The notes under the pieces: generated by a model
Database searches by the model: none
What the model was told of the DNA's origin: nothing
The model's input: the letters and a program-made list of their open reading frames with translations, nothing else
Part shown: positions 1 through 64,000 of the stretch, piece by piece
Layout: each line of letters opens with the position of its first letter
Position numbering within the stretch: position 1 is the stretch's first letter
Made by a program: the position numbers and the translations under genes
Assembly (NCBI RefSeq): GCF_027923765.1
Contig: NZ_AP026709.1
Coordinates: forward strand, 2,413,501-2,477,500
Length of the DNA: 64,000 bases
Source: Pseudodesulfovibrio nedwellii
GTDB taxonomy: Bacteria > Desulfobacterota > Desulfovibrionia > Desulfovibrionales > Desulfovibrionaceae
Direction: 5' to 3'

Positions 1-599
1 TAGCACGACATGGAGTTCGACACGTGACATGCAGTGCAATCGAGCTTGGCCTTATGTACCATATGAGACTTCGTGTCTGGGATCTCGGGCCCTTCGCTCT
101 CTGTTTTAGCGTGGCAATTGGTACATTTGGTATCCATGGCTCCCGGCGCACGCAAACTTTCGTAGCAAGTGCCGTCACCGTGTACCTCACGCTGAGAATG
201 ACAATCCGCACACTTCATATCTTTCATATGGACACTTTCAACGCCTCGCGCCTTGTCCATGCCGAACGTCGCTTTTTCCCGAGAATGACATCTCAGGCAG
301 GTGTCAATATTTCGGGCCTGTTCAATGGAGTAGACGTATCCACAATCCGTTTTCTTCAAATGGCAATCGTTACAAGAGGACACATGGCAACTCTTACACC
401 CCAAATCTTTGTAAGGGACCCCCGTGACAGCACTGAAACCGTCCTCGGCATCATACCAACGAGCCATGCCTCGAGTGGTATGATGCAGGCTTGAGGCAAA
501 ACACTCTTCTTTGCACTTCGAATCCTCGGCAAAGGGTGTTCCTGTCACCAACGCACAAACCCCTGCAATCAATAAAAAACAGAACAGCACTGCCCGCAT
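1..599 (-). CDS. multihaem c-type cytochrome, exported (C-terminus outside window)
   Basis: Read on the minus strand from the ATG at 599, which follows an AAGGAGGGAGT ribosome site. The frame stays open to the window edge, giving about 199 residues without a stop. The N-terminus is a hydrophobic signal peptide ending near the A-E-D at residues 24-26. Six CxxCH haem motifs are visible in order: CKSCH, CNDCH, CLRCH, CADCH, CTNCH and CTACH; a further Cys sits at the cut edge, so more haems are likely. The protein should carry electrons in the periplasm. I cannot assign it to a named cytochrome family. A sigma54 promoter lies upstream, and the divergent gene encodes a sigma54 activator, so the two are probably a regulator-target pair. 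Confidence 0.88.
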   Translation of the reverse strand, partial: MRAVLFCFLLIAGVCALVTGTPFAEDSKCKEECFASSLHHTTRGMARWYDAEDGFSAVTGVPYKDLGCKSCHVSSCNDCHLKKTDCGYVYSIEQARNIDTCLRCHSREKATFGMDKARGVESVHMKDMKCADCHSQREVHGDGTCYESLRAPGAMDTKCTNCHAKTESEGPEIPDTKSHMVHKAKLDCTACHVSNSMSC

Positions 600-715
600 T
601 ACTCCCTCCTTGTTCCAGATAGAAAGATTCCATTTCCCAGAGTGCTCCAGCCAAAATGACACGGCGTCCCAACTGACTTTTGCACTGCGTATGGCCCATC
701 AGGATACCAAGGAAA

Positions 716-731
716 AGCAACAGTCATGCCA
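716..731 (-). promoter_or_regulatory. sigma54 (-24/-12) promoter for the multihaem cytochrome
   Basis: The minus strand reads TGGCATGACTGTTGCT, against the sigma54 consensus TGGCACRNNNNTTGCW, with the GG and GC dinucleotides correctly spaced. The predicted start is near 705, which leaves a leader of about 106 nt before the cytochrome ATG. The match is to the classical consensus; transcription is inferred. Confidence 0.72.
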
Positions 732-804
732 TGATGTATTTTTATAACACTCTAATTTTTATGACTTTTTGTCGCGATGAGAATACGAAGACCGAACGGA
801 TTCA

Positions 805-846
805 TGCAAAATGCACGATGGCAAAGCTCACAACTTGCAATATGCA
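805..846. promoter_or_regulatory. paired upstream activator sites (TGCA-N3-TGCA twice)
   Basis: Two small palindromes, TGCAAAATGCA at 805-815 and TGCAATATGCA at 836-846, are each followed by C and start 31 bp apart, about three helical turns, so they face the same side of the DNA. They lie about 105 and 136 bp upstream of the predicted sigma54 start of the cytochrome gene and just before the regulator gene at 869. That is the usual place for enhancer sites of the neighbouring activator, which may also control itself here. Confidence 0.55.
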
Positions 847-868
847 CTATTAGCGGATAATAACAAAA

Positions 869-2245
869 ATGGGAAAAATCTTAACAGAGAGCATTCCTGT
901 GAAAAAAGCATCTCGCAATCGTTTCCATGACACTATTCTCGATTCCATCAACGAGGGGGTCTTTACCGTGGACCTGGAACGACGAATACTGTCTTTCAAC
1001 GCTGCAGCCGAACGCATCACCGGCATCTCGCGCCACGAAGCCAAAGGGCGCAAGTGCAGCGAGATCATCAGGGCAGACCTCTGCAAAAGGTCGTGTGCCA
1101 TGGAGCAGACGCTGCGTTCGGGCACTCCGGTGGTCAACGCCACCACGCACCTCTCCACGGCCCGGGGCGAACGCGTGCCAGTTCGCATCGCCACGGCCCT
1201 TTTGAAAGACGAGAAGGGAACGGCTATCGGCGGAGTTGAGACCTTTCAGGATCTTTCCCAAGTGGAACAGCTACGTAAGGAACTCAAGGCCCGATACACG
1301 TTCGAAGACATTATCGGACACAGCTCGGCCATGACCAAGATATTTTCCATTCTCCCTTTGGTATCCGAAAGCGAAAGCACAGTGCTCATCGAAGGAGCCA
1401 CAGGAACCGGCAAGGAACTTTTCGCCCGCACCATTCACAACATCTCTCCCCGCAGAAACGGTCGTTTTGTAGCCGTCAATTGCGCGGCTCTGCCAGACAC
1501 GTTGCTGGAATCCGAACTGTTCGGCTACAAAGCCGGGGCTTTTACCGACGCCAAGCAGGACAAGCCGGGCCGATTCACCCTCGCCGAGGGCGGGACCATC
1601 TTTCTGGACGAGATCTGCGACCTCAGCCCGGTGGTCCAAGTCCGGCTGCTGCGGGTCTTGCAGGAACGATATATCGAACCCTTGGGTGGAGTAGACCCGG
1701 TCAAAGTGAATGTACGCATCATTGTAGCCGCCAAGCGGGATCTGACCCAACTGGTTGAGCAGGGCACATTTCGGGACGATCTGTATTATCGCATTCGAGT
1801 TATACACATGGTCTTACCACCTCTTGTGGAACGTCGTGGCGACATCCCCCTTCTGGCCGACCACCTAATAAACAAATTCAATCAGTTACAAAACAAAGCG
1901 ATAACAGGTCTTTCGCAACGCGCAATGACCAGGCTCCTTGAATACAACTATCCGGGAAATGTACGTGAATTGGAAAATGTCATTGAACAGGCGTTCGTGC
2001 TCTGCCGGGGTGAACGCATCAAATACCACCACCTGCCCCGGGAGTTACGCGAAAACGATTCGCCCCTTTACGGGCACAAACAATCCTGCTCCCTCAAGGA
2101 AATGGAACGGGCCCTCATTGGCAAAGCCCTGCAACGTCACAACGGCAACCGCAAGCAAACCGCCAAAAGACTTGGAATAAACCCCAGTACTCTGTATCGA
2201 AAAATGCGCAAGCTCAACATTTCGTTTCCAACTCACGATGTGTAA
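869..2245 (+). CDS. PAS-AAA+-Fis sigma54-dependent transcriptional activator
   Basis: A 458-residue enhancer-binding protein. Residues 20-135 form a PAS domain with three cysteines (63, 72, 76) that could hold a metal centre or react with redox signals. The AAA+ domain follows, with Walker A GATGTGKE near 176, Walker B in the FLDE segment and an arginine-rich sensor region. The sigma54 contact loop reads GAFTDA (about 223-228) instead of GAFTGA. A Fis-type helix-turn-helix closes the protein (about 405-450). It is divergent from the multihaem cytochrome, which has a sigma54 promoter, so activation of that gene is the simplest role. The signal sensed by the PAS domain is unknown. Confidence 0.93.
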   Translation: MGKILTESIPVKKASRNRFHDTILDSINEGVFTVDLERRILSFNAAAERITGISRHEAKGRKCSEIIRADLCKRSCAMEQTLRSGTPVVNATTHLSTARGERVPVRIATALLKDEKGTAIGGVETFQDLSQVEQLRKELKARYTFEDIIGHSSAMTKIFSILPLVSESESTVLIEGATGTGKELFARTIHNISPRRNGRFVAVNCAALPDTLLESELFGYKAGAFTDAKQDKPGRFTLAEGGTIFLDEICDLSPVVQVRLLRVLQERYIEPLGGVDPVKVNVRIIVAAKRDLTQLVEQGTFRDDLYYRIRVIHMVLPPLVERRGDIPLLADHLINKFNQLQNKAITGLSQRAMTRLLEYNYPGNVRELENVIEQAFVLCRGERIKYHHLPRELRENDSPLYGHKQSCSLKEMERALIGKALQRHNGNRKQTAKRLGINPSTLYRKMRKLNISFPTHDV

Positions 2246-2278
2246 AGAAATACCAGACTCTCCTAAACAGGAGTTCCT

Positions 2279-2758
2279 ATGAAGAACGTATACAGCTTTA
2301 AATCCAAAGCCCTTCTCATAAGTCTTGTCGCTCTTCATATATTCGCCGGATTCTTGGCAGGTTCCTTTTTCCCGCCCGGTCCTTGGGTTGAACAACTTTC
2401 CAAGCCTTCTTTTTACCCCCCTCCTTTGGCTTTCCCTGTTGTCTGGTCGCTTCTCTATGCTCTTATGGGGGGCTCTGTTTGGCTTCTCTTGCACTCTGAC
2501 AAGCAGGGCAAAGGAAAAGCCCTCTTATTATATACGTCCCAACTGGCAGTAAATTTACTCTTCACACCATTGATGTTCGGTCTGCGCAATGTGTTTTTGG
2601 GCTTTTTGGATGTCCTGATTCTATTACCATTATTGGTTGTAACGATTGTTGTGTTATACAAGTTCTCTCCAAGGGCTTCATTGCTCCAGATTCCATATCT
2701 CCTCTGGGTCGGTTTTGCTCTGACCCTCTCTTTCTCTCTATGGAGATTGAATTCGTAA
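2279..2758 (+). CDS. tspO: TspO/MBR family membrane protein
   Basis: A 159-residue integral membrane protein with five predicted helices. It has the family hallmarks: a KPSFYPPP segment after the first helix, a VWSLLYALMG stretch in the second, and a conserved Asn/Trp pattern later. Bacterial TspO proteins bind porphyrins and related ligands and affect tetrapyrrole and stress responses; the physiological role in sulfate reducers is unclear. The start is supported by an AGGAG site at 2269-2274. The following gene begins 23 bp downstream, so the two are probably co-transcribed. Confidence 0.88.
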   Translation: MKNVYSFKSKALLISLVALHIFAGFLAGSFFPPGPWVEQLSKPSFYPPPLAFPVVWSLLYALMGGSVWLLLHSDKQGKGKALLLYTSQLAVNLLFTPLMFGLRNVFLGFLDVLILLPLLVVTIVVLYKFSPRASLLQIPYLLWVGFALTLSFSLWRLNS

Positions 2759-2781
2759 AAGCGCTAATGCCGGAGGGCATC

Positions 2782-3753
2782 ATGAAAAAACAGGAAAACC
2801 AAACAAACGGTAAAATAAAATTGGGAATTGCCAAATGTCTGCTTGGACATAAGGTGCGATACGATGGTTCTCAAAAACTTGACCGCTTCCTGCGAGACAC
2901 CCTCGGAGGATACGTTGAATGGGTGCCTGTTTGCCCTGAAGTCGAAACCGGCATGCCTGTTCCGCGGGAAGCCGTCAGGCTGGTTGGAGACGTTGATGCT
3001 CCGAGACTGGTTGGACGCAAGACCGGAGAGGATTGGACCGACCGTATGCAAAAATGGGGAAGCAAACGGTTGAAGCAACTCGAAGAGCAAAACATCTGTG
3101 GCTATGTCTTCAAATATGGCTCCCCTTCCAGCGGAATGACTCGTGTGAAGGTATATGCAGATAATGGAATGCCCCGGCTTGAAGGAAACGGAATGTGGGC
3201 GCGCATGGTCATGGATCGCTTCCCTCAATTGCCATTCGAGGATGATGGACGACTCCATGATCCAAGATTAAGGGAAAACTTTATATCGAGGATATTCACG
3301 CTCAAACGATGGCGGGAAACAATGGCCACCGGCCACACGCCCGGAAAACTGGTCGAATTCCATACAAGACACAAGATGCTGATCATGTCGCACAACGAAG
3401 TGATATACCGCGCTATGGGGAAACTGGTCGCTCAAGCCGGAACCGACAAAACCGATGTTCTTTTCTCGCAATATTTCGAGATGCTTTTCAAGGCCCTTTC
3501 CTACAAACATACAGTGAAAAAAAATGTCAATGTCCTGACCCATGCCGTCGGTTTTTTCAAAAAGGATCTTACATCCTCCGAGAAAGTCGAGCTACTTGAA
3601 CTCATTGATCAATATCAGAAAGGACTTGTCCCACTTATCGTTCCCATGACCATGATCAATCACTATGTCCGAAAGTATGGAAAGGAATATTTGGAAAGAC
3701 AGTATTACCTGCATCCCTATCCAGCAGAGCTCATGTTAAGAAACCATGTCTGA
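2782..3753 (+). CDS. DUF523 plus DUF1722 protein (YbgA-type)
   Basis: A 323-residue soluble protein with two recognisable parts. The N-terminal DUF523 part (about 10-150) has a KCLLGHKVRYDG segment and a VCPEVETGMPVPRE segment. The C-terminal DUF1722 part (about 190-315) contains HTRHKMLIMSH. This fusion is common in bacteria and its biochemical role is not established; some relatives lie near photolyase or DNA-damage genes, which is not the case here. I chose the ATG at 2782 because it follows a GGAGGG site; an in-frame ATG at 2740 would overlap tspO and has no such site. Confidence 0.85.
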   Translation: MKKQENQTNGKIKLGIAKCLLGHKVRYDGSQKLDRFLRDTLGGYVEWVPVCPEVETGMPVPREAVRLVGDVDAPRLVGRKTGEDWTDRMQKWGSKRLKQLEEQNICGYVFKYGSPSSGMTRVKVYADNGMPRLEGNGMWARMVMDRFPQLPFEDDGRLHDPRLRENFISRIFTLKRWRETMATGHTPGKLVEFHTRHKMLIMSHNEVIYRAMGKLVAQAGTDKTDVLFSQYFEMLFKALSYKHTVKKNVNVLTHAVGFFKKDLTSSEKVELLELIDQYQKGLVPLIVPMTMINHYVRKYGKEYLERQYYLHPYPAELMLRNHV

Positions 3754-4085
3754 TACAAATAAAAATTCAAGCGTGGAGTAGAACGATAAGGTTTTTTGCG
3801 TTCTCAATTCTACGGGACTGTTGACGGATCTTTTTTCTCAACAGGATAATCCCCAATATTTCAATCTTAAAAACGAGTTACAGTATATCGCTGTAACCCG
3901 TCTTTTCATCTTCACGAGATCTCCACCACCTATTGCCCCCTTCATACAAGCCGATTCTTCGATAGATACATCGGGTTTCCTTTTTTTTATTCATGCTAAG
4001 TCTTTTCAATTGTCGTTCTTTTTGTAAACATCCTTTCTTTCCGACGGGTACAGGCTCGCCATACTATATATTCAGGAGACTATTG
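3754..4085. other. intergenic region upstream of map
   Basis: A 332-bp gap. It holds one terminator-like hairpin (3873-3901) and must contain the promoter of the methionine aminopeptidase gene. I see no convincing gene; a 68-codon reading frame at 3821-4027 has no ribosome site and no recognisable content. Confidence 0.6.
3873..3901 (+). terminator. rho-independent terminator-like hairpin
   Basis: An 11-bp stem (one mismatch) around ACGAGTTACAG with a 7-nt loop, followed by CTTTTC. It probably ends the tspO/DUF523 transcript, though it lies about 120 bp past the stop codon. Confidence 0.55.
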
Positions 4086-4964
4086 ATGAACGCCAAAATC
4101 GGACGTAATGATCCCTGCCCCTGCGGTAGTGGTAAAAAATACAAGAAATGCTGCATGAATACGACAAATGCTGAAGATCTGAATCTGTCAGAAACCTATT
4201 TCAAACGCTATAAGGTCCGCCTGAAAACACCGGAACAAATCGAAGGAATACGTCGCTCCGGTAAACTGGTCATGAAAACGTTCGATGCCATCAAAGACAT
4301 GATCAAGCCCGGCGTGCAGACCGAAGAAATCAACAAGGTCGTCCACGAATTCACCATCAAGAACAATGCGCGTCCCGCGCCGCTGAATTATCATGGATTC
4401 CCCAAAAGCGTCTGTATCTCGCCCAACGAGGTCATCTGTCATGGAATTCCCGGTGAATACACACTCAAAGACGGCGACATCGTCAACGTAGACATCACCT
4501 CCATTCTCGACGGCTACTATGCGGACTGTAACCAAACATTCTTCGTAGGGACGCCCTCCCCGGATGCCCGCAAAATCGTTGATGTGGCCCGTGAATGTCT
4601 GCGCCTTGGCCTTGAGCAGGCCAAGCCCGGCAACATCATCAATGATATATCCACTGCTATTCAAGTGTATGCCGAAAAACAGGGATGCTCGGTGGTACGC
4701 GAATACATGGGCCACGGTGTCGGCATCGAATTCCACGAAGCTCCCAACGTTCCCCACTTCCGTTCTCAATGGGGCAACGTTCCCCTCACACCGGGTATGA
4801 CGTTCACCATCGAACCGATGATAAACCTCGGTAACAAGGAAGTTCGTGTACTCGATGACGACTGGACCGCCGTGACCAAAGACGGCTCCCTTTCCGCCCA
4901 GTTTGAACAGACCATCGTCATCACCGAAGACGGTTTCGAAAGCCTGACACCGTTCGACTTATAA
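4086..4964 (+). CDS. map: methionine aminopeptidase, type I, with SEC-C zinc motif
   Basis: A 292-residue enzyme that removes the initiator methionine from new proteins in the cytoplasm. The N-terminus carries a SEC-C motif (residues 7-22, [14 protein letters not shown]), a small zinc-binding unit found in the longer MetAP class. The pita-bread catalytic domain follows with the expected metal ligands in the [20 protein letters not shown] and QFEQT segments. The start at 4086 follows CAGGAG; an upstream ATG at 3993 would add 31 residues unlike any MetAP. A strong terminator follows, so this is a single-gene unit. Confidence 0.95.
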
Positions 4965-4986
4965 AACTGTATTCAAAAAAAACACG

Positions 4987-5014
4987 CCATCCTTGATGTG
5001 TACATCAAGGATGG
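4987..5014 (+). terminator. rho-independent terminator of map
   Basis: A perfect 12-bp stem (CCATCCTTGATG and its complement) with a 4-nt loop, followed by seven T residues at 5015-5021. Confidence 0.93.
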
Positions 5015-5151
5015 TTTTTTTATTTTTCATCCATAAATTCAGTTCAAAAGCCTCAAATCATCCGCCCCGTATACCATCTCACCTCTCGCGCAATTCCTTG
5101 TCTTCAGATTCTCCTGTGGACTTTTCCTTTCAAACGCTTGTATGGTTTTTT

Positions 5152-5165
5152 CCAATATTAATTGG
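5152..5165. promoter_or_regulatory. CCAAT-N4-ATTGG inverted repeat before aspT
   Basis: A small palindrome 42 bp upstream of the aspT start codon, in the promoter region of the aspartate operon. It could be an operator. No regulator gene for it is obvious nearby. Confidence 0.25.
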
Positions 5166-5206
5166 CTTGTCTGGCATTTGTTCTGTTTGAAAACCATGGG
5201 GGTGTG

Positions 5207-6892
5207 ATGGAGTTGTTACGAGCGAATCCGTTCATGGCACTGTTCCTTTCTCTGGCCTTTGGCTATCTGCTGGGGAAAATCAAATTCGGCAAATTCCAAC
5301 TCGGGGGCATTGCCGGAACGCTGATAGCCGCCGTCATCATCGGGCAGATTGGCCTGAAAGTTGATGAGGGCGTCAAAAGCATCTTCTTCGCCCTGTTCAT
5401 CTATGCCGTTGGATACAGCGGCGGCCCACAATTCTTCAGTTCCATCAATCGCTCCACCATAAAATTTGTTTTTGCCGCCATAATGATGACCGTGACCGGT
5501 CTGCTGACGGTTCTTCTTTTCGCCCAACAATTCGATCTGGGAGTCGGACTGGCCGCAGGGCTGGCCGCTGGTGGCCTGACCCAATCCGCAATCATCGGCA
5601 CTGCAGGAAGTGCAATAGACCTGCTAGGGTTAAGCCAAAATGCAATAAACAGCCTGAAGGTCGACATCGCGGTGGGCTACTCCGTGACATATATTTTCGG
5701 GTCACTCGGACCAATTCTCTTTGTGACAGCCATTCTGCCGATGCTCTACAAGTGGGACATCCGCAAGGAGGCCAAGGCCCTTGCACACAAACTCGGCGGT
5801 GGCGGTCTCGAACTAAATGAAGGCGAATACCTTCCTTTGTCCCGCATCGTTTCCCGCGTCTATCGTGTTGCCGAAGACGCACCGGTTGTCGGACACAATC
5901 GCAATTTTCTTGAAGACTTGCACGACGACATGATTCGTGCTGAATCCGTCATGCGCAACGGGACAGCCGTCGAGCTTGATGACACCTTCAGCTTCCAGCC
6001 AAACGATCTGGTCATGGTAACCGGCCTGCGCACGACATTACAAAAATGCTCGCCATCCATAGGCCCGGAATACGAAGACGAAGATGATCTCTTCACGCTG
6101 GTCGAAGAATCCCGCAAGATTTTCGTCACCAACAAGGCCTTTCATGGGCGCACTCTTGAAGAAGTCCATCACCGCGGCGAAGGGGAACACTACGGAATCT
6201 ATTACACAGCACTCACCCGTATGGGGCACGCCATGCCCTTGCTGCCCAAAACCGAGGTGCATGTCGGTGACGAAATAACACTCAATGGTTCCAAAAAGGA
6301 CCTCGACAAGGTGGAAAAAGCCATCGGCTACAAGTCCCCTTCAGTCCACGCCACGGAGTTCATGACCTTTGGCCTTGGCATGGTTGTCGGTTACCTGATT
6401 GGCCTTATCTCATTCCATGTCGGTTCTGCAGAAGTGACGCTCGGCAGTGGCCTTGGTTGTCTCGTCGCGGGTCTCGGTTTCGGTTTCCTGCGGATGAAGC
6501 ACCCCCATTTCGGCGGCGTTGACTCTGGCGCAGTCAGTTTCCTGCAAAGCTTCGGCCTGGCTGTGTTCGTCGGTGTTGTCGGACTCAATGCAGGAGCAGA
6601 AGCCCTGACAACCATCCAGAAGCATGGCGTCACCCTTCTTTTGCTGGGCGTGGGGGTCACCATGATCCCACAGTTCGTGACATTCCTGTTCAACTACTAT
6701 GTATTGAAGATCAAGAATCCGATTATAGCCCTTGGAGTGGTCACCGGTAGTCGAAGCGCAAACCCAGCGTTTTCCGCGCTGCTCGACAAGACGCAAAACG
6801 CCACACCCGTGGCTGCATTCACCGTGACTTACGCCATTGCCAACATCATGTTGACACTCTGGGGGCCGGTCATCGTCACGATTCTTCACTGA
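5207..6892 (+). CDS. aspT: aspartate:alanine antiporter
   Basis: A 561-residue inner-membrane exchanger of the AAE (AspT/YidE/YbjL) family. Two halves of about five membrane helices (residues 1-185 and 390-560) flank a large cytoplasmic part with two RCK_C-like domains (about 205-375). Glycine-rich helix segments such as GLAAGLAAGGLTQSA are typical. It swaps external aspartate for internal alanine; because alanine carries one less negative charge, the exchange is electrogenic. The decarboxylase gene follows after 49 bp, which strongly supports the substrate. The start at 5207 follows a GGGGGTG site; a longer frame from 5162 lacks one. Confidence 0.9.
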   Translation: MELLRANPFMALFLSLAFGYLLGKIKFGKFQLGGIAGTLIAAVIIGQIGLKVDEGVKSIFFALFIYAVGYSGGPQFFSSINRSTIKFVFAAIMMTVTGLLTVLLFAQQFDLGVGLAAGLAAGGLTQSAIIGTAGSAIDLLGLSQNAINSLKVDIAVGYSVTYIFGSLGPILFVTAILPMLYKWDIRKEAKALAHKLGGGGLELNEGEYLPLSRIVSRVYRVAEDAPVVGHNRNFLEDLHDDMIRAESVMRNGTAVELDDTFSFQPNDLVMVTGLRTTLQKCSPSIGPEYEDEDDLFTLVEESRKIFVTNKAFHGRTLEEVHHRGEGEHYGIYYTALTRMGHAMPLLPKTEVHVGDEITLNGSKKDLDKVEKAIGYKSPSVHATEFMTFGLGMVVGYLIGLISFHVGSAEVTLGSGLGCLVAGLGFGFLRMKHPHFGGVDSGAVSFLQSFGLAVFVGVVGLNAGAEALTTIQKHGVTLLLLGVGVTMIPQFVTFLFNYYVLKIKNPIIALGVVTGSRSANPAFSALLDKTQNATPVAAFTVTYAIANIMLTLWGPVIVTILH

Positions 6893-6941
6893 TAACAAAT
6901 CATAATAAAATTACATACAAACTCGCAGGAAGGAGAAAAAC

Positions 6942-8513
6942 ATGAGTCCCAAATTGAGCCCTTTTGAACTAAAAGACACATTGATCGAACTTGCTGGAAA
7001 AGCCAAAAACCACGTCATGCTCAATGCAGGACGCGGCAACCCCAACTTCCTCGCTATCCAGCCACGCCATGCCTTCATCCGCATGGGCGAATTCGCTTTG
7101 GAAGAATCCAGCCGTTCCTACGCATATCTTTATGGTGGGTTCGGCGGCGCGAGTGACAAAAAACACATAGGTGCACGGTTCAGCGAATTTCTCATTCGCA
7201 ATGAAGACAAAAAAGGCACCCATCTCCTGCGCGCCGCGTTCTCGTATATGCGGGATCAGCTCGGTCTAGATTATGACGACGTGGTCTTTGAATTCTGCGA
7301 AGCCTATCTCGGCTGCAACTACCCGGTTCCGCCACGAATGCTCACCTCTATGGAAAAAGTCGTGCGCGAATATCTGGTCAAGGAAATGTACGGCGGCAAA
7401 TCTGCCTTAAATGATTTCGACATCTTCGCCACCGAAGGTGGCACTGCGGCCATGACGTATATTTTCCAATCCCTGAAGCGCAATCACCTCCTTGCTGCCA
7501 AGGACAAAGTCGCCATTGTCACGCCGATCTTCACACCATATCTGGAAATCCCGGTCCTGCCCGAATACGGACTGGAAGTCCTGACCCTTGAGGTTGAAGA
7601 AGAACTGGGATGGCAGTTGAGCGAAAAAGCGATCAAGCAATTGGAAGATCCGGCCATCAAGGTTTTGTACGTGGTCAATCCGTCCAATCCTCCGTCCGTG
7701 AAAATGAGTTCCAGCGTCCTTGAATCCGTCGCCAAGCTGATCAAGGAAAAGCGTCAGGACCTCATGGTCATCACCGATGACGTATACGGCACCTTTGCCG
7801 ACGACTTCCTGTCCCTGGCCGCCATGGTCCCGGAAAACACGTTGCTCGTGTATTCCTTCTCCAAATACTTCGGTGCAACCGGCTGGCGGCTCGGAGCCAT
7901 CGCCCTTGCGGAAAACAATATCTTCGACAAAAAGCTCGCAGCTCTCGGCAATGCAGACAAGGCAGTGCTGGCCGAACGGTATAGTTCACTCACGGACGAT
8001 GTCCCCGGCCTGAAATTCATCGACCGCATGGTGGCTGATTCCCGCGCCGTGGCTTTGAACCACACGTCTGGCATCTCCCTGCCCCAACAATTGCAGATGG
8101 CTTTCTTTGCCTTGTTCGCATTGGTGGACGGCCACGACGAGTACAAACAGGCCACCAAGAACCTCATTCGCCGTCGTTACGACCGCTTGATGGGCAGCAT
8201 CGGTGTTGAGACTGAAAAAGACGAAAACAGCGTTGAATACTACACCCTGCTGGATTTGCAGGTACTCGGTGAATACTTCTATTCCAAGGAGTTCGGCCAG
8301 TGGGTCGTGGACAACAATCAGGACATGGAATTCCTGTTCACCATCGCCAGAGAATGCGGCATTGTCATGCTACCCGGTAACGGATTCGATGACTCCCACC
8401 CCTCGGCCCGAGTCTCCCTGGCTAACCTCACGGAATGGGAATACGAAACCATCGGCAAAATGACACGTCAGGTACTTGATGAAATGTATCAGACGTACAG
8501 TTCCAAAAAATAA
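6942..8513 (+). CDS. aspD: bifunctional aspartate transaminase / aspartate 4-decarboxylase
   Basis: A 523-residue PLP enzyme that converts L-aspartate to L-alanine and CO2. It is a fold-type I aminotransferase; the SFSKYFGATGW segment holds the cofactor lysine (Lys308), and a VVNPSNPPS loop and an ITDDVYGTF stretch are also conserved. The length matches aspartate 4-decarboxylases rather than ordinary transaminases. Decarboxylation consumes a cytoplasmic proton, so with AspT it forms an aspartate-alanine cycle that generates proton-motive force. AAGGAG precedes the ATG and a terminator follows the stop codon. Confidence 0.93.
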   Translation: MSPKLSPFELKDTLIELAGKAKNHVMLNAGRGNPNFLAIQPRHAFIRMGEFALEESSRSYAYLYGGFGGASDKKHIGARFSEFLIRNEDKKGTHLLRAAFSYMRDQLGLDYDDVVFEFCEAYLGCNYPVPPRMLTSMEKVVREYLVKEMYGGKSALNDFDIFATEGGTAAMTYIFQSLKRNHLLAAKDKVAIVTPIFTPYLEIPVLPEYGLEVLTLEVEEELGWQLSEKAIKQLEDPAIKVLYVVNPSNPPSVKMSSSVLESVAKLIKEKRQDLMVITDDVYGTFADDFLSLAAMVPENTLLVYSFSKYFGATGWRLGAIALAENNIFDKKLAALGNADKAVLAERYSSLTDDVPGLKFIDRMVADSRAVALNHTSGISLPQQLQMAFFALFALVDGHDEYKQATKNLIRRRYDRLMGSIGVETEKDENSVEYYTLLDLQVLGEYFYSKEFGQWVVDNNQDMEFLFTIARECGIVMLPGNGFDDSHPSARVSLANLTEWEYETIGKMTRQVLDEMYQTYSSKK

Positions 8514-8532
8514 ATCACTCCTCTAAAAATCA

Positions 8533-8560
8533 ACGGGCTACAGCTATCACTGTAGTCCGT
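8533..8560 (+). terminator. rho-independent terminator of aspT-aspD
   Basis: An 11-bp stem (one G-T pair) around ACGGGCTACAG with a 6-nt loop, followed by a run of seven T. Confidence 0.92.
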
Positions 8561-8672
8561 TTTTTTTGAGGGATATTTCGGCCTCCAACAGCACTTAATT
8601 CAACGCCGTCTGTTTACAGAAGATTCTCCGTATTGTATCTCGGCTAGAACTCGTACCGAGGAGCAAGACAGA

Positions 8673-9659
8673 ATGCATTCCAATAACATAAACCCAGAAA
8701 GAACCGTTACCGACCTTTCATACAGCTTGATCACATCAGGTTATTCCACCACTGGCGTCGCCAATATCGTTCTGAATTACGCCAAAAAAATCACGGACAG
8801 CACTATTGGCTATGCGTCGGTTATTGATCCACTCACCCGAAACAATATCTGTCATACGCTCACGGGCATGATCGGCGACTCTTGCGAAATCCCTCCCAGC
8901 AAAACCGGCATTGTCTTCCCGGTCGCAACAACCGGTGAATATCCAACCCTCTGGGGCCACGCACTCAACACACGCACGCCCTTTTACAGCAACACTCCAC
9001 AAACGCATCCCGCGTCAACAGGATTGCCGTCCAACCACGTCACCATCGAACGATTTCTCTCCGTCCCTGTCATGCTGAAAGACCATCTCTGCGGACAGAT
9101 CAGTCTGGCAAACGCAACCCGTGAATATGATGATGACGATCTGGAAATCGTTTCACAAATAGCCCTGCTTTTCGCACACGCCCTGCAACGCTTCCTGCTG
9201 GAAGACTCTCCCACTTTGAATATTCCGACGGAACAGCCCCTTGTTCAAAAAGAAACACCTTTCAAAAATACGGACACGGTAGAGGAACGGCCCCATAACA
9301 TTCAAACGACCATCAAAAACAATCTCAAGCGGCTGACCACCCCGTACATAGAACAATTGATGCAGACCGAGCTGACCAGCACCCAACAATTCCTGCTCGA
9401 AAAATTGCAGGAAAATCTGGAAGGATGTGCATCGTCGCTCCTTTCTCATACACGGCTCCTGAATGTCACGTTCACGCCTCAAGAATTTCAGGTCGCGGTA
9501 CTGATCAAGTCCGGCCTAAAAACAAAAGAGATATCAGACCAACTCGATATCTCCATCAATGCCATCAACTTCCACCGCAAAAACATCCGCAAAAAGTTGT
9601 CCATCAGCAACAAGCAAGTCAACCTGCAAACCTACCTGCTTTCCCTCGAAGAATGGTAG
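8673..9659 (+). CDS. GAF-LuxR family transcriptional regulator
   Basis: A 328-residue regulator. The N-terminal part (about 10-170) resembles a GAF ligand-sensing domain; a helical linker follows (about 195-255), then a LuxR-type helix-turn-helix (about 263-325) with segments such as TKEISDQLDIS and HRKNIRKKL. It lacks a receiver domain, so it likely responds to a small molecule directly. The aldehyde oxidoreductase gene starts 105 bp downstream on the same strand, making it the best candidate target. A GAGGAGC ribosome site precedes the start. Confidence 0.88.
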   Translation: MHSNNINPERTVTDLSYSLITSGYSTTGVANIVLNYAKKITDSTIGYASVIDPLTRNNICHTLTGMIGDSCEIPPSKTGIVFPVATTGEYPTLWGHALNTRTPFYSNTPQTHPASTGLPSNHVTIERFLSVPVMLKDHLCGQISLANATREYDDDDLEIVSQIALLFAHALQRFLLEDSPTLNIPTEQPLVQKETPFKNTDTVEERPHNIQTTIKNNLKRLTTPYIEQLMQTELTSTQQFLLEKLQENLEGCASSLLSHTRLLNVTFTPQEFQVAVLIKSGLKTKEISDQLDISINAINFHRKNIRKKLSISNKQVNLQTYLLSLEEW

Positions 9660-9674
9660 GAGGAGACTACCAAT

Positions 9675-9760
9675 CAACTCCTATTCATTCCCATTGTTCT
9701 CCCCCTAATACTCTCTATACTTCAGCATATCGAAGACTCACACTAACTTGATAGGAGTTG
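9675..9760 (+). promoter_or_regulatory. long-range inverted repeat covering the mop ribosome site
   Basis: CAACTCCTAT at 9675-9684 is exactly complementary to ATAGGAGTTG at 9751-9760, and the latter contains the AGGAG ribosome site of mop. In any transcript that begins upstream of 9675, including read-through from the LuxR gene, the pairing would hide the ribosome site. Transcripts that start inside the interval would escape it. Confidence 0.35.
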
Positions 9761-9764
9761 TGGT

Positions 9765-12485
9765 ATGCTAAGTAAAACCCTGATTGTAAACGGGATTGCC
9801 AGAGACATCGTTGCTGACGGAGAGACGACACTTGCTGATATCCTGCGCAAGAATCTGTCCCTGACCGGCACCAAAGTAGGTTGTGACACAGGCCATTGCG
9901 GAGCGTGCAGTGTCATCGTTGACACTAAGCTCATTCGTTCCTGCTCATACAAGTTCAAGCGGCTCAAACAGCACGCCACAATCACCACCATCGAGGGTGT
10001 CGGCACACCAGACAACCTGCACCCCTTGCAACTCGCCTGGATTCTCCACGGCGGTGCCCAGTGTGGATTCTGTACTCCCGGATTCATCGTCTCTGCCAAA
10101 GCGCTTTTGGACCTGAACCCCAACCCGACCCGCGAAGATGTCCGCGATTGGTTTCAAAAGCACAAAAATGCCTGCCGTTGTACGGGCTACAAACAACTCA
10201 CCGATTCTGTCATGGACGCGGCAGCCGTCATGCGCGGAGACAAGGATATCAAAACTCTGTCATGGGAAATGCCCGAAGATCAACGCATTTGGGGGACTCG
10301 CTATCCCAAGCCGTCTGCCGTGGCCAGAGTCACTGGCATGACCGACTTCGGTGCGGATAAGATTCTCAAGATGCCTGAAGACACCTTGCATATGGCACTG
10401 GTTCAGGCGGAAGTCTCTCACGCAAACATCATCTCCATCGACACCACTGAGGCTGAAAAAATGGAAGGCGTGTTCAAGGTTGTCACGCACAAGGATGTAC
10501 CGGGCAAAAATCGCATCACCGGATTGATCACCTTCCCCACCAATAAGGGAGACGGTTGGGATCGTCCCATTCTCTGTGACGAAAAAGTTTTTCAGTATGG
10601 CGATGCTCTTGCCATTGTCTGCGCAGACACAGAAGCACATGCAAAAGCCGCAGTCTCCAAGGTCAAAGTCGAACTTGAACAACTACCGGAATACATGAAC
10701 GCACCGGCAGCCATGGATGATAACGCCATGGAGATTCACCCTGGCACACCGAATATCTATTTTGAACAGACTGTCAAAAAGGGTGAGGACACCCAAAACA
10801 TCTTTGAAAAAGCACCGGTCGTAGTTGAGGACGATTTCTACACTCAACGTCAGCCCCACATGCCTATTGAGCCAGATGTCGGGTTTGCCTACTTTGATGA
10901 CGAAGAGCGTCTGGTCGTCCATTCCAAATCCGTTGGCCTCTACCTGCATCACGCCATGGTTGCCCCCGGTATCGGCATCGAGGCAGACAAACTCGTCTTG
11001 GTTCAAAACCCCGCTGGCGGCACTTTCGGATACAAATTCAACCCGACCATGGAAGCACTGCTCGGTGTCGCGGCGCTGGCAACGAAACGGCCTGTGGCTC
11101 TCTGTTATAGTTATGTGCAGCAACAGATTTATACAGGTAAACGCTCCCCCTGGTTCTCCCATCTCAAATTAGCCGCAGACACGTCTGGCAAACTACTCGC
11201 CATGGATAGCGACTGGACTGTAGATCATGGTCCATACTCGGAATTTGGAGATCTGTTGACCCTGCGAGGCGCTCAGTTCATCGGTTCGGGCTACAACATT
11301 CCCAGCATCAACGGCATCGGCCGCTGTGTTGCCACCAACCATGCTTGGGGTGCCGCCTTCCGTGGTTTCGGTGCCCCCGAAGGGGAATTCGGCTCCGAAG
11401 TTCTCATGGACGAACTGGCAGAAAAACTCGGCATGGACCCACTCGAACTACGCTACGCCAACGTCTATAGAAAAGGGTCCACAACCCCCACAGGCCAAGA
11501 ACCTGAAGTTTATTCACTGCCTGAAATGATCGACATCCTGCGCCCGATATACAAGGAAGCGCAGGCAAAGGCCTCAGCCAACTCTACGGAGATGGTCAAA
11601 CACGGTGTAGGCGTTTCCATTGGCATCATCTGCGCAGGACTGGACGGCCCGGACCATGGTTCTGCGGACATCGAATTGAACGAAGACAACACCGTCACCC
11701 TTTACACAACGTGGGAAGATCATGGACAAGGCGCAGATAGCGGCACGACATGCACGGCACACGAAGCTTTACGGCCGCTCAAACTCATGCCGGAAGATAT
11801 CCGTCTCGTTTTGAACGACACAGGACGTTGTCCTGACGGTGGCCCTGCTGGCGGCAGTCGTTCTCAGGTCATTGTCGGAAACGCAATCGTCGATGCATGT
11901 AAAAAACTGTTGGCAGGCCTAAAAACTGACGACGGAGCTTTCCGCACCTATGACCAAATGGTAGAGGAAGGCCTTCCTCTTCGATACAGCGGTTCATGGA
12001 CCGCTCCAGCCGAAGCCTGCGGCCTCGACGGACAGGGAAACCCCTTTGTCTTCTATATGTATGGTCTGTTCATGGCCGAAGTGGCTGTCACATTAGAGAC
12101 CGGCGTCACGGAAGTTGAAAAGATGACACTGGTCGCAGACATCGGCACCGTAGGTAACAAGCTCATCGTCGATGGTCAGATGTACGGCGGCATTGCACAA
12201 GGTATCGGCATGGCCCTGTTCGAAGACTTCGAGGACATCAAGAAGCATTCGACAATGCTCGGAGCTGGTTTCCCCTACATCAAACAAATCCCGGACGATA
12301 TGGACCTGATCTACGTGGAAACGCCTCGCAAAGAAGGACCTTTTGGCGCATCAGGCGTAGGAGAACTTCCTCTGACCACGCCTCATGCCGCAGTCATCAA
12401 CGCCATCACTCAGGCATGTGGTGTCCGCATCACCAAACTTCCAGCCCGACCTGAAAAAGTCCTTGCCGCATTGAAGAATCAATAA
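9765..12485 (+). CDS. mop: molybdenum aldehyde oxidoreductase (xanthine oxidase family)
   Basis: A 906-residue enzyme, almost exactly the length of D. gigas Mop and alike throughout, as far as I recall that sequence. It oxidises aldehydes to carboxylic acids at a molybdopterin cytosine dinucleotide centre. The N-terminal plant-type [2Fe-2S] domain has Cys40, 45, 48 and 60; the second [2Fe-2S] domain has its Cys pairs in CGFC and CRC (about 100-139). The molybdenum domains follow, with the catalytic glutamate in GASGVGELPLT near the C-terminus. There is no signal peptide, so it acts in the cytoplasm. A molybdopterin-binding gene follows 68 bp downstream. Confidence 0.96.
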   Translation: MLSKTLIVNGIARDIVADGETTLADILRKNLSLTGTKVGCDTGHCGACSVIVDTKLIRSCSYKFKRLKQHATITTIEGVGTPDNLHPLQLAWILHGGAQCGFCTPGFIVSAKALLDLNPNPTREDVRDWFQKHKNACRCTGYKQLTDSVMDAAAVMRGDKDIKTLSWEMPEDQRIWGTRYPKPSAVARVTGMTDFGADKILKMPEDTLHMALVQAEVSHANIISIDTTEAEKMEGVFKVVTHKDVPGKNRITGLITFPTNKGDGWDRPILCDEKVFQYGDALAIVCADTEAHAKAAVSKVKVELEQLPEYMNAPAAMDDNAMEIHPGTPNIYFEQTVKKGEDTQNIFEKAPVVVEDDFYTQRQPHMPIEPDVGFAYFDDEERLVVHSKSVGLYLHHAMVAPGIGIEADKLVLVQNPAGGTFGYKFNPTMEALLGVAALATKRPVALCYSYVQQQIYTGKRSPWFSHLKLAADTSGKLLAMDSDWTVDHGPYSEFGDLLTLRGAQFIGSGYNIPSINGIGRCVATNHAWGAAFRGFGAPEGEFGSEVLMDELAEKLGMDPLELRYANVYRKGSTTPTGQEPEVYSLPEMIDILRPIYKEAQAKASANSTEMVKHGVGVSIGIICAGLDGPDHGSADIELNEDNTVTLYTTWEDHGQGADSGTTCTAHEALRPLKLMPEDIRLVLNDTGRCPDGGPAGGSRSQVIVGNAIVDACKKLLAGLKTDDGAFRTYDQMVEEGLPLRYSGSWTAPAEACGLDGQGNPFVFYMYGLFMAEVAVTLETGVTEVEKMTLVADIGTVGNKLIVDGQMYGGIAQGIGMALFEDFEDIKKHSTMLGAGFPYIKQIPDDMDLIYVETPRKEGPFGASGVGELPLTTPHAAVINAITQACGVRITKLPARPEKVLAALKNQ

Positions 12486-12500
12486 GCATCACTGCCAACA

Positions 12501-12527
12501 GGGAGGGGTATCAACAATGCCCCTCCC
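12501..12527 (+). repeat. intercistronic GC-rich hairpin between mop and next gene
   Basis: GGGAGGGG pairs with CCCCTCCC across an 11-nt loop. No T-run follows, so this is more likely an mRNA-stability or processing hairpin, or a weak attenuator, than a full terminator. Confidence 0.55.
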
Positions 12528-12553
12528 TCCATAAAACACGAGGTTATTGACTC

Positions 12554-13570
12554 ATGAAAACTGTCCCTGTTCAAAAAGCCATCGGCATGGTCCTATGTCA
12601 TGACATGACACAAATTATACCCGGTGAAATCAAGGAACCAGCTTTCAAAAAAGGCCATGTCATTGCTGAAGAAGACATCGCCAAACTTTTGGAGATAGGC
12701 AAAGAGCACATCTATGTGCTCAACATGGAAAAAGGACACATCCACGAAAACGAAGCAGCGGAACGCATTGCCAAAGCTGCAACCGGACCGGGGATCACTC
12801 TTTCAAATGTCAGCGAAGGAAGGATAAACTTCATCGCTTCACCCGGTCTGCTCGATATCAACACCGAAGCCCTGAACCGCATCAACTCCATTGAAGAAGT
12901 CGTTCTTGCCACCATGCACGATGGTCAGCAGGTCACGGAATCACATCCCGTTGCCGGGACACGAGTGGTCCCGCTGGTCATTGATGAAAAGAAAATAGAA
13001 CAGGTTGAAGCGATCTGTGCCGAGTACCCATATGTGGTCGGTATTCGTCCATTCCAACATCACAACGTGGGGCTGGTGACGACAGGGAGCGAAGTCTATC
13101 ACGGACGCATTACGGACAAATTCGGTCCAGTCATCCAAAAGAAATTTTCCACACTCGGCTCCTCAGTCATGGACCAGCGTCTGACCTCCGACGATCCATC
13201 CATGACCCGTGACGCCATTCTCGCCTTCATTGCCGAAGGCGCTGAAATGGTCGTGGTAACTGGTGGCATGTCCGTGGACCCGGATGACCAGACACCTACA
13301 GCCATTCGAGCAACAGGAGCCGATGTCGTCACATACGGCTCCCCAACATTCCCCGGCGTCATGTTCATGCTGGCAATCAGGGACGACGTGCCCATTCTGG
13401 GCTTGCCCGGATGTGTCATGTATTACCGGGCATCCATTTTCGATCTCGTAGTTCCTCGTCTCCTGGCCGGAGAAGATGTCACGCGAGAAACAATCGTTGG
13501 CATGGGGCACGGCGGCTTCTGCGCAGGCTGTGACGTTTGCCGGTATCCTACCTGCCCCTTTGGCAAATAA
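12554..13570 (+). CDS. molybdopterin-binding protein (MoeA/MoaB-like domain)
   Basis: A 338-residue protein whose C-terminal half (about 170-310) is a molybdopterin-binding fold: a TTGSEVYHGRI segment, then VVTGGMSVDPDD and a LPGCVMYY motif typical of MoeA/CinA-type domains. The N-terminal half is less clear. The last 18 residues carry four cysteines (CAGCDVCRYPTC), a possible metal or Fe-S site. Lying just downstream of mop, it probably helps cofactor insertion or modification for that enzyme. It is shorter than classical MoeA, so I do not assign a symbol. Confidence 0.82.
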   Translation: MKTVPVQKAIGMVLCHDMTQIIPGEIKEPAFKKGHVIAEEDIAKLLEIGKEHIYVLNMEKGHIHENEAAERIAKAATGPGITLSNVSEGRINFIASPGLLDINTEALNRINSIEEVVLATMHDGQQVTESHPVAGTRVVPLVIDEKKIEQVEAICAEYPYVVGIRPFQHHNVGLVTTGSEVYHGRITDKFGPVIQKKFSTLGSSVMDQRLTSDDPSMTRDAILAFIAEGAEMVVVTGGMSVDPDDQTPTAIRATGADVVTYGSPTFPGVMFMLAIRDDVPILGLPGCVMYYRASIFDLVVPRLLAGEDVTRETIVGMGHGGFCAGCDVCRYPTCPFGK

Positions 13571-13615
13571 CATTGAACTTGTGCTCTATTCACTCTTCCC
13601 TGAAACAAAAAAAGA

Positions 13616-13640
13616 CCGACCAACAATATTTGTTGGTCGG
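13616..13640 (-). terminator. bidirectional terminator between convergent operons
   Basis: An 11-bp stem (CCGACCAACAA and its complement) with a 3-nt loop. On the minus strand it is followed by a T-rich run (TCTTTTTTTGTTT), so it best terminates the molybdoenzyme operon; it may also stop mop-operon transcripts. Confidence 0.85.
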
Positions 13641-13660
13641 CCTTATGAATTTGATATGTA

Positions 13661-14215
13661 TTAAGCGTTTTTGACGTAAATGATGGACTGGGTGCTCATT
13701 TTCTTGATCACCTGTTTGCCCTTGGCCTCGGCCTGCATCAAGAGAATTTCCTTTTCGCCGAAACTGAGTGCGCCTGTCAGACAGACGTCAACACAGACCG
13801 GGTCCAAACCGTGGGTCACACGATCATAACAAAGATTGCACTTGTGTGCGTAATTCTCTTCCTTGTTGAACTGAATAACGTTGTAAGGACACTTTTCGAT
13901 ACATTCGCCACAACCGGTACACTTCTCCGTATCGATAAGCACGATGCCGGTCTGTGGGTCCTTGGATATAGCGTCGTATTCACACGCCTTGGCACATGGA
14001 TACTTCTTACAATGCTGACACATGACGACCCAATAGTCTTCACGCAATTCAGGATAGGTTCCTTCCAACTTACTTTCCACCCGAAGATAATTGGCCATGG
14101 CTCCGGGTTGATCATTCTCGTGGTCGATTATTTCATGATGATTCCGGCAAGCCACGATACAGGTTTTGCAACCGATACAGCGGTCCAGATCCACCATTAT
14201 GCTGAGTTGTCTCAT
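13661..14215 (-). CDS. 4x[4Fe-4S] ferredoxin-type electron-transfer subunit
   Basis: A 184-residue iron-sulfur protein of the DmsB/NrfC/PhsB class. Four cysteine groups are visible: CIGCKTCIVAC, CQHCKKYPCAKAC, CTGCGECIEKC, and a last group split between CNLC and CVDVC. It shuttles electrons for the molybdopterin oxidoreductase encoded 12 bp upstream. Like that subunit, it has no signal peptide, so the complex should be cytoplasmic. It is the last gene of the operon, before a terminator. Confidence 0.93.
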   Translation of the reverse strand: MRQLSIMVDLDRCIGCKTCIVACRNHHEIIDHENDQPGAMANYLRVESKLEGTYPELREDYWVVMCQHCKKYPCAKACEYDAISKDPQTGIVLIDTEKCTGCGECIEKCPYNVIQFNKEENYAHKCNLCYDRVTHGLDPVCVDVCLTGALSFGEKEILLMQAEAKGKQVIKKMSTQSIIYVKNA

Positions 14216-14227
14216 TTCTCACCCCTC

Positions 14228-16363
14228 TTATTTGTATATCTTGACTCGAGTCGAGACATGCGCCTCACCACCGCGCATATCTTGTTCGTCCAGCGTGGAG
14301 CCTGCATCGGCAATCAATTCATTATCGCTGATCCATTTGCCGCGAGATGCCACTTTGCCCATGGTCTGACCAAATCCATGAATGATACCTGCGCAACCAG
14401 GAACAATTTTTTCAGTCAGCATGACAGGGACCTCAACAGAACCTGTACCTGATGCCATGGTCACGGTATCGCCATCAACAATACCGAGTTTTTTCGCATC
14501 AAGAGGGTTCAGGAGACAGGGGTTAGCGTCGAGACCGGATACGGGGTCACGAAGCTGTGCGTTATTCTGGGACCATGCGCCGGTATTATTCAGAAAAATA
14601 GTCCTGAAATTAACAAGAATGAATGGGAATTCATCTTCGCCGCGACGATATTCCAGCGGCAATTCGGGGCTGGGCCACTTCTGACCGATATCCTCATACA
14701 TCTGCCATTCCAACTCGATTTTGCCGGATGGCGTATTAAACTTGCCGTCATCTTCATATTTACGGAAACCAACAGCGCCCGGAGACCAAAGGCCACCGTT
14801 CTCCTGTAATTCCTTGACGGACATACCCACACCGGACAATTCGATGTCGTAATATTCTACATCATCCTTGAAGGCGAAGTACTCGGGGAACATGCGCTGA
14901 CCAAGCTCGATAAAAACACGGTTGGCATGACGGGACTCGCCGATGGGCTTGACCACGGGTTGGCACAGTGCAGCGCAATGGCCAAAGTTATACCACCATG
15001 GCATGTAGAGCAATTCCCACCGCTCAAAGTTGGTCTGATCAGGCAAAACGAGGTCGGCCCATTTCATGGTTTCGGACGGCATGATTTCGGTCACGACAAG
15101 CAGTTCCAGCTTGTAGTCACCATTCTCGTCCTTCATGGTCACGGCCTTGCGCCATTCGCCTGACCCCATTTCGGACAGAGCCGGGTTGCACTCCGAGGCA
15201 AAGAAGACTTTGAGGGTGTCGTCCTTGATGGCCTGTGCCGCATACCACGTCGGTTGCAAAAAGAAGTTGTAATTATCGAATTTTTCCCTGTTGTTACCCG
15301 ACCGATGGTAGCCAAGTTCCGTGACGTCTGGTGCCGAAGGAACAGGTTCAACCGGTGCCATGGGTGCGATCTCGGGCAGCGGCTGGCCGCCGGGGTTATC
15401 CAAATTGCCGGTAATGACAAGGAAAATGGTCCAGGCGTGACCCCAATCCATGGCGTTCCCGTACATGATGGATTTGAACGCGTCGATACACGCACTGGGA
15501 GCATCGGCAACCATCTTGGCAAGCTTGATGATATCCTCGACCGGGACATCACAGATTTTGCTCATGGCTTCCGGCGTCTTGTCCTTGATGTATGCCATCA
15601 GGCCGTCCATGTCGCCTTCACGAACCCACTTGTCACAGAACTTCTTATCATGCAGATCATTCAGCAACAGGTAGTTACAGACACCCAAAAACAGAGATGC
15701 ATCGCCACCCGGCTTGATGGGAATCCACCAATCCGCCTTGGAAGCTTCCGTACGATAGATTGGATCGATGACAATGAGTTTGGCCCCACGCTCCTTGGCG
15801 TCGAGGATATAACCAGGAACAGCAGCATCATCCAGACAACCAAAGGGATGACGACCGGACAGGATCATCAGGCCACCCTTGGGGACCGTATGATACATCG
15901 GGGCGATGTGATGATTGGGAAAACAGCCGAACGTATGCATCATGGCCATGATTTTCCCCGAGTCACAATGGGGGAGACCCGTGGAAATGAACCCGCCGCT
16001 GGCATTCACAAAACGCCATTTGGGATCGGTCACGGAATGCGGAAACATGGAGTAGGTGAATTTGTGGGCCTCGCCACGATCACGCAGTTCGGTCAGCTTT
16101 GTTTCCATGATGTCCATGGCTTCGTCCCAAGTAATGCGCTCAAACTTTCCACTGCCGCGTTCTCCCACACGCTTCATGGGATGCTTGAGACGCTCAGACG
16201 AATACAGTGAGGTAATACCTGCCATCCCCTTGACGCAGGCCTTGCCGCGCCCACGAGGATTTCCCTTCACTTCTTTGACGACACCATTTTCTACACGCGC
16301 CAAAATGGCACATTCAGCTTTACACTGATAGCAGACAGTTGGAATCCACCCATCTTGATACAT
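14228..16363 (-). CDS. molybdopterin oxidoreductase, catalytic subunit (DMSO reductase superfamily)
   Basis: A 711-residue bis-molybdopterin guanine dinucleotide enzyme. The N-terminal [4Fe-4S] motif has Cys11, Cys14, Cys18 and Cys43, the last followed by a conserved Lys. The likely molybdenum ligand is Cys133 in LPHCDSGK, followed by TFG; it is neither selenocysteine nor serine. The cofactor-binding C-terminal barrel is present. There is no twin-arginine signal, unlike most thiosulfate, polysulfide or nitrate reductases of this group, so it works in the cytoplasm. Its partners are the ferredoxin subunit downstream and a 43-residue membrane protein and FNT channel upstream. The substrate is unknown; a small anion carried by the channel is the natural guess. 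Confidence 0.92.
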   Translation of the reverse strand: MYQDGWIPTVCYQCKAECAILARVENGVVKEVKGNPRGRGKACVKGMAGITSLYSSERLKHPMKRVGERGSGKFERITWDEAMDIMETKLTELRDRGEAHKFTYSMFPHSVTDPKWRFVNASGGFISTGLPHCDSGKIMAMMHTFGCFPNHHIAPMYHTVPKGGLMILSGRHPFGCLDDAAVPGYILDAKERGAKLIVIDPIYRTEASKADWWIPIKPGGDASLFLGVCNYLLLNDLHDKKFCDKWVREGDMDGLMAYIKDKTPEAMSKICDVPVEDIIKLAKMVADAPSACIDAFKSIMYGNAMDWGHAWTIFLVITGNLDNPGGQPLPEIAPMAPVEPVPSAPDVTELGYHRSGNNREKFDNYNFFLQPTWYAAQAIKDDTLKVFFASECNPALSEMGSGEWRKAVTMKDENGDYKLELLVVTEIMPSETMKWADLVLPDQTNFERWELLYMPWWYNFGHCAALCQPVVKPIGESRHANRVFIELGQRMFPEYFAFKDDVEYYDIELSGVGMSVKELQENGGLWSPGAVGFRKYEDDGKFNTPSGKIELEWQMYEDIGQKWPSPELPLEYRRGEDEFPFILVNFRTIFLNNTGAWSQNNAQLRDPVSGLDANPCLLNPLDAKKLGIVDGDTVTMASGTGSVEVPVMLTEKIVPGCAGIIHGFGQTMGKVASRGKWISDNELIADAGSTLDEQDMRGGEAHVSTRVKIYK

Positions 16364-16402
16364 AACGTTCTCCTGTTGTTATCGCAGAAAACACATTTTC
16401 AT

Positions 16403-16534
16403 TTACTTTTTATGACTATCTTCTTTAAAGCGGTATTTTTTTCTATACGCATTCCCGATGATCCAAATAAAAGCCCATACAGCTATAAAGACGCCCCAAA
16501 TTAACGGATTGAAAGGACTGTAATCGAAGTTCAT
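16403..16534 (-). CDS. 43-residue single-pass membrane protein
   Basis: A small gene between the channel and the molybdoenzyme. The ATG at 16534 follows AAGGAGGTGGA, a near-ideal ribosome site, and overlaps the stop codon of the channel gene as ATGA, so the two are translationally coupled. The product has a short N-terminus, one hydrophobic helix (about residues 11-28, rich in Trp, Ile and Val) and a basic Lys/Arg tail that should stay in the cytoplasm. It ends at 16403 with TAA. It might anchor the soluble molybdoenzyme at the channel. I recognise no family. Confidence 0.8.
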   Translation of the reverse strand: MNFDYSPFNPLIWGVFIAVWAFIWIIGNAYRKKYRFKEDSHKK

Positions 16535-17433
16535 TCCACCTCCTTAAGTTCCCCGTCGGCAGCCATGAGTTCATGACGTTTGCGGTACAAATCCTTGAGT
16601 TTGAGAGGATCTGCCACCAACTGGAACACGACCGCCACGAAAAGCGTTCCACCAATGGCATTACCCATGACCGTAAAGAGTTGATTATGCGCCCAACCAA
16701 ACTTGCCGAACCCCCAGTGCATCAGCACTGGAACGACGTTGTTCATACCGGAAACGGCCTCAACCCACATGTCTTGTTGGAAAAGCGGCACGGCCAAAAA
16801 ACCGATGTTCGCTATACAGTGTTCATTCATTCCTGCCACAAATGCCAGAGGGCCATATGCAGTCAGGACGATCTTGCTCATGTCGTCATTAGTTTTCATG
16901 AAAAGGATAGCTGCGGATTGCAGGGTCCAAGTACAAATTATACCCATGACAAAGATTTCCATGGCGGTCTCGCCGGTCTTTGCCAAGCCAATTTCATGGG
17001 CTCGCATAAGCCAAGGCAAAGCGTGATAACCGCCGCCTTTACTCATAATCCACATGAACGTCATGGAGCCGACGAAATTACCAATATACCCCACAAAAAC
17101 ACCACAGACGAACTGTCGCCAAGTGATGCGATCCTGGAACACTCCAACCAACCCATAGGCCATATCTGCAGTGACAAGCGTCATGCCGCTAAACATGATG
17201 ATGACCAACGAAAACATGAACACGAGTCCCATGAGCAGATTGGCCAAGCCCGGTGCCAGATTGCTCGGCACTCCGGCAGAAACAGCCAATGCCAGCATAG
17301 CGCCAAAGCAAACAAATGCCCCTCCCGCAAATGCGGATATGGAAAAGGCCAACGGCCTTTCCCGAAGCATTCCCCACTTCTTGTCGCACACGTCTGCGAC
17401 TTCCATCAGATGTTTTTCAGAACTCAAAGGCAT
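16531..17433 (-). CDS. formate/nitrite transporter (FNT) family channel
   Basis: A 300-residue membrane protein with six helices and the FNT half-repeat pattern. A NEHCIAN segment carries the central histidine that gates the family's pore, and GNFVG and MGNAIGG match the two broken-helix loops. FNT members pass small monovalent anions such as formate, nitrite or hydrosulfide; the sequence alone does not say which. I chose the ATG at 17433 (GGGAG six bases upstream), which aligns with usual FNT N-termini; an in-frame ATG at 17508 would add 25 residues. It is the first gene of the molybdoenzyme operon, 280 bp downstream of the sigma-factor fusion gene. Confidence 0.88.
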   Translation of the reverse strand: MPLSSEKHLMEVADVCDKKWGMLRERPLAFSISAFAGGAFVCFGAMLALAVSAGVPSNLAPGLANLLMGLVFMFSLVIIMFSGMTLVTADMAYGLVGVFQDRITWRQFVCGVFVGYIGNFVGSMTFMWIMSKGGGYHALPWLMRAHEIGLAKTGETAMEIFVMGIICTWTLQSAAILFMKTNDDMSKIVLTAYGPLAFVAGMNEHCIANIGFLAVPLFQQDMWVEAVSGMNNVVPVLMHWGFGKFGWAHNQLFTVMGNAIGGTLFVAVVFQLVADPLKLKDLYRKRHELMAADGELKEVE

Positions 17434-17713
17434 CCAATTCTCCCATTCGATAAAATGCGCCTCTGATACAAGAACGCATCCCTTCACTCTCTCCGCAATC
17501 GCTTGCATGGTTATCCTATCTTTCCACCAGCCAGCGCCGTGCACTGCGCGCAGACGTTTTTGCCGTCCACACAAATAAGAGCCATGAGCACAGGAAAAAG
17601 TTACCTGTATAAGGAGAAAATATGAAGTTTTTATAAAAAAACAAACAAAAAAGAGGTGTTGGAAAATATCTTTTTTTGAAGGGCAGGCTCGAAAAGAAAA
17701 GAATGATCTCTCT

Positions 17714-19099
17714 TCAACAGAATTCATCACAGACGAATTCATCGAGATCACATGAGGAAGACAGTACACCACTGGCAATGGCCAATTGCATAAACTCATG
17801 AATACGCCCCCGATCAGGACTCAAATCATCAAATGTGACAATTTTTTCTTCAAGAACTTTGGCTGCAAGATCCCGAGATACGCCAGTATATACGGCCTGG
17901 GTCGCGGCACAGTAATCAATATCCGTATGAAGTTTGTCTCTGGCCTGATATAAAATGCGGACATAATCACTCACCAGTTCAGGATAAGCATTAAAGAAGT
18001 CCTCACGAACGGCAACCACACAACAAATATGTCCCGGCGCAATCTCCTTGGAACGAATCTGCACATCAGCTCCGCCTTCACTAACGCACTTCGTACTCCA
18101 CGGTTCGGCACAAAAAAAGGCGTCTATCAACTGTCGCTTCAAGGAACTGATGACGTAGGAAGGGTTGGTATCGGCAGTACTGACATTGCCCCAATTCCCC
18201 GGTTGATCCTGAGCCAACTTGCCGAGCAGGACACGATGCGTGGAATATTTGCCAGGGACGCCCACAAGTTTTCCCTGCATCTTTTCAACGGAAGTTGTCA
18301 GTGAACTCCCATCGTGATGCCCATCCATAATGTATTTAAGCGGTGTCCCGGAATTGCACAACTGCATGGCCAGAGGTGCCATGATAAATGCCGCGTTGAT
18401 TGTTCCCTGACGCAAAGCATTGGCAAGCGCGGTCCAAGACAGAAAGCGCTTCATATGAATCCGGGAATTGCGTCCCATGCCTAGGCGATGGGCTACCATG
18501 CCCAGCAAATGATCCGATATGGGAAGATAACCGACCTTGATGGCGGGTTCACTGACATGCTTTTCCAACATATTAGAAAGTAATGGGCAAGCACTGTGCA
18601 ACCGCTTGCGTACGGTTCCTCTTTTCAAGGAAAGGGCGTCAGCGACTTCTCCCACTGAATAGCCGGATTCGAAATACAGTTGGCAGACATCCCGCAAGGG
18701 CGCGGACAATTGAGAAATGGCATGACTTGCCGCAGAACGAAAACACTTGGATTCGTAACTCAATGAAGGGTCAAAAGACTTCGGGGCAAGAGGTTGAAAT
18801 CGAGCCAGACCATCCAAAGAAATTTCTCGCCCTCGAACCCGCAACTGACGATGACACTGAGACACGACTATCGCCCTGAGCCATGCCGGAAAACGATCCA
18901 CTTCCCGCAGTTGATCCAGCCGTGAATAGGCTATGAGTAAGGACTCTTGAACAACATCTTGTGCTTGATCATCGGAGCCAAGCATACGGTTGGCATGAGC
19001 AAGGATGCCGGGCATCAACCCGGTAATAAGCTCGTTCATCCCGCGAACATTCGTTGGTTCTTCAAAGCATCCCATGGTTCGGACGCGCTCCATGTTCAC
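17714..19099 (-). CDS. ECF-type sigma factor fused to NrtA/NasS-like ligand-binding domain
   Basis: A 461-residue protein joining two families in one frame. Residues 24-90 are sigma region 2 (segments AQDVVQESLLIAYSRL and FPAWLRAIV). Residues 124-178 are sigma region 4 (SVGEVADALSLKRGTVRKRLH). Residues 186-447 resemble the NMT1/NrtA/CmpA solute-binding family (KVGYLPISDHL, RFLSWTALANAL, INAAFIMAPLA, GHHDGSSL, AEPWSTK). No signal peptide is present, so the binding domain lies in the cytoplasm, as in the nitrate sensor NasS. The last 15 residues hold three Cys and several acidic residues. A ligand-controlled sigma factor is inferred. The first codon is GTG at 19099; ATG at 19093 or 19075 are alternatives with equally weak ribosome sites. 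Confidence 0.88.
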   Translation of the reverse strand: MNMERVRTMGCFEEPTNVRGMNELITGLMPGILAHANRMLGSDDQAQDVVQESLLIAYSRLDQLREVDRFPAWLRAIVVSQCHRQLRVRGREISLDGLARFQPLAPKSFDPSLSYESKCFRSAASHAISQLSAPLRDVCQLYFESGYSVGEVADALSLKRGTVRKRLHSACPLLSNMLEKHVSEPAIKVGYLPISDHLLGMVAHRLGMGRNSRIHMKRFLSWTALANALRQGTINAAFIMAPLAMQLCNSGTPLKYIMDGHHDGSSLTTSVEKMQGKLVGVPGKYSTHRVLLGKLAQDQPGNWGNVSTADTNPSYVISSLKRQLIDAFFCAEPWSTKCVSEGGADVQIRSKEIAPGHICCVVAVREDFFNAYPELVSDYVRILYQARDKLHTDIDYCAATQAVYTGVSRDLAAKVLEEKIVTFDDLSPDRGRIHEFMQLAIASGVLSSSCDLDEFVCDEFC

Positions 19100-19358
19100 T
19101 TGCTCAACTATTCAGACCTATTACGTATAGCGGTATATCAAGAAAACACAATAGTCGAGAAAAAACGGGGAAGCCAAACCCTCTTTCACTTTTCATGGAA
19201 AAGAACACGACATCAAAACAACAGTTTAATATATTATTTTAAATACATAATGCCATAAATTGCATTCTCCAACCTCGCATAAAAAATAAAATATATAATA
19301 TGACTAAAAGGTCTAGATGGATATCTTGAGCGTAAATAAAACTTTAAGGGAGTATCGT

Positions 19359-21419
19359 ATGGCGTTCAAAGATCTTTCACTAAGGATAAAAATCGGGGGA
19401 AGTGTTTGTCTTATCGTTTCCCTCATCCTCGTGGTGTACACAGCGATTGTCGTCTCAAAGACGCAAACCATTTCTATCGATTCCGCCAAGGAAATCGCGG
19501 ATGAGATGGCCAACCGGTATGGCAATCAAGTCAAAAACAACATTGAAAAAGCACTTGATGCCGCTATCACGACATCTGCCATATTCGGAGGCATGGTCAA
19601 GGACCGGGATATCATCGATCGCACCATCATCGACGAAGTCCAAAAACAAGTCGCTCTTTCCGATGATACTTTTTATGGCATTCAGTCCTGCTTCGAGCCA
19701 AATGCCTTGGATAACAAAGATGCCGAATTCCATGCGACAGGCGACCCCATGTGGGAACACATGGGTGGTGCTTACGGTAACTACTGGTGGAAGGAAGGCG
19801 GCACACTAAAAGTCGTTAACCTCACCTCATACGATTATCCGAATACACGCGCATGGTACAAAGGCCCTCGAGACAAAGACGGACCGTTCCTGACGGAACC
19901 GTATTACACTGAGGTTGCCAAGACGAACATGTCCACCATCAGTGTTCCCATCCGGGAAAACGGCAAGTTCATCGGTATTGTCGGCATCGACTTTGTTCTA
20001 AGTGCTTTCCAAAAAATGGTGGATGGAATTAAACCGATGGAAAGCGGTTACGCCTTCATCGCTTCAAATAAAGGCTACTGTGTAGCCCACCCGAACAGCA
20101 ATATCGTGGGGAAAAATATCACCGAAGCTTTCCCGCCCGAATTAAAGACCACGATTCTCTCTTCGCTAGAAAACGGCAAGAAGTTTGAGGGCTTTATTGT
20201 ATCGCCACTAGACAACATGGAATACCTTTTCGAATTACAGCCAATTCTGGTAAACGGAACAGGTTCCCCATGGTCCATTGGTATCGCCATTCCCAAAGAC
20301 AAAATATATGAAGATGCCGATGCATTCCTGCAGTTAAGCGTTATCTTGACCATAGCCGCAATCCTTCTGGTTGTGGTTGTCGTTGTTCTACTCGCAAGGG
20401 CCATCACCAGTTCCCTGATCAAGGCCGTCGAATTTGCCAAGGAAATTGCCGCAGGCAATCTCATGGCGCAACTCGATATCAACCAGAAAGACGAAATTGG
20501 TGTCATGGCCTCAACGCTCGCGGAAATGGGTGCAAACCTCAGAAGCGTGGTTGGTGAAGTACGCGGTGTGACCAATAACGTCGCCTCTGGTTCAGAAGAG
20601 CTCTCTTCTACTTCCATCGCGCTGTCGCAAGGCGCAACGGAACAGGCTGCCTCCATTGAGGAAGTTTCCTCCAGCATGGAAGAAATGGCCTCCAATATCA
20701 GCCAGAATGCTGAAAACGCCGCCCAGACACAAACCCTTGCGGACGGCGCTGCCAAGCAGGCAGAAGAAGGCGGCGAAGCCGTATCCGAAGCCGTCACAGC
20801 CATGCGGGAAATCGCTGACAAGATCAGTATCATTGAAGAAATAGCCCGACAGACCAATCTACTCGCCTTGAACGCGGCCATTGAAGCAGCCCGCGCAGGC
20901 GAACACGGCAAAGGCTTTGCGGTGGTCGCAGCCGAAGTCAGAAAGCTGGCGGAACGCTCAGGTGTCGCAGCGGGTGAAATCAGCCTGCTGGCAACCGAAA
21001 GCGTAGACGTGGCTGACCGTGCAGGCGAACTGCTTGGCAAGTTGGTCCCGGACATCCAACGCACAGCTGAACTGGTCGAAGAAATCACCACTGCCAGTAA
21101 TGAGCAAAATGCAGGTGCCTCCCAGATCAATACAGCGATTCAGCAACTCGACAGCGTTGTGCAGCAAAACGCCGCAGCCTCGGAAGAGATGTCTTCGACA
21201 TCATCCCAGCTGTCCGCTCAGGCCACACAGCTCCAGTCCACCGTCTCCTTCTTCAAACTTGATGAAGGCGGTTACCAGCAACCCCGGCAAGTCGTAGCAA
21301 CCAGGAAGCCTGCACAAGCGCTGAGCACAACACAGTCTGCTCCTCAGGCCCCAACCCAGAGCACACAAGGTGGTGTCGCATTGGAAATGAATGAGGACGA
21401 AGACTTCGAACGGTTCTAA
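19359..21419 (+). CDS. methyl-accepting chemotaxis protein with dCache sensor
   Basis: A 686-residue chemoreceptor. One membrane helix lies near residues 10-35, followed by a large periplasmic dCache-type sensor (about 40-310), a second helix (about 320-345), a HAMP domain and the cytoplasmic signalling coiled coil with the hairpin tip [20 protein letters not shown]. The C-terminal tail is flexible and ends in DEDFERF, which may act as a tether for the methylation enzymes; a CheR gene lies at 39.9-40.8 kb. The start at 19359 follows AAGGGAG; an upstream ATG at 19317 has no such site. It is divergent from the sigma-fusion gene. Confidence 0.93.
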
Positions 21420-21425
21420 CAACAA

Positions 21426-21457
21426 AGAGCCGGATACCATCAACGATATCCGGCTCT
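21426..21457 (+). terminator. hairpin terminator after the chemoreceptor gene
   Basis: A perfect 11-bp stem (AGAGCCGGATA and its complement) with a 10-nt loop, seven bases past the stop codon. The T-run after it is weak. Confidence 0.7.
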
Positions 21458-21472
21458 CTTCCAACGGATTCA

Positions 21473-21510
21473 ATTCTTTGGATGCCGAGACTCCCCGGCA
21501 TGCAAAGAAT
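21473..21510. repeat. imperfect inverted repeat, middle hairpin of three
   Basis: ATTCTTTG-G-ATGCCG pairs with CGGCAT-G-CAAAGAAT, leaving one internal G-G mismatch and an 8-nt loop. It lies between the two terminators of convergent operons. Its role is unknown. Confidence 0.5.
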
Positions 21511-21515
21511 AACGA

Positions 21516-21545
21516 AAAAGGCCCCTGCCAAAACAGGGGCCTTTT
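21516..21545. terminator. bidirectional terminator of the octahaem cytochrome operon
   Basis: A 12-bp perfect stem (AAAAGGCCCCTG and its complement) with a 6-nt loop. The A/T arms give T-runs on both strands, so it can end the cytochrome b operon from the right and the chemoreceptor gene from the left. Confidence 0.9.
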
Positions 21546-21565
21546 AATTTCATAGATAAACCCGA

Positions 21566-22210
21566 TTATGCTTTCTTTTCCCATTCCTCTACTTCAAAGC
21601 CCTCGGGAACTTCTTCCCAACCGGAGAACATGGCTGCAATATGCGCGGTGACAGAATGTCCGGTGGTCGTCATGTAAACGTGAACAATGAGGAAGATAAG
21701 GATAGAAAACCCGCCAATCAGATGCAACAAACCTATCACTTCAAGTGAGAGGAATGACAACCCCCAATTGGCCCAATCGTTGTATCCCCAGTACAGGAAA
21801 CCAGTCACCATCTGGAATGGCAACAGCATGGCCGTCAATGCCAGATAGGTCAGTCGTTGCATGGGATTATGCTTTGCGCTCTTGGACTTGTGCACAGGGT
21901 GCTCTTCTCCCTTGAAGATGCCTGATCCATAATACATGGCCACCTCGAAAAGCTTCTTGGTGGTCGGAATGTATTGTTTGTATTCGTGGGTTACGAACAT
22001 CCAAAAGGCAAAGAAGAAAAACATGCCGAGCCACAGCAGCCCCAAGGTGTTGTGCAGATCAACCGCCCCCATAAAACCAAACAGCTCAAACGTGCCATGC
22101 ACTTCAAAACCAGTGGCCAGAAGCAGGATAATCATGATGGCCTGAAACCAGTGCCAGAAACGCTCAAACTTGGAATACAGGTATATTTTTTTCATTGATT
22201 GTTGACTCAT
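21566..22210 (-). CDS. membrane cytochrome b subunit (cytochrome b561 / PhsC-like)
   Basis: A 214-residue membrane protein with four to five helices and histidines placed as in dihaem cytochrome b subunits: FWHW near residue 20, DLHNTLG near 53, LLHLIGG and the IVHVY segment near the end. Such subunits pass electrons between the menaquinone pool and periplasmic partners. Its gene starts 3 bp after the octahaem cytochrome stop codon, so the two products very likely form one membrane complex. It is the last gene before the terminator. Confidence 0.88.
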   Translation of the reverse strand: MSQQSMKKIYLYSKFERFWHWFQAIMIILLLATGFEVHGTFELFGFMGAVDLHNTLGLLWLGMFFFFAFWMFVTHEYKQYIPTTKKLFEVAMYYGSGIFKGEEHPVHKSKSAKHNPMQRLTYLALTAMLLPFQMVTGFLYWGYNDWANWGLSFLSLEVIGLLHLIGGFSILIFLIVHVYMTTTGHSVTAHIAAMFSGWEEVPEGFEVEEWEKKA

Positions 22211-22213
22211 GGA

Positions 22214-23935
22214 CTAATCCTCCTTCCTTCTGAGACCGGAGACAAAGCGCATAATACCATGAATGATAACAGCCAATAATGCGGCTCCTGCGCCAAACCA
22301 CCCTGCGGAATCCACAAGCTGATACTTGTCCCGACCCGGCATATAGAATCCCGTCAGGTCCTTGAGTCGCCCTTCAGGATTATGGCACTGGGCGCACTTC
22401 AACGCGTTCTCACGGGGTGCAACCATATGCGTAGTCGGGAAAGCGTATGTCGTCTCCACAAACCCAAATTCTCCACTGTACGTCTGTCCGGCATACTTCA
22501 TACCCACTTCAATGGCCTTTTCCCAATCAAACTCCTTCCAGTATGCAGTCTTGTCCTTCTTGTCGAAGGGGAAGAGATGCGGAATGACCATGGTCTTGTT
22601 GACCTTATCATATGGAGACATGGCCCGGTGCACCTTGAACGGCATGATGCGGGAATTCGGATCGTTCCTGTCACCATTTGGCCGGTTCAGCCAAACTTCT
22701 TCGGTAGGATCAATGGCATCTTCCGTGGTGACATGGTCCATAGTTCCGTCGAACCAATAATATTCAGGTACAACATCCTTTTCCCAGACAAACTCCCCTT
22801 TCTTCTTCAGGAAGACAGGCTTGCCATCTGGTCCCTTGATCTTGGCTTTGCCGTCCATAAGTTGCCCTGCCTTGGACCAATCCCACCACATTTTGGTGGA
22901 TTGGGCACGAGCAAATTCGGGAATATGGCATGACTGACACGCCACCTTGTCGGTGTGATCATTCAACTTGGAGAACATACCACCGCTCATGTGGGGCTGA
23001 CTGCCGTGGCAGGATTCACACATGATCTTGTCGCCAAGGTCATCCTGAAGCAGACTCTTGCGTTCCAAAGCCGCAGGCTTCTCATAAATACGCCCGGCGA
23101 CATGGTGGTTGCGTGTAGTGTGACAACGGGTACAGGCAAAGTCCTGACCGCCGGACTCCTTGGTCCCCATATGGACATCGAGATTCTTGTCAGGTTTGAC
23201 CAAGGAGGAATCAAGATCGCCGTGCTTGACCGCATCAGCCCCACCACCAAAGAAATGGCAGGAACCGCAGTTCTTGCGTTCCGGACGGCCAACGGATTGG
23301 GCAACCTTGGCCCAGTCAGGTGCATAATAGGTCTTGCCGTTTGATTTGAAGACCACGCCCTTCTGCGTACCCGGATTTTCCGGGTCCTCGACATATTTGG
23401 CGGGATAACCCGCACCGGACGGAAACTTTTTGTAGGTTCCGGTTTTTTCGTGACAGACAAGACAGTCGACTTTCTCCTGAGAAGTAAAATCAAAACTGTT
23501 GTCCTTCCATCCATAACCGGCATGACATGATGTGCAACGAGCCTCGTTGCTTGCGGTGTTTATTCAAAAATTGTTGACGGATATTCCGCCCTTGCCGAAC
23601 TTTGCCGGATTTCCGGCTTCGTCTTCATCCCGCCATGTCCAATGAATGGTCTGATGAAACTGCAAAGCCGCCTTGTTATGACAACCGAGGCAGGCTTGCG
23701 TGACCTCTTCAGGTCGCATGGTCTTTTGTTTTTCCGGATCAAATTGCAGTTGTGCGAACTTGCTGTGATCAGCCGTGATAGTCTGAATAAGCGGTTTCGC
23801 CTTGGTCGCCTGAATGGCCAATTTTCTGCCCGGCGCGTTCTCGTGCTCCACTGCGGCCCATGCGCTCCCGGCATAAACCATCACGAACAACACCGCCAGG
23901 ACCGTCAACAGCCATCGCCGATTGCAAATGGTCAT
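22214..23935 (-). CDS. octahaem c-type cytochrome, tetrathionate reductase family, selenoprotein (in-frame UGA = Sec124)
   Basis: A 573-residue periplasmic cytochrome read through a single in-frame TGA at 23564-23566. The ATG at 23935 follows AGGAGG, and residues 1-28 are a signal peptide. One haem motif (CLGCH, 82-86) lies before the TGA and seven after it (CTSCH, CLVCH, CGSCH, CTRCH, CESCH, CQSCH, CAQCH), giving the eight of the family. Sec124 follows VNNF; from memory, relatives have Cys here near the lysine-ligated active haem. A SECIS-like hairpin follows the TGA. The C-terminus has one membrane helix. Known members reduce tetrathionate, nitrite or hydroxylamine in vitro; the true substrate here is open. 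A plain nonsense mutation is the alternative. Confidence 0.85.
23534..23550 (-). promoter_or_regulatory. candidate bacterial SECIS hairpin in the octahaem cytochrome mRNA
   Basis: On the minus strand, GCAACGA pairs perfectly with TCGTTGC (7 bp) around a GGC apical loop that begins 21 nt after the TGA. Bacterial SECIS elements lie directly after the UGA, with a short loop containing an early G about 16-37 nt away, so the geometry fits SelB recognition. Confidence 0.75.
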
Positions 23936-24057
23936 GTTCAACCTCCTGTTACTCTCGGTACCCCTCCCCGGAGGCCCATGCGCTCCGGAAAAAACTTTCA
24001 TCTGTCTATATGTGCATGTTTTCATGTTTGATGTCCATATTTCATGAAATCGATCAA

Positions 24058-25065
24058 TCATCCCTTCACCGGGACTGTAACAGCACCTTGCATGGACTCG
24101 GCTTGTGAATCGCCAAAGATTTTCGGAGTGAAGCGGACGTACCAAGCAGCTGACTGAACCTGAATGACATACGCCATGGCTATAACCAACGCGGCATCAG
24201 ACCCTTTTGTGCCAAAGGCATTAATGGCAATTGCCAATGCAATGGAAAGATTACGCATGACCGAGCCATAAACCAATGCAATAGCATCACCACGCGACAA
24301 GAAGAACTTGCCCACCACGGTACTCAAAACAAAATTCACGCCGTAAATAATCACGAGCGGGACAAGGATATCGAGCAGTACTTCGGGAGCCGAGGCAATA
24401 GTCTTTGCCTTGAGAGCCAAGGCCACAAACACGATACCGAGAACGCCCAGCGTGGAAAAAGCCGGGAACTTCGGCCCGATTTCTTTCTGGAATAATCCTT
24501 GACCATAACGGCTCACCAGAAACCATTGAGTAAGAAAACCCAAAACCATGGGCAAAAACACAATGAAAACAATCTGCCTGAATACGGCCAAAAGGCTTAT
24601 ATCAATGGTCGTCCCCATGAAGGCCTGTACATAAAAAGGTGTGGCCAAAGACCCCAGAATCAGACCTATAACAGTCATTTTAATGGCAGCAGACATGTTC
24701 CCCTTGGCAAAACCGGTCCACGAAATGGTCATACCACTCGTGGGTACCAGTCCGGCCAAGAGCAGACCGAGGGCCATGTATGGATTGTCTTTAAAAAAGA
24801 GGAGGCCAACGCCAAAGGCAAGGAAGGGAATCAGCCCGAAATTAATGAGCTGAGTAAGTATTTGCGCCTTGACGTCGCCCCCCTCAAAAACCTTCCTGAT
24901 CTTGAGTGTGACCATCATGGGATAAACCATGAGGAAGGTGAATGGAACGATCATGGATTTAAGCCAGCCGGTATCGGCTGACACTCCGTAAACAAACCCT
25001 GCCACCATCATCACAGGGATGACGACAACAAGATTTTTAGATATTTTCTGAAGCAATGCGAACAT
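24058..25065 (-). CDS. BASS-family (bile acid:sodium symporter / ACR3-like) membrane carrier
   Basis: A 335-residue membrane protein with about ten helices in the pattern of the BASS/ACR3 fold. A VPTSGMTISWTG segment and a later SVMRNLSIALAIA segment correspond to the two crossing-helix regions. The family moves organic anions, sulfur compounds or arsenite with sodium or protons. It lies in the octahaem cytochrome operon, so import or export of that pathway's substrate or product is a fair inference; arsenite is not supported by any ars gene nearby. I chose the ATG at 25065 because GAGGA lies 6 bases upstream. A 122-bp gap separates it from the cytochrome gene. Confidence 0.82.
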   Translation of the reverse strand: MFALLQKISKNLVVVIPVMMVAGFVYGVSADTGWLKSMIVPFTFLMVYPMMVTLKIRKVFEGGDVKAQILTQLINFGLIPFLAFGVGLLFFKDNPYMALGLLLAGLVPTSGMTISWTGFAKGNMSAAIKMTVIGLILGSLATPFYVQAFMGTTIDISLLAVFRQIVFIVFLPMVLGFLTQWFLVSRYGQGLFQKEIGPKFPAFSTLGVLGIVFVALALKAKTIASAPEVLLDILVPLVIIYGVNFVLSTVVGKFFLSRGDAIALVYGSVMRNLSIALAIAINAFGTKGSDAALVIAMAYVIQVQSAAWYVRFTPKIFGDSQAESMQGAVTVPVKG

Positions 25066-25086
25066 GAATATTCCTCGCTTGGACAA

Positions 25087-25305
25087 TCAATCCTGACCGG
25101 AGTCGCCCATTTCGGTTTCACGGCACTCGGGGTCGGAACAACACGGAGCCTCACCGTCACGGTACACAACCACTCCGTTACGCACCGGCTCTACGATGAA
25201 CCGTCTGGTACAATCAGAGCAATTGACGTAGAAAGGACGGTAGTCGCTGTATTCAGCGGTTTCCTGACCAACAGAACAATACGGACAATGAACGTGGGCA
25301 CTCAT
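25087..25305 (-). CDS. small zinc-ribbon-like cysteine-rich protein
   Basis: A 72-residue soluble protein. The first half has a CPYC...CSDC pair set, the signature of a zinc ribbon. The second half has CCSDPEC and an acidic tail. The start at 25305 follows AAGGAGG. It is the first gene of the operon with the BASS carrier and octahaem cytochrome, transcribed from the FNR-box promoter. Its role is unknown; it could bind nucleic acid, metal or a partner protein. Confidence 0.78.
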   Translation of the reverse strand: MSAHVHCPYCSVGQETAEYSDYRPFYVNCSDCTRRFIVEPVRNGVVVYRDGEAPCCSDPECRETEMGDSGQD

Positions 25306-25339
25306 GACGACCTCCTTGATATGTCTCAGTGTCGCCCTT

Positions 25340-25381
25340 AAAATAGACCGATCCAGAATATGCGGCATTGATCTCGATCAA
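25340..25381 (-). promoter_or_regulatory. FNR-type box and -10 element of the octahaem cytochrome operon
   Basis: TTGAT-N4-ATCAA, the exact FNR consensus, lies at 25368-25381. A -10-like TATTTT lies at 25340-25345 on the minus strand. A start near 25333 places the box centre at -41.5, the class II position for FNR activation. The box is also 27-40 bp before the Crp/Fnr gene start on the plus strand, so that gene may control itself. Confidence 0.82.
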
Positions 25382-25407
25382 CACAAACGACTTTTTCAGG
25401 ATTTTTG

Positions 25408-26061
25408 ATGAAAAAAAATGAACTCAAGGACGCAATCCGGGATTTTCCGGTATTTGCCAAACTCAAGGAAGAGCAGCTCGACCGACTGGCTTCACATGCA
25501 GAAATCATGGAATTCCCCAGAAAATCACTGTTCTTCAGTGAAGACAAATCCGCTCAGGGCATGCATGTACTGCTCTCGGGACAGGTGAAGCTGTTCAAGC
25601 TATCCGAAGACGGCAAAGAACAGACCATCTTTGTCTTCGGGCCAGGAGAGCCGTTCTGTCTCTGCTCCACGTTTTCCGATGGCAAGCTTCCCGCCAATCT
25701 CGGAGCATTGGAAGACAGTAAAATCCTGTACATAAACCCGGATGAATTCGAACTGTTGGTCCGGGAAGACCCATCCATTCTGCTCGTCATGATGCGGGTC
25801 ATGTCCCGTCGCCTGAAAGAAGCCATGGACATGATCGATTCCCTGTCACTCAAGCAGGTGCCGTCCCGATTGATGGCCTACTTCGAAAGCCGTCATCAGG
25901 AAGGACGTGTCACCCTTGATCTGTCATACCGGGAACTCGCCAAGATCATCGGCATCACTCCAGAGGCCCTCTCGCGCACCCTGCATAAAATGGTCGATGA
26001 CAAGCTGATCGCCATGGATGGATCAGACATAATGCTTACAGGTACAGACAAAACAGACTGA
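25408..26061 (+). CDS. Crp/Fnr family transcriptional regulator
   Basis: A 217-residue regulator with an N-terminal cyclic-nucleotide-binding-type barrel (about 12-125), a long dimer helix and a C-terminal winged helix. The recognition helix reads PEALSRTL; its E-x-x-S-R matches the FNR residues that read TTGAT, in agreement with the perfect FNR box next to the gene. It lacks the N-terminal cysteines that hold the oxygen-sensitive cluster in E. coli FNR; a CLC pair sits in the barrel (about residue 89). The effector is thus unknown. The ATG at 25408 follows CAGGA. It is divergent from the octahaem cytochrome operon. Confidence 0.92.
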
Positions 26062-26102
26062 ACATCATAGAGTGTCATCAGCACCAATCAGAGGAGGGGA
26101 CC

Positions 26103-27497
26103 ATGACCGAATTCAGAACGGAAACAGACAGCCTCGGACCGATTGACGTTCCGGCCAATGCATTATGGGGAGCGCAGACACAACGCGCCCTGACCCTTTT
26201 TCGAATCGACAACGAACGCATGCCACAGGAAATGATCGTCCCATACGCCATTCTCAAAAAGGCATGCGCGCTCGCCAACCATAAAAAAAAGCACCTCGAC
26301 ACAAAAACCAAAGACTTGATCGCGCGAGTCTGTGACGAAATCATCGATGGACAACATCACGACATGTTCCCGCTTCCGGTCTGGATTTCCGGGTCCGGCA
26401 CCCAATACAACATGAACGTCAACGAGGTCATAGCCAACCGGTGTTCTCAACTTGCCGAGCACCCCCTCGGGTCCAAGGGCCCGGTCCATCCCAACGACCA
26501 CGTCAACAAAAGTCAATCAACTAACGATAACTTTCCGTCAGCCATGTATATGGCTGTTGCTATTCAAACTTTTTTGAAACTGCTTCCATCACTTCGTATT
26601 CTGAAAGACACATTTTTCACCAAGTCAAAAGAGTGGAAAGACATCGTCAAAATAGGCCGCACCCACATGCAGGACGCGACTCCTTTGACACTGGGACAGG
26701 AGTTTTCAGGATTCGGAACTATCCTCAAGGAAACCCTTTACAGACTCGATAACGCTTTGGGTGAAGTCTACTCCCTGCCACTGGGCGGCACCGCCGTTGG
26801 AACGGGTATCAACACCCATTCTGGATTTGATGAAGACGCCATTTACTTCATTTCCAAATTGACCGGACAACCATTTATTCCCGCAAGCAACAAATTCGCC
26901 TATCAAGGAAATCACGACGCGCTCGTGCAGTTTTCAGCCACCCTCAAAACCTTGGCCGTCGCCCTGAACAAAATTGCGAACGACATTCGGCTGCTAGCCT
27001 GCGGCCCCCGTACAGGTATTGCCGAGTTGATACTCCCGGCCAACGAACCCGGCTCGTCCATCATGCCGGGCAAGGTCAACCCGACACAGTGCGAAGCCCT
27101 GACCATGATTGCCATGCAGGTAATCGCCAATGACGCAGCCGTAACCATGGGCGGCACAAGCGGCGCGCTCCAGATGAACGCATACAAACCGCTTATTATC
27201 CGCAACGTGCTCCATTCCATCCGGTTGCTGACTGATGGCATGCGCAGCTTTCGTAAGCACCTGCTGGAAGGTTTGGAACCGAACCGAGAACGCATTGAAT
27301 CCAATCTCGAACAATCCCTGATGCTCGTCACGGCACTGGCCCCGACTCTCGGCTATGAAAAGGCGGCGTCCATCGCGCATCATGCCCATGAAACCGGACA
27401 GACACTCAAGGAAGCCGCTCTGGAACTCGGCTTGATCAGCGAGCAGGAATTCGACCTTCTCGTGGTGCCAGACAACATGGTCGGTCCAAAAGACTAG
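26103..27497 (+). CDS. fumC: fumarate hydratase, class II
   Basis: A 464-residue tetrameric enzyme that interconverts fumarate and malate without an iron-sulfur cluster. The family signature [12 protein letters not shown] is intact, as are the substrate loops with [10 protein letters not shown] and VNKSQSTND. The ribosome site GAGGAGGGG precedes the ATG. It lies 41 bp after the Crp/Fnr gene on the same strand, so the regulator's promoter may drive it too. It converges with and overlaps the LysE-type gene by 4 bp at the stop codons. Confidence 0.96.
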
Positions 27498-28096
27498 GCG
27501 GGACTCAGGAAAAGGGCGTATGCAGTCGCGCCTACCATGACCACCACCAGCAAACAGTTTACTCCGACCAAAATACGCCTGGACTTGAGTGTGCGCATGA
27601 TAGCGACACCGGCAAGCCCCCATGTGGAATGGAACAGGGCTTGAAATGTCATGAAAGTGGGGACAAAAATAGCCATCTGCATCCAGGGCGGCACAGACGG
27701 ATCAGCCAACTGACTGAATCCAACAACAGACATGGCCCAACTTTTCGGGTTCAACGGATGCAAAACAACGCCTTCCCAAAAAGTAAACCGCTTATCAACA
27801 CTGCCCACAGCAAGCTGCATGGTGAGCAACTTCCAGCCCAAATAACAGATATATCCCATGCCGCCGATCTTCATGCCCCACGCAATTTTCGGTGACGCCA
27901 GAAACAACCCGCCCAAACCAAGCCCTACAAAGACATTCAGGGCAAACATACCCGCCACGGTTCCAGCCAGAAATGGCAACGCGGAACGAAATCCCGTGGT
28001 TTGACCAATACCCATCATGGTCAGGTTGCCCACACCGGGAGTCCCGGTCATCACAATGGCGAAAAAGGCGAAGGCTGTGTATGTTTCCAAATTCAT
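27494..28096 (-). CDS. LysE/RhtB family amino-acid exporter
   Basis: A 200-residue membrane protein with about six helices. [13 protein letters not shown] segment early on and a [10 protein letters not shown] segment in the middle match the LysE/RhtB pattern (residues that line the transport path). Members export amino acids or small metabolites. The divergent neighbour is a MocR-type PLP regulator, a frequent partner of such exporters, so the regulator probably senses the amino acid that this protein pumps out. The start at 28096 follows GAGGGAG. Confidence 0.86.
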
Positions 28097-28163
28097 AATA
28101 ACTCCCTCAAGGTCAGGTGCTGACAATCACCAGCACACGGTTCTCCATGCTGCATGCCTATGT

Positions 28164-28193
28164 TTGACATTGTATGGTGTCAATGAATATATT
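28164..28193 (+). promoter_or_regulatory. sigma70 promoter giving a leaderless MocR-type mRNA
   Basis: TTGACA at 28164-28169 is a perfect -35 element; TATATT at 28188-28193 is a good -10 with an 18-bp spacer. The start would fall at about 28200, the A of the ATG. No ribosome site precedes that ATG, which supports leaderless translation. Confidence 0.65.
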
Positions 28194-28213
28194 GTCTGCA
28201 TGACAATATATTC
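28185..28213. promoter_or_regulatory. 12-bp palindrome over the start codon (operator candidate)
   Basis: GAATATATTGTC and its exact complement are separated by TGCAT. It covers the -10 element, transcription start and ATG of the MocR-type gene. A bound dimer would block the promoter. A second inverted pair, TTGACA/TGTCAA (28164-28169 and 28178-28183), lies just upstream. Confidence 0.6.
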
Positions 28214-29564
28214 ACCGGCCATCACGGAAGGAATCGAACCTCTGTACAAGGGGTTGGCAGACGCCATTGAGCAGGACATCGCAACGGGCAGACTTGCCCC
28301 CGGTGAACGGCTGCCCACCCACCGCGACCTTGCCGACGAGCTGGGTATGAATGTGTCCACCATTACACGCGGATATCGGGAAGCCGAAAAACGCGGTCTT
28401 GTTACTGGCACTGTCGGGCGCGGAACATTCGTGACTTCGGATGCCACCACATCCACGTCACTTGTTTCATTCGAGCCAACCACACCGGGCATGCTGGAAA
28501 TGGGACTGGTTGCCCCGCTCCACCACATGGACCCGGATATCACCGAAGGATTTCGACGCATTGCCAGACGCAAAGACCCCACGTCCTTCATGCGCTACAC
28601 CGATCCCCGCGGCCTGCCGTCACACCGCAAGGCCGGGGCTGCATGGGCCACACGATACGGATTGGAAACCGAAGCTGAAAACGTCATTGTCTGTGCTGGC
28701 GCTCAACACGCACTGACCTGTTGTCTGAGCGGACTGCTTCGATCAGGTGACCGTATTGCCACAGACGCATTGACTTATCCCGGTATGAAGACATTGGCCT
28801 CCATGCTGGGGATTCGGCTTGTTCCCATTGAAATGGACAGCGACGGTATGATCCCGGCCAGTCTGGACGCAGCATGTCGCCGTGATGAGATCAAAGCGGT
28901 CTACCTCATGCCCGGTGTACATAATCCTACCACCATGACCATCCCTGAATCCTGCCGTACTGAAATTGCCCATCTCGCACAAAAGCATGACCTGATTATT
29001 ATCGAAGACGATGCGTATGACCTGACGGACCTGACAGGCAACACGCCTGTGGCCAACCGAGCGCCTGAACGCAGCGTGTATATAGCTGGCATGTCGAAAT
29101 CCCTTGCAGCCGGATTGCGTATCGCCTTCCTTGTCGCTCCCAGACAAATGCTCAAACCATTGGCCCAAGCGGTTCTCAACACCATTTGGATGGCACCGTC
29201 ACTCAATGGGGAACTGGCCGCCATGTGGATCAATGACGGCACGGCTGATCAGGTCGTGGAAAATAAACGCATGGCAGCCAGTCGCAGATACATGCTTGCC
29301 TGCGACGTGCTTGACGAATTTCGATTCAGGGGAAAACACAGTGGTTTCTATCTCTGGCTGGACCTGCCAGAGCCTTGGACAGGACAGGCTTTTGAAAAAG
29401 AGGCTCAACAGCAAGGAATCAACGTCTTCGGTGCAGAAAAATTTGCTGTTGGCGAATACGTGGCCCCACCCGCTGCCCGCATTTCACTCACGGGAACGGA
29501 TACCCTTGCAGACCTTGAAAAAGGGTTGCTCGGAATACGCGGAATCCTCAACAACAGACCGTAA
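28200..29564 (+). CDS. MocR-type (GntR helix-turn-helix plus aminotransferase) regulator
   Basis: A 454-residue regulator. Residues 12-80 are a GntR winged helix (segments PLYKGLADAIEQDI and RLPTHRDLADELGMNVSTI). The rest is a fold-type I aminotransferase domain that binds PLP; the cofactor lysine is in GMSKSLAAGLR. Such proteins use PLP plus an amino acid or amine to control divergent genes, and here the divergent gene is the LysE-type exporter. The start is set at 28200 by the family N-terminus and the promoter layout. A bidirectional terminator follows. Confidence 0.92.
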   Translation: MTIYSPAITEGIEPLYKGLADAIEQDIATGRLAPGERLPTHRDLADELGMNVSTITRGYREAEKRGLVTGTVGRGTFVTSDATTSTSLVSFEPTTPGMLEMGLVAPLHHMDPDITEGFRRIARRKDPTSFMRYTDPRGLPSHRKAGAAWATRYGLETEAENVIVCAGAQHALTCCLSGLLRSGDRIATDALTYPGMKTLASMLGIRLVPIEMDSDGMIPASLDAACRRDEIKAVYLMPGVHNPTTMTIPESCRTEIAHLAQKHDLIIIEDDAYDLTDLTGNTPVANRAPERSVYIAGMSKSLAAGLRIAFLVAPRQMLKPLAQAVLNTIWMAPSLNGELAAMWINDGTADQVVENKRMAASRRYMLACDVLDEFRFRGKHSGFYLWLDLPEPWTGQAFEKEAQQQGINVFGAEKFAVGEYVAPPAARISLTGTDTLADLEKGLLGIRGILNNRP

Positions 29565-29570
29565 CAAAAA

Positions 29571-29600
29571 AAGGGCTTGCAAAAATATTTGCAAGCCCTT
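29571..29600. terminator. bidirectional terminator
   Basis: A 13-bp stem (AAGGGCTTGCAAA and its complement) with a 4-nt loop. The A-run on its left gives a T-run for minus-strand transcripts from the lipoprotein gene. Confidence 0.9.
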
Positions 29601-29621
29601 CAATCTTTATCCACTCTACGC

Positions 29622-30263
29622 CTATTCCAAAGACTTGATAAAGGAATCCGCCTCGGCAATGGACTTGTCCATTTCCTTGATGAGTGATTCCACATCCGAA
29701 TTTATGGTGGACAATTCGCCCTCCAGTGCGGCGATGGCCTGAGCATTCAGGTTGTGTTTGAGATAAAGCACCTGATCCTTGAAGGCAGCCAGCACGGGGT
29801 ACATCTTCTTTTCAGCCTTGCGCATGGCCCGAATTAACCCATTGTACTTGCTCTTGGTGGCAGTCAGTTTCCTCTGGCTGGACGCCCTTAACTTGGAGCT
29901 GGAGTACTGCGTAATCTCTTCGGCCCATTCATCGAACAGAGCCTCAGCGACATCTTCGACCTTGTCTATGCGCTTGCGAACATCATAAGCACGATCTTCA
30001 CTCAACTCATATTCATCATTGAGCTTTTCATAGACGTCCTGCAACTTGCCACCGTCAAAATTAACCACTGACTTGAACTGTTCCAGCGCAGAGGAGAACT
30101 GTTCCTTGGCCTCTTCCTGTGACTCACGAGCGTCTTCCACCCGATCAGTCATGATTTCTCGCTTGTCATATCCCATTGATTCCATGGTGGAATAATAGGT
30201 TTTCGAACAACCGAAAGCACTGAAAAGAAAGAACAGGGACAAGACAAACACACACCGCTTCAT
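29622..30263 (-). CDS. DUF2959 family lipoprotein
   Basis: A 213-residue exported protein. A hydrophobic signal ends in SAFGC, consistent with a lipobox and a lipid-modified Cys at residue 19. The rest is strongly helical and charged, likely a coiled coil, matching DUF2959, whose function is not known. The start at 30263 follows AAGGAG; the frame stays open further upstream but lacks a ribosome site there. It stands alone between a terminator and the argP gene. Confidence 0.82.
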   Translation of the reverse strand: MKRCVFVLSLFFLFSAFGCSKTYYSTMESMGYDKREIMTDRVEDARESQEEAKEQFSSALEQFKSVVNFDGGKLQDVYEKLNDEYELSEDRAYDVRKRIDKVEDVAEALFDEWAEEITQYSSSKLRASSQRKLTATKSKYNGLIRAMRKAEKKMYPVLAAFKDQVLYLKHNLNAQAIAALEGELSTINSDVESLIKEMDKSIAEADSFIKSLE

Positions 30264-30334
30264 ATGAAACTCCTTCATGGGATTATGCATAATTTTCATG
30301 GTTGGAATACAACAAACCAGAGAGGTCGGCAATA

Positions 30335-31228
30335 TCACGGACGCTGAACAAGCAGTTTACGGGCACCGTTGACCAACGCATCGGTAAATCCGGCCAGCCG
30401 ATCTGAGACCAAATTCCAACAATGCCAATGAAGTCGAACGGTAAACGCACACCTCGGCAACAAATCAATCAGCTCGCCTCGTTCAACAAACTCCTCAGCG
30501 TGCTGCGCGGGCAACATACCACAGACTCGACCCGAGGCTATAACCGGCGCAAACTTCTCTGAAGATGGTAGATAAAAAGCTTCATACCGGCGAGGACGTT
30601 GGCCCAAGGCTTGTGAAAAAAGGTCTCCATGCATGACATCCTTACGATTAAAAATAAGGATAGGAGCCTGCTCAACAGCTTCTAATGAAGCGCCATTATG
30701 AAACCATTTCTCTTTGTAAGACGGAGTGGAATACAAATTGTAAACCATATCTCCAAGATATTCCACGCGACATCCCTGCATGGGGGTTGATCGATCGCTG
30801 ATACAACCAAGTACATCGCCATCCCGCAATAAACCAAGCGTTTCAGCCTGATCATCCACACTCAAATCAAGCAGCACTGGCTCTGTATTGAGATATTGGT
30901 CAACTGCCGGAAAGAACCATGTTGCTAACGAATCCGCATTGATACCAACGGGTAACGTGGTAAAGCCATCCACCTCCTGTCCCAATCCTGGACCGAGGTC
31001 ATCCTCAAGCCGCTTCACCTGCCGATAATGCTTAAGCATTTCCCGACCAGCAGAAGTAGGCTTCGGCGGAGAAGAACGCACCAACAACACACACCCGGCC
31101 TGCTCTTCCAGCAATTTCAACCGCTGAGAAACAGCCCCCTGCGTCACATGTAACGCCTTGGACGCCTTCTCAAATCCGCCCTCACTGACCACTACGGCAA
31201 AAGCTTCCACCAATTTGTAATCTAACAT
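30335..31228 (-). CDS. argP: LysR-type regulator of arginine/lysine export
   Basis: A 297-residue LysR protein. The N-terminal winged helix (about 1-65) includes GGFEKASKALHVTQGAVSQR. The effector domain follows. Length, sequence and the divergent LysE-type exporter match ArgP (IciA), which activates argO when arginine is present and traps RNA polymerase when lysine is present. Direct binding of these ligands is inferred from the family. Confidence 0.9.
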   Translation of the reverse strand: MLDYKLVEAFAVVVSEGGFEKASKALHVTQGAVSQRLKLLEEQAGCVLLVRSSPPKPTSAGREMLKHYRQVKRLEDDLGPGLGQEVDGFTTLPVGINADSLATWFFPAVDQYLNTEPVLLDLSVDDQAETLGLLRDGDVLGCISDRSTPMQGCRVEYLGDMVYNLYSTPSYKEKWFHNGASLEAVEQAPILIFNRKDVMHGDLFSQALGQRPRRYEAFYLPSSEKFAPVIASGRVCGMLPAQHAEEFVERGELIDLLPRCAFTVRLHWHCWNLVSDRLAGFTDALVNGARKLLVQRP

Positions 31229-31236
31229 GCGCTATT

Positions 31237-31251
31237 ATTAGCATTTCTAAT
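31237..31251. promoter_or_regulatory. ATTAG-N5-CTAAT inverted repeat between argP and argO
   Basis: A LysR-like T-N11-A palindrome, 8 bp upstream of argP. It could be the ArgP autoregulatory site. Confidence 0.4.
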
Positions 31252-31403
31252 GGACCATGAAAACAATTAGTTTCACAAGACAACAAACGACAGATTACAT
31301 ACCTCGCTCAACACAACGACAACTCCCCTCAACCACAATCCGCAAAGCGGCACCAAAAAGTTTCGGAAGGAAGAGGGGATGGGGTCCGGGAAGGCAAAAA
31401 TAT

Positions 31404-32015
31404 ATGACACCGTTTATTCAGGGATTTGGGATGGGAGGCGGACTAATCGTCGCCATTGGCGCACAGAACGCATTCGTCCTGACGCAAAGCGTACGTCGAA
31501 ATCATCATTTGGCCGTGGCCGCATTATGCATATTATGTGACACGGTACTGCTTACCCTTGGCGTAACAGGCGTCGGCACTGTGGTCGCATCCAACCCGAC
31601 CTTGACCACATTTGCTCTCTGGGGCGGGGCGGCTTTCCTGACATGGTACGGATTCTCATCCTTGCGATCAGCCATGAAAGGCGGCTCAATGGACACGCAA
31701 GAAGAAACCGGCAAAGGGCTCAAGCATACCCTCATGCTCACCATGGCCGTGACCCTGCTCAATCCGCATGTCTACATCGACACCATCATTCTCATGGGCT
31801 CGGTCAGCGGGCAGTTCATGGTCCCTGACCGGTATATCTTCGGCTTGGGTGCAGCCACCGCTTCACTGCTCTGGTTTCTCGCTCTCAGCCTCGGAGGCCA
31901 AATGCTCGCGCCGCTATTCAAACGCGATTTCACGTGGCGCATACTCGATTCCGTCGTTTGCCTGACCATGTGGACCATCGCCGCCACACTCATCAGAAAC
32001 GCGCTCACAACATAG
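31404..32015 (+). CDS. argO: arginine exporter, LysE family
   Basis: A 203-residue membrane protein with six helices. It starts with the LysE/ArgO pattern GGGLIVAIGAQNAFVLTQ and has LLNPHVYIDTI in the middle. E. coli ArgO is similar in length and exports arginine (and canavanine). Divergence from argP confirms the pairing. The ATG at 31404 follows GGGAAGG; an upstream ATG at 31257 would add 49 residues of poor quality. Confidence 0.92.
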   Translation: MTPFIQGFGMGGGLIVAIGAQNAFVLTQSVRRNHHLAVAALCILCDTVLLTLGVTGVGTVVASNPTLTTFALWGGAAFLTWYGFSSLRSAMKGGSMDTQEETGKGLKHTLMLTMAVTLLNPHVYIDTIILMGSVSGQFMVPDRYIFGLGAATASLLWFLALSLGGQMLAPLFKRDFTWRILDSVVCLTMWTIAATLIRNALTT

Positions 32016-32097
32016 CGAGCTATATTTATAGACAAAAGATATTTATAGCGCACTATATAAATAGCTAATACTCCACAATAATGAAGGAATTATTAAA

Positions 32098-32388
32098 CTA
32101 TCCGTTTCCGCTCTCATCCTGCCCCTTGAGCAGAAAAAGATGTTCCCAATTGAGGGGTCGAAGGCTCTGACGATTCTTCCATTGCAGATAATCCCACCCA
32201 TCATCGGGAATGGTACTCACCTGCACCTTATTCACAAACTGCTTGCCTTCGTCTCCGCAACATTTGCAGGCCCAACCGCAAATATCGCACGTACAACCTC
32301 CGGTCTTGACCATTTCCTTGGCCGTGCCGGATTTGTCGCAACACCCATCACATAAACGAAGATAGCCGGGATCTTTTTTGTGCGTCAT
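32098..32388 (-). CDS. cysteine-rich small protein of unknown function
   Basis: A 96-residue protein with ten or so cysteines packed in the first half (CDGCC, CTCDICGWACKCC) and a Trp-containing second half (WDYLQWKNRQ). The pattern suggests a metal or Fe-S site. There is no signal peptide, and the ribosome site is weak. It is divergent from the CULT-domain gene, with 91 bp between start codons. I recognise no family. Confidence 0.6.
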   Translation of the reverse strand: MTHKKDPGYLRLCDGCCDKSGTAKEMVKTGGCTCDICGWACKCCGDEGKQFVNKVQVSTIPDDGWDYLQWKNRQSLRPLNWEHLFLLKGQDESGNG

Positions 32389-32479
32389 ATTCGAAAATTA
32401 CGTTGGTCGAACCGACCGGTCAAGCAACATACTTCATTTTCCCGCCCCGGTGTCGTATAGGGAAAACAGGAGCTATCAA

Positions 32480-32917
32480 ATGACCCCGCACAGCACATGT
32501 TTTATGCCGCCGGCCAAGGCGTTACGTGATGATCTGGAGGAAAAACCAGAATCAGATCCTGAACACGCAGAACCAAAACAGGATCCGGCCGCTGAGACAT
32601 CGGAAGACCGGACGCGCCTCCTGTGCAAGGCCTGCCGTTCCCGCATTACCCGCCAAGACCTTGGCATGGAGGTGGACGGCAGCCACAGACACGTTTTTTT
32701 CAATCCGCACGGCGAGGTCTTTGAGTTGGGATGCTTTGCTTCAGCCAAAAACATACTCCCGACAGGACCACGAAGCGACGAATTCACATGGTTTCCCGGA
32801 TTTGAATGGCAGGTAATCGCCTGTACCGGTTGCCTCACGCAATTAGGATGGCGATACACTGGACAGCACGGTGGATTTTTCGGTCTGATCGTGGCTCTAT
32901 TGATTGAAGAACGCTGA
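32480..32917 (+). CDS. bacterial cereblon-like CULT-domain protein
   Basis: A 145-residue soluble protein. After an acidic, low-complexity N-terminus (about 10-45), residues 50-140 form a CULT domain, the thalidomide-binding fold of human cereblon. Zinc ligands are in CKAC and CTGC; the H-R-H-V-F-F-N-P segment and GCFASA match the core. The three Trp residues that form the ligand cage are present in TWFPGFEW and LGWRY. The natural ligand of bacterial CULT proteins is not settled; uridine and cyclic imides bind some. The start at 32480 follows CAGGAG. It converges with the barrel gene. Confidence 0.85.
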   Translation: MTPHSTCFMPPAKALRDDLEEKPESDPEHAEPKQDPAAETSEDRTRLLCKACRSRITRQDLGMEVDGSHRHVFFNPHGEVFELGCFASAKNILPTGPRSDEFTWFPGFEWQVIACTGCLTQLGWRYTGQHGGFFGLIVALLIEER

Positions 32918-32924
32918 ATTCGCG

Positions 32925-34139
32925 TTACGGAGAATCATCCCGATGCTGCGGCGGGACATCAAGCTCATCATCAGACCGGAGCCATTGCTGCAACCGCTCG
33001 TGGCTTTCCTGAAGCGCCTTGTCGCGCTGTTCACGCGTTCGCACCTCATTCGCCTGTTGCTTTCTGTCATAGGACGACTGAAAAGCGTATTTGTCGACAT
33101 GCCCGAGGCGCACATTGAAATTTAATCGGATTCCTGGGTCCAACCGCCAATCCCGTGAATCACTCATGACCAGCTGAGGAACCAAACTGGTATAGAACCA
33201 ATCCTTCCACTGCTTGCGATACTCCACTTCACCGACAACCTTATCCAAATGAAAAAGTCTGTCCTCAGTTGATTTGTACCCATTTTTTATGGAATATTGC
33301 AGAGCCGTACGTGTGGTTAAAAAATGGTATAGAGAAAAATCCAAATCATAGTAGCTACTTGGATCATCGTATTTAAATACGGCACTGCCACTTGTCCTGA
33401 GCATATATTTGTGAGCCAGAAACCAGTCGCCCTCCAGCTTGGTCTTAAATTCAGCGGGTTCGTCCGTATACACACGAAACCGTTGTATCGCTCGGATGTC
33501 CCAATCATCGAATTCCCACAGCTCCACCCACTTCAAAGTGCCGTATAATGCAGAATTTCCAAGACGCCATTTCACACCACCACCGGTACTAATGTTCCGG
33601 GTCCGCGTCCGCTTGAAAAAGGTTTCGACACCGAGATACGCATTTGTCGCGTCATCACCGGAATCTTCGCTCTCGACCTCTTCGACAGTCGACGAACCAA
33701 ACCCCTCATCATCATCCAGACTCGTCCCAAAATTAATCAACCATCGTTCGGTGTTAGGCAGTCGAAGTCGTAAATCAAGCAAAGAGTCAAAGTAAAATCC
33801 TTTGTGATTATAAACCGGCGCCACCTTGATACGCAGATAGGTTTTATTAGATGTGGTTCGATACAATTCGTCATCAAAAAACGCATCCATCCAATTCGCC
33901 GTAGAGGTGACAACTTCCGACCATTCCTGCTGTTTTTCGTCAGTATATCCTTTTTCCTGCTCCACCATATCGAGTGGATCGACTGGAACTCTTTCTCCGC
34001 CAGGTTCCTCGCTCTCCCCTTCCTCCTGCGCACAAGCAATCCCTCCGGCACACATGAGCACCAGAAGCACAACAGATAATACCCACAGGTATCGCGCAGC
34101 TTTTCCGAATGGCAGAACGTTCACTCCAACCTCGTTCAT
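32925..34139 (-). CDS. exported beta-barrel candidate of unknown function
   Basis: A 404-residue exported protein. A signal peptide (about residues 12-37, ending GGIACA) precedes an acidic linker (about 38-55). The middle, roughly 95-360, has alternating polar/hydrophobic strands with many aromatic residues, typical of an outer-membrane barrel. The tail (about 365-404) is charged and helical. The start is uncertain: GTG at 34124, after GAGG, gives a better signal peptide than the ATG at 34139. No family is recognised. Confidence 0.65.
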   Translation of the reverse strand: MNEVGVNVLPFGKAARYLWVLSVVLLVLMCAGGIACAQEEGESEEPGGERVPVDPLDMVEQEKGYTDEKQQEWSEVVTSTANWMDAFFDDELYRTTSNKTYLRIKVAPVYNHKGFYFDSLLDLRLRLPNTERWLINFGTSLDDDEGFGSSTVEEVESEDSGDDATNAYLGVETFFKRTRTRNISTGGGVKWRLGNSALYGTLKWVELWEFDDWDIRAIQRFRVYTDEPAEFKTKLEGDWFLAHKYMLRTSGSAVFKYDDPSSYYDLDFSLYHFLTTRTALQYSIKNGYKSTEDRLFHLDKVVGEVEYRKQWKDWFYTSLVPQLVMSDSRDWRLDPGIRLNFNVRLGHVDKYAFQSSYDRKQQANEVRTREQRDKALQESHERLQQWLRSDDELDVPPQHRDDSP

Positions 34140-34226
34140 TCTCTTATAATTCTACACTATTGTCTCATCACAGATACGAGTACCTGTCAATTCTGGCCCC
34201 ATGAGGCTAGGCTTCATGCGTCGATC

Positions 34227-35030
34227 ATGATAGCAAATAGCATGAACTCGCTTATCACGGAACACCTTGTATGGTTTGACAAATATGCTCGCCGCCACGA
34301 AGAAAAAGCCGACGACATGGTTGTTGAATTGGTTCAAAGAAAACGAAGGCACACACTGCGGGTCCTTGGACATGTCCGTGGTATTCTCAAAACAGCTTCC
34401 ATTCCAGCACACTTGGTTAAACTGGCTGAAATCAGTGCAATTCTCCACGACGTGGGGCGTTTCCCGCAACTGGTTGGCCGGGCGACCTTTGATGATCAAA
34501 CCGGATACAATCACGCTGAAGAAGGGGCGGCAATCCTTCGAGACTCCAATAGACTCAACTCGTTGCAATATGTGGAGCGAGAAACCGTTCTTGCCGCCGT
34601 GCAGTACCACAACAGGGCTATCATCCCGACCAATCTGTCTCTAGACGCCACGCTGGTCCTGAAAATCCTACGCGATGCGGACAAGCTCGACGCTATCCGT
34701 ACAAACCTCCGGTACATGGGCCCGGACTCACCACACGGCAAAGCCCTAAAAGACGGGCTTATCTGGCACGAGAACAAACATTCTCCCCATATTGCCGAAC
34801 TGGTCCTAAACCGACAACTCGTTCCATATCAGGACATCACATGGTCAAATGACTTTGTTCTCTTCGTCTGCTGCTGGATTTATGACCTCCACTTTCATTA
34901 TGCATACAAACACCTCGACCGTTCGGGGCAATTTGAACGGCTCTTGGCATGGCTCCCGGATGAAACACATTTCCCCGCACTCAAAACACAACTCCGTACA
35001 GACCTTTCACGATTCATCGCAAAAGGTTGA
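34227..35030 (+). CDS. HD-domain phosphohydrolase
   Basis: A 267-residue soluble protein with the HD metal site: an H in HTLRVLGHV, an HD pair in ILHDVGRF, an H in YNHAEEG and a late D in RDADKLD. Such proteins hydrolyse nucleotide or other phosphate esters. There is no sensor domain, so it may be a metabolic or signalling enzyme. The start could be 34227 or 34242; neither has a strong ribosome site. It ends 4 bp into the frame of the next gene. Confidence 0.75.
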   Translation: MIANSMNSLITEHLVWFDKYARRHEEKADDMVVELVQRKRRHTLRVLGHVRGILKTASIPAHLVKLAEISAILHDVGRFPQLVGRATFDDQTGYNHAEEGAAILRDSNRLNSLQYVERETVLAAVQYHNRAIIPTNLSLDATLVLKILRDADKLDAIRTNLRYMGPDSPHGKALKDGLIWHENKHSPHIAELVLNRQLVPYQDITWSNDFVLFVCCWIYDLHFHYAYKHLDRSGQFERLLAWLPDETHFPALKTQLRTDLSRFIAKG

Positions 35031-35062
35031 CCGGCCTTGTCGCACCGGGATATATTCCTGTC

Positions 35063-35674
35063 ATGTCAGATCGATATCTCATCCCTGCCAACTCCCATCG
35101 CGTAGAGGACTCTATCAAACGGAGCCGGTTCATCGCTTCCGTTGACCATGCACCTGACACGGAATCAGCCCGAAAATTCATCAATCAAATTAAGGCGGAA
35201 TTCCCTGATGCTACCCACAATTGTTGGGCCTATGCCGCTGGCCCTCCTGGCGATACGGCATCAGTGGGTTTGAGCGACAACGGCGAACCAAGCGGAACCG
35301 CTGGCAAACCCATGCTGAATATGCTCCTGCATGGAGGTATCGGTGAAGTTGCTGTGGTGGTTACCCGATATTTCGGTGGCACCAAGCTCGGGACCGGAGG
35401 GCTGGTCAGGGCATACTCCGGCATGGTTAAACTCGGATTGGAATCCTTGCCCACCAAAGAAATGGTCAAGACCGTCACCCGCTCAGTGACTATCCCCTAT
35501 CCATCAGTCACGCTGTTCAAACGCATGCTCCCAAATTTAGAAATCGAAATTTTAACCGAAGAATTCACTGACACAGCAGGGTTTTCTCTGGAAATGCCGG
35601 AAGAACATTTGACCCAATTTATCACCCGACTCACCGATATGACAGACGGCAAAGCAAAAATCACCGAAAAATGA
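35063..35674 (+). CDS. YigZ/IMPACT family protein
   Basis: A 203-residue member of the IMPACT family. The N-terminal domain has the conserved NCWAYAAG segment, SDNGEPSGTAG and TRYFGGTKLGTGGLVRAY; the C-terminal DUF1949 part follows (about 130-200). Bacterial homologues interact with translation components or act in stress; a clear reaction is not known. I chose the ATG at 35063. A longer frame begins at a TTG at 35027 overlapping the HD gene. Confidence 0.88.
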   Translation: MSDRYLIPANSHRVEDSIKRSRFIASVDHAPDTESARKFINQIKAEFPDATHNCWAYAAGPPGDTASVGLSDNGEPSGTAGKPMLNMLLHGGIGEVAVVVTRYFGGTKLGTGGLVRAYSGMVKLGLESLPTKEMVKTVTRSVTIPYPSVTLFKRMLPNLEIEILTEEFTDTAGFSLEMPEEHLTQFITRLTDMTDGKAKITEK

Positions 35675-35769
35675 TGCGACAAGCAGTTGCGAAGAAATAG
35701 AAAAGTGCGCTAGCCTAGACATGGCTAGATGCAATTCCCGGGGTAACAGCAAGGTTGAAAGCAGGTCTC

Positions 35770-36216
35770 ATGTCCAAACAGAAATTACGCGCCATCTACA
35801 AGGAACTTTCTGATAAAATTGATACTTCACAAGAAGCAGCTCTGTTCGAGGTCAAAGAGTTAAAAGCTGACCTCAACGAACTCCAACGACACCTTTCCGG
35901 TCGGAAAAAAACAACGGATCTCCAACCCGAAGATTTTCTTCGGTCCGCATATGATATCGCACAACATCTCAGAGACATGCAAAAAAGGCGTGAAATACTC
36001 GCAGAGATGCAAGATACCGCAGCAGAAACCGAGGCAGAGGCATATCTTATAGCCAGAGGAGCCAAACTCCTGACCCGCCCGGTTGGTTGGCATTTCCAGA
36101 CATCCAAAGAACGATTCCTGCTCCACGCGGAAGATTCCGTGCAAGCCGCAACCAAACTGCGCAAACTCCTGTCAGAAGGTAAACGCCTAAAACGACCCAA
36201 AAAGAAGAAAAAATAA
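35770..36216 (+). CDS. hypothetical helical basic protein
   Basis: A 148-residue soluble protein, mostly alpha-helical with likely coiled coil (about 5-100) and a strongly basic tail rich in lysine at the last ten residues. A hydrophobic segment is missing. The tail suggests contact with nucleic acid or ribosomes. An AGGT site precedes the ATG. No family is recognised. Confidence 0.6.
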   Translation: MSKQKLRAIYKELSDKIDTSQEAALFEVKELKADLNELQRHLSGRKKTTDLQPEDFLRSAYDIAQHLRDMQKRREILAEMQDTAAETEAEAYLIARGAKLLTRPVGWHFQTSKERFLLHAEDSVQAATKLRKLLSEGKRLKRPKKKKK

Positions 36217-36231
36217 CCTGACTATACGGCA

Positions 36232-36262
36232 TGGCCCGCCTTGACTTTTCCGAGGCGGGCCA
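36232..36262 (+). terminator. terminator-like hairpin upstream of lemA
   Basis: A perfect 10-bp GC-rich stem (TGGCCCGCCT and its complement) with an 11-nt loop; only a short T-rich tail follows. It separates the basic protein gene from lemA. Confidence 0.6.
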
Positions 36263-36305
36263 CATCTTTATGAAGATACACAACCCAAACCAATGGAATA
36301 CAATC

Positions 36306-36905
36306 ATGATCAAACGTTTCGCCTTCGTCCTCGTGGCCATGTTTGCAGCCACGGCTCTGTCCGGCTGCGGATACAATCAGATGCAACAACAGGAAGAGGA
36401 AGTCTTCGGCGCATGGGCTAACCTTGAAGCCGTCCTACAACGTCGGGCCGACCTCATCCCCAACCTAGTCGAAACCGTTAAGGCGGCAGCCACCCATGAG
36501 AAATCCACGCTCACGGCAGTTGTTGAAGCCCGAGCCAAGGCCACACAGGTCAAACTCTCTCCCAAAATGCTGACCGACAAAAAGGCTCTGGCTAAATTTC
36601 AGGCCGCGCAGGGCGAATTATCCTCGGCCCTGTCCCGACTCATGGTCGTGGTCGAACGATACCCTGATTTGAAGGCCAACCAAAATTTCCTGGGGCTGCA
36701 ACACCAGCTTGAAGGGACTGAGAACCGCATCACTGTTGCCCGTCAGCGGTACAACGACGCGGTCAAGGCTTTCAACTTCTCCATCCGCAGTTTCCCGAAT
36801 TCCTTGACCAACTCCGTGGCTCTTCATCTGGAACGCAAGGAATTCTTCCAGGCTGATCCCGGTGCCAAGGAAGTTCCCAAAGTCAACTTCGGCACCAAGT
36901 CCTAA
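36306..36905 (+). CDS. lemA: LemA family lipoprotein-like membrane protein
   Basis: A 199-residue protein of the LemA family. An N-terminal membrane anchor ends in LSGCG, which could be a lipobox. The family core is present: [20 protein letters not shown] and, later, the [10 protein letters not shown] segment. LemA proteins are helical and exposed to the cell envelope; their function is still vague but they regularly neighbour TPM-domain genes, as here (12 bp gap). The start at 36306 has a weak GGA site. Confidence 0.9.
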
Positions 36906-36917
36906 ACGGAGACAAAC

Positions 36918-37718
36918 GTGCGCACACTTTACGCGACACTCCTCGGAGCGATCCTCCTTCTTGCCATGGCAAGCGGGGCTTTCGCTCTGGACGTCCCTCC
37001 TTACAAAGGAAGGGTCAACGATCTGGCAAACATGATGAATTCGTCCACAGAGCAAACTCTCGAAGCCCAACTTGCGGAACTGGAAAAAACGGACTCGACC
37101 CAGATGGCCATTCTGACCATCCCCTCACTTGAAGGCGATTCCATGGAGGACTTCTCGATCCGCGTGGCCGAGACTTGGAAAGTAGGCCAAAAAGAATCTG
37201 ACAACGGCGTCATTCTGCTGGTCAGCAAAGCAGACCGCAAATCACGTATCGAAGTCGGCTACGGCCTTGAAGGTGTCCTCACCGACGTACTGGCCGGACA
37301 GATTCTCGACAATGTGATTGCTCCACGTTTCAAACAGGGAAACTTTGACGCAGGGTTTAAAGATGGTGTGGTCGCCATCACCAGCGCGGTACGTGGTGAA
37401 TTTGCAGCATCGAAAAGCCTTAAACGAAAAAGCAAACTTAACATCTTCTCGATCATCGTCGTTCCCATGATTCTCATCGTCATGTTCACCGAGAAATTCG
37501 GCAGGCCCAGACGACAGGGACAGATGACCGAGGAACAGGCCATTGAAGATGCACGTCGTCATGGCAGAGGTTCCACCGCTACCAACCTGCTCCTGCTCTC
37601 CATGCTTGGTGGCAGTTTTCGTGGTGGCGGCGGTGGCTTCGGCGGAGGCGGCGGTGGTGGATTCGGTGGCTTTGGTGGCGGCGGATTCGGTGGCGGCGGC
37701 GCAAGCGGTGGCTGGTAA
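36918..37718 (+). CDS. TPM-domain membrane protein with glycine-rich tail
   Basis: A 266-residue exported membrane protein. A signal peptide (residues 1-23) precedes a TPM (YgcG) domain (about 25-160) with DSTQMAILTIPSLEG and IEVGYGLEGVLTD segments, followed by one membrane helix (about 173-190), a cytoplasmic charged segment and a tail of Gly/Phe repeats. Start is GTG at 36918 after GGAG. It sits between lemA and a second TPM gene; such trios occur widely, and roles in photosystem repair, acid phosphatase or envelope stress have been suggested for relatives. Confidence 0.9.
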   Translation: MRTLYATLLGAILLLAMASGAFALDVPPYKGRVNDLANMMNSSTEQTLEAQLAELEKTDSTQMAILTIPSLEGDSMEDFSIRVAETWKVGQKESDNGVILLVSKADRKSRIEVGYGLEGVLTDVLAGQILDNVIAPRFKQGNFDAGFKDGVVAITSAVRGEFAASKSLKRKSKLNIFSIIVVPMILIVMFTEKFGRPRRQGQMTEEQAIEDARRHGRGSTATNLLLLSMLGGSFRGGGGGFGGGGGGGFGGFGGGGFGGGGASGGW

Positions 37719-37737
37719 AAAGGAAAAGACAATTCTC

Positions 37738-38382
37738 ATGAAAAACTTAGCACAAAAATTCCTGACTCAAGAAGAACAGGACGCCCTTGTCCAATGCGTC
37801 AAAGACGTAGAAAAACGCACTTCCGGTGAAATCGTGCCGGTCATTGCGTCAACGAGCTACGATTATCGCCGCGCCGGACTGATCGGCGGGTTGGTCTTCG
37901 GTGTCGTTGCAGCGGTATGCACTGCCACGCTTTTCGAACAAACAGAAATGTGGGCCTTTCTTGTTCAATTCCTCGGTTTTTTCTTGGTCTTTAGCCGCCT
38001 CCTGAACGCATTTCCAGCCATGAAAAAACTCTTCATATCCAAAAGAGAAATGCAGGAAGAGGTCAACGAAGCCGCTTTTACCGCTTTTTACCAGTATGGC
38101 CTGCATCATACACGCGACCTGACCGGCATCATCATTTATGTCTCGGTCTTTGAACGCAGCGTGCAGGTCTTGGCCGACAAGGGCATCAACGACAAGGTTG
38201 ATCCTACCGTGTGGAAAGAAGTAATTGAGACGGTCACAAATGGCATCAGAGCAGGGCGTTCGGGCGAAGCACTGTGTCAGGGCGTGACCCGATGCGGTGA
38301 ATTGGTCACCAAGAACTTCCCGATCAAGGCAGACGATACCGACGAACTGCCCAACCTGATCATCGAAGGGGACGCACACTAA
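37738..38382 (+). CDS. TPM-domain membrane protein, second copy
   Basis: A 214-residue protein with a TPM-like domain around residues 10-40 and 110-165, split by two membrane helices (about 47-90). TSGEIVPVIAS near residue 30 and the IIYVSVFERSVQVLADKGI segment are characteristic. The start is the ATG at 37738, 20 bp after the preceding stop codon. It belongs to the lemA-TPM operon. Confidence 0.82.
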   Translation: MKNLAQKFLTQEEQDALVQCVKDVEKRTSGEIVPVIASTSYDYRRAGLIGGLVFGVVAAVCTATLFEQTEMWAFLVQFLGFFLVFSRLLNAFPAMKKLFISKREMQEEVNEAAFTAFYQYGLHHTRDLTGIIIYVSVFERSVQVLADKGINDKVDPTVWKEVIETVTNGIRAGRSGEALCQGVTRCGELVTKNFPIKADDTDELPNLIIEGDAH

Positions 38383-38462
38383 TCGTGATTTCACCCAAGG
38401 GTCACAATACCGCCATATGGCCGTAACGCTCGTCTGTTCCTGTCGTGTACAGGAGGACGGAA

Positions 38463-38618
38463 ATGCTCGCCATAGTTGTTGTCACTTCGCTTGTGATCCT
38501 TTTCGCGGCGCTTACTTTGGTCCGCGTGATGGGAATATCTCATTCCCCAAACGCCGACATGTTGATTAAGACATATGAAGCATGCCTGTGGTGTAATACT
38601 CAGACAAAAAAACCATAA
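38463..38618 (+). CDS. 51-residue small membrane protein with CxxC
   Basis: A short gene with a very strong ribosome site (AGGAGG, six bases before the ATG). The product has one hydrophobic helix (about residues 2-22) and a soluble tail ending in CLWCNTQTKKP, with a CxxC pair that could bind metal or be redox-active. It ends with TAA at 38618, just before a terminator, so it may be the end of the TPM operon or a separate unit. No family is recognised. Confidence 0.65.
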   Translation: MLAIVVVTSLVILFAALTLVRVMGISHSPNADMLIKTYEACLWCNTQTKKP

Positions 38619-38622
38619 AAAA

Positions 38623-38651
38623 AGCCTCACCTGATCCTGTCAGGTGAGGCT
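38623..38651. terminator. bidirectional terminator
   Basis: A 12-bp stem (AGCCTCACCTGA and its complement) with a 5-nt loop and A/T flanks on both sides. It serves the small gene to the left and the HDOD gene to the right. Confidence 0.93.
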
Positions 38652-38671
38652 TTTTCATCTATTGTCCGATT

Positions 38672-39892
38672 TTAAAAAAACGCACTCATGATCGTATCGA
38701 TCTGTTCGCCGTACTCGGATACGGATTTTTCCAACAAGGGGACAGGGTCCACGCCAAGCAGAACCCATGCATCCTCGTCCATCCCCGGCATAACATACAT
38801 GCCGCTCAAAGCGATCTCGACCGCATTGGCCAAATTATCCGCAACATGAATAATCGCCGGCTCCAACGGATTGGGAAATTCCATAGGCTTATGGTGATAA
38901 TTAATCATGTTGGACAATCCTTCCGGGAACTTCCAGGCTTCGAGCAACGGCGTGCTGACATCCGTATGGATGAATCCCATGACTGACATTTCAGCCTCAG
39001 TCAGAGGGATTGAATTCTCGCGAGCGAAAAGCATAGCCTCAGTGGAGGCGTACGGCAGCTTCTTGAACATAATGAGCCGCCCCACATCGTGCAACAGACC
39101 ACCGATAAAGAACCGTTCGGGCGACAGCCCCGTCTGGGTTCCAGCCAAAATCTTAGCAAAAATCCCACAGGAGATGGAGTGTCTCCAAAAGGTCTCCATA
39201 TCCATAAGTTCCGGCGGAATATCCTTGAAATAATTAATCGCCGAAATCCCCAGAGCCAACGTGGACAATTCCTTGGCTCCCACCAGGGCAACGGCTCGTG
39301 AAATGGAGTCTATGGTTTGCGGAAAACCGTACAAAGGACTGTTGACCAGCTTGAGAAGCTTGGCAGCCAGACTCATATCCGTACTGACAACTCTGGCGAT
39401 ACGGTCTGCGGAAGCTGAATCATCTTCCAGCACTTCCTTGATACGAAAAAAAATATCCGGGAAACTAGTCAATTCGGTTTCGTGCCTGACCAATGTTTCA
39501 GGGGTTCCCATCCCCTTGATGAAAATATCTTCCAGATGCTCAACGCTATCGGCCCTGCGTTCGCTGACATCGGGCAATTCCCAGCCTGCAGCGACCTGCT
39601 TGGCAGTCAGGTCCAGCGCGATACGGAACATTTCTATGGTTGGTTTGAAATCAGGATTCACATACAGGAAAAAGTCACGGACATAGTCCTCGACCTCCTG
39701 CAACTTCTCTTTGCTCAAATCGTTCGGATCAAGTTCAACGTCAGCCTCGTCAACCCCGACGCGCTTCAGCTGTTCGAGGTGGCGGTCCTCCAACTTGGTG
39801 CCAGACTTGAAGAGCAGCCTGCCGTCACTGGCAACCAGATCGGTAGCCAGGACCATGCCTGCCTTCAATTCATCTAAGCGTGTGATACCCAA
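38672..39892 (-). CDS. HDOD-domain signalling protein
   Basis: A 406-residue soluble protein. Residues 1-60 look like a small beta-rich unit found before HD domains; residues about 140-340 are an HDOD domain with DMSLAAKLLKLVNSPLYG, and GGLLHDVGRLIMF in its HD-like part. HDOD proteins act in signal transduction and seldom hydrolyse substrates. The CheR gene ends upstream on the same strand 30 bp away, so a link to chemotaxis or motility is likely. Confidence 0.9.
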   Translation of the reverse strand: MGITRLDELKAGMVLATDLVASDGRLLFKSGTKLEDRHLEQLKRVGVDEADVELDPNDLSKEKLQEVEDYVRDFFLYVNPDFKPTIEMFRIALDLTAKQVAAGWELPDVSERRADSVEHLEDIFIKGMGTPETLVRHETELTSFPDIFFRIKEVLEDDSASADRIARVVSTDMSLAAKLLKLVNSPLYGFPQTIDSISRAVALVGAKELSTLALGISAINYFKDIPPELMDMETFWRHSISCGIFAKILAGTQTGLSPERFFIGGLLHDVGRLIMFKKLPYASTEAMLFARENSIPLTEAEMSVMGFIHTDVSTPLLEAWKFPEGLSNMINYHHKPMEFPNPLEPAIIHVADNLANAVEIALSGMYVMPGMDEDAWVLLGVDPVPLLEKSVSEYGEQIDTIMSAFF

Positions 39893-39922
39893 AACAACAC
39901 CCTCCGACAGGGACCAAGGCCC

Positions 39923-40795
39923 CTATTGTTCCTTCTTGTACGCAATGGTTCCCGCCTGAAAAAGCGGTTTGAACGTCTGCGAAATCTTATGTAATGACTC
40001 GGAGTGACCGACCATGAGGTAACCGCCAGGCAACAGGTTGTCATAAAAGGACTGAACAACCTTTCGCTTCATGGCCTCGTCAAAATAAATAATTACGTTG
40101 CGACAAAAAACTATATGAGAACGGGGAATTCCCTGTACCGCCGAAGAATCTCTCAGGTTCATTTGACGGAATTTAACCAGTCGCTGAACCTCGGGCCGAA
40201 TCTTCCAGCCCCCCGGCACCTTGGTGAAATATCGTTTGCGAATCGAATCTGGTGTGGTTTTGAAAGAATATTCCCCATACACCCCAGCCTTGGCCCGCTT
40301 GACCATCTCGTCAGAAAGGTCGACTGCCGTGATTGTAATTTTCCACTTGGCCGTTTCCAACCGCAACGTTTCAAGAAGCAGAATTGCAAGAGTGTACGGT
40401 TCTTCGCCAGAGGAACATCCCGCCGACCAGATATTCAATTCCAATCGACCGGCTTTCCGATGCTCATCAAGTTTTTCCCGAAGCACGTTGTCACGAAACG
40501 CTTCAAGCTGCTTCATGTCACGACAAAAACTCGTCTCATTGGTGGTCACCAATTCGAAGAGATGCTTGAGTTCCTCACCCCGATCAAACTTCAGATATTT
40601 GATGTAATCGGCAAAACTGGTCAATCCCAACTCGCCCAGACGCTTAGAAAATCGACTTTCAAAAAGATACTTGCGTTTGACATCCACAAAAATGCCACTT
40701 TTTTCATATATGAAATCACGCAGTTGCACGAACTCATCGTCCGAGATCCTGACGTTTTTCCGCAAGGTCGTCGATTTGGAGAACAAAGAACCCAT
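39923..40795 (-). CDS. cheR: chemotaxis protein methyltransferase
   Basis: A 290-residue SAM-dependent enzyme that methylates glutamates on chemoreceptors. The N-terminal helical domain (about 15-90) and the catalytic domain (about 95-285) are both present; SAGCSSGEEPYTLA is the SAM motif, and NVIIYFD is the conserved later motif. The first ATG at 40795 follows a GGATCGGATTG region. It forms a unit with the HDOD gene downstream. Confidence 0.94.
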   Translation of the reverse strand: MGSLFSKSTTLRKNVRISDDEFVQLRDFIYEKSGIFVDVKRKYLFESRFSKRLGELGLTSFADYIKYLKFDRGEELKHLFELVTTNETSFCRDMKQLEAFRDNVLREKLDEHRKAGRLELNIWSAGCSSGEEPYTLAILLLETLRLETAKWKITITAVDLSDEMVKRAKAGVYGEYSFKTTPDSIRKRYFTKVPGGWKIRPEVQRLVKFRQMNLRDSSAVQGIPRSHIVFCRNVIIYFDEAMKRKVVQSFYDNLLPGGYLMVGHSESLHKISQTFKPLFQAGTIAYKKEQ

Positions 40796-40908
40796 TCAAT
40801 CCGATCCTTTAAGAACCAATGCTTCTTCTATTGAAGAAACTTTTTTATAAATTTTAGAGTAAAACAGTATATGTTCTTGTTTAAATTAACAACGTATTTT
40901 CTCTCTTG

Positions 40909-42003
40909 TCATGCAACGGCATCACGAACATACGACTGTACACGCTCTTCCCCTTCGAGAGCTTTCTCTGCGCCAAGAGCCAACGAAACCATCTCAATTT
41001 CACCAGGCTCTACATACACCGGTGCAAGATGTGAAATCTGTCGCCCAATCTCCGCAGTTAACGGTTCGCTTCGGGCCAATCCTCCAGTCAAAATCACCGC
41101 CGCCAAATCAGGCCCATCATCACCGTGGACCAAGGCAGGAACCATGGAGCACACAGAACGAGCCACAGCATAGGCAAAAGCCTTGAAAACCAGCTGGGCC
41201 GATTCATCGCCCTCTTCAATACGAGCCACAATCTCACGCGGATCGTTCGTCCCCAAATGAGCAAACAACCCACCTCGTCGAAGAACAGCCTGTTCCATCT
41301 TATCGAAACTCACTTCACCGTCGCGCACCATGTGCAACACAGGAATCAAAGGGAGAGAACCGGTCCGTTCCGGTGTGAAAGGTCCTTCACCGTCCAACCC
41401 GTTCAGCACATCAACGACCTTTCCCTGCCGATGCGCTCCAATGGAAATACCGCCTCCCATATGACACACAATAAAATTGCCATTCTCATAGGCAATACCC
41501 AATTTGTCCGCGACAATCCGGGCCATACCACGCTGATTCAAGGCATGAAACAAAGACCGTCGCCTAATGGCAGGCAGTCCGGTCAACCGGGCCTTATCCA
41601 TCATCTCATCGGTCACAACCGGATCAACCACGTAGGCAGGCACATCATATTCTCGCCCGAAAGCTCTGGCCATAAGCCCACCGAGGTTACAGGGATGCTC
41701 TCCATATCGGGCATTCCGCAAATCGTCTGCCATGTCGTCACACACTTCGTAAACACCGCCTTTTACGGGGTGCAACAACCCGCCACGACCAGCAACCGCA
41801 CGCAGTTGAATTTCATCTCCACCAGCGGTTTTCAAAAAATCTCTTGTGGCCTGCACACGAAAATCAAACTGATCCGTTACTCGTGCAAAATCAGCAAGCT
41901 CACTCTTACGGTGCTGGATCTCCTGCGCAGCCACAGATTGCCCGTTTTCGAACAGGGCTAACTTGGTTGATGTAGACCCTGGGTTAATCACAAGTATACT
42001 CAT
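40909..42003 (-). CDS. buk: butyrate kinase
   Basis: A 364-residue ASKHA-fold kinase that makes ATP and butyrate (or a branched-chain acid) from the acyl phosphate. The first phosphate loop reads VINPGSTSTK, and the HMGGGISIG and VILTGGLARSE motifs are intact. Its start overlaps the stop of ptb by 4 bp (ATGA), so the two are coupled. Together they turn acyl-CoA into acid with ATP gain. Confidence 0.93.
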   Translation of the reverse strand: MSILVINPGSTSTKLALFENGQSVAAQEIQHRKSELADFARVTDQFDFRVQATRDFLKTAGGDEIQLRAVAGRGGLLHPVKGGVYEVCDDMADDLRNARYGEHPCNLGGLMARAFGREYDVPAYVVDPVVTDEMMDKARLTGLPAIRRRSLFHALNQRGMARIVADKLGIAYENGNFIVCHMGGGISIGAHRQGKVVDVLNGLDGEGPFTPERTGSLPLIPVLHMVRDGEVSFDKMEQAVLRRGGLFAHLGTNDPREIVARIEEGDESAQLVFKAFAYAVARSVCSMVPALVHGDDGPDLAAVILTGGLARSEPLTAEIGRQISHLAPVYVEPGEIEMVSLALGAEKALEGEERVQSYVRDAVA

Positions 42004-42944
42004 GCGGAACTCCTGTGGGCCAACAAACTGGCAAGTGCAATGGAATGAAATTTACTCGCATCCGAATCCCCTCGCGACGGGACCACCACCGGCACACGAC
42101 TGCCCACCACAACGGCGGCCATAGTGCAACCAGACAGGGTGGTCAGCGATTTATACAAGATATTCCCCGCCTCAATATTGGGAGTGAGCAAAATATCGGC
42201 ATTTCCGGCAACAGGGTCATCGAATTGTTTAGTGGCTGCGGCATCCTTGGACACGGCAATATCAAGCGACAACGGGCCGAGCACTCTGGCGTCACCGAAC
42301 TCTCCCTGCCGAGCCATCTTGGTCAAAATATCCCCATCCAAAGTAGCGGGCATGGCCGGATAATTGATCTTTTCCGTGGCAGCCAAAATTGCAGCTCTGG
42401 GTTTATGTATGCCCAATTTTCTGGCTACATCCAGCGCGTTCTTCAGGATATCCACCTTACGTTGCAACGAAGGCGTAATATTCACACCGGGATCGGTCAT
42501 GATCATGAGCCGCCCATCTATCGGGGACTCAAACACACCCACATGACTCAAAATACGGGAAGGATGCGGAACACCGGTCTTCTTGTTCAGAACGGCCTTG
42601 AGCAAAGTTGCGGTCGGCACCAATCCTTTCATGATCAGTTGAGCCTCACCCTCGCGGAACAACCGCACGGCTTCGGCCACGGCCTGCTCGTCATCGGTAA
42701 TGTGAATTGCTTGAAACCGGGAAATATCAAGACCGCGCTCATCGGCGATACGTTGTGTCTCCTCCACGTCACCAATAAGTATTGGTTCGGCCACGCCACG
42801 TTCATATGCCTCCACCCCGGCGCGAAGGACAAACCCTTCCGCGGATCGGGCAATGGCAACCTTGGGCATGACACCATTTCCCACAAGATTTAGGGCAGCC
42901 TGCACCAGTCCTTCGAGGCTGGTTACGGGGGTAAACGCCGACAC
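42000..42944 (-). CDS. ptb: phosphate butyryltransferase
   Basis: A 314-residue enzyme that converts butyryl-CoA (or related acyl-CoA) and phosphate to acyl phosphate and CoA. The phosphotransacetylase-like fold is shown by KGLVPTATLLKAVLN, MTDPGVNI and the PSRGDSDASKFHS segment near the end. It lies between the ACT protein (start next to that gene's stop codon) and buk. The chain length used is not decided by sequence. Confidence 0.92.
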   Translation of the reverse strand: MSAFTPVTSLEGLVQAALNLVGNGVMPKVAIARSAEGFVLRAGVEAYERGVAEPILIGDVEETQRIADERGLDISRFQAIHITDDEQAVAEAVRLFREGEAQLIMKGLVPTATLLKAVLNKKTGVPHPSRILSHVGVFESPIDGRLMIMTDPGVNITPSLQRKVDILKNALDVARKLGIHKPRAAILAATEKINYPAMPATLDGDILTKMARQGEFGDARVLGPLSLDIAVSKDAAATKQFDDPVAGNADILLTPNIEAGNILYKSLTTLSGCTMAAVVVGSRVPVVVPSRGDSDASKFHSIALASLLAHRSSA

Positions 42945-43424
42945 CTATTCGTCCCCTCGCTTAAGTACGATCATGCCGGAACGACACATAGACTTGATGC
43001 CATAGGGAATGAGCATCTGAATAAGACCGTCCACCCGCTCCTGATCACCGGATAATTCCACGGTAATAGTCTTCTGCCCCATGCCAACCACATTGGCACG
43101 AAAGACCTCGAAGATTTGCATAAGCTGTCCGGTCTGTTCTCGATCCATGGCCACTTTAACCATGACCAATTCTCGATCCACAAAATCCTTACGGGAAAGA
43201 TCGTCGATCTGAATGATCTCGTCCAAACTGTCCAGATATCGCTCGACCTTATCAATAGCGGCATCATCGCCATCTATACGAAGAACAATACGCGAAACTT
43301 CCGGATTCTCTGTCTCGCCAGCAGCCAAGGACAAAATATTAGCATCATATTTCCCGCACTCCTGAGCCATCTGGGCCAAGACACCGGGTTCATTTTTGCA
43401 CAGTGCAGACAAGGTGCGTCGCAA
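42945..43424 (-). CDS. IlvH-like ACT-domain protein (acetolactate synthase small-subunit type)
   Basis: A 159-residue protein of the size and pattern of acetolactate synthase regulatory subunits: N-terminal ACT domain (NEPGVLAQMA; SRIVLRIDGDDA) and a C-terminal part with DRELVMVKV. The first codon is TTG at 43424, six bases after AAGGAG. Its stop codon abuts the ptb start, and no catalytic ilvB is in sight. It may regulate a distant synthase by valine, or it may serve the acyl-phosphate genes; I leave the symbol blank. Confidence 0.8.
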   Translation of the reverse strand: MRRTLSALCKNEPGVLAQMAQECGKYDANILSLAAGETENPEVSRIVLRIDGDDAAIDKVERYLDSLDEIIQIDDLSRKDFVDRELVMVKVAMDREQTGQLMQIFEVFRANVVGMGQKTITVELSGDQERVDGLIQMLIPYGIKSMCRSGMIVLKRGDE

Positions 43425-43497
43425 GGGAATCTCCTTGATTTCGGTTCACGATATATCGGTTTCAAACCGCACTATCACATACCTCATCCCACGGCTG

Positions 43498-44982
43498 ATG
43501 AAAAGACCACGCTTTCAACTGGCAACAGGATGCAAGGATGTGTATACTTCCTGCATTGTGATCCATTACTTACGAGAAAAACGGTGGTTTTTCATCACCT
43601 TGGCCATTCAGGCTGCCATGCTGCTTTCACCAGCCCCGGACGGAGTCTCTCCCGAGGGTTGGCGAGTCCTTGTCATGACCGTTGGCGCGACCATGCTTTT
43701 CATCACCGAGCCTATCCCCCTGCCTGCGGTAGCCCTACTCATCATACTCGGACAGATCTTCCTGCTTGGCATCGACTCCTCACTCGTCGCCAAATCCCTT
43801 ATGAAAGACTCAGTCCTGTTCATCATGGGATCACTCATGCTGGCCGTGGCTCTGGTCAAACAGAAACTCGACAAACGGCTCGCTCTGCTTATTGTTAGTA
43901 TTACAGGATCGAATACATACCGTATTGCTTTTGGCATCTCCATATTTTCCGGTATATTGGCATCGTTCATCGGTGAACATACTGTGGCAGCCATGATGCT
44001 TCCAGTGGCTTTGTCCCTGTTGCAATTGGCTACTGATGATCCGGCCAAACGACGCGCTTTAGGTCTGCTCTTCCTCTTTTCCATATCATACGCCTGTGCC
44101 ATGGCCGGTATTGGCACACCGTCTGGTGGAGCGCGTAACGCCATTATGATCGATTATCTGCGTGATTTTTTCTACGCCACGGATGATCCAGCGACCTTCA
44201 GCTATTCTGTCACCTATCTCGACTGGATGATCTATGCCTATCCCGTCTTTCTAGTACAATTACCGCTCATGCATCTCATCTTGCGGCACACCTTCAAAAC
44301 GGACATCACGGACCTCGGCCCTGCAGTGGAGAAACTCAAGGAACAGGTTGGAGACGAAGGATCGTTAAACGGTCGACACTATATGGCCATCCTCCTGTTT
44401 TTGATCACACTTATCGGATGGGTCGGATTCTCTTCCGAAGTTGGCATGGGAACCATCGCTATCCTCGGTGCGGTCCTCTTCCTTGTCACCGGCCTCGTGC
44501 GTTGGCAGGATCTCAATTCCGGCGTTAACTGGGGCGTGGTTTTGCTGTATGCCGCCGCAATTTCCCTTGGCGTCCAAATGCGCGATACAGGAGCTGCGGC
44601 ATGGGTAGCCGGTGTGTTCATGGACATACTAGCACCGTTCGGCATGGATCACGGCATTGGGTTGATGGCAGCGGTCATGGTACTCACCACTTTTATCACC
44701 AACACCATGAGTAATGGCGCGGCCGTGGCGGTCCTCGGCCCCATCGTCCTGTCCATTGCCGTGGGAACGGAAACAAACCCGCTAGCCGTAGGCATGATCA
44801 CCGCCGTATCCAGTGCATTCGCCTATTTCACAGTCATCGGCACCCCGGCATCCACCATCGTATATTCATCCGGTCTCTTGCGGCCCAAGGATTTCATGGT
44901 TGTCGGCTGGCGCATGGCGCTCATGTCGTTTACCGTTCTGCTTCTCGCATCGAAACTGTATTGGCCCTTGATCGGGTTGTAA
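43498..44982 (+). CDS. SLC13/DASS family anion transporter
   Basis: A 494-residue membrane protein with about eleven helices. The DASS pattern is clear: ITEPIPLPAVALL, GIGTPSGGARNAIM and, near the end, VIGTPASTIVYSSG. The family carries di- or tricarboxylates or sulfate with sodium. Sulfate is tempting in a sulfate reducer, but the sequence does not decide. The start at 43498 is a guess: no ribosome site is seen, and later in-frame GTG codons are possible. A stress protein gene follows 10 bp downstream. Confidence 0.85.
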   Translation: MKRPRFQLATGCKDVYTSCIVIHYLREKRWFFITLAIQAAMLLSPAPDGVSPEGWRVLVMTVGATMLFITEPIPLPAVALLIILGQIFLLGIDSSLVAKSLMKDSVLFIMGSLMLAVALVKQKLDKRLALLIVSITGSNTYRIAFGISIFSGILASFIGEHTVAAMMLPVALSLLQLATDDPAKRRALGLLFLFSISYACAMAGIGTPSGGARNAIMIDYLRDFFYATDDPATFSYSVTYLDWMIYAYPVFLVQLPLMHLILRHTFKTDITDLGPAVEKLKEQVGDEGSLNGRHYMAILLFLITLIGWVGFSSEVGMGTIAILGAVLFLVTGLVRWQDLNSGVNWGVVLLYAAAISLGVQMRDTGAAAWVAGVFMDILAPFGMDHGIGLMAAVMVLTTFITNTMSNGAAVAVLGPIVLSIAVGTETNPLAVGMITAVSSAFAYFTVIGTPASTIVYSSGLLRPKDFMVVGWRMALMSFTVLLLASKLYWPLIGL

Positions 44983-44992
44983 GGAGTTGTCC

Positions 44993-45928
44993 ATGACACA
45001 GGGCGACAACAGAATACGTATACTTATCTGTATCGGCGGCGGCCCGGATTCACTATCCAGCCTCAAGTATGCAACACGACTCAGCAATCAAGGATGTGCA
45101 GACATTGATTTGCTCTATGTGCGCCCTCTGGACAGCGGCCTCAAATCCGGTGGAATGGAGATACGCGTCGCCCGTGAAAACATGCTCGACTGGGGGTTGG
45201 AACTGCCCGGCATGACTCACTTGAAAGCAGCTCGTGATCTGCTCATTGAACTTGGTGAAATCGCACCGGATTCCACCCGCGACTGGCATCACCGAGAGCT
45301 TTCCGGAGATGTAGCAGGCGAATATGTCCGCGAATACGAAAACCCATGTGGCGGATCCATATCCCTCCGGCTCCGCACCGCCCCGGATGTGACTACTGCC
45401 GCCATTGACGAAGCACAGCAAAATAAGGCTGACATTATCATAGTGGGAGCATCTCCCGAACCAGTTGAAGGGTTACGAAAACTCCTCTCACCCAAGCCGC
45501 TCGCTCTCAAGATAGCGGCCCATTCACCCATCCCGGTCATAGTTGCCCGGCAGCTTGAACCCGGCCGCGGGCATCTCGTCTGTGTGCAGGACACGGACCG
45601 ATCCCGATCAATGCTCCCAGAAGCCATTCGGTGCGCTCACGCCTGCCAATGCCCAGTTTCCATCATGTCCGTTGCCCCGGACGAGTCAGGTATCAAATCT
45701 GCACAAAAAGCCGTTAACGAAGCCGCCGCACTTTTCAAGAAAAACGGCATCGCGCCACATGAAACACTTGTCGAAGTGGGTGATCCGGTAGAGACCATCA
45801 TCACCATCGGCTATGATTTCTCGCTCATCCTGCTCTCAGAATCGGAAAAGCCCTGGTTTGCCAAAGGATTCAGTGTCTCCCACGAAGTCGCTGCCAGAGC
45901 ACGCAACTCAGTGATGATTTTGAAGTAG
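44993..45928 (+). CDS. universal stress protein, two-domain
   Basis: A 311-residue protein with two UspA-like domains. The first (about 5-175) has an RILICIGGGPDS start and ends with IIIVGASPEPVEGLRKLL, a G-rich nucleotide loop; the second (about 185-311) is more divergent. AAGGAG precedes the ATG at 44993. It is coupled to the SLC13 transporter (10 bp gap), a common arrangement in which the stress protein may modulate the transporter. Confidence 0.82.
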   Translation: MTQGDNRIRILICIGGGPDSLSSLKYATRLSNQGCADIDLLYVRPLDSGLKSGGMEIRVARENMLDWGLELPGMTHLKAARDLLIELGEIAPDSTRDWHHRELSGDVAGEYVREYENPCGGSISLRLRTAPDVTTAAIDEAQQNKADIIIVGASPEPVEGLRKLLSPKPLALKIAAHSPIPVIVARQLEPGRGHLVCVQDTDRSRSMLPEAIRCAHACQCPVSIMSVAPDESGIKSAQKAVNEAAALFKKNGIAPHETLVEVGDPVETIITIGYDFSLILLSESEKPWFAKGFSVSHEVAARARNSVMILK

Positions 45929-45944
45929 GGTGTGCCTCCGGCGG

Positions 45945-46005
45945 CTGGGGGAAGGGGAAAGAGGGCACCCTTTGAAAAGGGCTTCCCTCTTTCCCCTTCC
46001 CCCAG
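45945..46005. repeat. long GC-rich hairpin, probable dispersed intergenic repeat
   Basis: A perfect 21-bp stem (CTGGGGGAAGGGGAAAGAGGG and its complement at 45985-46005), with an inner CCCTT/AAGGG pairing inside the loop region. It starts 16 bp past the usp stop codon and follows GCCTCCGGCGG. From memory, similar elements recur between genes in Desulfovibrio genomes; only one copy is in this window. Confidence 0.8.
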
Positions 46006-46083
46006 ACCCCCAACCCCTTTCTCCCTCCTAAACTTTTTGTTGCCGCTTCGCGGGAAGAAATTTGATGTTAAAACAAAGAAATA

Positions 46084-46107
46084 CCCATGAGTATACACAC
46101 TCATGGG
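46084..46107 (-). terminator. terminator-like hairpin downstream of murI
   Basis: A 9-bp stem (CCCATGAGT and its complement) with a 6-nt loop. On the minus strand it is followed by TATTTCTTTGTTTT, a fair T-run. It lies about 130 bp past the murI stop codon. Confidence 0.6.
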
Positions 46108-46237
46108 CACTATATAAAAATTCTTACCTATACCGTACGCGCTTCACCGAAGACGACATAAAAGAGTCCAGAGAACACTTTTCAAAAGATTCTTTGGCAA
46201 GTCCAGGACAGCGTCCTGGTCTCGCTGAAGGCGACGC

Positions 46238-47077
46238 TTACAAATCCACGAGTTCGACTTCGTTTTCCGTAATCGGTGTCCCCAGAAAACGTGTGCCGGT
46301 TCGAGCGAATCGAGGAGCGTCGTCAGTGGTAAGATACGCGGTAGTGCCACACCCTGAACCGGGACGAATCAATTCGAGAAGGGTCAATTCTTCAAAAACC
46401 GTCTCTGCAGTGGTCGCTGCGGAATCGACAATAACAGTCTCAGGAGGCGTAACCTTCCTGATAGCCGGTGCCAGCAAAGGGAAATGGGTACAACCAAGAA
46501 CTAATGTATCCGGAATGACAGGATCAACTGCGCCGGAAGCCGGATTAAAGACAGGATCGAGATAGCGTGCTGCCACGGCTTCAGGCACATCGCCATCAAT
46601 CCACCCCTCTTCAGCCAAAGCAACAAAAAGTGAACAAGGGTGTCCGACAATACGGGCTGCAGGAGAAATGGAATGGATAGCCCGCTGATAAGCCCCACCG
46701 GCAATGGTGGATTCCGTCGCAACGACAGCTATGGAGCCATTTTTCGTAACGGAACACGCAGCACGGGCTCCCGGTTCCACAACGCCGATGACGGGGACAT
46801 CTGGGTACGCTTCCCGCAAGGCGGACAAAGCCATGGCAGAAGCCGTGTTGCAGGCAACCACAAGAAGTTTGATCCCTCGACTCACCAGCTCCGCACCACA
46901 TTGAACACCATACCGGGTCACGGTCTGGGGTGATTTGGTACCATACGGCAACCGCGCAGTGTCACCAAGATAGATAACATCCTCACACGGCATACGCTGC
47001 CTGAGTGCTTTGAGTACTGTGAGGCCACCTACGCCCGAATCAAACATGCCAATGGGAAGTTCTGCTACGTTTTTCAT
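46238..47077 (-). CDS. murI: glutamate racemase
   Basis: A 279-residue cofactor-free racemase that supplies D-glutamate for peptidoglycan. The two catalytic cysteines are Cys76 (VACNTAS) and Cys196 (GCTHFPLL), and the N-terminal IGMFDSGVGGLT motif is intact. It stands alone, with a start near 47077. Confidence 0.95.
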   Translation of the reverse strand: MKNVAELPIGMFDSGVGGLTVLKALRQRMPCEDVIYLGDTARLPYGTKSPQTVTRYGVQCGAELVSRGIKLLVVACNTASAMALSALREAYPDVPVIGVVEPGARAACSVTKNGSIAVVATESTIAGGAYQRAIHSISPAARIVGHPCSLFVALAEEGWIDGDVPEAVAARYLDPVFNPASGAVDPVIPDTLVLGCTHFPLLAPAIRKVTPPETVIVDSAATTAETVFEELTLLELIRPGSGCGTTAYLTTDDAPRFARTGTRFLGTPITENEVELVDL

Positions 47078-47181
47078 GAATTACGACTCCTTGTACCGAC
47101 AAGTATCTCGGCACCCGTCGAAACCAACACATTTCCATGAAAAAGTCTAAACGAATTGAAGCCCCTTTTTCAACGATCCGG

Positions 47182-48444
47182 CTATACCGCCGCACTGCCG
47201 ACCGTACAATATCCAAGCATTTTCTGTGTCCAGCTTCTGGCCTGTACATACATGAGTTCAGCCTGAAGCGTTTCCAGGTCAAGTCGCTTGAGGCGAGACG
47301 AAATCCCACTCCATTCCCCACGTTCATAACTTGTGGCCAGCCGCAACAGTTCATACACTTCGCCTTCACCCCTCAGGGCCTTAACCACAGATTCCTCCAA
47401 AGGGAGCATTCCAATGATTTCATCCATTGAAATACTGAGCATGGAGTCCAACAGAGAAAACAAGCCGGTCATGAAGAAATTGTCCGGCTCGTATGCAGTA
47501 CTATTGGAATGACGGCAAATCGACTCAAGAAACTTGGCCCTATGCACTGCGAGATATGCCAGTTCACTCGCTTTGGGAGTAGGATTGAGATCGGCCAGCA
47601 AGACACTCCTGAGCCACTGTTTGGCCTGAATCATACCCATCATGTCGAGTGCTCGTTTGGGAGACGAGACTTTTTGACTCAAACCCATTCCTGCGGAATT
47701 GATATACCTAAACAACCGATAGGATAAGCTAGGGTCAGACTGGAGAATCTCCGCCAACCGAGCCGGTTCCAAGTCCATTTTGCACAATTCTGCCAAAAGT
47801 TGGAGCTTGGTCATTTCATTTGTCGTCAACTTCTTGCCGGGAATAATTTCTGGTTTACTAAAAAAAAATCCCTGAAACAGAGAAAATCCCATTCCTTGAA
47901 GCTCATGAAAATTCTCATTATCCTCAACCTTCTCCGCAAGAAGGGTGACGCTTGAAGGGATATTCCGAATAACAACCGCAAGCTTTGCAGGTTCGGCTCC
48001 AAACTCAAGCATATCCACCTTGACGATATCAGCCATATCAATAAACGACTCAAGCTCCGGCTGACCGCAATAGTCATCCACGGCGATCTGATACCCGGCA
48101 CTCTTGAGTTGTTTTACGGCTTGCAGCGTTTCTTTGTTCGGTTTGACGTGCTCAAGTATCTCAATAACACATCGATCCTTGGGCAAGGCAAATCCACCGC
48201 CCTCAATCAGAAGCTGTTCTGAAAAATTAATTAAAATCCGGGCGTCTGGAGGTATGCCTTCGGAAGCCAGGGCCAACCCGTCTACAATGACTGATGAAGT
48301 TGCCTGCTCCTCGTTGGTAATACAGGCAACATTGTCCTCGCACGACCGAAAGAGGAGTTCATACCCCCAAACAGTTTCATCAGCGCGAAATACCGGTTGT
48401 CGGGCAACAAAAACAGTCTCAAAATTAGGAATAGTTACTGACAT
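47182..48444 (-). CDS. EAL-HDOD (YuxH-type) signalling protein
   Basis: A 420-residue protein with an N-terminal EAL domain (about 8-205) and a C-terminal HDOD domain (about 205-400). The EAL motif is ELL in GYELLFR; other signature positions are VIEILEHV, AVDDYCGQ (usually DDFGTG), VKVD and AEKVE. Most metal ligands are kept but loop 6 is altered, so it may bind rather than cleave cyclic di-GMP. It heads a run of three HD/EAL-type genes. Confidence 0.9.
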   Translation of the reverse strand: MSVTIPNFETVFVARQPVFRADETVWGYELLFRSCEDNVACITNEEQATSSVIVDGLALASEGIPPDARILINFSEQLLIEGGGFALPKDRCVIEILEHVKPNKETLQAVKQLKSAGYQIAVDDYCGQPELESFIDMADIVKVDMLEFGAEPAKLAVVIRNIPSSVTLLAEKVEDNENFHELQGMGFSLFQGFFFSKPEIIPGKKLTTNEMTKLQLLAELCKMDLEPARLAEILQSDPSLSYRLFRYINSAGMGLSQKVSSPKRALDMMGMIQAKQWLRSVLLADLNPTPKASELAYLAVHRAKFLESICRHSNSTAYEPDNFFMTGLFSLLDSMLSISMDEIIGMLPLEESVVKALRGEGEVYELLRLATSYERGEWSGISSRLKRLDLETLQAELMYVQARSWTQKMLGYCTVGSAAV

Positions 48445-48517
48445 GTAATCACCATACGTGATTTCATATCAATTTCAATGATAGAATCAAAGAAGGAAGC
48501 CTTGGGAAGTGTCCCCC

Positions 48518-49429
48518 TTAAATGGTGTACGTGGAGATATTGCCCCGTCTGAAACTTGCTAAGAATCCTTCAAGGTCATCCGCATTTTGTGACAACATGC
48601 TCTCCAGATAATTCAGGTTTCGATCAATGGCTTCGCTGTACAGATCTTTGTCAACTTTTCGACGATCACGAAAATACAATTTCATATAGCGATCTACCCG
48701 CATGAACTCCTTGTCCAGTCGGGTTCTGACCACTCCTTCATAAAACGTGTTTGTTTTTGACAGTAAATCCATGGCGGAGTCATAGCCGGGAATTTTGGCT
48801 TCCTGAAATTCCTCGAAAAGCAAAAAAAGCTTTTCAAGGTAATAGCGGTCTGCGATTTGCGCCAACAAATCTGCACTTCCCAAAAAATATCCCATGATAC
48901 GCATATGTTCCGAGGCGAAAGCCACCTTAGACGGAGACATGGCAAGTATGGTGCACCGGATACAATCCGCGATATCATCCATATCATCCTGCGACATGAC
49001 GCCATCAAGATTGCTCCGCATAAACATGATGGACCGTTCTTCATGCCCAACCGTATATTTTGCCCCGGTCCCCAGCGTGTCGTCAGCAACCTGTATTAAT
49101 CCCACATCGTGATACAAGGCAGACAACAGTCCCTTGAGACATTCCTTCTCGGAAAAGACTTCACCATCGGCCAATGCGCCGTAAATAAGTCGGACTGTTG
49201 CCAAAACCACGGCGCACGTATGTTCAAAATTATGATACTTCGTGTTGCTGGCCCTATACCCGGGATACAAACCAAAAAATAATTTTTCTACGTCTTCAAA
49301 GGCTTTCTGAAAAACACTCGCATCATACTTCGAGAAAAATTCACGCAGAATCTCCTCAGCCTCACGGCGGACGCATTCTCCGTCAGCAGGGTCTACAAAA
49401 TCATACAACTTCGGTGTTGGTTCAACCAT
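48518..49429 (-). CDS. HD-domain phosphodiesterase-like protein
   Basis: A 303-residue protein with an HD metal site spread over HNFEHT, SALYHDVGLIQ and GHEERS, a layout like eukaryotic-type cyclic-nucleotide phosphodiesterases. Its substrate is unknown; cyclic dinucleotide or nucleotide signals are likely given the neighbours. It starts 3 bp after the HD-GYP gene's stop codon, so the two are co-transcribed. Confidence 0.82.
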   Translation of the reverse strand: MVEPTPKLYDFVDPADGECVRREAEEILREFFSKYDASVFQKAFEDVEKLFFGLYPGYRASNTKYHNFEHTCAVVLATVRLIYGALADGEVFSEKECLKGLLSALYHDVGLIQVADDTLGTGAKYTVGHEERSIMFMRSNLDGVMSQDDMDDIADCIRCTILAMSPSKVAFASEHMRIMGYFLGSADLLAQIADRYYLEKLFLLFEEFQEAKIPGYDSAMDLLSKTNTFYEGVVRTRLDKEFMRVDRYMKLYFRDRRKVDKDLYSEAIDRNLNYLESMLSQNADDLEGFLASFRRGNISTYTI

Positions 49430-49432
49430 AGG

Positions 49433-50671
49433 TTACACCTTCCAATCTTCTGTCCATTTGTCGCGAATGGCTTTGATAACGTCAAAAATTTCAATAAAAA
49501 TCTCAACCATTTCAGGATCAAAATGAGTGCCCGCATCACTTTCCAAAATCCCCAAACATTTTTCATCAGGGAAGGGGTCTTTGTAGGATCGGGGCGATGC
49601 CAGAGCATCGTACACGTCCGCCACAGCACAGATACGCGCAGCCAAAGGAATGTCCTCACCGTTCCTCACCTCATCCCCCAAAGACAGGCTGTCACTCCAC
49701 ACTGCTGAATACGGGATGCTCGGATACCCTCGCCCTTCATATTTTTCATGGTGACACAGGGCAATTTCCATGGACATCCGATCTAGTTCAGACGTTTGAT
49801 TCTTGAAAAGACGTGCTCCATAAACAGTATGCCATTTCATGGTATCGAATTCTTCATCCGTGAGTTTCGCCGGCTTTTTCAAAATATTATCTGAAATACC
49901 GACCTTACCAACATCATGAAGCATGGCAGCTAGGCGCAAATTATCACGAGCACGTTTGATATCCTTTGCGCTATGATTACGCCGGGCAGCCCATGTGCCA
50001 TAAATTTCTGCAGAGTATGCCCCCACACGCTGAACATGTGCGCCAGTTTCCGAGGGGTCACGTAACTCGGCCATCTGCATCATCCGCAGAATGAGTTCTC
50101 GGTTCATGATACCACGCTCAATGGCCACCGACGCATTATTGCAGAACAGAGGGATGTACGTCTGGGCCTCCGGCGAAAAAGCACCAACCTTACCCATATC
50201 ATTCTTGGCGTTAATAAGTTGCATCACACCCACTAACCGACTTTCCTGAGCGATAAGCGGGATGGTCAGCATGGACGTAGTTCTATACCCGGATTTTTCA
50301 TCAAAAGATTTGTTGAAATTGAATGGGAGAATGGGGTCCAACTCGTAGGCATCATCAATGGAAAGGCTCTGCCGTGTCTTGGCAACGTATCCAACGATGG
50401 AATGTTCACTGATGGGAATACTAAAATTATGGTATAAAGCTGCGTTAGCAGTTTCCTTCTTGAACAAAGTATCATTCTGAACATAACTGAAAATCAGACT
50501 GTCATCTTCAACCAAAAATATGGACCCTGCATCTGCCCCGGAAAGCTGTCGGGATTCATACAGAATCTTATCCAAAATAGTGTCAACATCTTTAAGCTGG
50601 TTGACCTCTTCTGTGGTCTTGAGAATTGCCATCACCGCATCATCGCGGCTGGTAAGTCGTTCGGCAGACAT
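49433..50671 (-). CDS. GAF-HD-GYP cyclic di-GMP phosphodiesterase
   Basis: A 412-residue protein. Residues about 15-190 are a GAF sensor domain; 210-390 are an HD-GYP domain with MLHDVGKVGI, HTVYGA and HHEKYEGRGYP, and the later VADVYDAL motif. All catalytic ligands appear present, so it probably hydrolyses cyclic di-GMP in response to a small ligand. The ATG at 50671 follows AAGGGAG. Confidence 0.93.
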   Translation of the reverse strand: MSAERLTSRDDAVMAILKTTEEVNQLKDVDTILDKILYESRQLSGADAGSIFLVEDDSLIFSYVQNDTLFKKETANAALYHNFSIPISEHSIVGYVAKTRQSLSIDDAYELDPILPFNFNKSFDEKSGYRTTSMLTIPLIAQESRLVGVMQLINAKNDMGKVGAFSPEAQTYIPLFCNNASVAIERGIMNRELILRMMQMAELRDPSETGAHVQRVGAYSAEIYGTWAARRNHSAKDIKRARDNLRLAAMLHDVGKVGISDNILKKPAKLTDEEFDTMKWHTVYGARLFKNQTSELDRMSMEIALCHHEKYEGRGYPSIPYSAVWSDSLSLGDEVRNGEDIPLAARICAVADVYDALASPRSYKDPFPDEKCLGILESDAGTHFDPEMVEIFIEIFDVIKAIRDKWTEDWKV

Positions 50672-50810
50672 ACGCACTCCCTTGTAATGATATACCACTA
50701 TATTGCCTAATCCCTATGGAAAATCAAGGATGCCAGCGAACAAAGAGTGCAACGAAAATTCGAGATAAAATCATCCTGCAAGGATGTCCCGCCATCAGAA
50801 AACAAAAAAA

Positions 50811-50836
50811 GCCCCGCCAGCGTCAGCTGGCAGGGC
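50811..50836 (-). terminator. rho-independent terminator of hcp
   Basis: An 11-bp stem (one mismatch) around GCCCTGCCAGC with a 4-nt loop. On the minus strand TTTTTTTGTTTT follows. Confidence 0.88.
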
Positions 50837-50864
50837 GGAGAGTCATTGAAGCGTATCGCCTCGA

Positions 50865-52472
50865 CTAGCCAAGAAGTTCGGCAAGGTCTTCATCGGGAGT
50901 AGCGATGGGAGCGATGTTGTAGTTTTCGACCAGGTAGTTCAACACGTTGGGAGTGATGAATGCTGGGAGAGTCGGTCCAAGCTTGATGTTCTTGATGCCA
51001 AGGGCCAGCAAGGAGAGCAGGATGGCAACGGCCTTCTGCTCATACCAGGACAGAACCAGAGACAGCGGAAGTTCGTTGATGTCACACTCGAAGGCCTCGG
51101 CCAGAGCCATGGCAATCTTGACAGCAGAATATGCGTCATTGCACTGACCAACGTCGAGCAGACGGGGGATACCACCGATGTCGCCGAGCTGTTTGTCGAA
51201 GAAGCGGAACTTGCCGCAAGCCAGAGTCAGGATAATGGTATCCTTCGGGGCTTTTTCAACAAACTCAGTGTAGTAGTTACGACCAGGCTTGGCACCATCG
51301 CAACCGCCGACGAGGAAGAAGTGACGGATGTCGCCAGCCTTGACGGCGTCGATGACAGTTCCGGCAACAGACATGACAGCGTTACGGGCAAAACCAACCA
51401 TGACGGTACCCTTGTCGGTATCTTCGGGGAAACCAGGCATTGCCAGGGCTTTCTCGATAACCGGGGTAAAATCGTCATTGGAAACATGGACTGCACCGGG
51501 CCAACCGACGAGGCCGGTGGTAAAAATGGCGTCAATATAATTCTTGGGGTCCTGAATACAGTTGGTGGTCATCAGGATAGAACCGGGGAACTCAGCAAAT
51601 TCCTTTTTCTGATTCTGCCATGCGGTTCCATAGTGACCAGCAAAATGAGGGTATTTCTTCAGTTCCGGGTAACCATGACAGGGCAGCATCTCACCATGGG
51701 TATAAATATTAATGCCCTTGCCTTCAGTCTGCTTGAGCAAAACGTCTAGGTCTTTCAGGTCATGACCGGAAACGAGAATAGCCTTGCCTGCGGTTGCACC
51801 GAGCTTGACCTCAGTGGGTTCCGGGTGGCCGTAAGTGGAAGTATTAGCTTCATCAAGCAATTCCATGGCGCGAATGTTCACGCGTCCACATTCCAGACCG
51901 GCTTCAACACACTGTTCTAAAGTCAAATCCGTAGACAAGGTTGCAGCGAGCAAACCTTGGAAATTGGCATACAGTTCGTTGTCTTCATAGCCCAAAATGG
52001 CGGCATGATCGATGTAAGCAGCCACACCCTTGAGACCGTAGGTCAAAGTCTGCTTGAGAGACTTAAGATCTTCGTTGGTTTCGGGATCGTTCTCGACGCC
52101 ATGCTCCTTACCCTGGGCAACCATGCCCGGAATATCGAGAGCAGGGGTATAAACGGCAGGACCGTCGAATTCAACACCGGGAGCCTTGGTCTTCAAAGCT
52201 TCGCGCATGCTGACACATTCATTAATGAGTTTGACGAAACGAGCGTCGTCAAAGTTGACATTGGTCAAGGTAGAAAACACGGCTTCAGCGGTGAAGCGAT
52301 CGACGGCGGCATCTTCAGTTCCTGCCTCACGGGCAGCAATCGCCACCTGAGAAAGTCCTTTGGTCAGATAAAGAAGAAGGTCCTGCAAGGATGCAGTATT
52401 GTCGGTCTTTCCACAAACGCCGATTTTGGTGCAGCCGCCTTTGGCAGCCTGTTCACACTGATAACAAAACAT
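50865..52472 (-). CDS. hcp: hybrid cluster protein (hydroxylamine reductase)
   Basis: A 535-residue iron-sulfur protein. The N-terminal cluster has Cys3, 6, 14 and 20, the spacing of the strict-anaerobe class. The ligands of the 4Fe-2O-2S hybrid cluster follow in SGHDLKD, YTHGEMLP, TTNC, GGCDG and DVGQCND segments. It reduces hydroxylamine in vitro and is thought to act on NO and nitrosative stress. The start at 52472 follows AAGGAG. An HcpR-like site lies 76 bp upstream. It stands alone, without an hcr partner next to it. Confidence 0.96.
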   Translation of the reverse strand: MFCYQCEQAAKGGCTKIGVCGKTDNTASLQDLLLYLTKGLSQVAIAAREAGTEDAAVDRFTAEAVFSTLTNVNFDDARFVKLINECVSMREALKTKAPGVEFDGPAVYTPALDIPGMVAQGKEHGVENDPETNEDLKSLKQTLTYGLKGVAAYIDHAAILGYEDNELYANFQGLLAATLSTDLTLEQCVEAGLECGRVNIRAMELLDEANTSTYGHPEPTEVKLGATAGKAILVSGHDLKDLDVLLKQTEGKGINIYTHGEMLPCHGYPELKKYPHFAGHYGTAWQNQKKEFAEFPGSILMTTNCIQDPKNYIDAIFTTGLVGWPGAVHVSNDDFTPVIEKALAMPGFPEDTDKGTVMVGFARNAVMSVAGTVIDAVKAGDIRHFFLVGGCDGAKPGRNYYTEFVEKAPKDTIILTLACGKFRFFDKQLGDIGGIPRLLDVGQCNDAYSAVKIAMALAEAFECDINELPLSLVLSWYEQKAVAILLSLLALGIKNIKLGPTLPAFITPNVLNYLVENYNIAPIATPDEDLAELLG

Positions 52473-52547
52473 GGTTTCACTCCTTGATGTTTCGGTAATT
52501 TGTTCGTTCTGTGATTCGAGGTTTAAGCGAAACCGGATTGCGAAAGT

Positions 52548-52561
52548 ATGACTTGAGTCAA
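52548..52561 (-). promoter_or_regulatory. HcpR-type operator upstream of hcp
   Basis: The minus strand reads TTGAC-TCAA-GTCAT, one base from the TTGAC-N4-GTCAA palindrome I recall for HcpR, the Crp/Fnr-type regulator of hcp in this group. Its centre is about 82 bp upstream of the start codon. Confidence 0.62.
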
Positions 52562-52669
52562 AAAACGGATAAAAAGTCATAAACTTTGTCATCGAGTGTG
52601 CGAAGTCATGTTTCCATGATGAACGAGGAGTGTTAGGAGAAAGCATCGCTAACCATCACGGAGCATGCC

Positions 52670-53056
52670 ATGAAAAAAAGTTTTTTGAGTATTATTTTTG
52701 TTCTTTTGCTGGTTCTTCCCGCACAGGCGCAAGACGCCAACCGGCAAAAATGTTTGGAGTCGACCGTACAATTCTATAACTGCCTGAAAGGTGGAACCGA
52801 ATTACAGCGCAACCTTGCCACTACATATCTGCTCGGAGCCATACAAACCCTTGGAGCACTCGATCTGATTGAGATCCCAAAAAACAAGAATATGGCTCAC
52901 TTCCGCTTTGAATACCTCGACTTCGTTGAGCTGAACGCACGTATTCACGACGAACGTCCAGGACATGGAATGGTCATGTATCTCCTCCAAACCTATGGCA
53001 AAGAAACAAATTCTGAAGGTATGAAATACGTTAAATCACTTGATCTAATCCGATAA
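52670..53056 (+). CDS. small exported protein of unknown function
   Basis: A 128-residue protein with a clear signal peptide (residues 1-20, ending AQA). The mature part is helical with two cysteines ([11 protein letters not shown]) that may form a disulfide. It is divergent from hcp, with about 200 bp between start codons, and may share that control region. I recognise no family; the size recalls Rap1a-type periplasmic proteins but not convincingly. Confidence 0.72.
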
Positions 53057-53198
53057 CCGAGACGGACTCACAACGGCCCTACAGACAAGAAAAGTCCTCT
53101 GCGCAAGCGATCAAGCAAACCGCCTGACCGCGTTTCACTTTATTATTCCGCACCCTTTTGCTAATAGAAATCAAACAGAAACCAACCCCGGGAATACC

Positions 53199-56100
53199 AT
53201 GCCACGCCGCCCTCGCCCCCATCTGTCACGCCTTGTGCTGATTGCAGCAATCCTCATGGCCTGTTCGATACTCTCCGCGCCAGCCTGGGCAGGGGGCAAA
53301 AAGCAGATCCTGCTCCTCAACTCCTATCATCACAATTTCAGCTGGAATGAAGAGATATTTCGAGGGCTGACCGACGTACTCAGACCCCGCGAGACCGGCA
53401 TTGTCCTGCATATGGAAAACATGGACACCAAGCGGGTGGAATTCAATAAACAATATGCACGGCAACTCCGAGACGTTTTCAAACACAAGTATCACGGCAT
53501 TAAGCTGGATCTGATCTTTGCAACGGACAACAACGCATTTGATTTTTTAAAACAATATCATTCGACCTTGTTTCCAAATATCCCGGTCGTCTTCTGCGGG
53601 GTCAATTCCTTCCGTCCAGAACTCATCGCCGGCCATCCCCTCTTTACCGGCGTGTCAGAATCAATAGACGCCAAAGATACCCTCTGGTGGGCTCTCAAAC
53701 TTCATCCGAACACCCAGTCCATCTATATAATCAACGACCACACTCCCTCCGGACAGGCCGTCACCCAATCAATTAAAAACCAACTCACAAATTTTTCACC
53801 CCATATTACAGTTCGTTATTCAGATAACCAGAACTTTTCCGGAATTCTCGCGGAGGTAGAAGCCCTGCCCCGTGACGGGCTCATTCTGCAAGGCCTTTAC
53901 AACAGAGACAAAGAAGGACAATTTTTCGATGTAACCGAAGCCACTGAGGCAATCTCCAAACGAACCAATGTCCCTCTCTACGGCCTGTTCGATTTCGATC
54001 TCGGACACGGTATCATAGGTGGCCTGCTTTCCAGCGGATACTTTCAGGGACAGACCATGGCCCAAATGGGGCTGCACGTTTTGGCAGGACGCAAACCCAG
54101 CGATATCCCGATTATCCATGACGATACATTCAACCCCATGTTCGATTATGAACAAATGAAACGCTTCGGCATTGACCTCGAGGAACTGCCCGACGGAAGC
54201 GATGTCATCAACCGTCCGTCATCCTTTTATTCAGCGCACGCCGGATTCATCTGGCTGGGCGCCGGGTTTGCCGTATTGCAAAGTTTCATTATCCTCATGC
54301 TTATCGTCAATATTACCAGACGCCGTCAGGCAGAAAAAGACCTGCGAAGCGCACACCGCACACTTGAAGAACGGGTTCGGACACGAACCAGCAACATGAA
54401 GGACTCGGAAAAGGCACTGCGTACAGTTTTTGATTCTGCTCAAGATGCCATTTTCATTCACGATAAAAATGGATGTATTCTGGAGACGAACCAACGCATG
54501 CTCGACATGTACGGGTTCAAGAATGAACACCCGGACGATGTTTCCATAGCCAAAGATCTTTCCAGCCGGAAAGATCCAGTCTATCGCCTGTCCGCTATCT
54601 GGCATGACACTCTCAACGGCAAACCGCAAAATTTTGAATGGCGGGCCAAACGGGTTAACGACGACCACGAATTCGATGTGGAAGTATACCTCAATCACAT
54701 CGTATTTCGCGGACAGGATGCCATCCTGGCAAACGTCAGGGACATTTCGATACGAAAGGAATCCGAAAACAGCATCCGTCAATCCCTGTTCAAATTCGAA
54801 GCGATTTTCGAAAACTCGCTTATGGGCATTGCCATGTCCAATGGCCCCAAACTTGCCACCATCAACCGGCGAGGCGCAGAAATATTCGGACACACTCAAG
54901 AAACAATGCTCACGATGGATCATTCTTCTCTGTTTGAAAAAGAGGAAATGAAAGAGCAATTCATACAGCAAGCACGGGAAGCCCTCAAAACCAGCGGGGT
55001 CTTCAATACCGAACGCGCATTCATGAACAAAACCGGGACTCCTGTCTGGTGCCGCATGTATGCCAAGGCTGTTGACCCGGAGAATCTGAACAAGGGTGTT
55101 ATCTGGGCCTGGGATGACATTACCCAGACTCGAAATGCTCAGGAAGACCTGATGCGTGCCAGAGAAGATGCCGAAGCCGCAAACAGGGCAAAATCAGAAT
55201 TTCTTGCTGCCATGAGTCACGAGATCAGAACCCCCATGAACGCTATTGTGGGTATGACCGACATCACCCTCCAAACCGATCTGAACGAGGAACAACGCGA
55301 TTACCTCAAAACGGTGCAAGACTCGGCACAACATCTTCTTTCCATCATCAACGATATCTTGGACCTGTCAAAAATCGAAGCCCAAAAACTGGAACTCGAT
55401 CATGTGGATTTCGACCTCATTTTCCACGTCCAAACCACTATCAAAGGTCTGGAAATGCAGGCCAGACAAAAAGGACTGGATCTGATCCTTCACGTGGATG
55501 ACGCTGTCCGCCACTGCGTCAAAGGCGATCCTCTGTCACTGCGCCAAGTCTTGGTCAATCTGGTCGGCAACGCCATCAAATTCACCCATAGAGGCTCCGT
55601 CACGATCCGAGTGCTCCAGACAAAATCCCCAACACAGCCAGACTCTCCACAGACAGTGGGCATCGCATTTGAAGTAGAAGACACAGGCATCGGCATTCCA
55701 CCGGAATTCATGGATACGGTTTTCCAAAGCTTTTCCCAGACCACTCGGGCCTTTGGCGGCACAGGCCTCGGACTGGCCATCTGCAATCAACTCATCACTC
55801 TCATGGGCGGTGAGATTCACGTAGAATCAACGGTGGGTCAGGGAAGTATCTTCTCCTTCACGGTCTGGTTCGAACCGGGGGTATCCTGTCCTACACCGGT
55901 CGATACCAAGCGCACATTGCCAGAGGCTCCATCCCGTCCCATCAGAGTGCTGATCGCAGAAGACAATGACGTCAACGTCATGGTCACCACGCTTAAACTG
56001 GAAGATCTGGGATACTCCTATGCCGTTGCCGGAACCGGCTTGGAGGTCCTCGACCGCCTTAAACGAGAGTCTTTCGATCTTATCCTCATGGACATCGAAA

Positions 56101-56714
56101 TGCCTGTGCTCGACGGCATCTCCACAACCAAAACCATCCGTGCAGCCATTCCCGGCGGCCCGATACCTGACCCGGCCATTCCTATCATCGGTGTCACAGC
56201 CCATGCCCTCAAGGAATTCAGAGATAAAAGTCTGGATGCCGGTATGGACGACTATGTTTCCAAGCCAGTGGATTTCCATGAACTGGCCGTCATTATCAAC
56301 CGACTGATAGGCACCTCTGTCACGGTCCCATTACAAAAGGAGACGGACTCAGAGGTAACTCCGCCTCATACCAGACCGGAATCGGCAAACAAGACATGGA
56401 CCCCGGATGCTGCAATGGAATATCTAGGGGTGGACACTGCAACTTTCACGGACTTTCTGTCTGCCGCACGGGTCGAGCTGATCACCAGAACCGAAGAACT
56501 CAAACAGGTTCTTGATGGACAAAATCCAAACAACGCACACACCGTGGTGCACACCATCAAATCCATTTGCACCTCTATCGGTGCCAGTAAGGCAACCAAT
56601 GCCGCCGCCCAATTGGAAAGAGCGTGTCGGGATCAGAAAAAAATAACTGAGCATCTGGACGTATTTTTGAAAGAAATTGCCCATCTCATAAAAATTATGG
56701 ACGATCACACATAG
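53199..56714 (+). CDS. hybrid sensor histidine kinase with periplasmic substrate-binding domain
   Basis: A 1171-residue membrane sensor. The order is: signal anchor (about 8-32), a periplasmic ABC-substrate-binding-like domain (about 35-335, [11 protein letters not shown] start), a membrane helix (about 346-370), PAS (about 400-520), PAS (about 530-650), HisKA with [14 protein letters not shown] (near 671), HATPase, a receiver with AEDNDVN and MDIEMP (about 916-1040) and an HPt domain with HTIKS (near 1110). It should relay phosphate internally and to an unknown regulator. The ligand is unknown. Confidence 0.93.
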
Positions 56715-56824
56715 TGTGGCATATGCTTTTAAATAGTATACTTTTTATTCCCATGATCAAATAAAGAAAGAACAATTGAATGACATCAGCGCCTGATTAA
56801 AATTCTTCCCAAGGGAGAAATTTC

Positions 56825-57994
56825 ATGGTCGAAAACATTTTTTCCGAATTAAGAAAATTCGTTGCTCCCGAATTCATTTTCGGGGCCGGAGCAGCCTCTC
56901 TGGCTGGGCAATACGCAGCCAACCTTTCCATCAAGAAACCTCTCGTTGTCACCGGACCACATCTCGACGCTCTTGGCATTTCCGGTCAGATAATCGACTC
57001 TCTCACAAAAGAAGGCGTCTCCAGCGTCCTGTTTTCAGGTGTCACCCCCAATCCCAGGGACGGAGAAGTCATGGCCGGGGCCGAAATATTCCTGATGAAC
57101 GGATGCGATGCCATCGTGGCCGTAGGAGGGGGGTCGCCCATGGACTGTGCCAAAGCCATCGGCATTGTCTGTACCAATGACCGCCACGTTCTTGACTTTG
57201 AAGGCGTGGACAACGTGGAACGGCCCGGGCCTCCGCTTATCTGCATACCTACAACTGCCGGAACTGCGGCTGACATATCTCAATTCTGCATCATAAATGC
57301 CATTGAACGAAAAGTGAAGATAGCCATTGTTTCCAAAACAATGGTGCCTGATGTTGCGCTCATCGATCCGTTGTTGACCATAACCATGGATGAAAAACTG
57401 ACCGCTTACACCGGACTGGATGCTCTGACACATGCCACCGAAGCCTATGCCTCAAATGCCGCCTCGGCCATCACCGATCTTAACGCTCTAGAAGCGGTCC
57501 GACTGATTAACACCCATCTCTTGACAGCCGTCAGAGAGCCAGACAATCTGGAAGCGCGAACAGGAATGATGCTTGCTTCGACTTATGCAGGTCTGGCCTT
57601 TTCAAATGCGATACTGGGCGCGGTTCACGCCATGGCTCACAGCCTCGGAGGCTTACTGGATCTCCCTCACGGCTTGTGTAACGCAATTTTGCTGGATCAT
57701 GTGATAGAATACAATTTCGATGCAGCGTCACAAAAATATCTGAAACTCGGAGAGGCTCTGGGAACTCAAAACCCAACGAACGCCACACATGACGATATAA
57801 AAAGAAACACACTGGAAGCATTCAGAAGCCTCAAACAGGCCGTCGGTGTATCCGATAACCTGTGTGAACTGGGGATGTCGATTGAAGACCTACCGCTTCT
57901 GGCAGAGAATGCCCTTGCTGATGCCTGCATGCTAACCAACCCGAAACAACCCTCTGCCAATGAAATCATGGAAATCCTCAAAAAAGCCTGCTGA
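56825..57994 (+). CDS. iron-containing alcohol dehydrogenase
   Basis: A 389-residue group III dehydrogenase using NAD(P) and Fe2+. The coenzyme motif GGGSPMDCAK and the metal-ligand region with GLDALTHATEAY and AVHAMAHSLGG...PHG are intact. Sulfate reducers use such enzymes to oxidise ethanol or other alcohols; here the precise substrate is not given by sequence. AAGGGAG precedes the start. Its last 35 bp overlap the next gene. Confidence 0.94.
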   Translation: MVENIFSELRKFVAPEFIFGAGAASLAGQYAANLSIKKPLVVTGPHLDALGISGQIIDSLTKEGVSSVLFSGVTPNPRDGEVMAGAEIFLMNGCDAIVAVGGGSPMDCAKAIGIVCTNDRHVLDFEGVDNVERPGPPLICIPTTAGTAADISQFCIINAIERKVKIAIVSKTMVPDVALIDPLLTITMDEKLTAYTGLDALTHATEAYASNAASAITDLNALEAVRLINTHLLTAVREPDNLEARTGMMLASTYAGLAFSNAILGAVHAMAHSLGGLLDLPHGLCNAILLDHVIEYNFDAASQKYLKLGEALGTQNPTNATHDDIKRNTLEAFRSLKQAVGVSDNLCELGMSIEDLPLLAENALADACMLTNPKQPSANEIMEILKKAC

Positions 57995-59267
57995 CAAAAG
58001 ACCTGACCCGGCTAATGAGCGTGAAAAACTTATAGGGCTTGGCAAACGGTCCATCAGCAAAAGCTATTACCCGGAACTCAAGACCCGACTTGAGGAGTTG
58101 GAACAATTTCGCGCCCTGCTCGACAGAGTCAACGACGCTATTTTCGTTGTGGACGCGGATACCGGTGTCACACTCGATATTTCAGGTTCGACCACCACCA
58201 TGTTGGGCTGCGAAGCGGATATACTCGTAGGCAACAGTTTCAAGACCATCTTGCCGGAGCATATTCAACGGCACGCTAACAACCTTTTCCACAACAAAAC
58301 CCAAAAGATCTCTCTGGAAACACAATTCAACCACCCAGACTGCCCGGACACTCCGTCAGTACCTGTTGAATTGACCCTTCAACTCGTCGAACTCCAAGGC
58401 AAACGGCGGGCCATCATCATGGCCAGAGACATCAGCGAACGCAAATTTAATGAAGAAAAACTCAGAGAGAGCCATGCTCAACTGGAAATACGAATCCAAG
58501 AGCGGACACGCGAGTTGAACCGGGCCAATCAGGCAAAATCAGAATTTCTGGCCATTGTCTCCCACGAATTACGAACACCGCTGACTTCAATTCTCGGATT
58601 CGCCAATATCATCCGCAAAAAATTGGTAAAGACAGTTTTCCCATCTGTAACCCCCGATGCCCCCGCCTCTGTCCACAAGGAAATCAAACGAGTAAAAAGG
58701 AATATTGACATCATAACCTCTGAGGGGAACCGGCTGACAGCCCTCATCAATGATGTCCTCGATCTGTCCAAGCTGGAAGCAAACAAGGTGGAGTTCAACT
58801 TCGCCCCCGTCAATCCGCAAGAGTTCATCCATCGATCCGTAGAAGCCACGGCAGGATTATTCAAAGACACCAATCTGGTTCTCCTTCTTGAACTGGAGCC
58901 GGATCTTCCCTTAATCAACGGAGACCTCAACCGATTGATTCAGGTAATGGTCAATCTCATCTCCAATGGAGTAAAATTCACCCCCGAGGGTAGCCTCACC
59001 TGCCGCGCACGACATTGTGACGACACTATACGCATCAGTGTCGCCGACACAGGCATAGGCATGCCTCAGTCCACGCTGGACACCATTTTCGACAAATTCA
59101 CCCAAGGACACGACGGACTGACCGAAAGACCCAGAGGGACAGGACTTGGCCTGTCCATATGTCGACATATCATTAACGATCACGGAGGACACATCTGGGT
59201 TGAAAGCAGCTCGGACAAAGGGAGTAAATTCATTTTTACCCTGCCCGTTTTCGATACGAAGCAATAA
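57960..59267 (+). CDS. PAS sensor histidine kinase
   Basis: A 435-residue soluble kinase. One PAS domain (about 45-165) precedes a HisKA domain with VSHELRTPLTSILGF (near residue 200) and a HATPase domain with NLISNGVKF and RGTGLGLSI. No membrane helix or receiver is present. The gene overlaps the alcohol dehydrogenase by 35 bp; this suggests translational coupling and a link in function, for instance sensing redox state or aldehyde stress. A later start is possible. Confidence 0.9.
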   Translation: MKSWKSSKKPADKRPDPANEREKLIGLGKRSISKSYYPELKTRLEELEQFRALLDRVNDAIFVVDADTGVTLDISGSTTTMLGCEADILVGNSFKTILPEHIQRHANNLFHNKTQKISLETQFNHPDCPDTPSVPVELTLQLVELQGKRRAIIMARDISERKFNEEKLRESHAQLEIRIQERTRELNRANQAKSEFLAIVSHELRTPLTSILGFANIIRKKLVKTVFPSVTPDAPASVHKEIKRVKRNIDIITSEGNRLTALINDVLDLSKLEANKVEFNFAPVNPQEFIHRSVEATAGLFKDTNLVLLLELEPDLPLINGDLNRLIQVMVNLISNGVKFTPEGSLTCRARHCDDTIRISVADTGIGMPQSTLDTIFDKFTQGHDGLTERPRGTGLGLSICRHIINDHGGHIWVESSSDKGSKFIFTLPVFDTKQ

Positions 59268-59269
59268 AA

Positions 59270-59292
59270 AAGGCCCGGACATGCCGGGCCTT
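59270..59292. terminator. bidirectional terminator
   Basis: A 9-bp stem (AAGGCCCGG and its complement) with a 5-nt loop. The A-run on the left gives a T-run for the minus-strand solute-binding gene; it also lies right after the PAS kinase stop codon. Confidence 0.85.
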
Positions 59293-59311
59293 CGTCGATC
59301 AATTCATCAAT

Positions 59312-60082
59312 CTAAAATCGGAAGAGATACCGTTTGGCGATTTTATTGTAGGTTCCATCTTCGCGTATTTGAGTCATAACATGCTCGAACTTACGTATGA
59401 GCATATCTTTTCCCTCGATGTCAGTTGCTCGGGAAAGAACGGCATAGGAAGGCTTATCGTCAATAATTTTCTTGGGAAGATACACAATGGAGCTCGTCAT
59501 CCCCATGGGCTTCAAGGTATAATAAGTCACATCCATATTTCCTACAAACCCGTCAATTTCACCTTCCAAAAGTCCTCTCACCGCATCGGAAATATCCGTG
59601 TATTCCTTGGTGTCCATAATACCGCCCGACCGGGCCGCATTAAACTCATCCCCCAGAGAAACACCTGCGACCTTGCCTATAATCTTGCCACGCAGGTCCT
59701 CATATGTACGGAAGGAGAACTTACTGCCGACCTTGGTAAAGATCACGTAATCGCTCACATGAATCGGCACGGCATCCATAAACATGGCATACTGTTCGCG
59801 GTCTGGAGTCTTAAAAAAAGAAGTAGCTCCGTCGCACTCGCCACTTTTCACCATTGAAACAAGCGTTTCCCACGATTTAAACTCTATCTTGAGATTGACA
59901 CCCGCCCGTCGAGCCACCTCGGTCAGAACATCAACATCGATACCGGCAGGTTCCCCTTCGACCAGCATCGAATAGGGAGCAAAATCTTTATCGGCTACAA
60001 ACAACAGTGCATCCGCAGCCCGAGCCGGAGCAGCGAACATGACCAGGGTGCAAAAGACGGAAAGAAAAATGAGTTTCATCAA
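59312..60082 (-). CDS. periplasmic amino-acid-type solute-binding protein (SBP_bac_3)
   Basis: A 256-residue exported protein with a signal peptide (residues 1-22, ending ARA). The mature part matches family 3 binding proteins: PAGIDVDVLTEVARR near 45 and the two-lobed pattern with GKIIGKVAGVSLG near 133. No permease or ATPase genes lie nearby, so it may be an orphan or a partner of a sensor; two large sensor kinases flank it. Confidence 0.88.
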   Translation of the reverse strand: MMKLIFLSVFCTLVMFAAPARAADALLFVADKDFAPYSMLVEGEPAGIDVDVLTEVARRAGVNLKIEFKSWETLVSMVKSGECDGATSFFKTPDREQYAMFMDAVPIHVSDYVIFTKVGSKFSFRTYEDLRGKIIGKVAGVSLGDEFNAARSGGIMDTKEYTDISDAVRGLLEGEIDGFVGNMDVTYYTLKPMGMTSSIVYLPKKIIDDKPSYAVLSRATDIEGKDMLIRKFEHVMTQIREDGTYNKIAKRYLFRF

Positions 60083-60212
60083 ATATCTCCTGATAATTTT
60101 GGATCATGTAACTGTAACGTGTTCCCGGCTCCGGCACAAGGCGCCATGGACAGAGTAACAAAAGGCATGGTAATCAATCATCCCTTTTCAGATTCAGCCA
60201 AAGGACCTCCGC

Positions 60213-63200
60213 GTGAGTTTACCAAGCATATTGATTATTGCCGCAGCCCCTAACTTCAAATCCATGGCGGCTAAGCATTTTCGTGCATCCGGTTATACTC
60301 TCATTGAGGCGGCGGACCTATTCTCCGGCATGGCCCTATTCCATTCGGAACAACCCGATGTCATTCTGCTTGATCCAGATCTCCCGGATACTCAGGATCT
60401 TGACGCACTGGTCCAACTGACTCGCTACCCTAAAAGCGTCCCAATCATCATCTTGTCCTCAAGTGGCAAAACACAGGATGTAGTCAAAGCACTCAAAAAT
60501 GGGGCATGGGAATATGTGATCAAAGATGACACCGCTCTGGACGAATTGGACCGCATCCTGAACGATCTTCCACTCCAGCCAGAAACAACGCCTTACACCC
60601 ACGAAACTTTTCTTTCCGATTGGCAACAGCCATCCTTGCAGGCCGTCATTGATGCCATCCCCAGCCAAATTTTCTACAAAGATCTTGATGGCAAATACAT
60701 TGGCTGCAACCAAGCCTTTATCGACTATATAGGGCAGCCCAGGGAATCCATTATTGGCAAACGTATTGAAGAAATCAGACCAAAAGAAGAATCGTCCGTT
60801 TTTATTGACAAAGACAAACAACTCTTCGCGCACGGGGGATGCCAGGAATACGAAATGTCCTTCCCTCTCAACGGGGAAAAATGTCATATTCTCATTCGAA
60901 AAACCCTGCTCTTCGGCCCGAACAAAAATATCAGTGGTATTGTCGGTATGGCCACGGACATCACTCGACTCGTAGAAGCAAAAAAAGCCAAGAAAAAAAG
61001 TGATCAACGGTATCGACAAGTTTTCGAAGCCACTGGTTCTGCCACAATTATCGTCGATGAAGATACAATTATCTCCAAAGCCAATAAACAATTTGCCGAA
61101 CTGTACGGACGAGAGCTGAAAGACATCGAAGGGGTTATGTCCCTGACAGAATTTGTCGCGCCGGAAGATCGGGCCCGCGTCTTGAAACACCACAACAATC
61201 GCCGAAAATCAAACAATAACGCCCCCGCGTCCTACGAACTTCACTTCATCAAGTCCTCCGGTGAAGTCCGCCACATACATATACAGGTAACCATGCTGGA
61301 CGATGGTCCTCAGTCCATCGCATCCATAATTGACATCACCGAACTCAAACAATCGGAAAACATGCTCAGAATGGCACTGGGCGAAATGCAGGTTATCCAG
61401 CAGAACTCACTTGTAGGCATGGGAATGTTCCGCAACGGCACAATCCAACGCATCAACGAACGCGCGGAAGAAATTTTTGGAGTTCAAAGGAATGACCTCC
61501 TTCATACTGACGGATCACATCTGTTCAAATCACACAGGCAGTATCAAAGTTTCCGCAGGCGGATTCAGGCCGCCCTGCTTGCCGAAGGTGAATACCTTGC
61601 GGAACACCAGTTCATCCGCTCGGATGGCATCATGTTACGCATCACCCTGTTCATTCGGGCTGTAGACAAAGACAACCTCGATCAGGGTATCAGCTGGACC
61701 GTCGTGGACATCACCAAACGTCGATACACGGAAGCGGTCACACATCTTCTCTACCGCATATCCAACACGGTCAGCACCACCTCTGATCTCGATGAACTCT
61801 ATCGACGTATTCATGCCATCCTCAATGAGCACATAGCCGCGAAAAACTTTTTTATAGGCCTGCTGGATTCAAGTCGATGTCACCTAAAATTCACATATTT
61901 CAAAGATGAAAAAGATGACTTCATGGGCAAAGTTTTCGACATCAGCGACACCAATATCACCAGCCTGAGCGTGGAAGTCATTAAAACCGGTAAGCCCTTG
62001 TTGGTCAGCAAAAAAGGGCCATCAGGCAGGAATACGGCCAAACGCGATGCAATATATATGGACCGCAAGGATTTTCTGCGTATGAAAGCTGTTGACGAAA
62101 AAAAAATGATAGGCAGTTCTGCGCAGGCCTGGCTTGGCGCACCCCTGAAAATCAAAGGGGAAGTCGTCGGCGTCATGGCTGTTCAGTCATACACAAACCC
62201 CCACCAATTTTCCGGATGGGACGTGGATATGCTGACCTCGGTGTCCGAACAAATAGCTTTGGCCATTGAACGAAAAGAATTCGAGCAGGATCTCAGGCTG
62301 GCAAAAGAACAGGCTGAAGCCGCCAACCAGTCCAAAAGCGAATTTTTGGCAAACATGAGCCACGAAATACGAACGCCCTTAAATGGGGTGTTGGGTATGC
62401 TGCAACTAGCCCAACGAACCGACATGACCATAGAACAAGCAGATTATGTAGACACGGCCATCTCGTCAGGAAGAAGTCTGCTCTCGATCATCAACGACAT
62501 TCTCGACTTCTCCAAAATCGAAGCCGGCAAAATGGAAGTACTAACGGAACCCTTCTCTGTTGAAGGCCTGGTTCAGGACGTGTTGTCTCCATTCATACCT
62601 CAAGCTTCAAGCAAGGGGTTGAACCTGACGGCTCATATCGATCAGGATGTCCCTCCCATGGTCATTGGCGGAAAAAGTCGTCTGAAGCAAATTCTTTTCA
62701 ATCTGATCGGAAACGGCATCAAATTCACGACCGAAGGAAAAGTCGAGGTACGCGTTAAAAGTCTCAGTCGAGATGAAAAAGCTGGGACAACAAGCCTCCT
62801 CTTTTCGGTCGAGGATACCGGCATCGGCATCCCAAATCACATGCTCGATACTATATTTGAACCATTCACCCAAGTTGATGGTTCATTCGTCCGTCGACAT
62901 CAGGGAACCGGGCTAGGGCTCGGCATCGTCAAACGGCTGGTTTCCCTTCTGGGAGGTCAGTTGACTGTGGACAGCACACACGGGAGGGGGACCTCTATTC
63001 ATCTGATACTCAACTTCCTGATCGAACCGGGCGACCTCATGCCCGACCAAACGCTTCGACCGGCAGCGAAATCCCTAAAGGACGGCCTCACGTTGCTTGT
63101 CGTGGAAGACAACCGAATCAACAGGCTTATGGCAACACGAATGTTCGGCAAGATGGGCCACATGTCGGAAACAGCATGCAACGGTCAAGAAGCCATCGAC

Positions 63201-63461
63201 AGGCTGAAAGAACGAAGCTTTGACGCCGTGTTCATGGATATCCAAATGCCCGATATGGACGGTGTTCAGGCAACCGAGATCATACGCAACTCCAAACCGG
63301 GGTCTGCCCTGAACCCATATGTACCGATCATCGCGATGACAGCCCACGCCATGGTTGGTGACAGAGAAATGTTCCTCAGCAGCGGGATGACTGACTATAT
63401 TGCCAAACCCGTCAACCTGGACGAAGTCGAACAAGTTTTGAGTCGTCTCTTCCAAGCATGA
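60213..63461 (+). CDS. hybrid sensor histidine kinase with N-terminal receiver, PAS and GAF domains
   Basis: A 1082-residue soluble sensor starting with GTG after AAAGGACC. The order is: receiver-like domain (about 5-120), PAS (about 145-265), PAS (about 268-385), PAS (about 390-510), GAF (about 530-690), HisKA with [15 protein letters not shown] (near 715), HATPase (about 820-930) and a C-terminal receiver (about 960-1080) with VVEDNRIN and MDIQMPD. The N-terminal receiver lacks the acidic pair at its start (IIAAAPN instead of a DD motif), so it may not be phosphorylated. No membrane segment is seen. Confidence 0.93.
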
Positions 63462-63507
63462 TAACGCGCCAAACAAAAATTACGCTTCGCGTAAGTCCTA
63501 ACATCAT

Positions 63508-63528
63508 TCTATACGTCTATTGTATAGA
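63508..63528. promoter_or_regulatory. TCTATAC-N7-GTATAGA inverted repeat before the last gene
   Basis: A 7-bp palindrome about 55 bp before the start codon of the truncated gene. It could be an operator or part of a promoter. Confidence 0.3.
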
Positions 63529-63583
63529 CATTTTCTCGATTTTCCCTAGCATTTGATCAACTCTTATTATATGAAACGGGGAA

Positions 63584-64000
63584 ATGGGTACAAACATCAG
63601 TGCCGCTCGGCCGGTATCCTACTTTCCCGTCCCTCCAGTTATGATCTTTCCGGAGGTGCTAGGGGAATTCTCCGTCTACCTCTGGCAGGGTGGGGACTTT
63701 GTGCTTTACACTGCCTCAGGCCAAAAATTTACCACTCGTCATCGTCAGGTTCTGCACAAGAACGGCATCAAGGAAATTTACATCCAAGGTGCCGAAAAAC
63801 CACAGTACGAAAAATACATTGAGCGAAATCTGGGGAAAATCCTTCAGGATGAGAACCTGCCCATTGAGGCCCGCACCAAGATTTTTTATGAAGCCGCCAA
63901 TGTGGTCATGCAAAACGTCTTTGACCGCAAACTTCCAAGCGCTCTCCGGGCCAGACATTTTGATCGCATCGCAGATGTGGTTAAAAATTCCATAAAATTC
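63584..64000 (+). CDS. N-terminal part of a signalling protein, probably HD-GYP type (cut by window end)
   Basis: A frame open from the ATG at 63584 to the window edge, 139 residues. It has a DUF3391-like N-terminal pattern with YLWQGGDFVLYTASGQ and a helical stretch with QVLHKNGIKEIYI, as found before HD-GYP domains. No HD motif is reached yet. A later ATG at 63641 could also start it. The ribosome site is poor (GGGGA close to the ATG). Confidence 0.72.
   Translation, partial: MGTNISAARPVSYFPVPPVMIFPEVLGEFSVYLWQGGDFVLYTASGQKFTTRHRQVLHKNGIKEIYIQGAEKPQYEKYIERNLGKILQDENLPIEARTKIFYEAANVVMQNVFDRKLPSALRARHFDRIADVVKNSIKF

Follow-up and report, generated by a model that had tools for sequence, protein, structure and literature searches.

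The window analysed here, a stretch of 64,000 nucleotides from Pseudodesulfovibrio nedwellii, encodes a protein in which sigma factor regions 2 and 4 continue in frame into a complete solute-binding-protein domain. We consider this protein to be, probably, a one-component ECF sigma factor that is dedicated to the adjacent operon and would be gated by a ligand of its cytoplasmic binding domain. The fusion is conserved, it is linked to the same operon from locus to locus, an ECF-like promoter motif lies between the fusion gene and this operon, and no match to the motif was found where the fusion is absent. The features are listed in Table 1, in which, as in the text, L numbers denote loci and G numbers genomes.

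Table 1. Features of the fusion protein, its promoter and its operon in the window, and of related chemotaxis fusions at other loci.
Feature	Position	Strand	Basis and remarks
Sigma-binding-protein fusion gene	17714..19099	-	461 aa, GTG start; conserved in 33 loci
Sigma-70 region 2, residues 25-91	18827..19027	-	Pfam PF04542 Sigma70_r2, E 1.2e-10
Sigma-70 region 4, residues 127-171	18587..18721	-	Pfam PF04545 Sigma70_r4, 3.4e-6
NMT1/NrtA-type binding-protein domain, residues 184-461	17717..18550	-	Pfam PF13379 8.7e-19; Foldseek 3un6 1.6e-19
Motif D259-G-H-H-D-G-S265	18305..18325	-	His261, His262, Gly264 and Ser265 invariant in 32/32 full fusions; D259 in 31/32
Motif S286-T-H288	18236..18244	-	Invariant in 32/32
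Motif H357-x-C359-C360	18020..18031	-	Invariant in 32/32; Cys-Cys aligned to NrtC Lys-Lys
Predicted ECF promoter of the downstream operon	17576..17605	-	-35 GGTAAC (17605-17600), 17-bp spacer, -10 GCTCTT (17582-17577)
Formate/nitrite transporter family (FNT) channel	16531..17439	-	Pfam PF01226 1.4e-42; tblastn census; start placed by homology
Molybdopterin oxidoreductase, 711 aa, PhsA/PsrA-like	14228..16363	-	Pfam; nearest solved structure by sequence 2vpw, 2e-60
4Fe-4S electron-transfer subunit, DmsB-like	13661..14215	-	Pfam, NCBIfam
MoCF_biosynth (molybdopterin-binding) protein	12554..13570	+	Convergent; Pfam; member of the same cluster beside the module in 6/33 loci
REC-NMT1_2-CheW	L125:5388-7340 (G522), L118:3629-5566, L121:12761-14698, L123:7820-9856		Pfam on L125; others by similarity
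REC-NMT1_2-CheW	L124:4886-6805, L126:5197-7206, L114		By similarity

The fusion frame is uninterrupted, with no internal stop, and Sigma70_r2, Sigma70_r4 and NMT1_2 follow one another along it, all three above the curated Pfam cut-off. The NMT1_2 alignment covers residues 184-389 (E 8.7e-19, 68.7 bits against a gathering score of 24.7), and Sigma70_r4_2 also matches, at 2e-5, slightly under its own cut-off. Among NCBIfam models, TIGR02937 (sigma70-ECF) places the protein with the ECF sigma factors at 6.1e-17 (61.7 bits, cut-off 42.9), and SsuA_fam matches at 2.9e-21, yet under the cut-off of that model. The profile score and the matches to type II binding folds together assign the C-terminal part to the NMT1/NrtA family (PF13379). 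The protein differs from members of the extension-bearing groups ECF41, 42, 56 and 238, since in place of a SnoaL, TPR or Cys-rich extension the only Pfam domain found there is NMT1_2.

An AlphaFold2 model built from 11 sequences (mean pLDDT 77.6, pTM 0.63) consists of a helical N-terminal sigma part and an alpha/beta domain that starts at about residue 187, with pLDDT below 50 confined to residues 1-16 and the linker 89-116. The first strand of the alpha/beta domain (187-191) lies three residues past helix 160-183, which bears the end of region 4. The top PDB match of this model in Foldseek is 3un6, a Staphylococcus aureus binding protein whose entry title says zinc bound (1.6e-19, TM by target 0.83); TauA, SsuA, NrtA and CmpA are among the further matches. 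Pfam, NCBIfam and Foldseek thus uphold the original prediction of ECF regions 2 and 4 and a full NMT1/NrtA-type domain in one frame, and the predicted structure of the C-terminal part is a binding-protein fold best matched by 3un6. The domain limits first given, 186-447, stop slightly short, as conserved positions reach residue 455. The protein had also been described as lacking a signal peptide, and by eye we see no hydrophobic export segment ahead of the sigma part.

A frameshift or misassembly joining two genes was considered and rejected, because 33 separate loci carry the fusion, nearly all of them within one taxonomic order. The genome of the window, a single 3.76 Mb contig, holds one copy, and the sole other match in it is sigma-only. 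Within a sample of 297 genomes of the same order, 37 match the fusion at E <= 1e-10; 30 of them have the fusion and 7 only a distant separate binding protein. These 30 genomes contribute 31 places (G074 has two, and in G064 only a piece of the binding part is present, at the end of a contig), which together with L033 and L041 from named contigs make up the 33 loci. Ten loci in all are named, among them Pseudodesulfovibrio, Nitratidesulfovibrio and Desulfovibrio sp. A2, and a Pseudodesulfovibrio sp. OB3 MAG is a 99%-identical relative; L041 comes from a MAG placed outside the order, in the Desulfobacterales, by its record label. When 395 genomes from across the phylum were sampled, no more than 4 of the matches listed cover the sigma and the binding part together, and each of these 4 comes from the window's own family. 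Taken with the order census, this suggests that the fusion hardly occurs outside a single order, where about 1 in 10 of the genomes sampled has it; its carriers are sulfate reducers and bacteria closely related to them. A plasmid search gave 53 records with relatives of the fusion, and in no record does the match reach 80% of the query. In the window the fusion gene has as its divergent neighbour a gene that by eye encodes a methyl-accepting chemotaxis protein (19317-21419, plus strand), which is there in 4 of the 33 loci.

Directly downstream of the fusion gene, and on the same strand, a tblastn census found genes for a transporter, the molybdopterin oxidoreductase and the 4Fe-4S subunit in 31 of the 33 loci; the contigs of the remaining two (L067, L068) end early. 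Gene order varies, as does the type of transporter: 11 loci have FNT and the others HPP (20 of the 31 complete loci), an identity that comes from Pfam PF04982 on two examples. No fusion locus was found to have FNT and HPP together (E <= 1e-15, 33 loci). FNT is found both in the window's clade and in a distant clade (L059, L064), so that the transporter was presumably exchanged more than once. Besides the transporter and enzyme genes, no gene family is common to more than 6 of the 33 loci (ORFs of at least 70 aa), and therefore no anti-sigma partner is evident. This absence of any other common gene cluster, together with the N-terminal sigma part, also sets the protein apart from the binding proteins of ABC transporters.

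The enzyme follows the fusion closely: in the 297-genome order sample it is present (E <= 1e-120) in 29 of the 30 genomes with the fusion versus 6 of the 267 without it, and the one fusion genome from which it is missing, G081, is 63%-complete. Among solved structures and NCBIfam models its nearest sequences are thiosulfate/polysulfide reductases; its score with the PhsA equivalog model is 232 bits against a cut-off of 694. At the presumed metal ligand a Cys-Asp motif (LPHCDS) is invariant in 37 aligned sequences. By eye the 711-aa protein has no export signal, and among the neighbour families of the 33 loci we found no conserved membrane-anchor gene beside it. The enzyme gave zero matches on plasmids at 1e-40. 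Close to the operon in the window is a gene for a single-chain aldehyde oxidoreductase (9765-12485, plus strand; NF045668, 1639.6 bits).

Fusion-less copies of the enzyme are found in the order in G231, G006, G029, G044, G058 and G061 (in two pieces), and outside it in G413 and G634. Three of these genomes (G029, G044, G058) keep the neighbourhood of their fusion-bearing relatives, that is, uvdE, a 107-aa family that is PilZ-like by eye, HPP, the enzyme and the FeS gene, with the fusion absent. The window's own genome has a second copy of the oxidoreductase gene, 92% identical and accompanied by an FeS gene (L079, G000:C1:1547600). Its neighbours are transposase-like genes, two MoCF-like genes and a NifH-like gene (by eye), and both fusion and promoter pattern are absent there.

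The gap between the fusion gene and the operon has an ECF-like promoter pattern in 33 of 33 loci, composed of GG(T/G)AAC or CGAAC, a 17-bp spacer and a CTCT-like element. The consensus of ECF-type target promoters has a GGAAC-like -35 element. The pattern was written after reading those same 33 gaps, and it matches 2% of mononucleotide-shuffled gaps. Because of this origin we turned to split training, with 22 loci set against 11, ranking the sites among roughly 8,000 to 32,000 positions per locus on both strands. A matrix from the 22 loci placed the promoter site first in 11 of the 11 others, and a matrix from the 11 placed it first in 18 of the 22, second in L047, L048 and L050 and third in L057; loci of one clade are still related. 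The split is a hard test, because it nearly follows two classes of -35 element (GG/GT versus CG). When whole clades were left out, the best matrix scores in the gaps ranged from 2.9 to 29.8, the true sites of L065-L067 scoring just 2.9-3.9 with their own clade left out; maxima over 500 bp of background have a mean of -8.6, a standard deviation of 5.0 and a maximum of 11.8. In the window's own genome the operon promoter is the sole site with fewer than 3 mismatches. The original prediction of a regulator in one chain, with a binding protein kept in the cytoplasm as its sensor, is supported: no anti-sigma partner is evident, and a likely target promoter lies directly downstream.

Upstream of the fusion-less enzyme copies the pattern was found in 0 of 8 cases (500 bp before the first gene of the module, starts placed by tblastn). 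Seven of these copies have best matrix scores of -5.5 to 5.4, and L083 reaches 13.5, above the background maximum of 11.8; judged by score, L082 and L083 are thus not clean. In both L082 (5.4) and L083, at about -257 before the HPP gene, it is a T-run, GTAATTTTTTTT, that scores with the promoter matrix; AAC and the -10 element are both missing from these stretches, which are perhaps chance matches or relics of a lost promoter.

In a search of seven genomes for other targets of the sigma factor, the non-operon sites listed all have 3 mismatches and are no commoner than matches to a reversed control pattern, and we therefore claim no regulon. Self-activation was considered as well and rejected: the best-scoring site of the 16-kb locus in the window is the downstream promoter, not one upstream of the fusion. 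As the predicted promoter lies downstream of the fusion gene, its use would not increase the amount of the sigma factor itself; a weaker copy of the promoter may precede the gene. A search for a sigma-70 promoter upstream of the fusion did no better than chance, and joint variation between the -35 class and residues of the sigma part is confounded by descent. A block, GCGCGCAGTGCAC or a near variant, stands past the promoter in the FNT-type leaders of eight loci (17539-17551 on the minus strand in the window). The fold of the window leader that has this block is not significant, and no RNA family was found in 17300-19400.

The binding part is the more conserved part of the protein. Of the columns aligned over the 32 full fusions, 47 do not vary; 10 of these lie in the sigma part and 37 in the binding part, the latter including H197, W222, H261, H262, G264, S265, S286, T287, H288, P333, W334, H357, C359 and C360. 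Mean identity is 49% in the binding domain versus 42% in the sigma part, the binding domain being higher in 456 of 496 pairs. The junction between R166 and Y191 measures 25 or 26 residues in all 32. A profile of the domain finds 3un6 first among solved structures (4e-30), followed by the regulatory domains of NrtC and CmpC (about 5e-15 to 3e-14).

Similar residues mark the domain in other settings. Of 15 aligned non-fusion domains, 14 again have H261, H288 and Cys-Cys (the exception, L122, is without Cys-Cys), as do 5 of 5 plasmid-borne relatives; L105, L108 and L112 are likewise without Cys-Cys. In three genomes (L116, L117, L120; Pfam on one) separate relatives of the sensor domain directly adjoin a Ni-CODH-like gene. 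An ABC permease and ATPase are also present at L116 and L117 and at L134, the plasmid pRUMAL02 of Ruminococcus albus 7, which combines a related domain with permease, ATPase and cooS. On four plasmids of other bacteria (L135, L136, L137, L138) related transporter genes come with an acyl-CoA-dehydrogenase-like gene in 4 of 4 cases and with a carboxymuconolactone-decarboxylase gene in 2. In proteins of about 650 aa with the order REC-NMT1_2-CheW (Table 1), the His/Cys-Cys binding domain forms an insertion within what is otherwise a CheV-like chemotaxis adaptor; at L123 and L124 their genes adjoin a CheX-like gene and one for a separate binding protein without a signal. These residues and relatives speak against a simple nitrate pocket and suggest a ligand with a preference for His and Cys.

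Every step between ligand and promoter firing, like the direction of the control, we infer from the anatomy of protein and locus, and the following course of events seems to us the most likely one. The C-terminal domain, in the cytoplasm, would bind a small molecule or a metal complex in a cleft presumably lined by the conserved His, Trp and Cys residues. Entry of the ligand would close the two lobes of the domain, and the closure would be passed through the fixed-length junction straight into sigma region 4, altering the exposure of that region and so deciding whether the sigma part joins RNA polymerase or reaches the -35 element. The active sigma factor would then recognise the promoter that immediately follows its own gene, turning on the small-anion channel (FNT or HPP) and the cytoplasmic molybdo- or tungsto-enzyme with its 4Fe-4S subunit. 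Channel and enzyme would then move and convert the compound.

What the ligand might be was weighed from the pocket and the operon. Sensing of a transition metal or metal complex through a putative His/Cys cluster, which would make the protein a metal-gated sigma factor with CorE-like logic, is conceivable if not likely: H197, H261, H262, H288, H357, C359 and C360 are invariant in 32 of 32 fusions and the nearest structure is titled zinc-bound, but the zinc of a crystal may derive from buffer, H197 and H357 are lost in some relatives of the domain, and no metal transporter accompanies the small-anion channel and molybdopterin enzyme of the operon. In the portion of their paper available to us, Inoue et al. 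describe 3un6 homologues beside clade B Ni-CODH genes and propose nickel import (PMC6344411), an arrangement also observed here. The original prediction had likened the sensing to that of nitrate by NasS. If the domain did sense nitrate or nitrite in this way, the operon would handle nitrogen oxyanions with a nitrite channel and a nitrate reductase-like enzyme, and a nitrite or nitrate link through the FNT and HPP transporters is possible, as the two interchange beside the same enzyme. NrtC and CmpC are moreover the next nearest solved relatives after 3un6. We nevertheless hold nitrate or nitrite sensing to be unlikely. Lys is among the nitrate-coordinating residues of NrtA, and the residues aligned to C359 and C360 are Lys-Lys or Gly-Lys in NrtC and CmpC; the fusion has Cys359-Cys360 opposite NrtC Lys-Lys, with Cys in 32 of 32 sequences and a set of invariant His residues (197, 261, 262, 288, 357) around it in the alignment. 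The enzyme, too, is nearest to thiosulfate reductase, not to nitrate reductases, among solved structures and NCBIfam models. The available part of PMC7438415 describes both FNT and HPP as families of nitrite transporters (citing Maeda 2014) but has FNT channels carry formate and hydrosulfide too. A search for NapA as a nitrate marker gave 0 of 297 genomes at E <= 1e-150, a threshold probably too strict for distant NapA, so that this search is uninformative.

Formate, bicarbonate, a CO-related molecule or another C1 compound is a similarly doubtful candidate. Some of the nearest standalone relatives stand in Ni-CODH operons, the operon can carry a channel of the formate/nitrite family, and the fold matches include the bicarbonate binder CmpA. 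Formate dehydrogenases have Sec/Cys-His at the metal ligand position, however, where the operon enzyme has its invariant Cys-Asp, and we know of no HPP protein that carries formate. Finally, the binding-protein domain might have no ligand at all and serve as an interaction or stabilising module, with the amount of sigma factor or a partner protein exerting the control. Binding folds are open to reuse, and that a conserved one can be a pure interaction module counts against our best explanation; yet nothing in the protein varies less than the motifs of this domain (37 of the 47 invariant columns), and many relatives borne by transporters also have H261, H288 and Cys-Cys, which makes a ligand-free module quite improbable in our judgement.

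A ligand-gated sigma factor with its own operon would be a compact one-protein switch, useful in anaerobes. Because sensor, promoter and target operon are visible in 33 loci, the control of a sigma factor by a small molecule becomes testable in a system of RNA polymerase, a single protein and a single promoter, and the identity of the ligand would help to name the role of the conserved molybdopterin enzyme and of the whole sensor subfamily. ECF sigma factors are usually signalled by a separate anti-sigma protein, and most of the groups that carry extensions are little studied. Sigma factors with built-in regulatory extensions are already described in the available portions of PMC8999054 and PMC8103513, among them CorE, which responds to copper through its own extension (PMC8999054). 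The fusion resembles these proteins in having regions 2 and 4 followed by an in-frame regulatory extension, with no anti-sigma factor; unlike the extensions named in that part of PMC8999054, its own is a whole two-lobed binding protein of about 275 aa. Our literature search found no ECF group with a binding-protein extension, though the 2021 ECF classification, which lies outside the sources searched, may mention one.

The NasS-NasT system, as presented in the accessible part of PMC3795266, likewise uses a cytoplasmic NrtA-type protein as the sensor for a nutrient operon; NasS, however, is a protein on its own, which sets free the RNA-binding NasT and is reported to have retained all the nitrate-coordinating residues of NrtA, whereas the fusion has its output, the sigma part, in the same chain and Cys at the NrtC Lys positions. 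The C-terminal regulatory domains of NrtC and CmpC are also NrtA-like domains fused to a cytoplasmic protein, in their case an ABC ATPase, but their output is transport and their residues at the Cys-Cys positions differ. With 3un6 the fusion has GHHxG, STH, AEP and Cys-Cys in common, and with the CODH-linked binding proteins of the NitT/TauT type PITDHL, GHxxGS, STH, AEP and HxCC, the aligned CODH-linked proteins having Arg in place of the second His of HH. Unlike the fusion, these 3UN6-type proteins are separate, exported, served by ABC transporters and without a sigma part. The REC-SBP-CheW proteins of other Desulfobacterota are, like the fusion, cytoplasmic signalling fusions that have H197, H261, H288, H357 and Cys-Cys, with an output of the chemotaxis type rather than transcription. 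We lean towards the view that in the sigma fusion a ligand bound by a periplasmic-binding-protein fold directly gates a sigma factor, bringing logic of the LacI or LysR kind to the promoter-recognition subunit at one dedicated promoter, and that the His/Cys-Cys sensor has been recruited in three ways: for transport in CODH operons, for chemotaxis in REC-SBP-CheW and for transcription initiation in the sigma factor.
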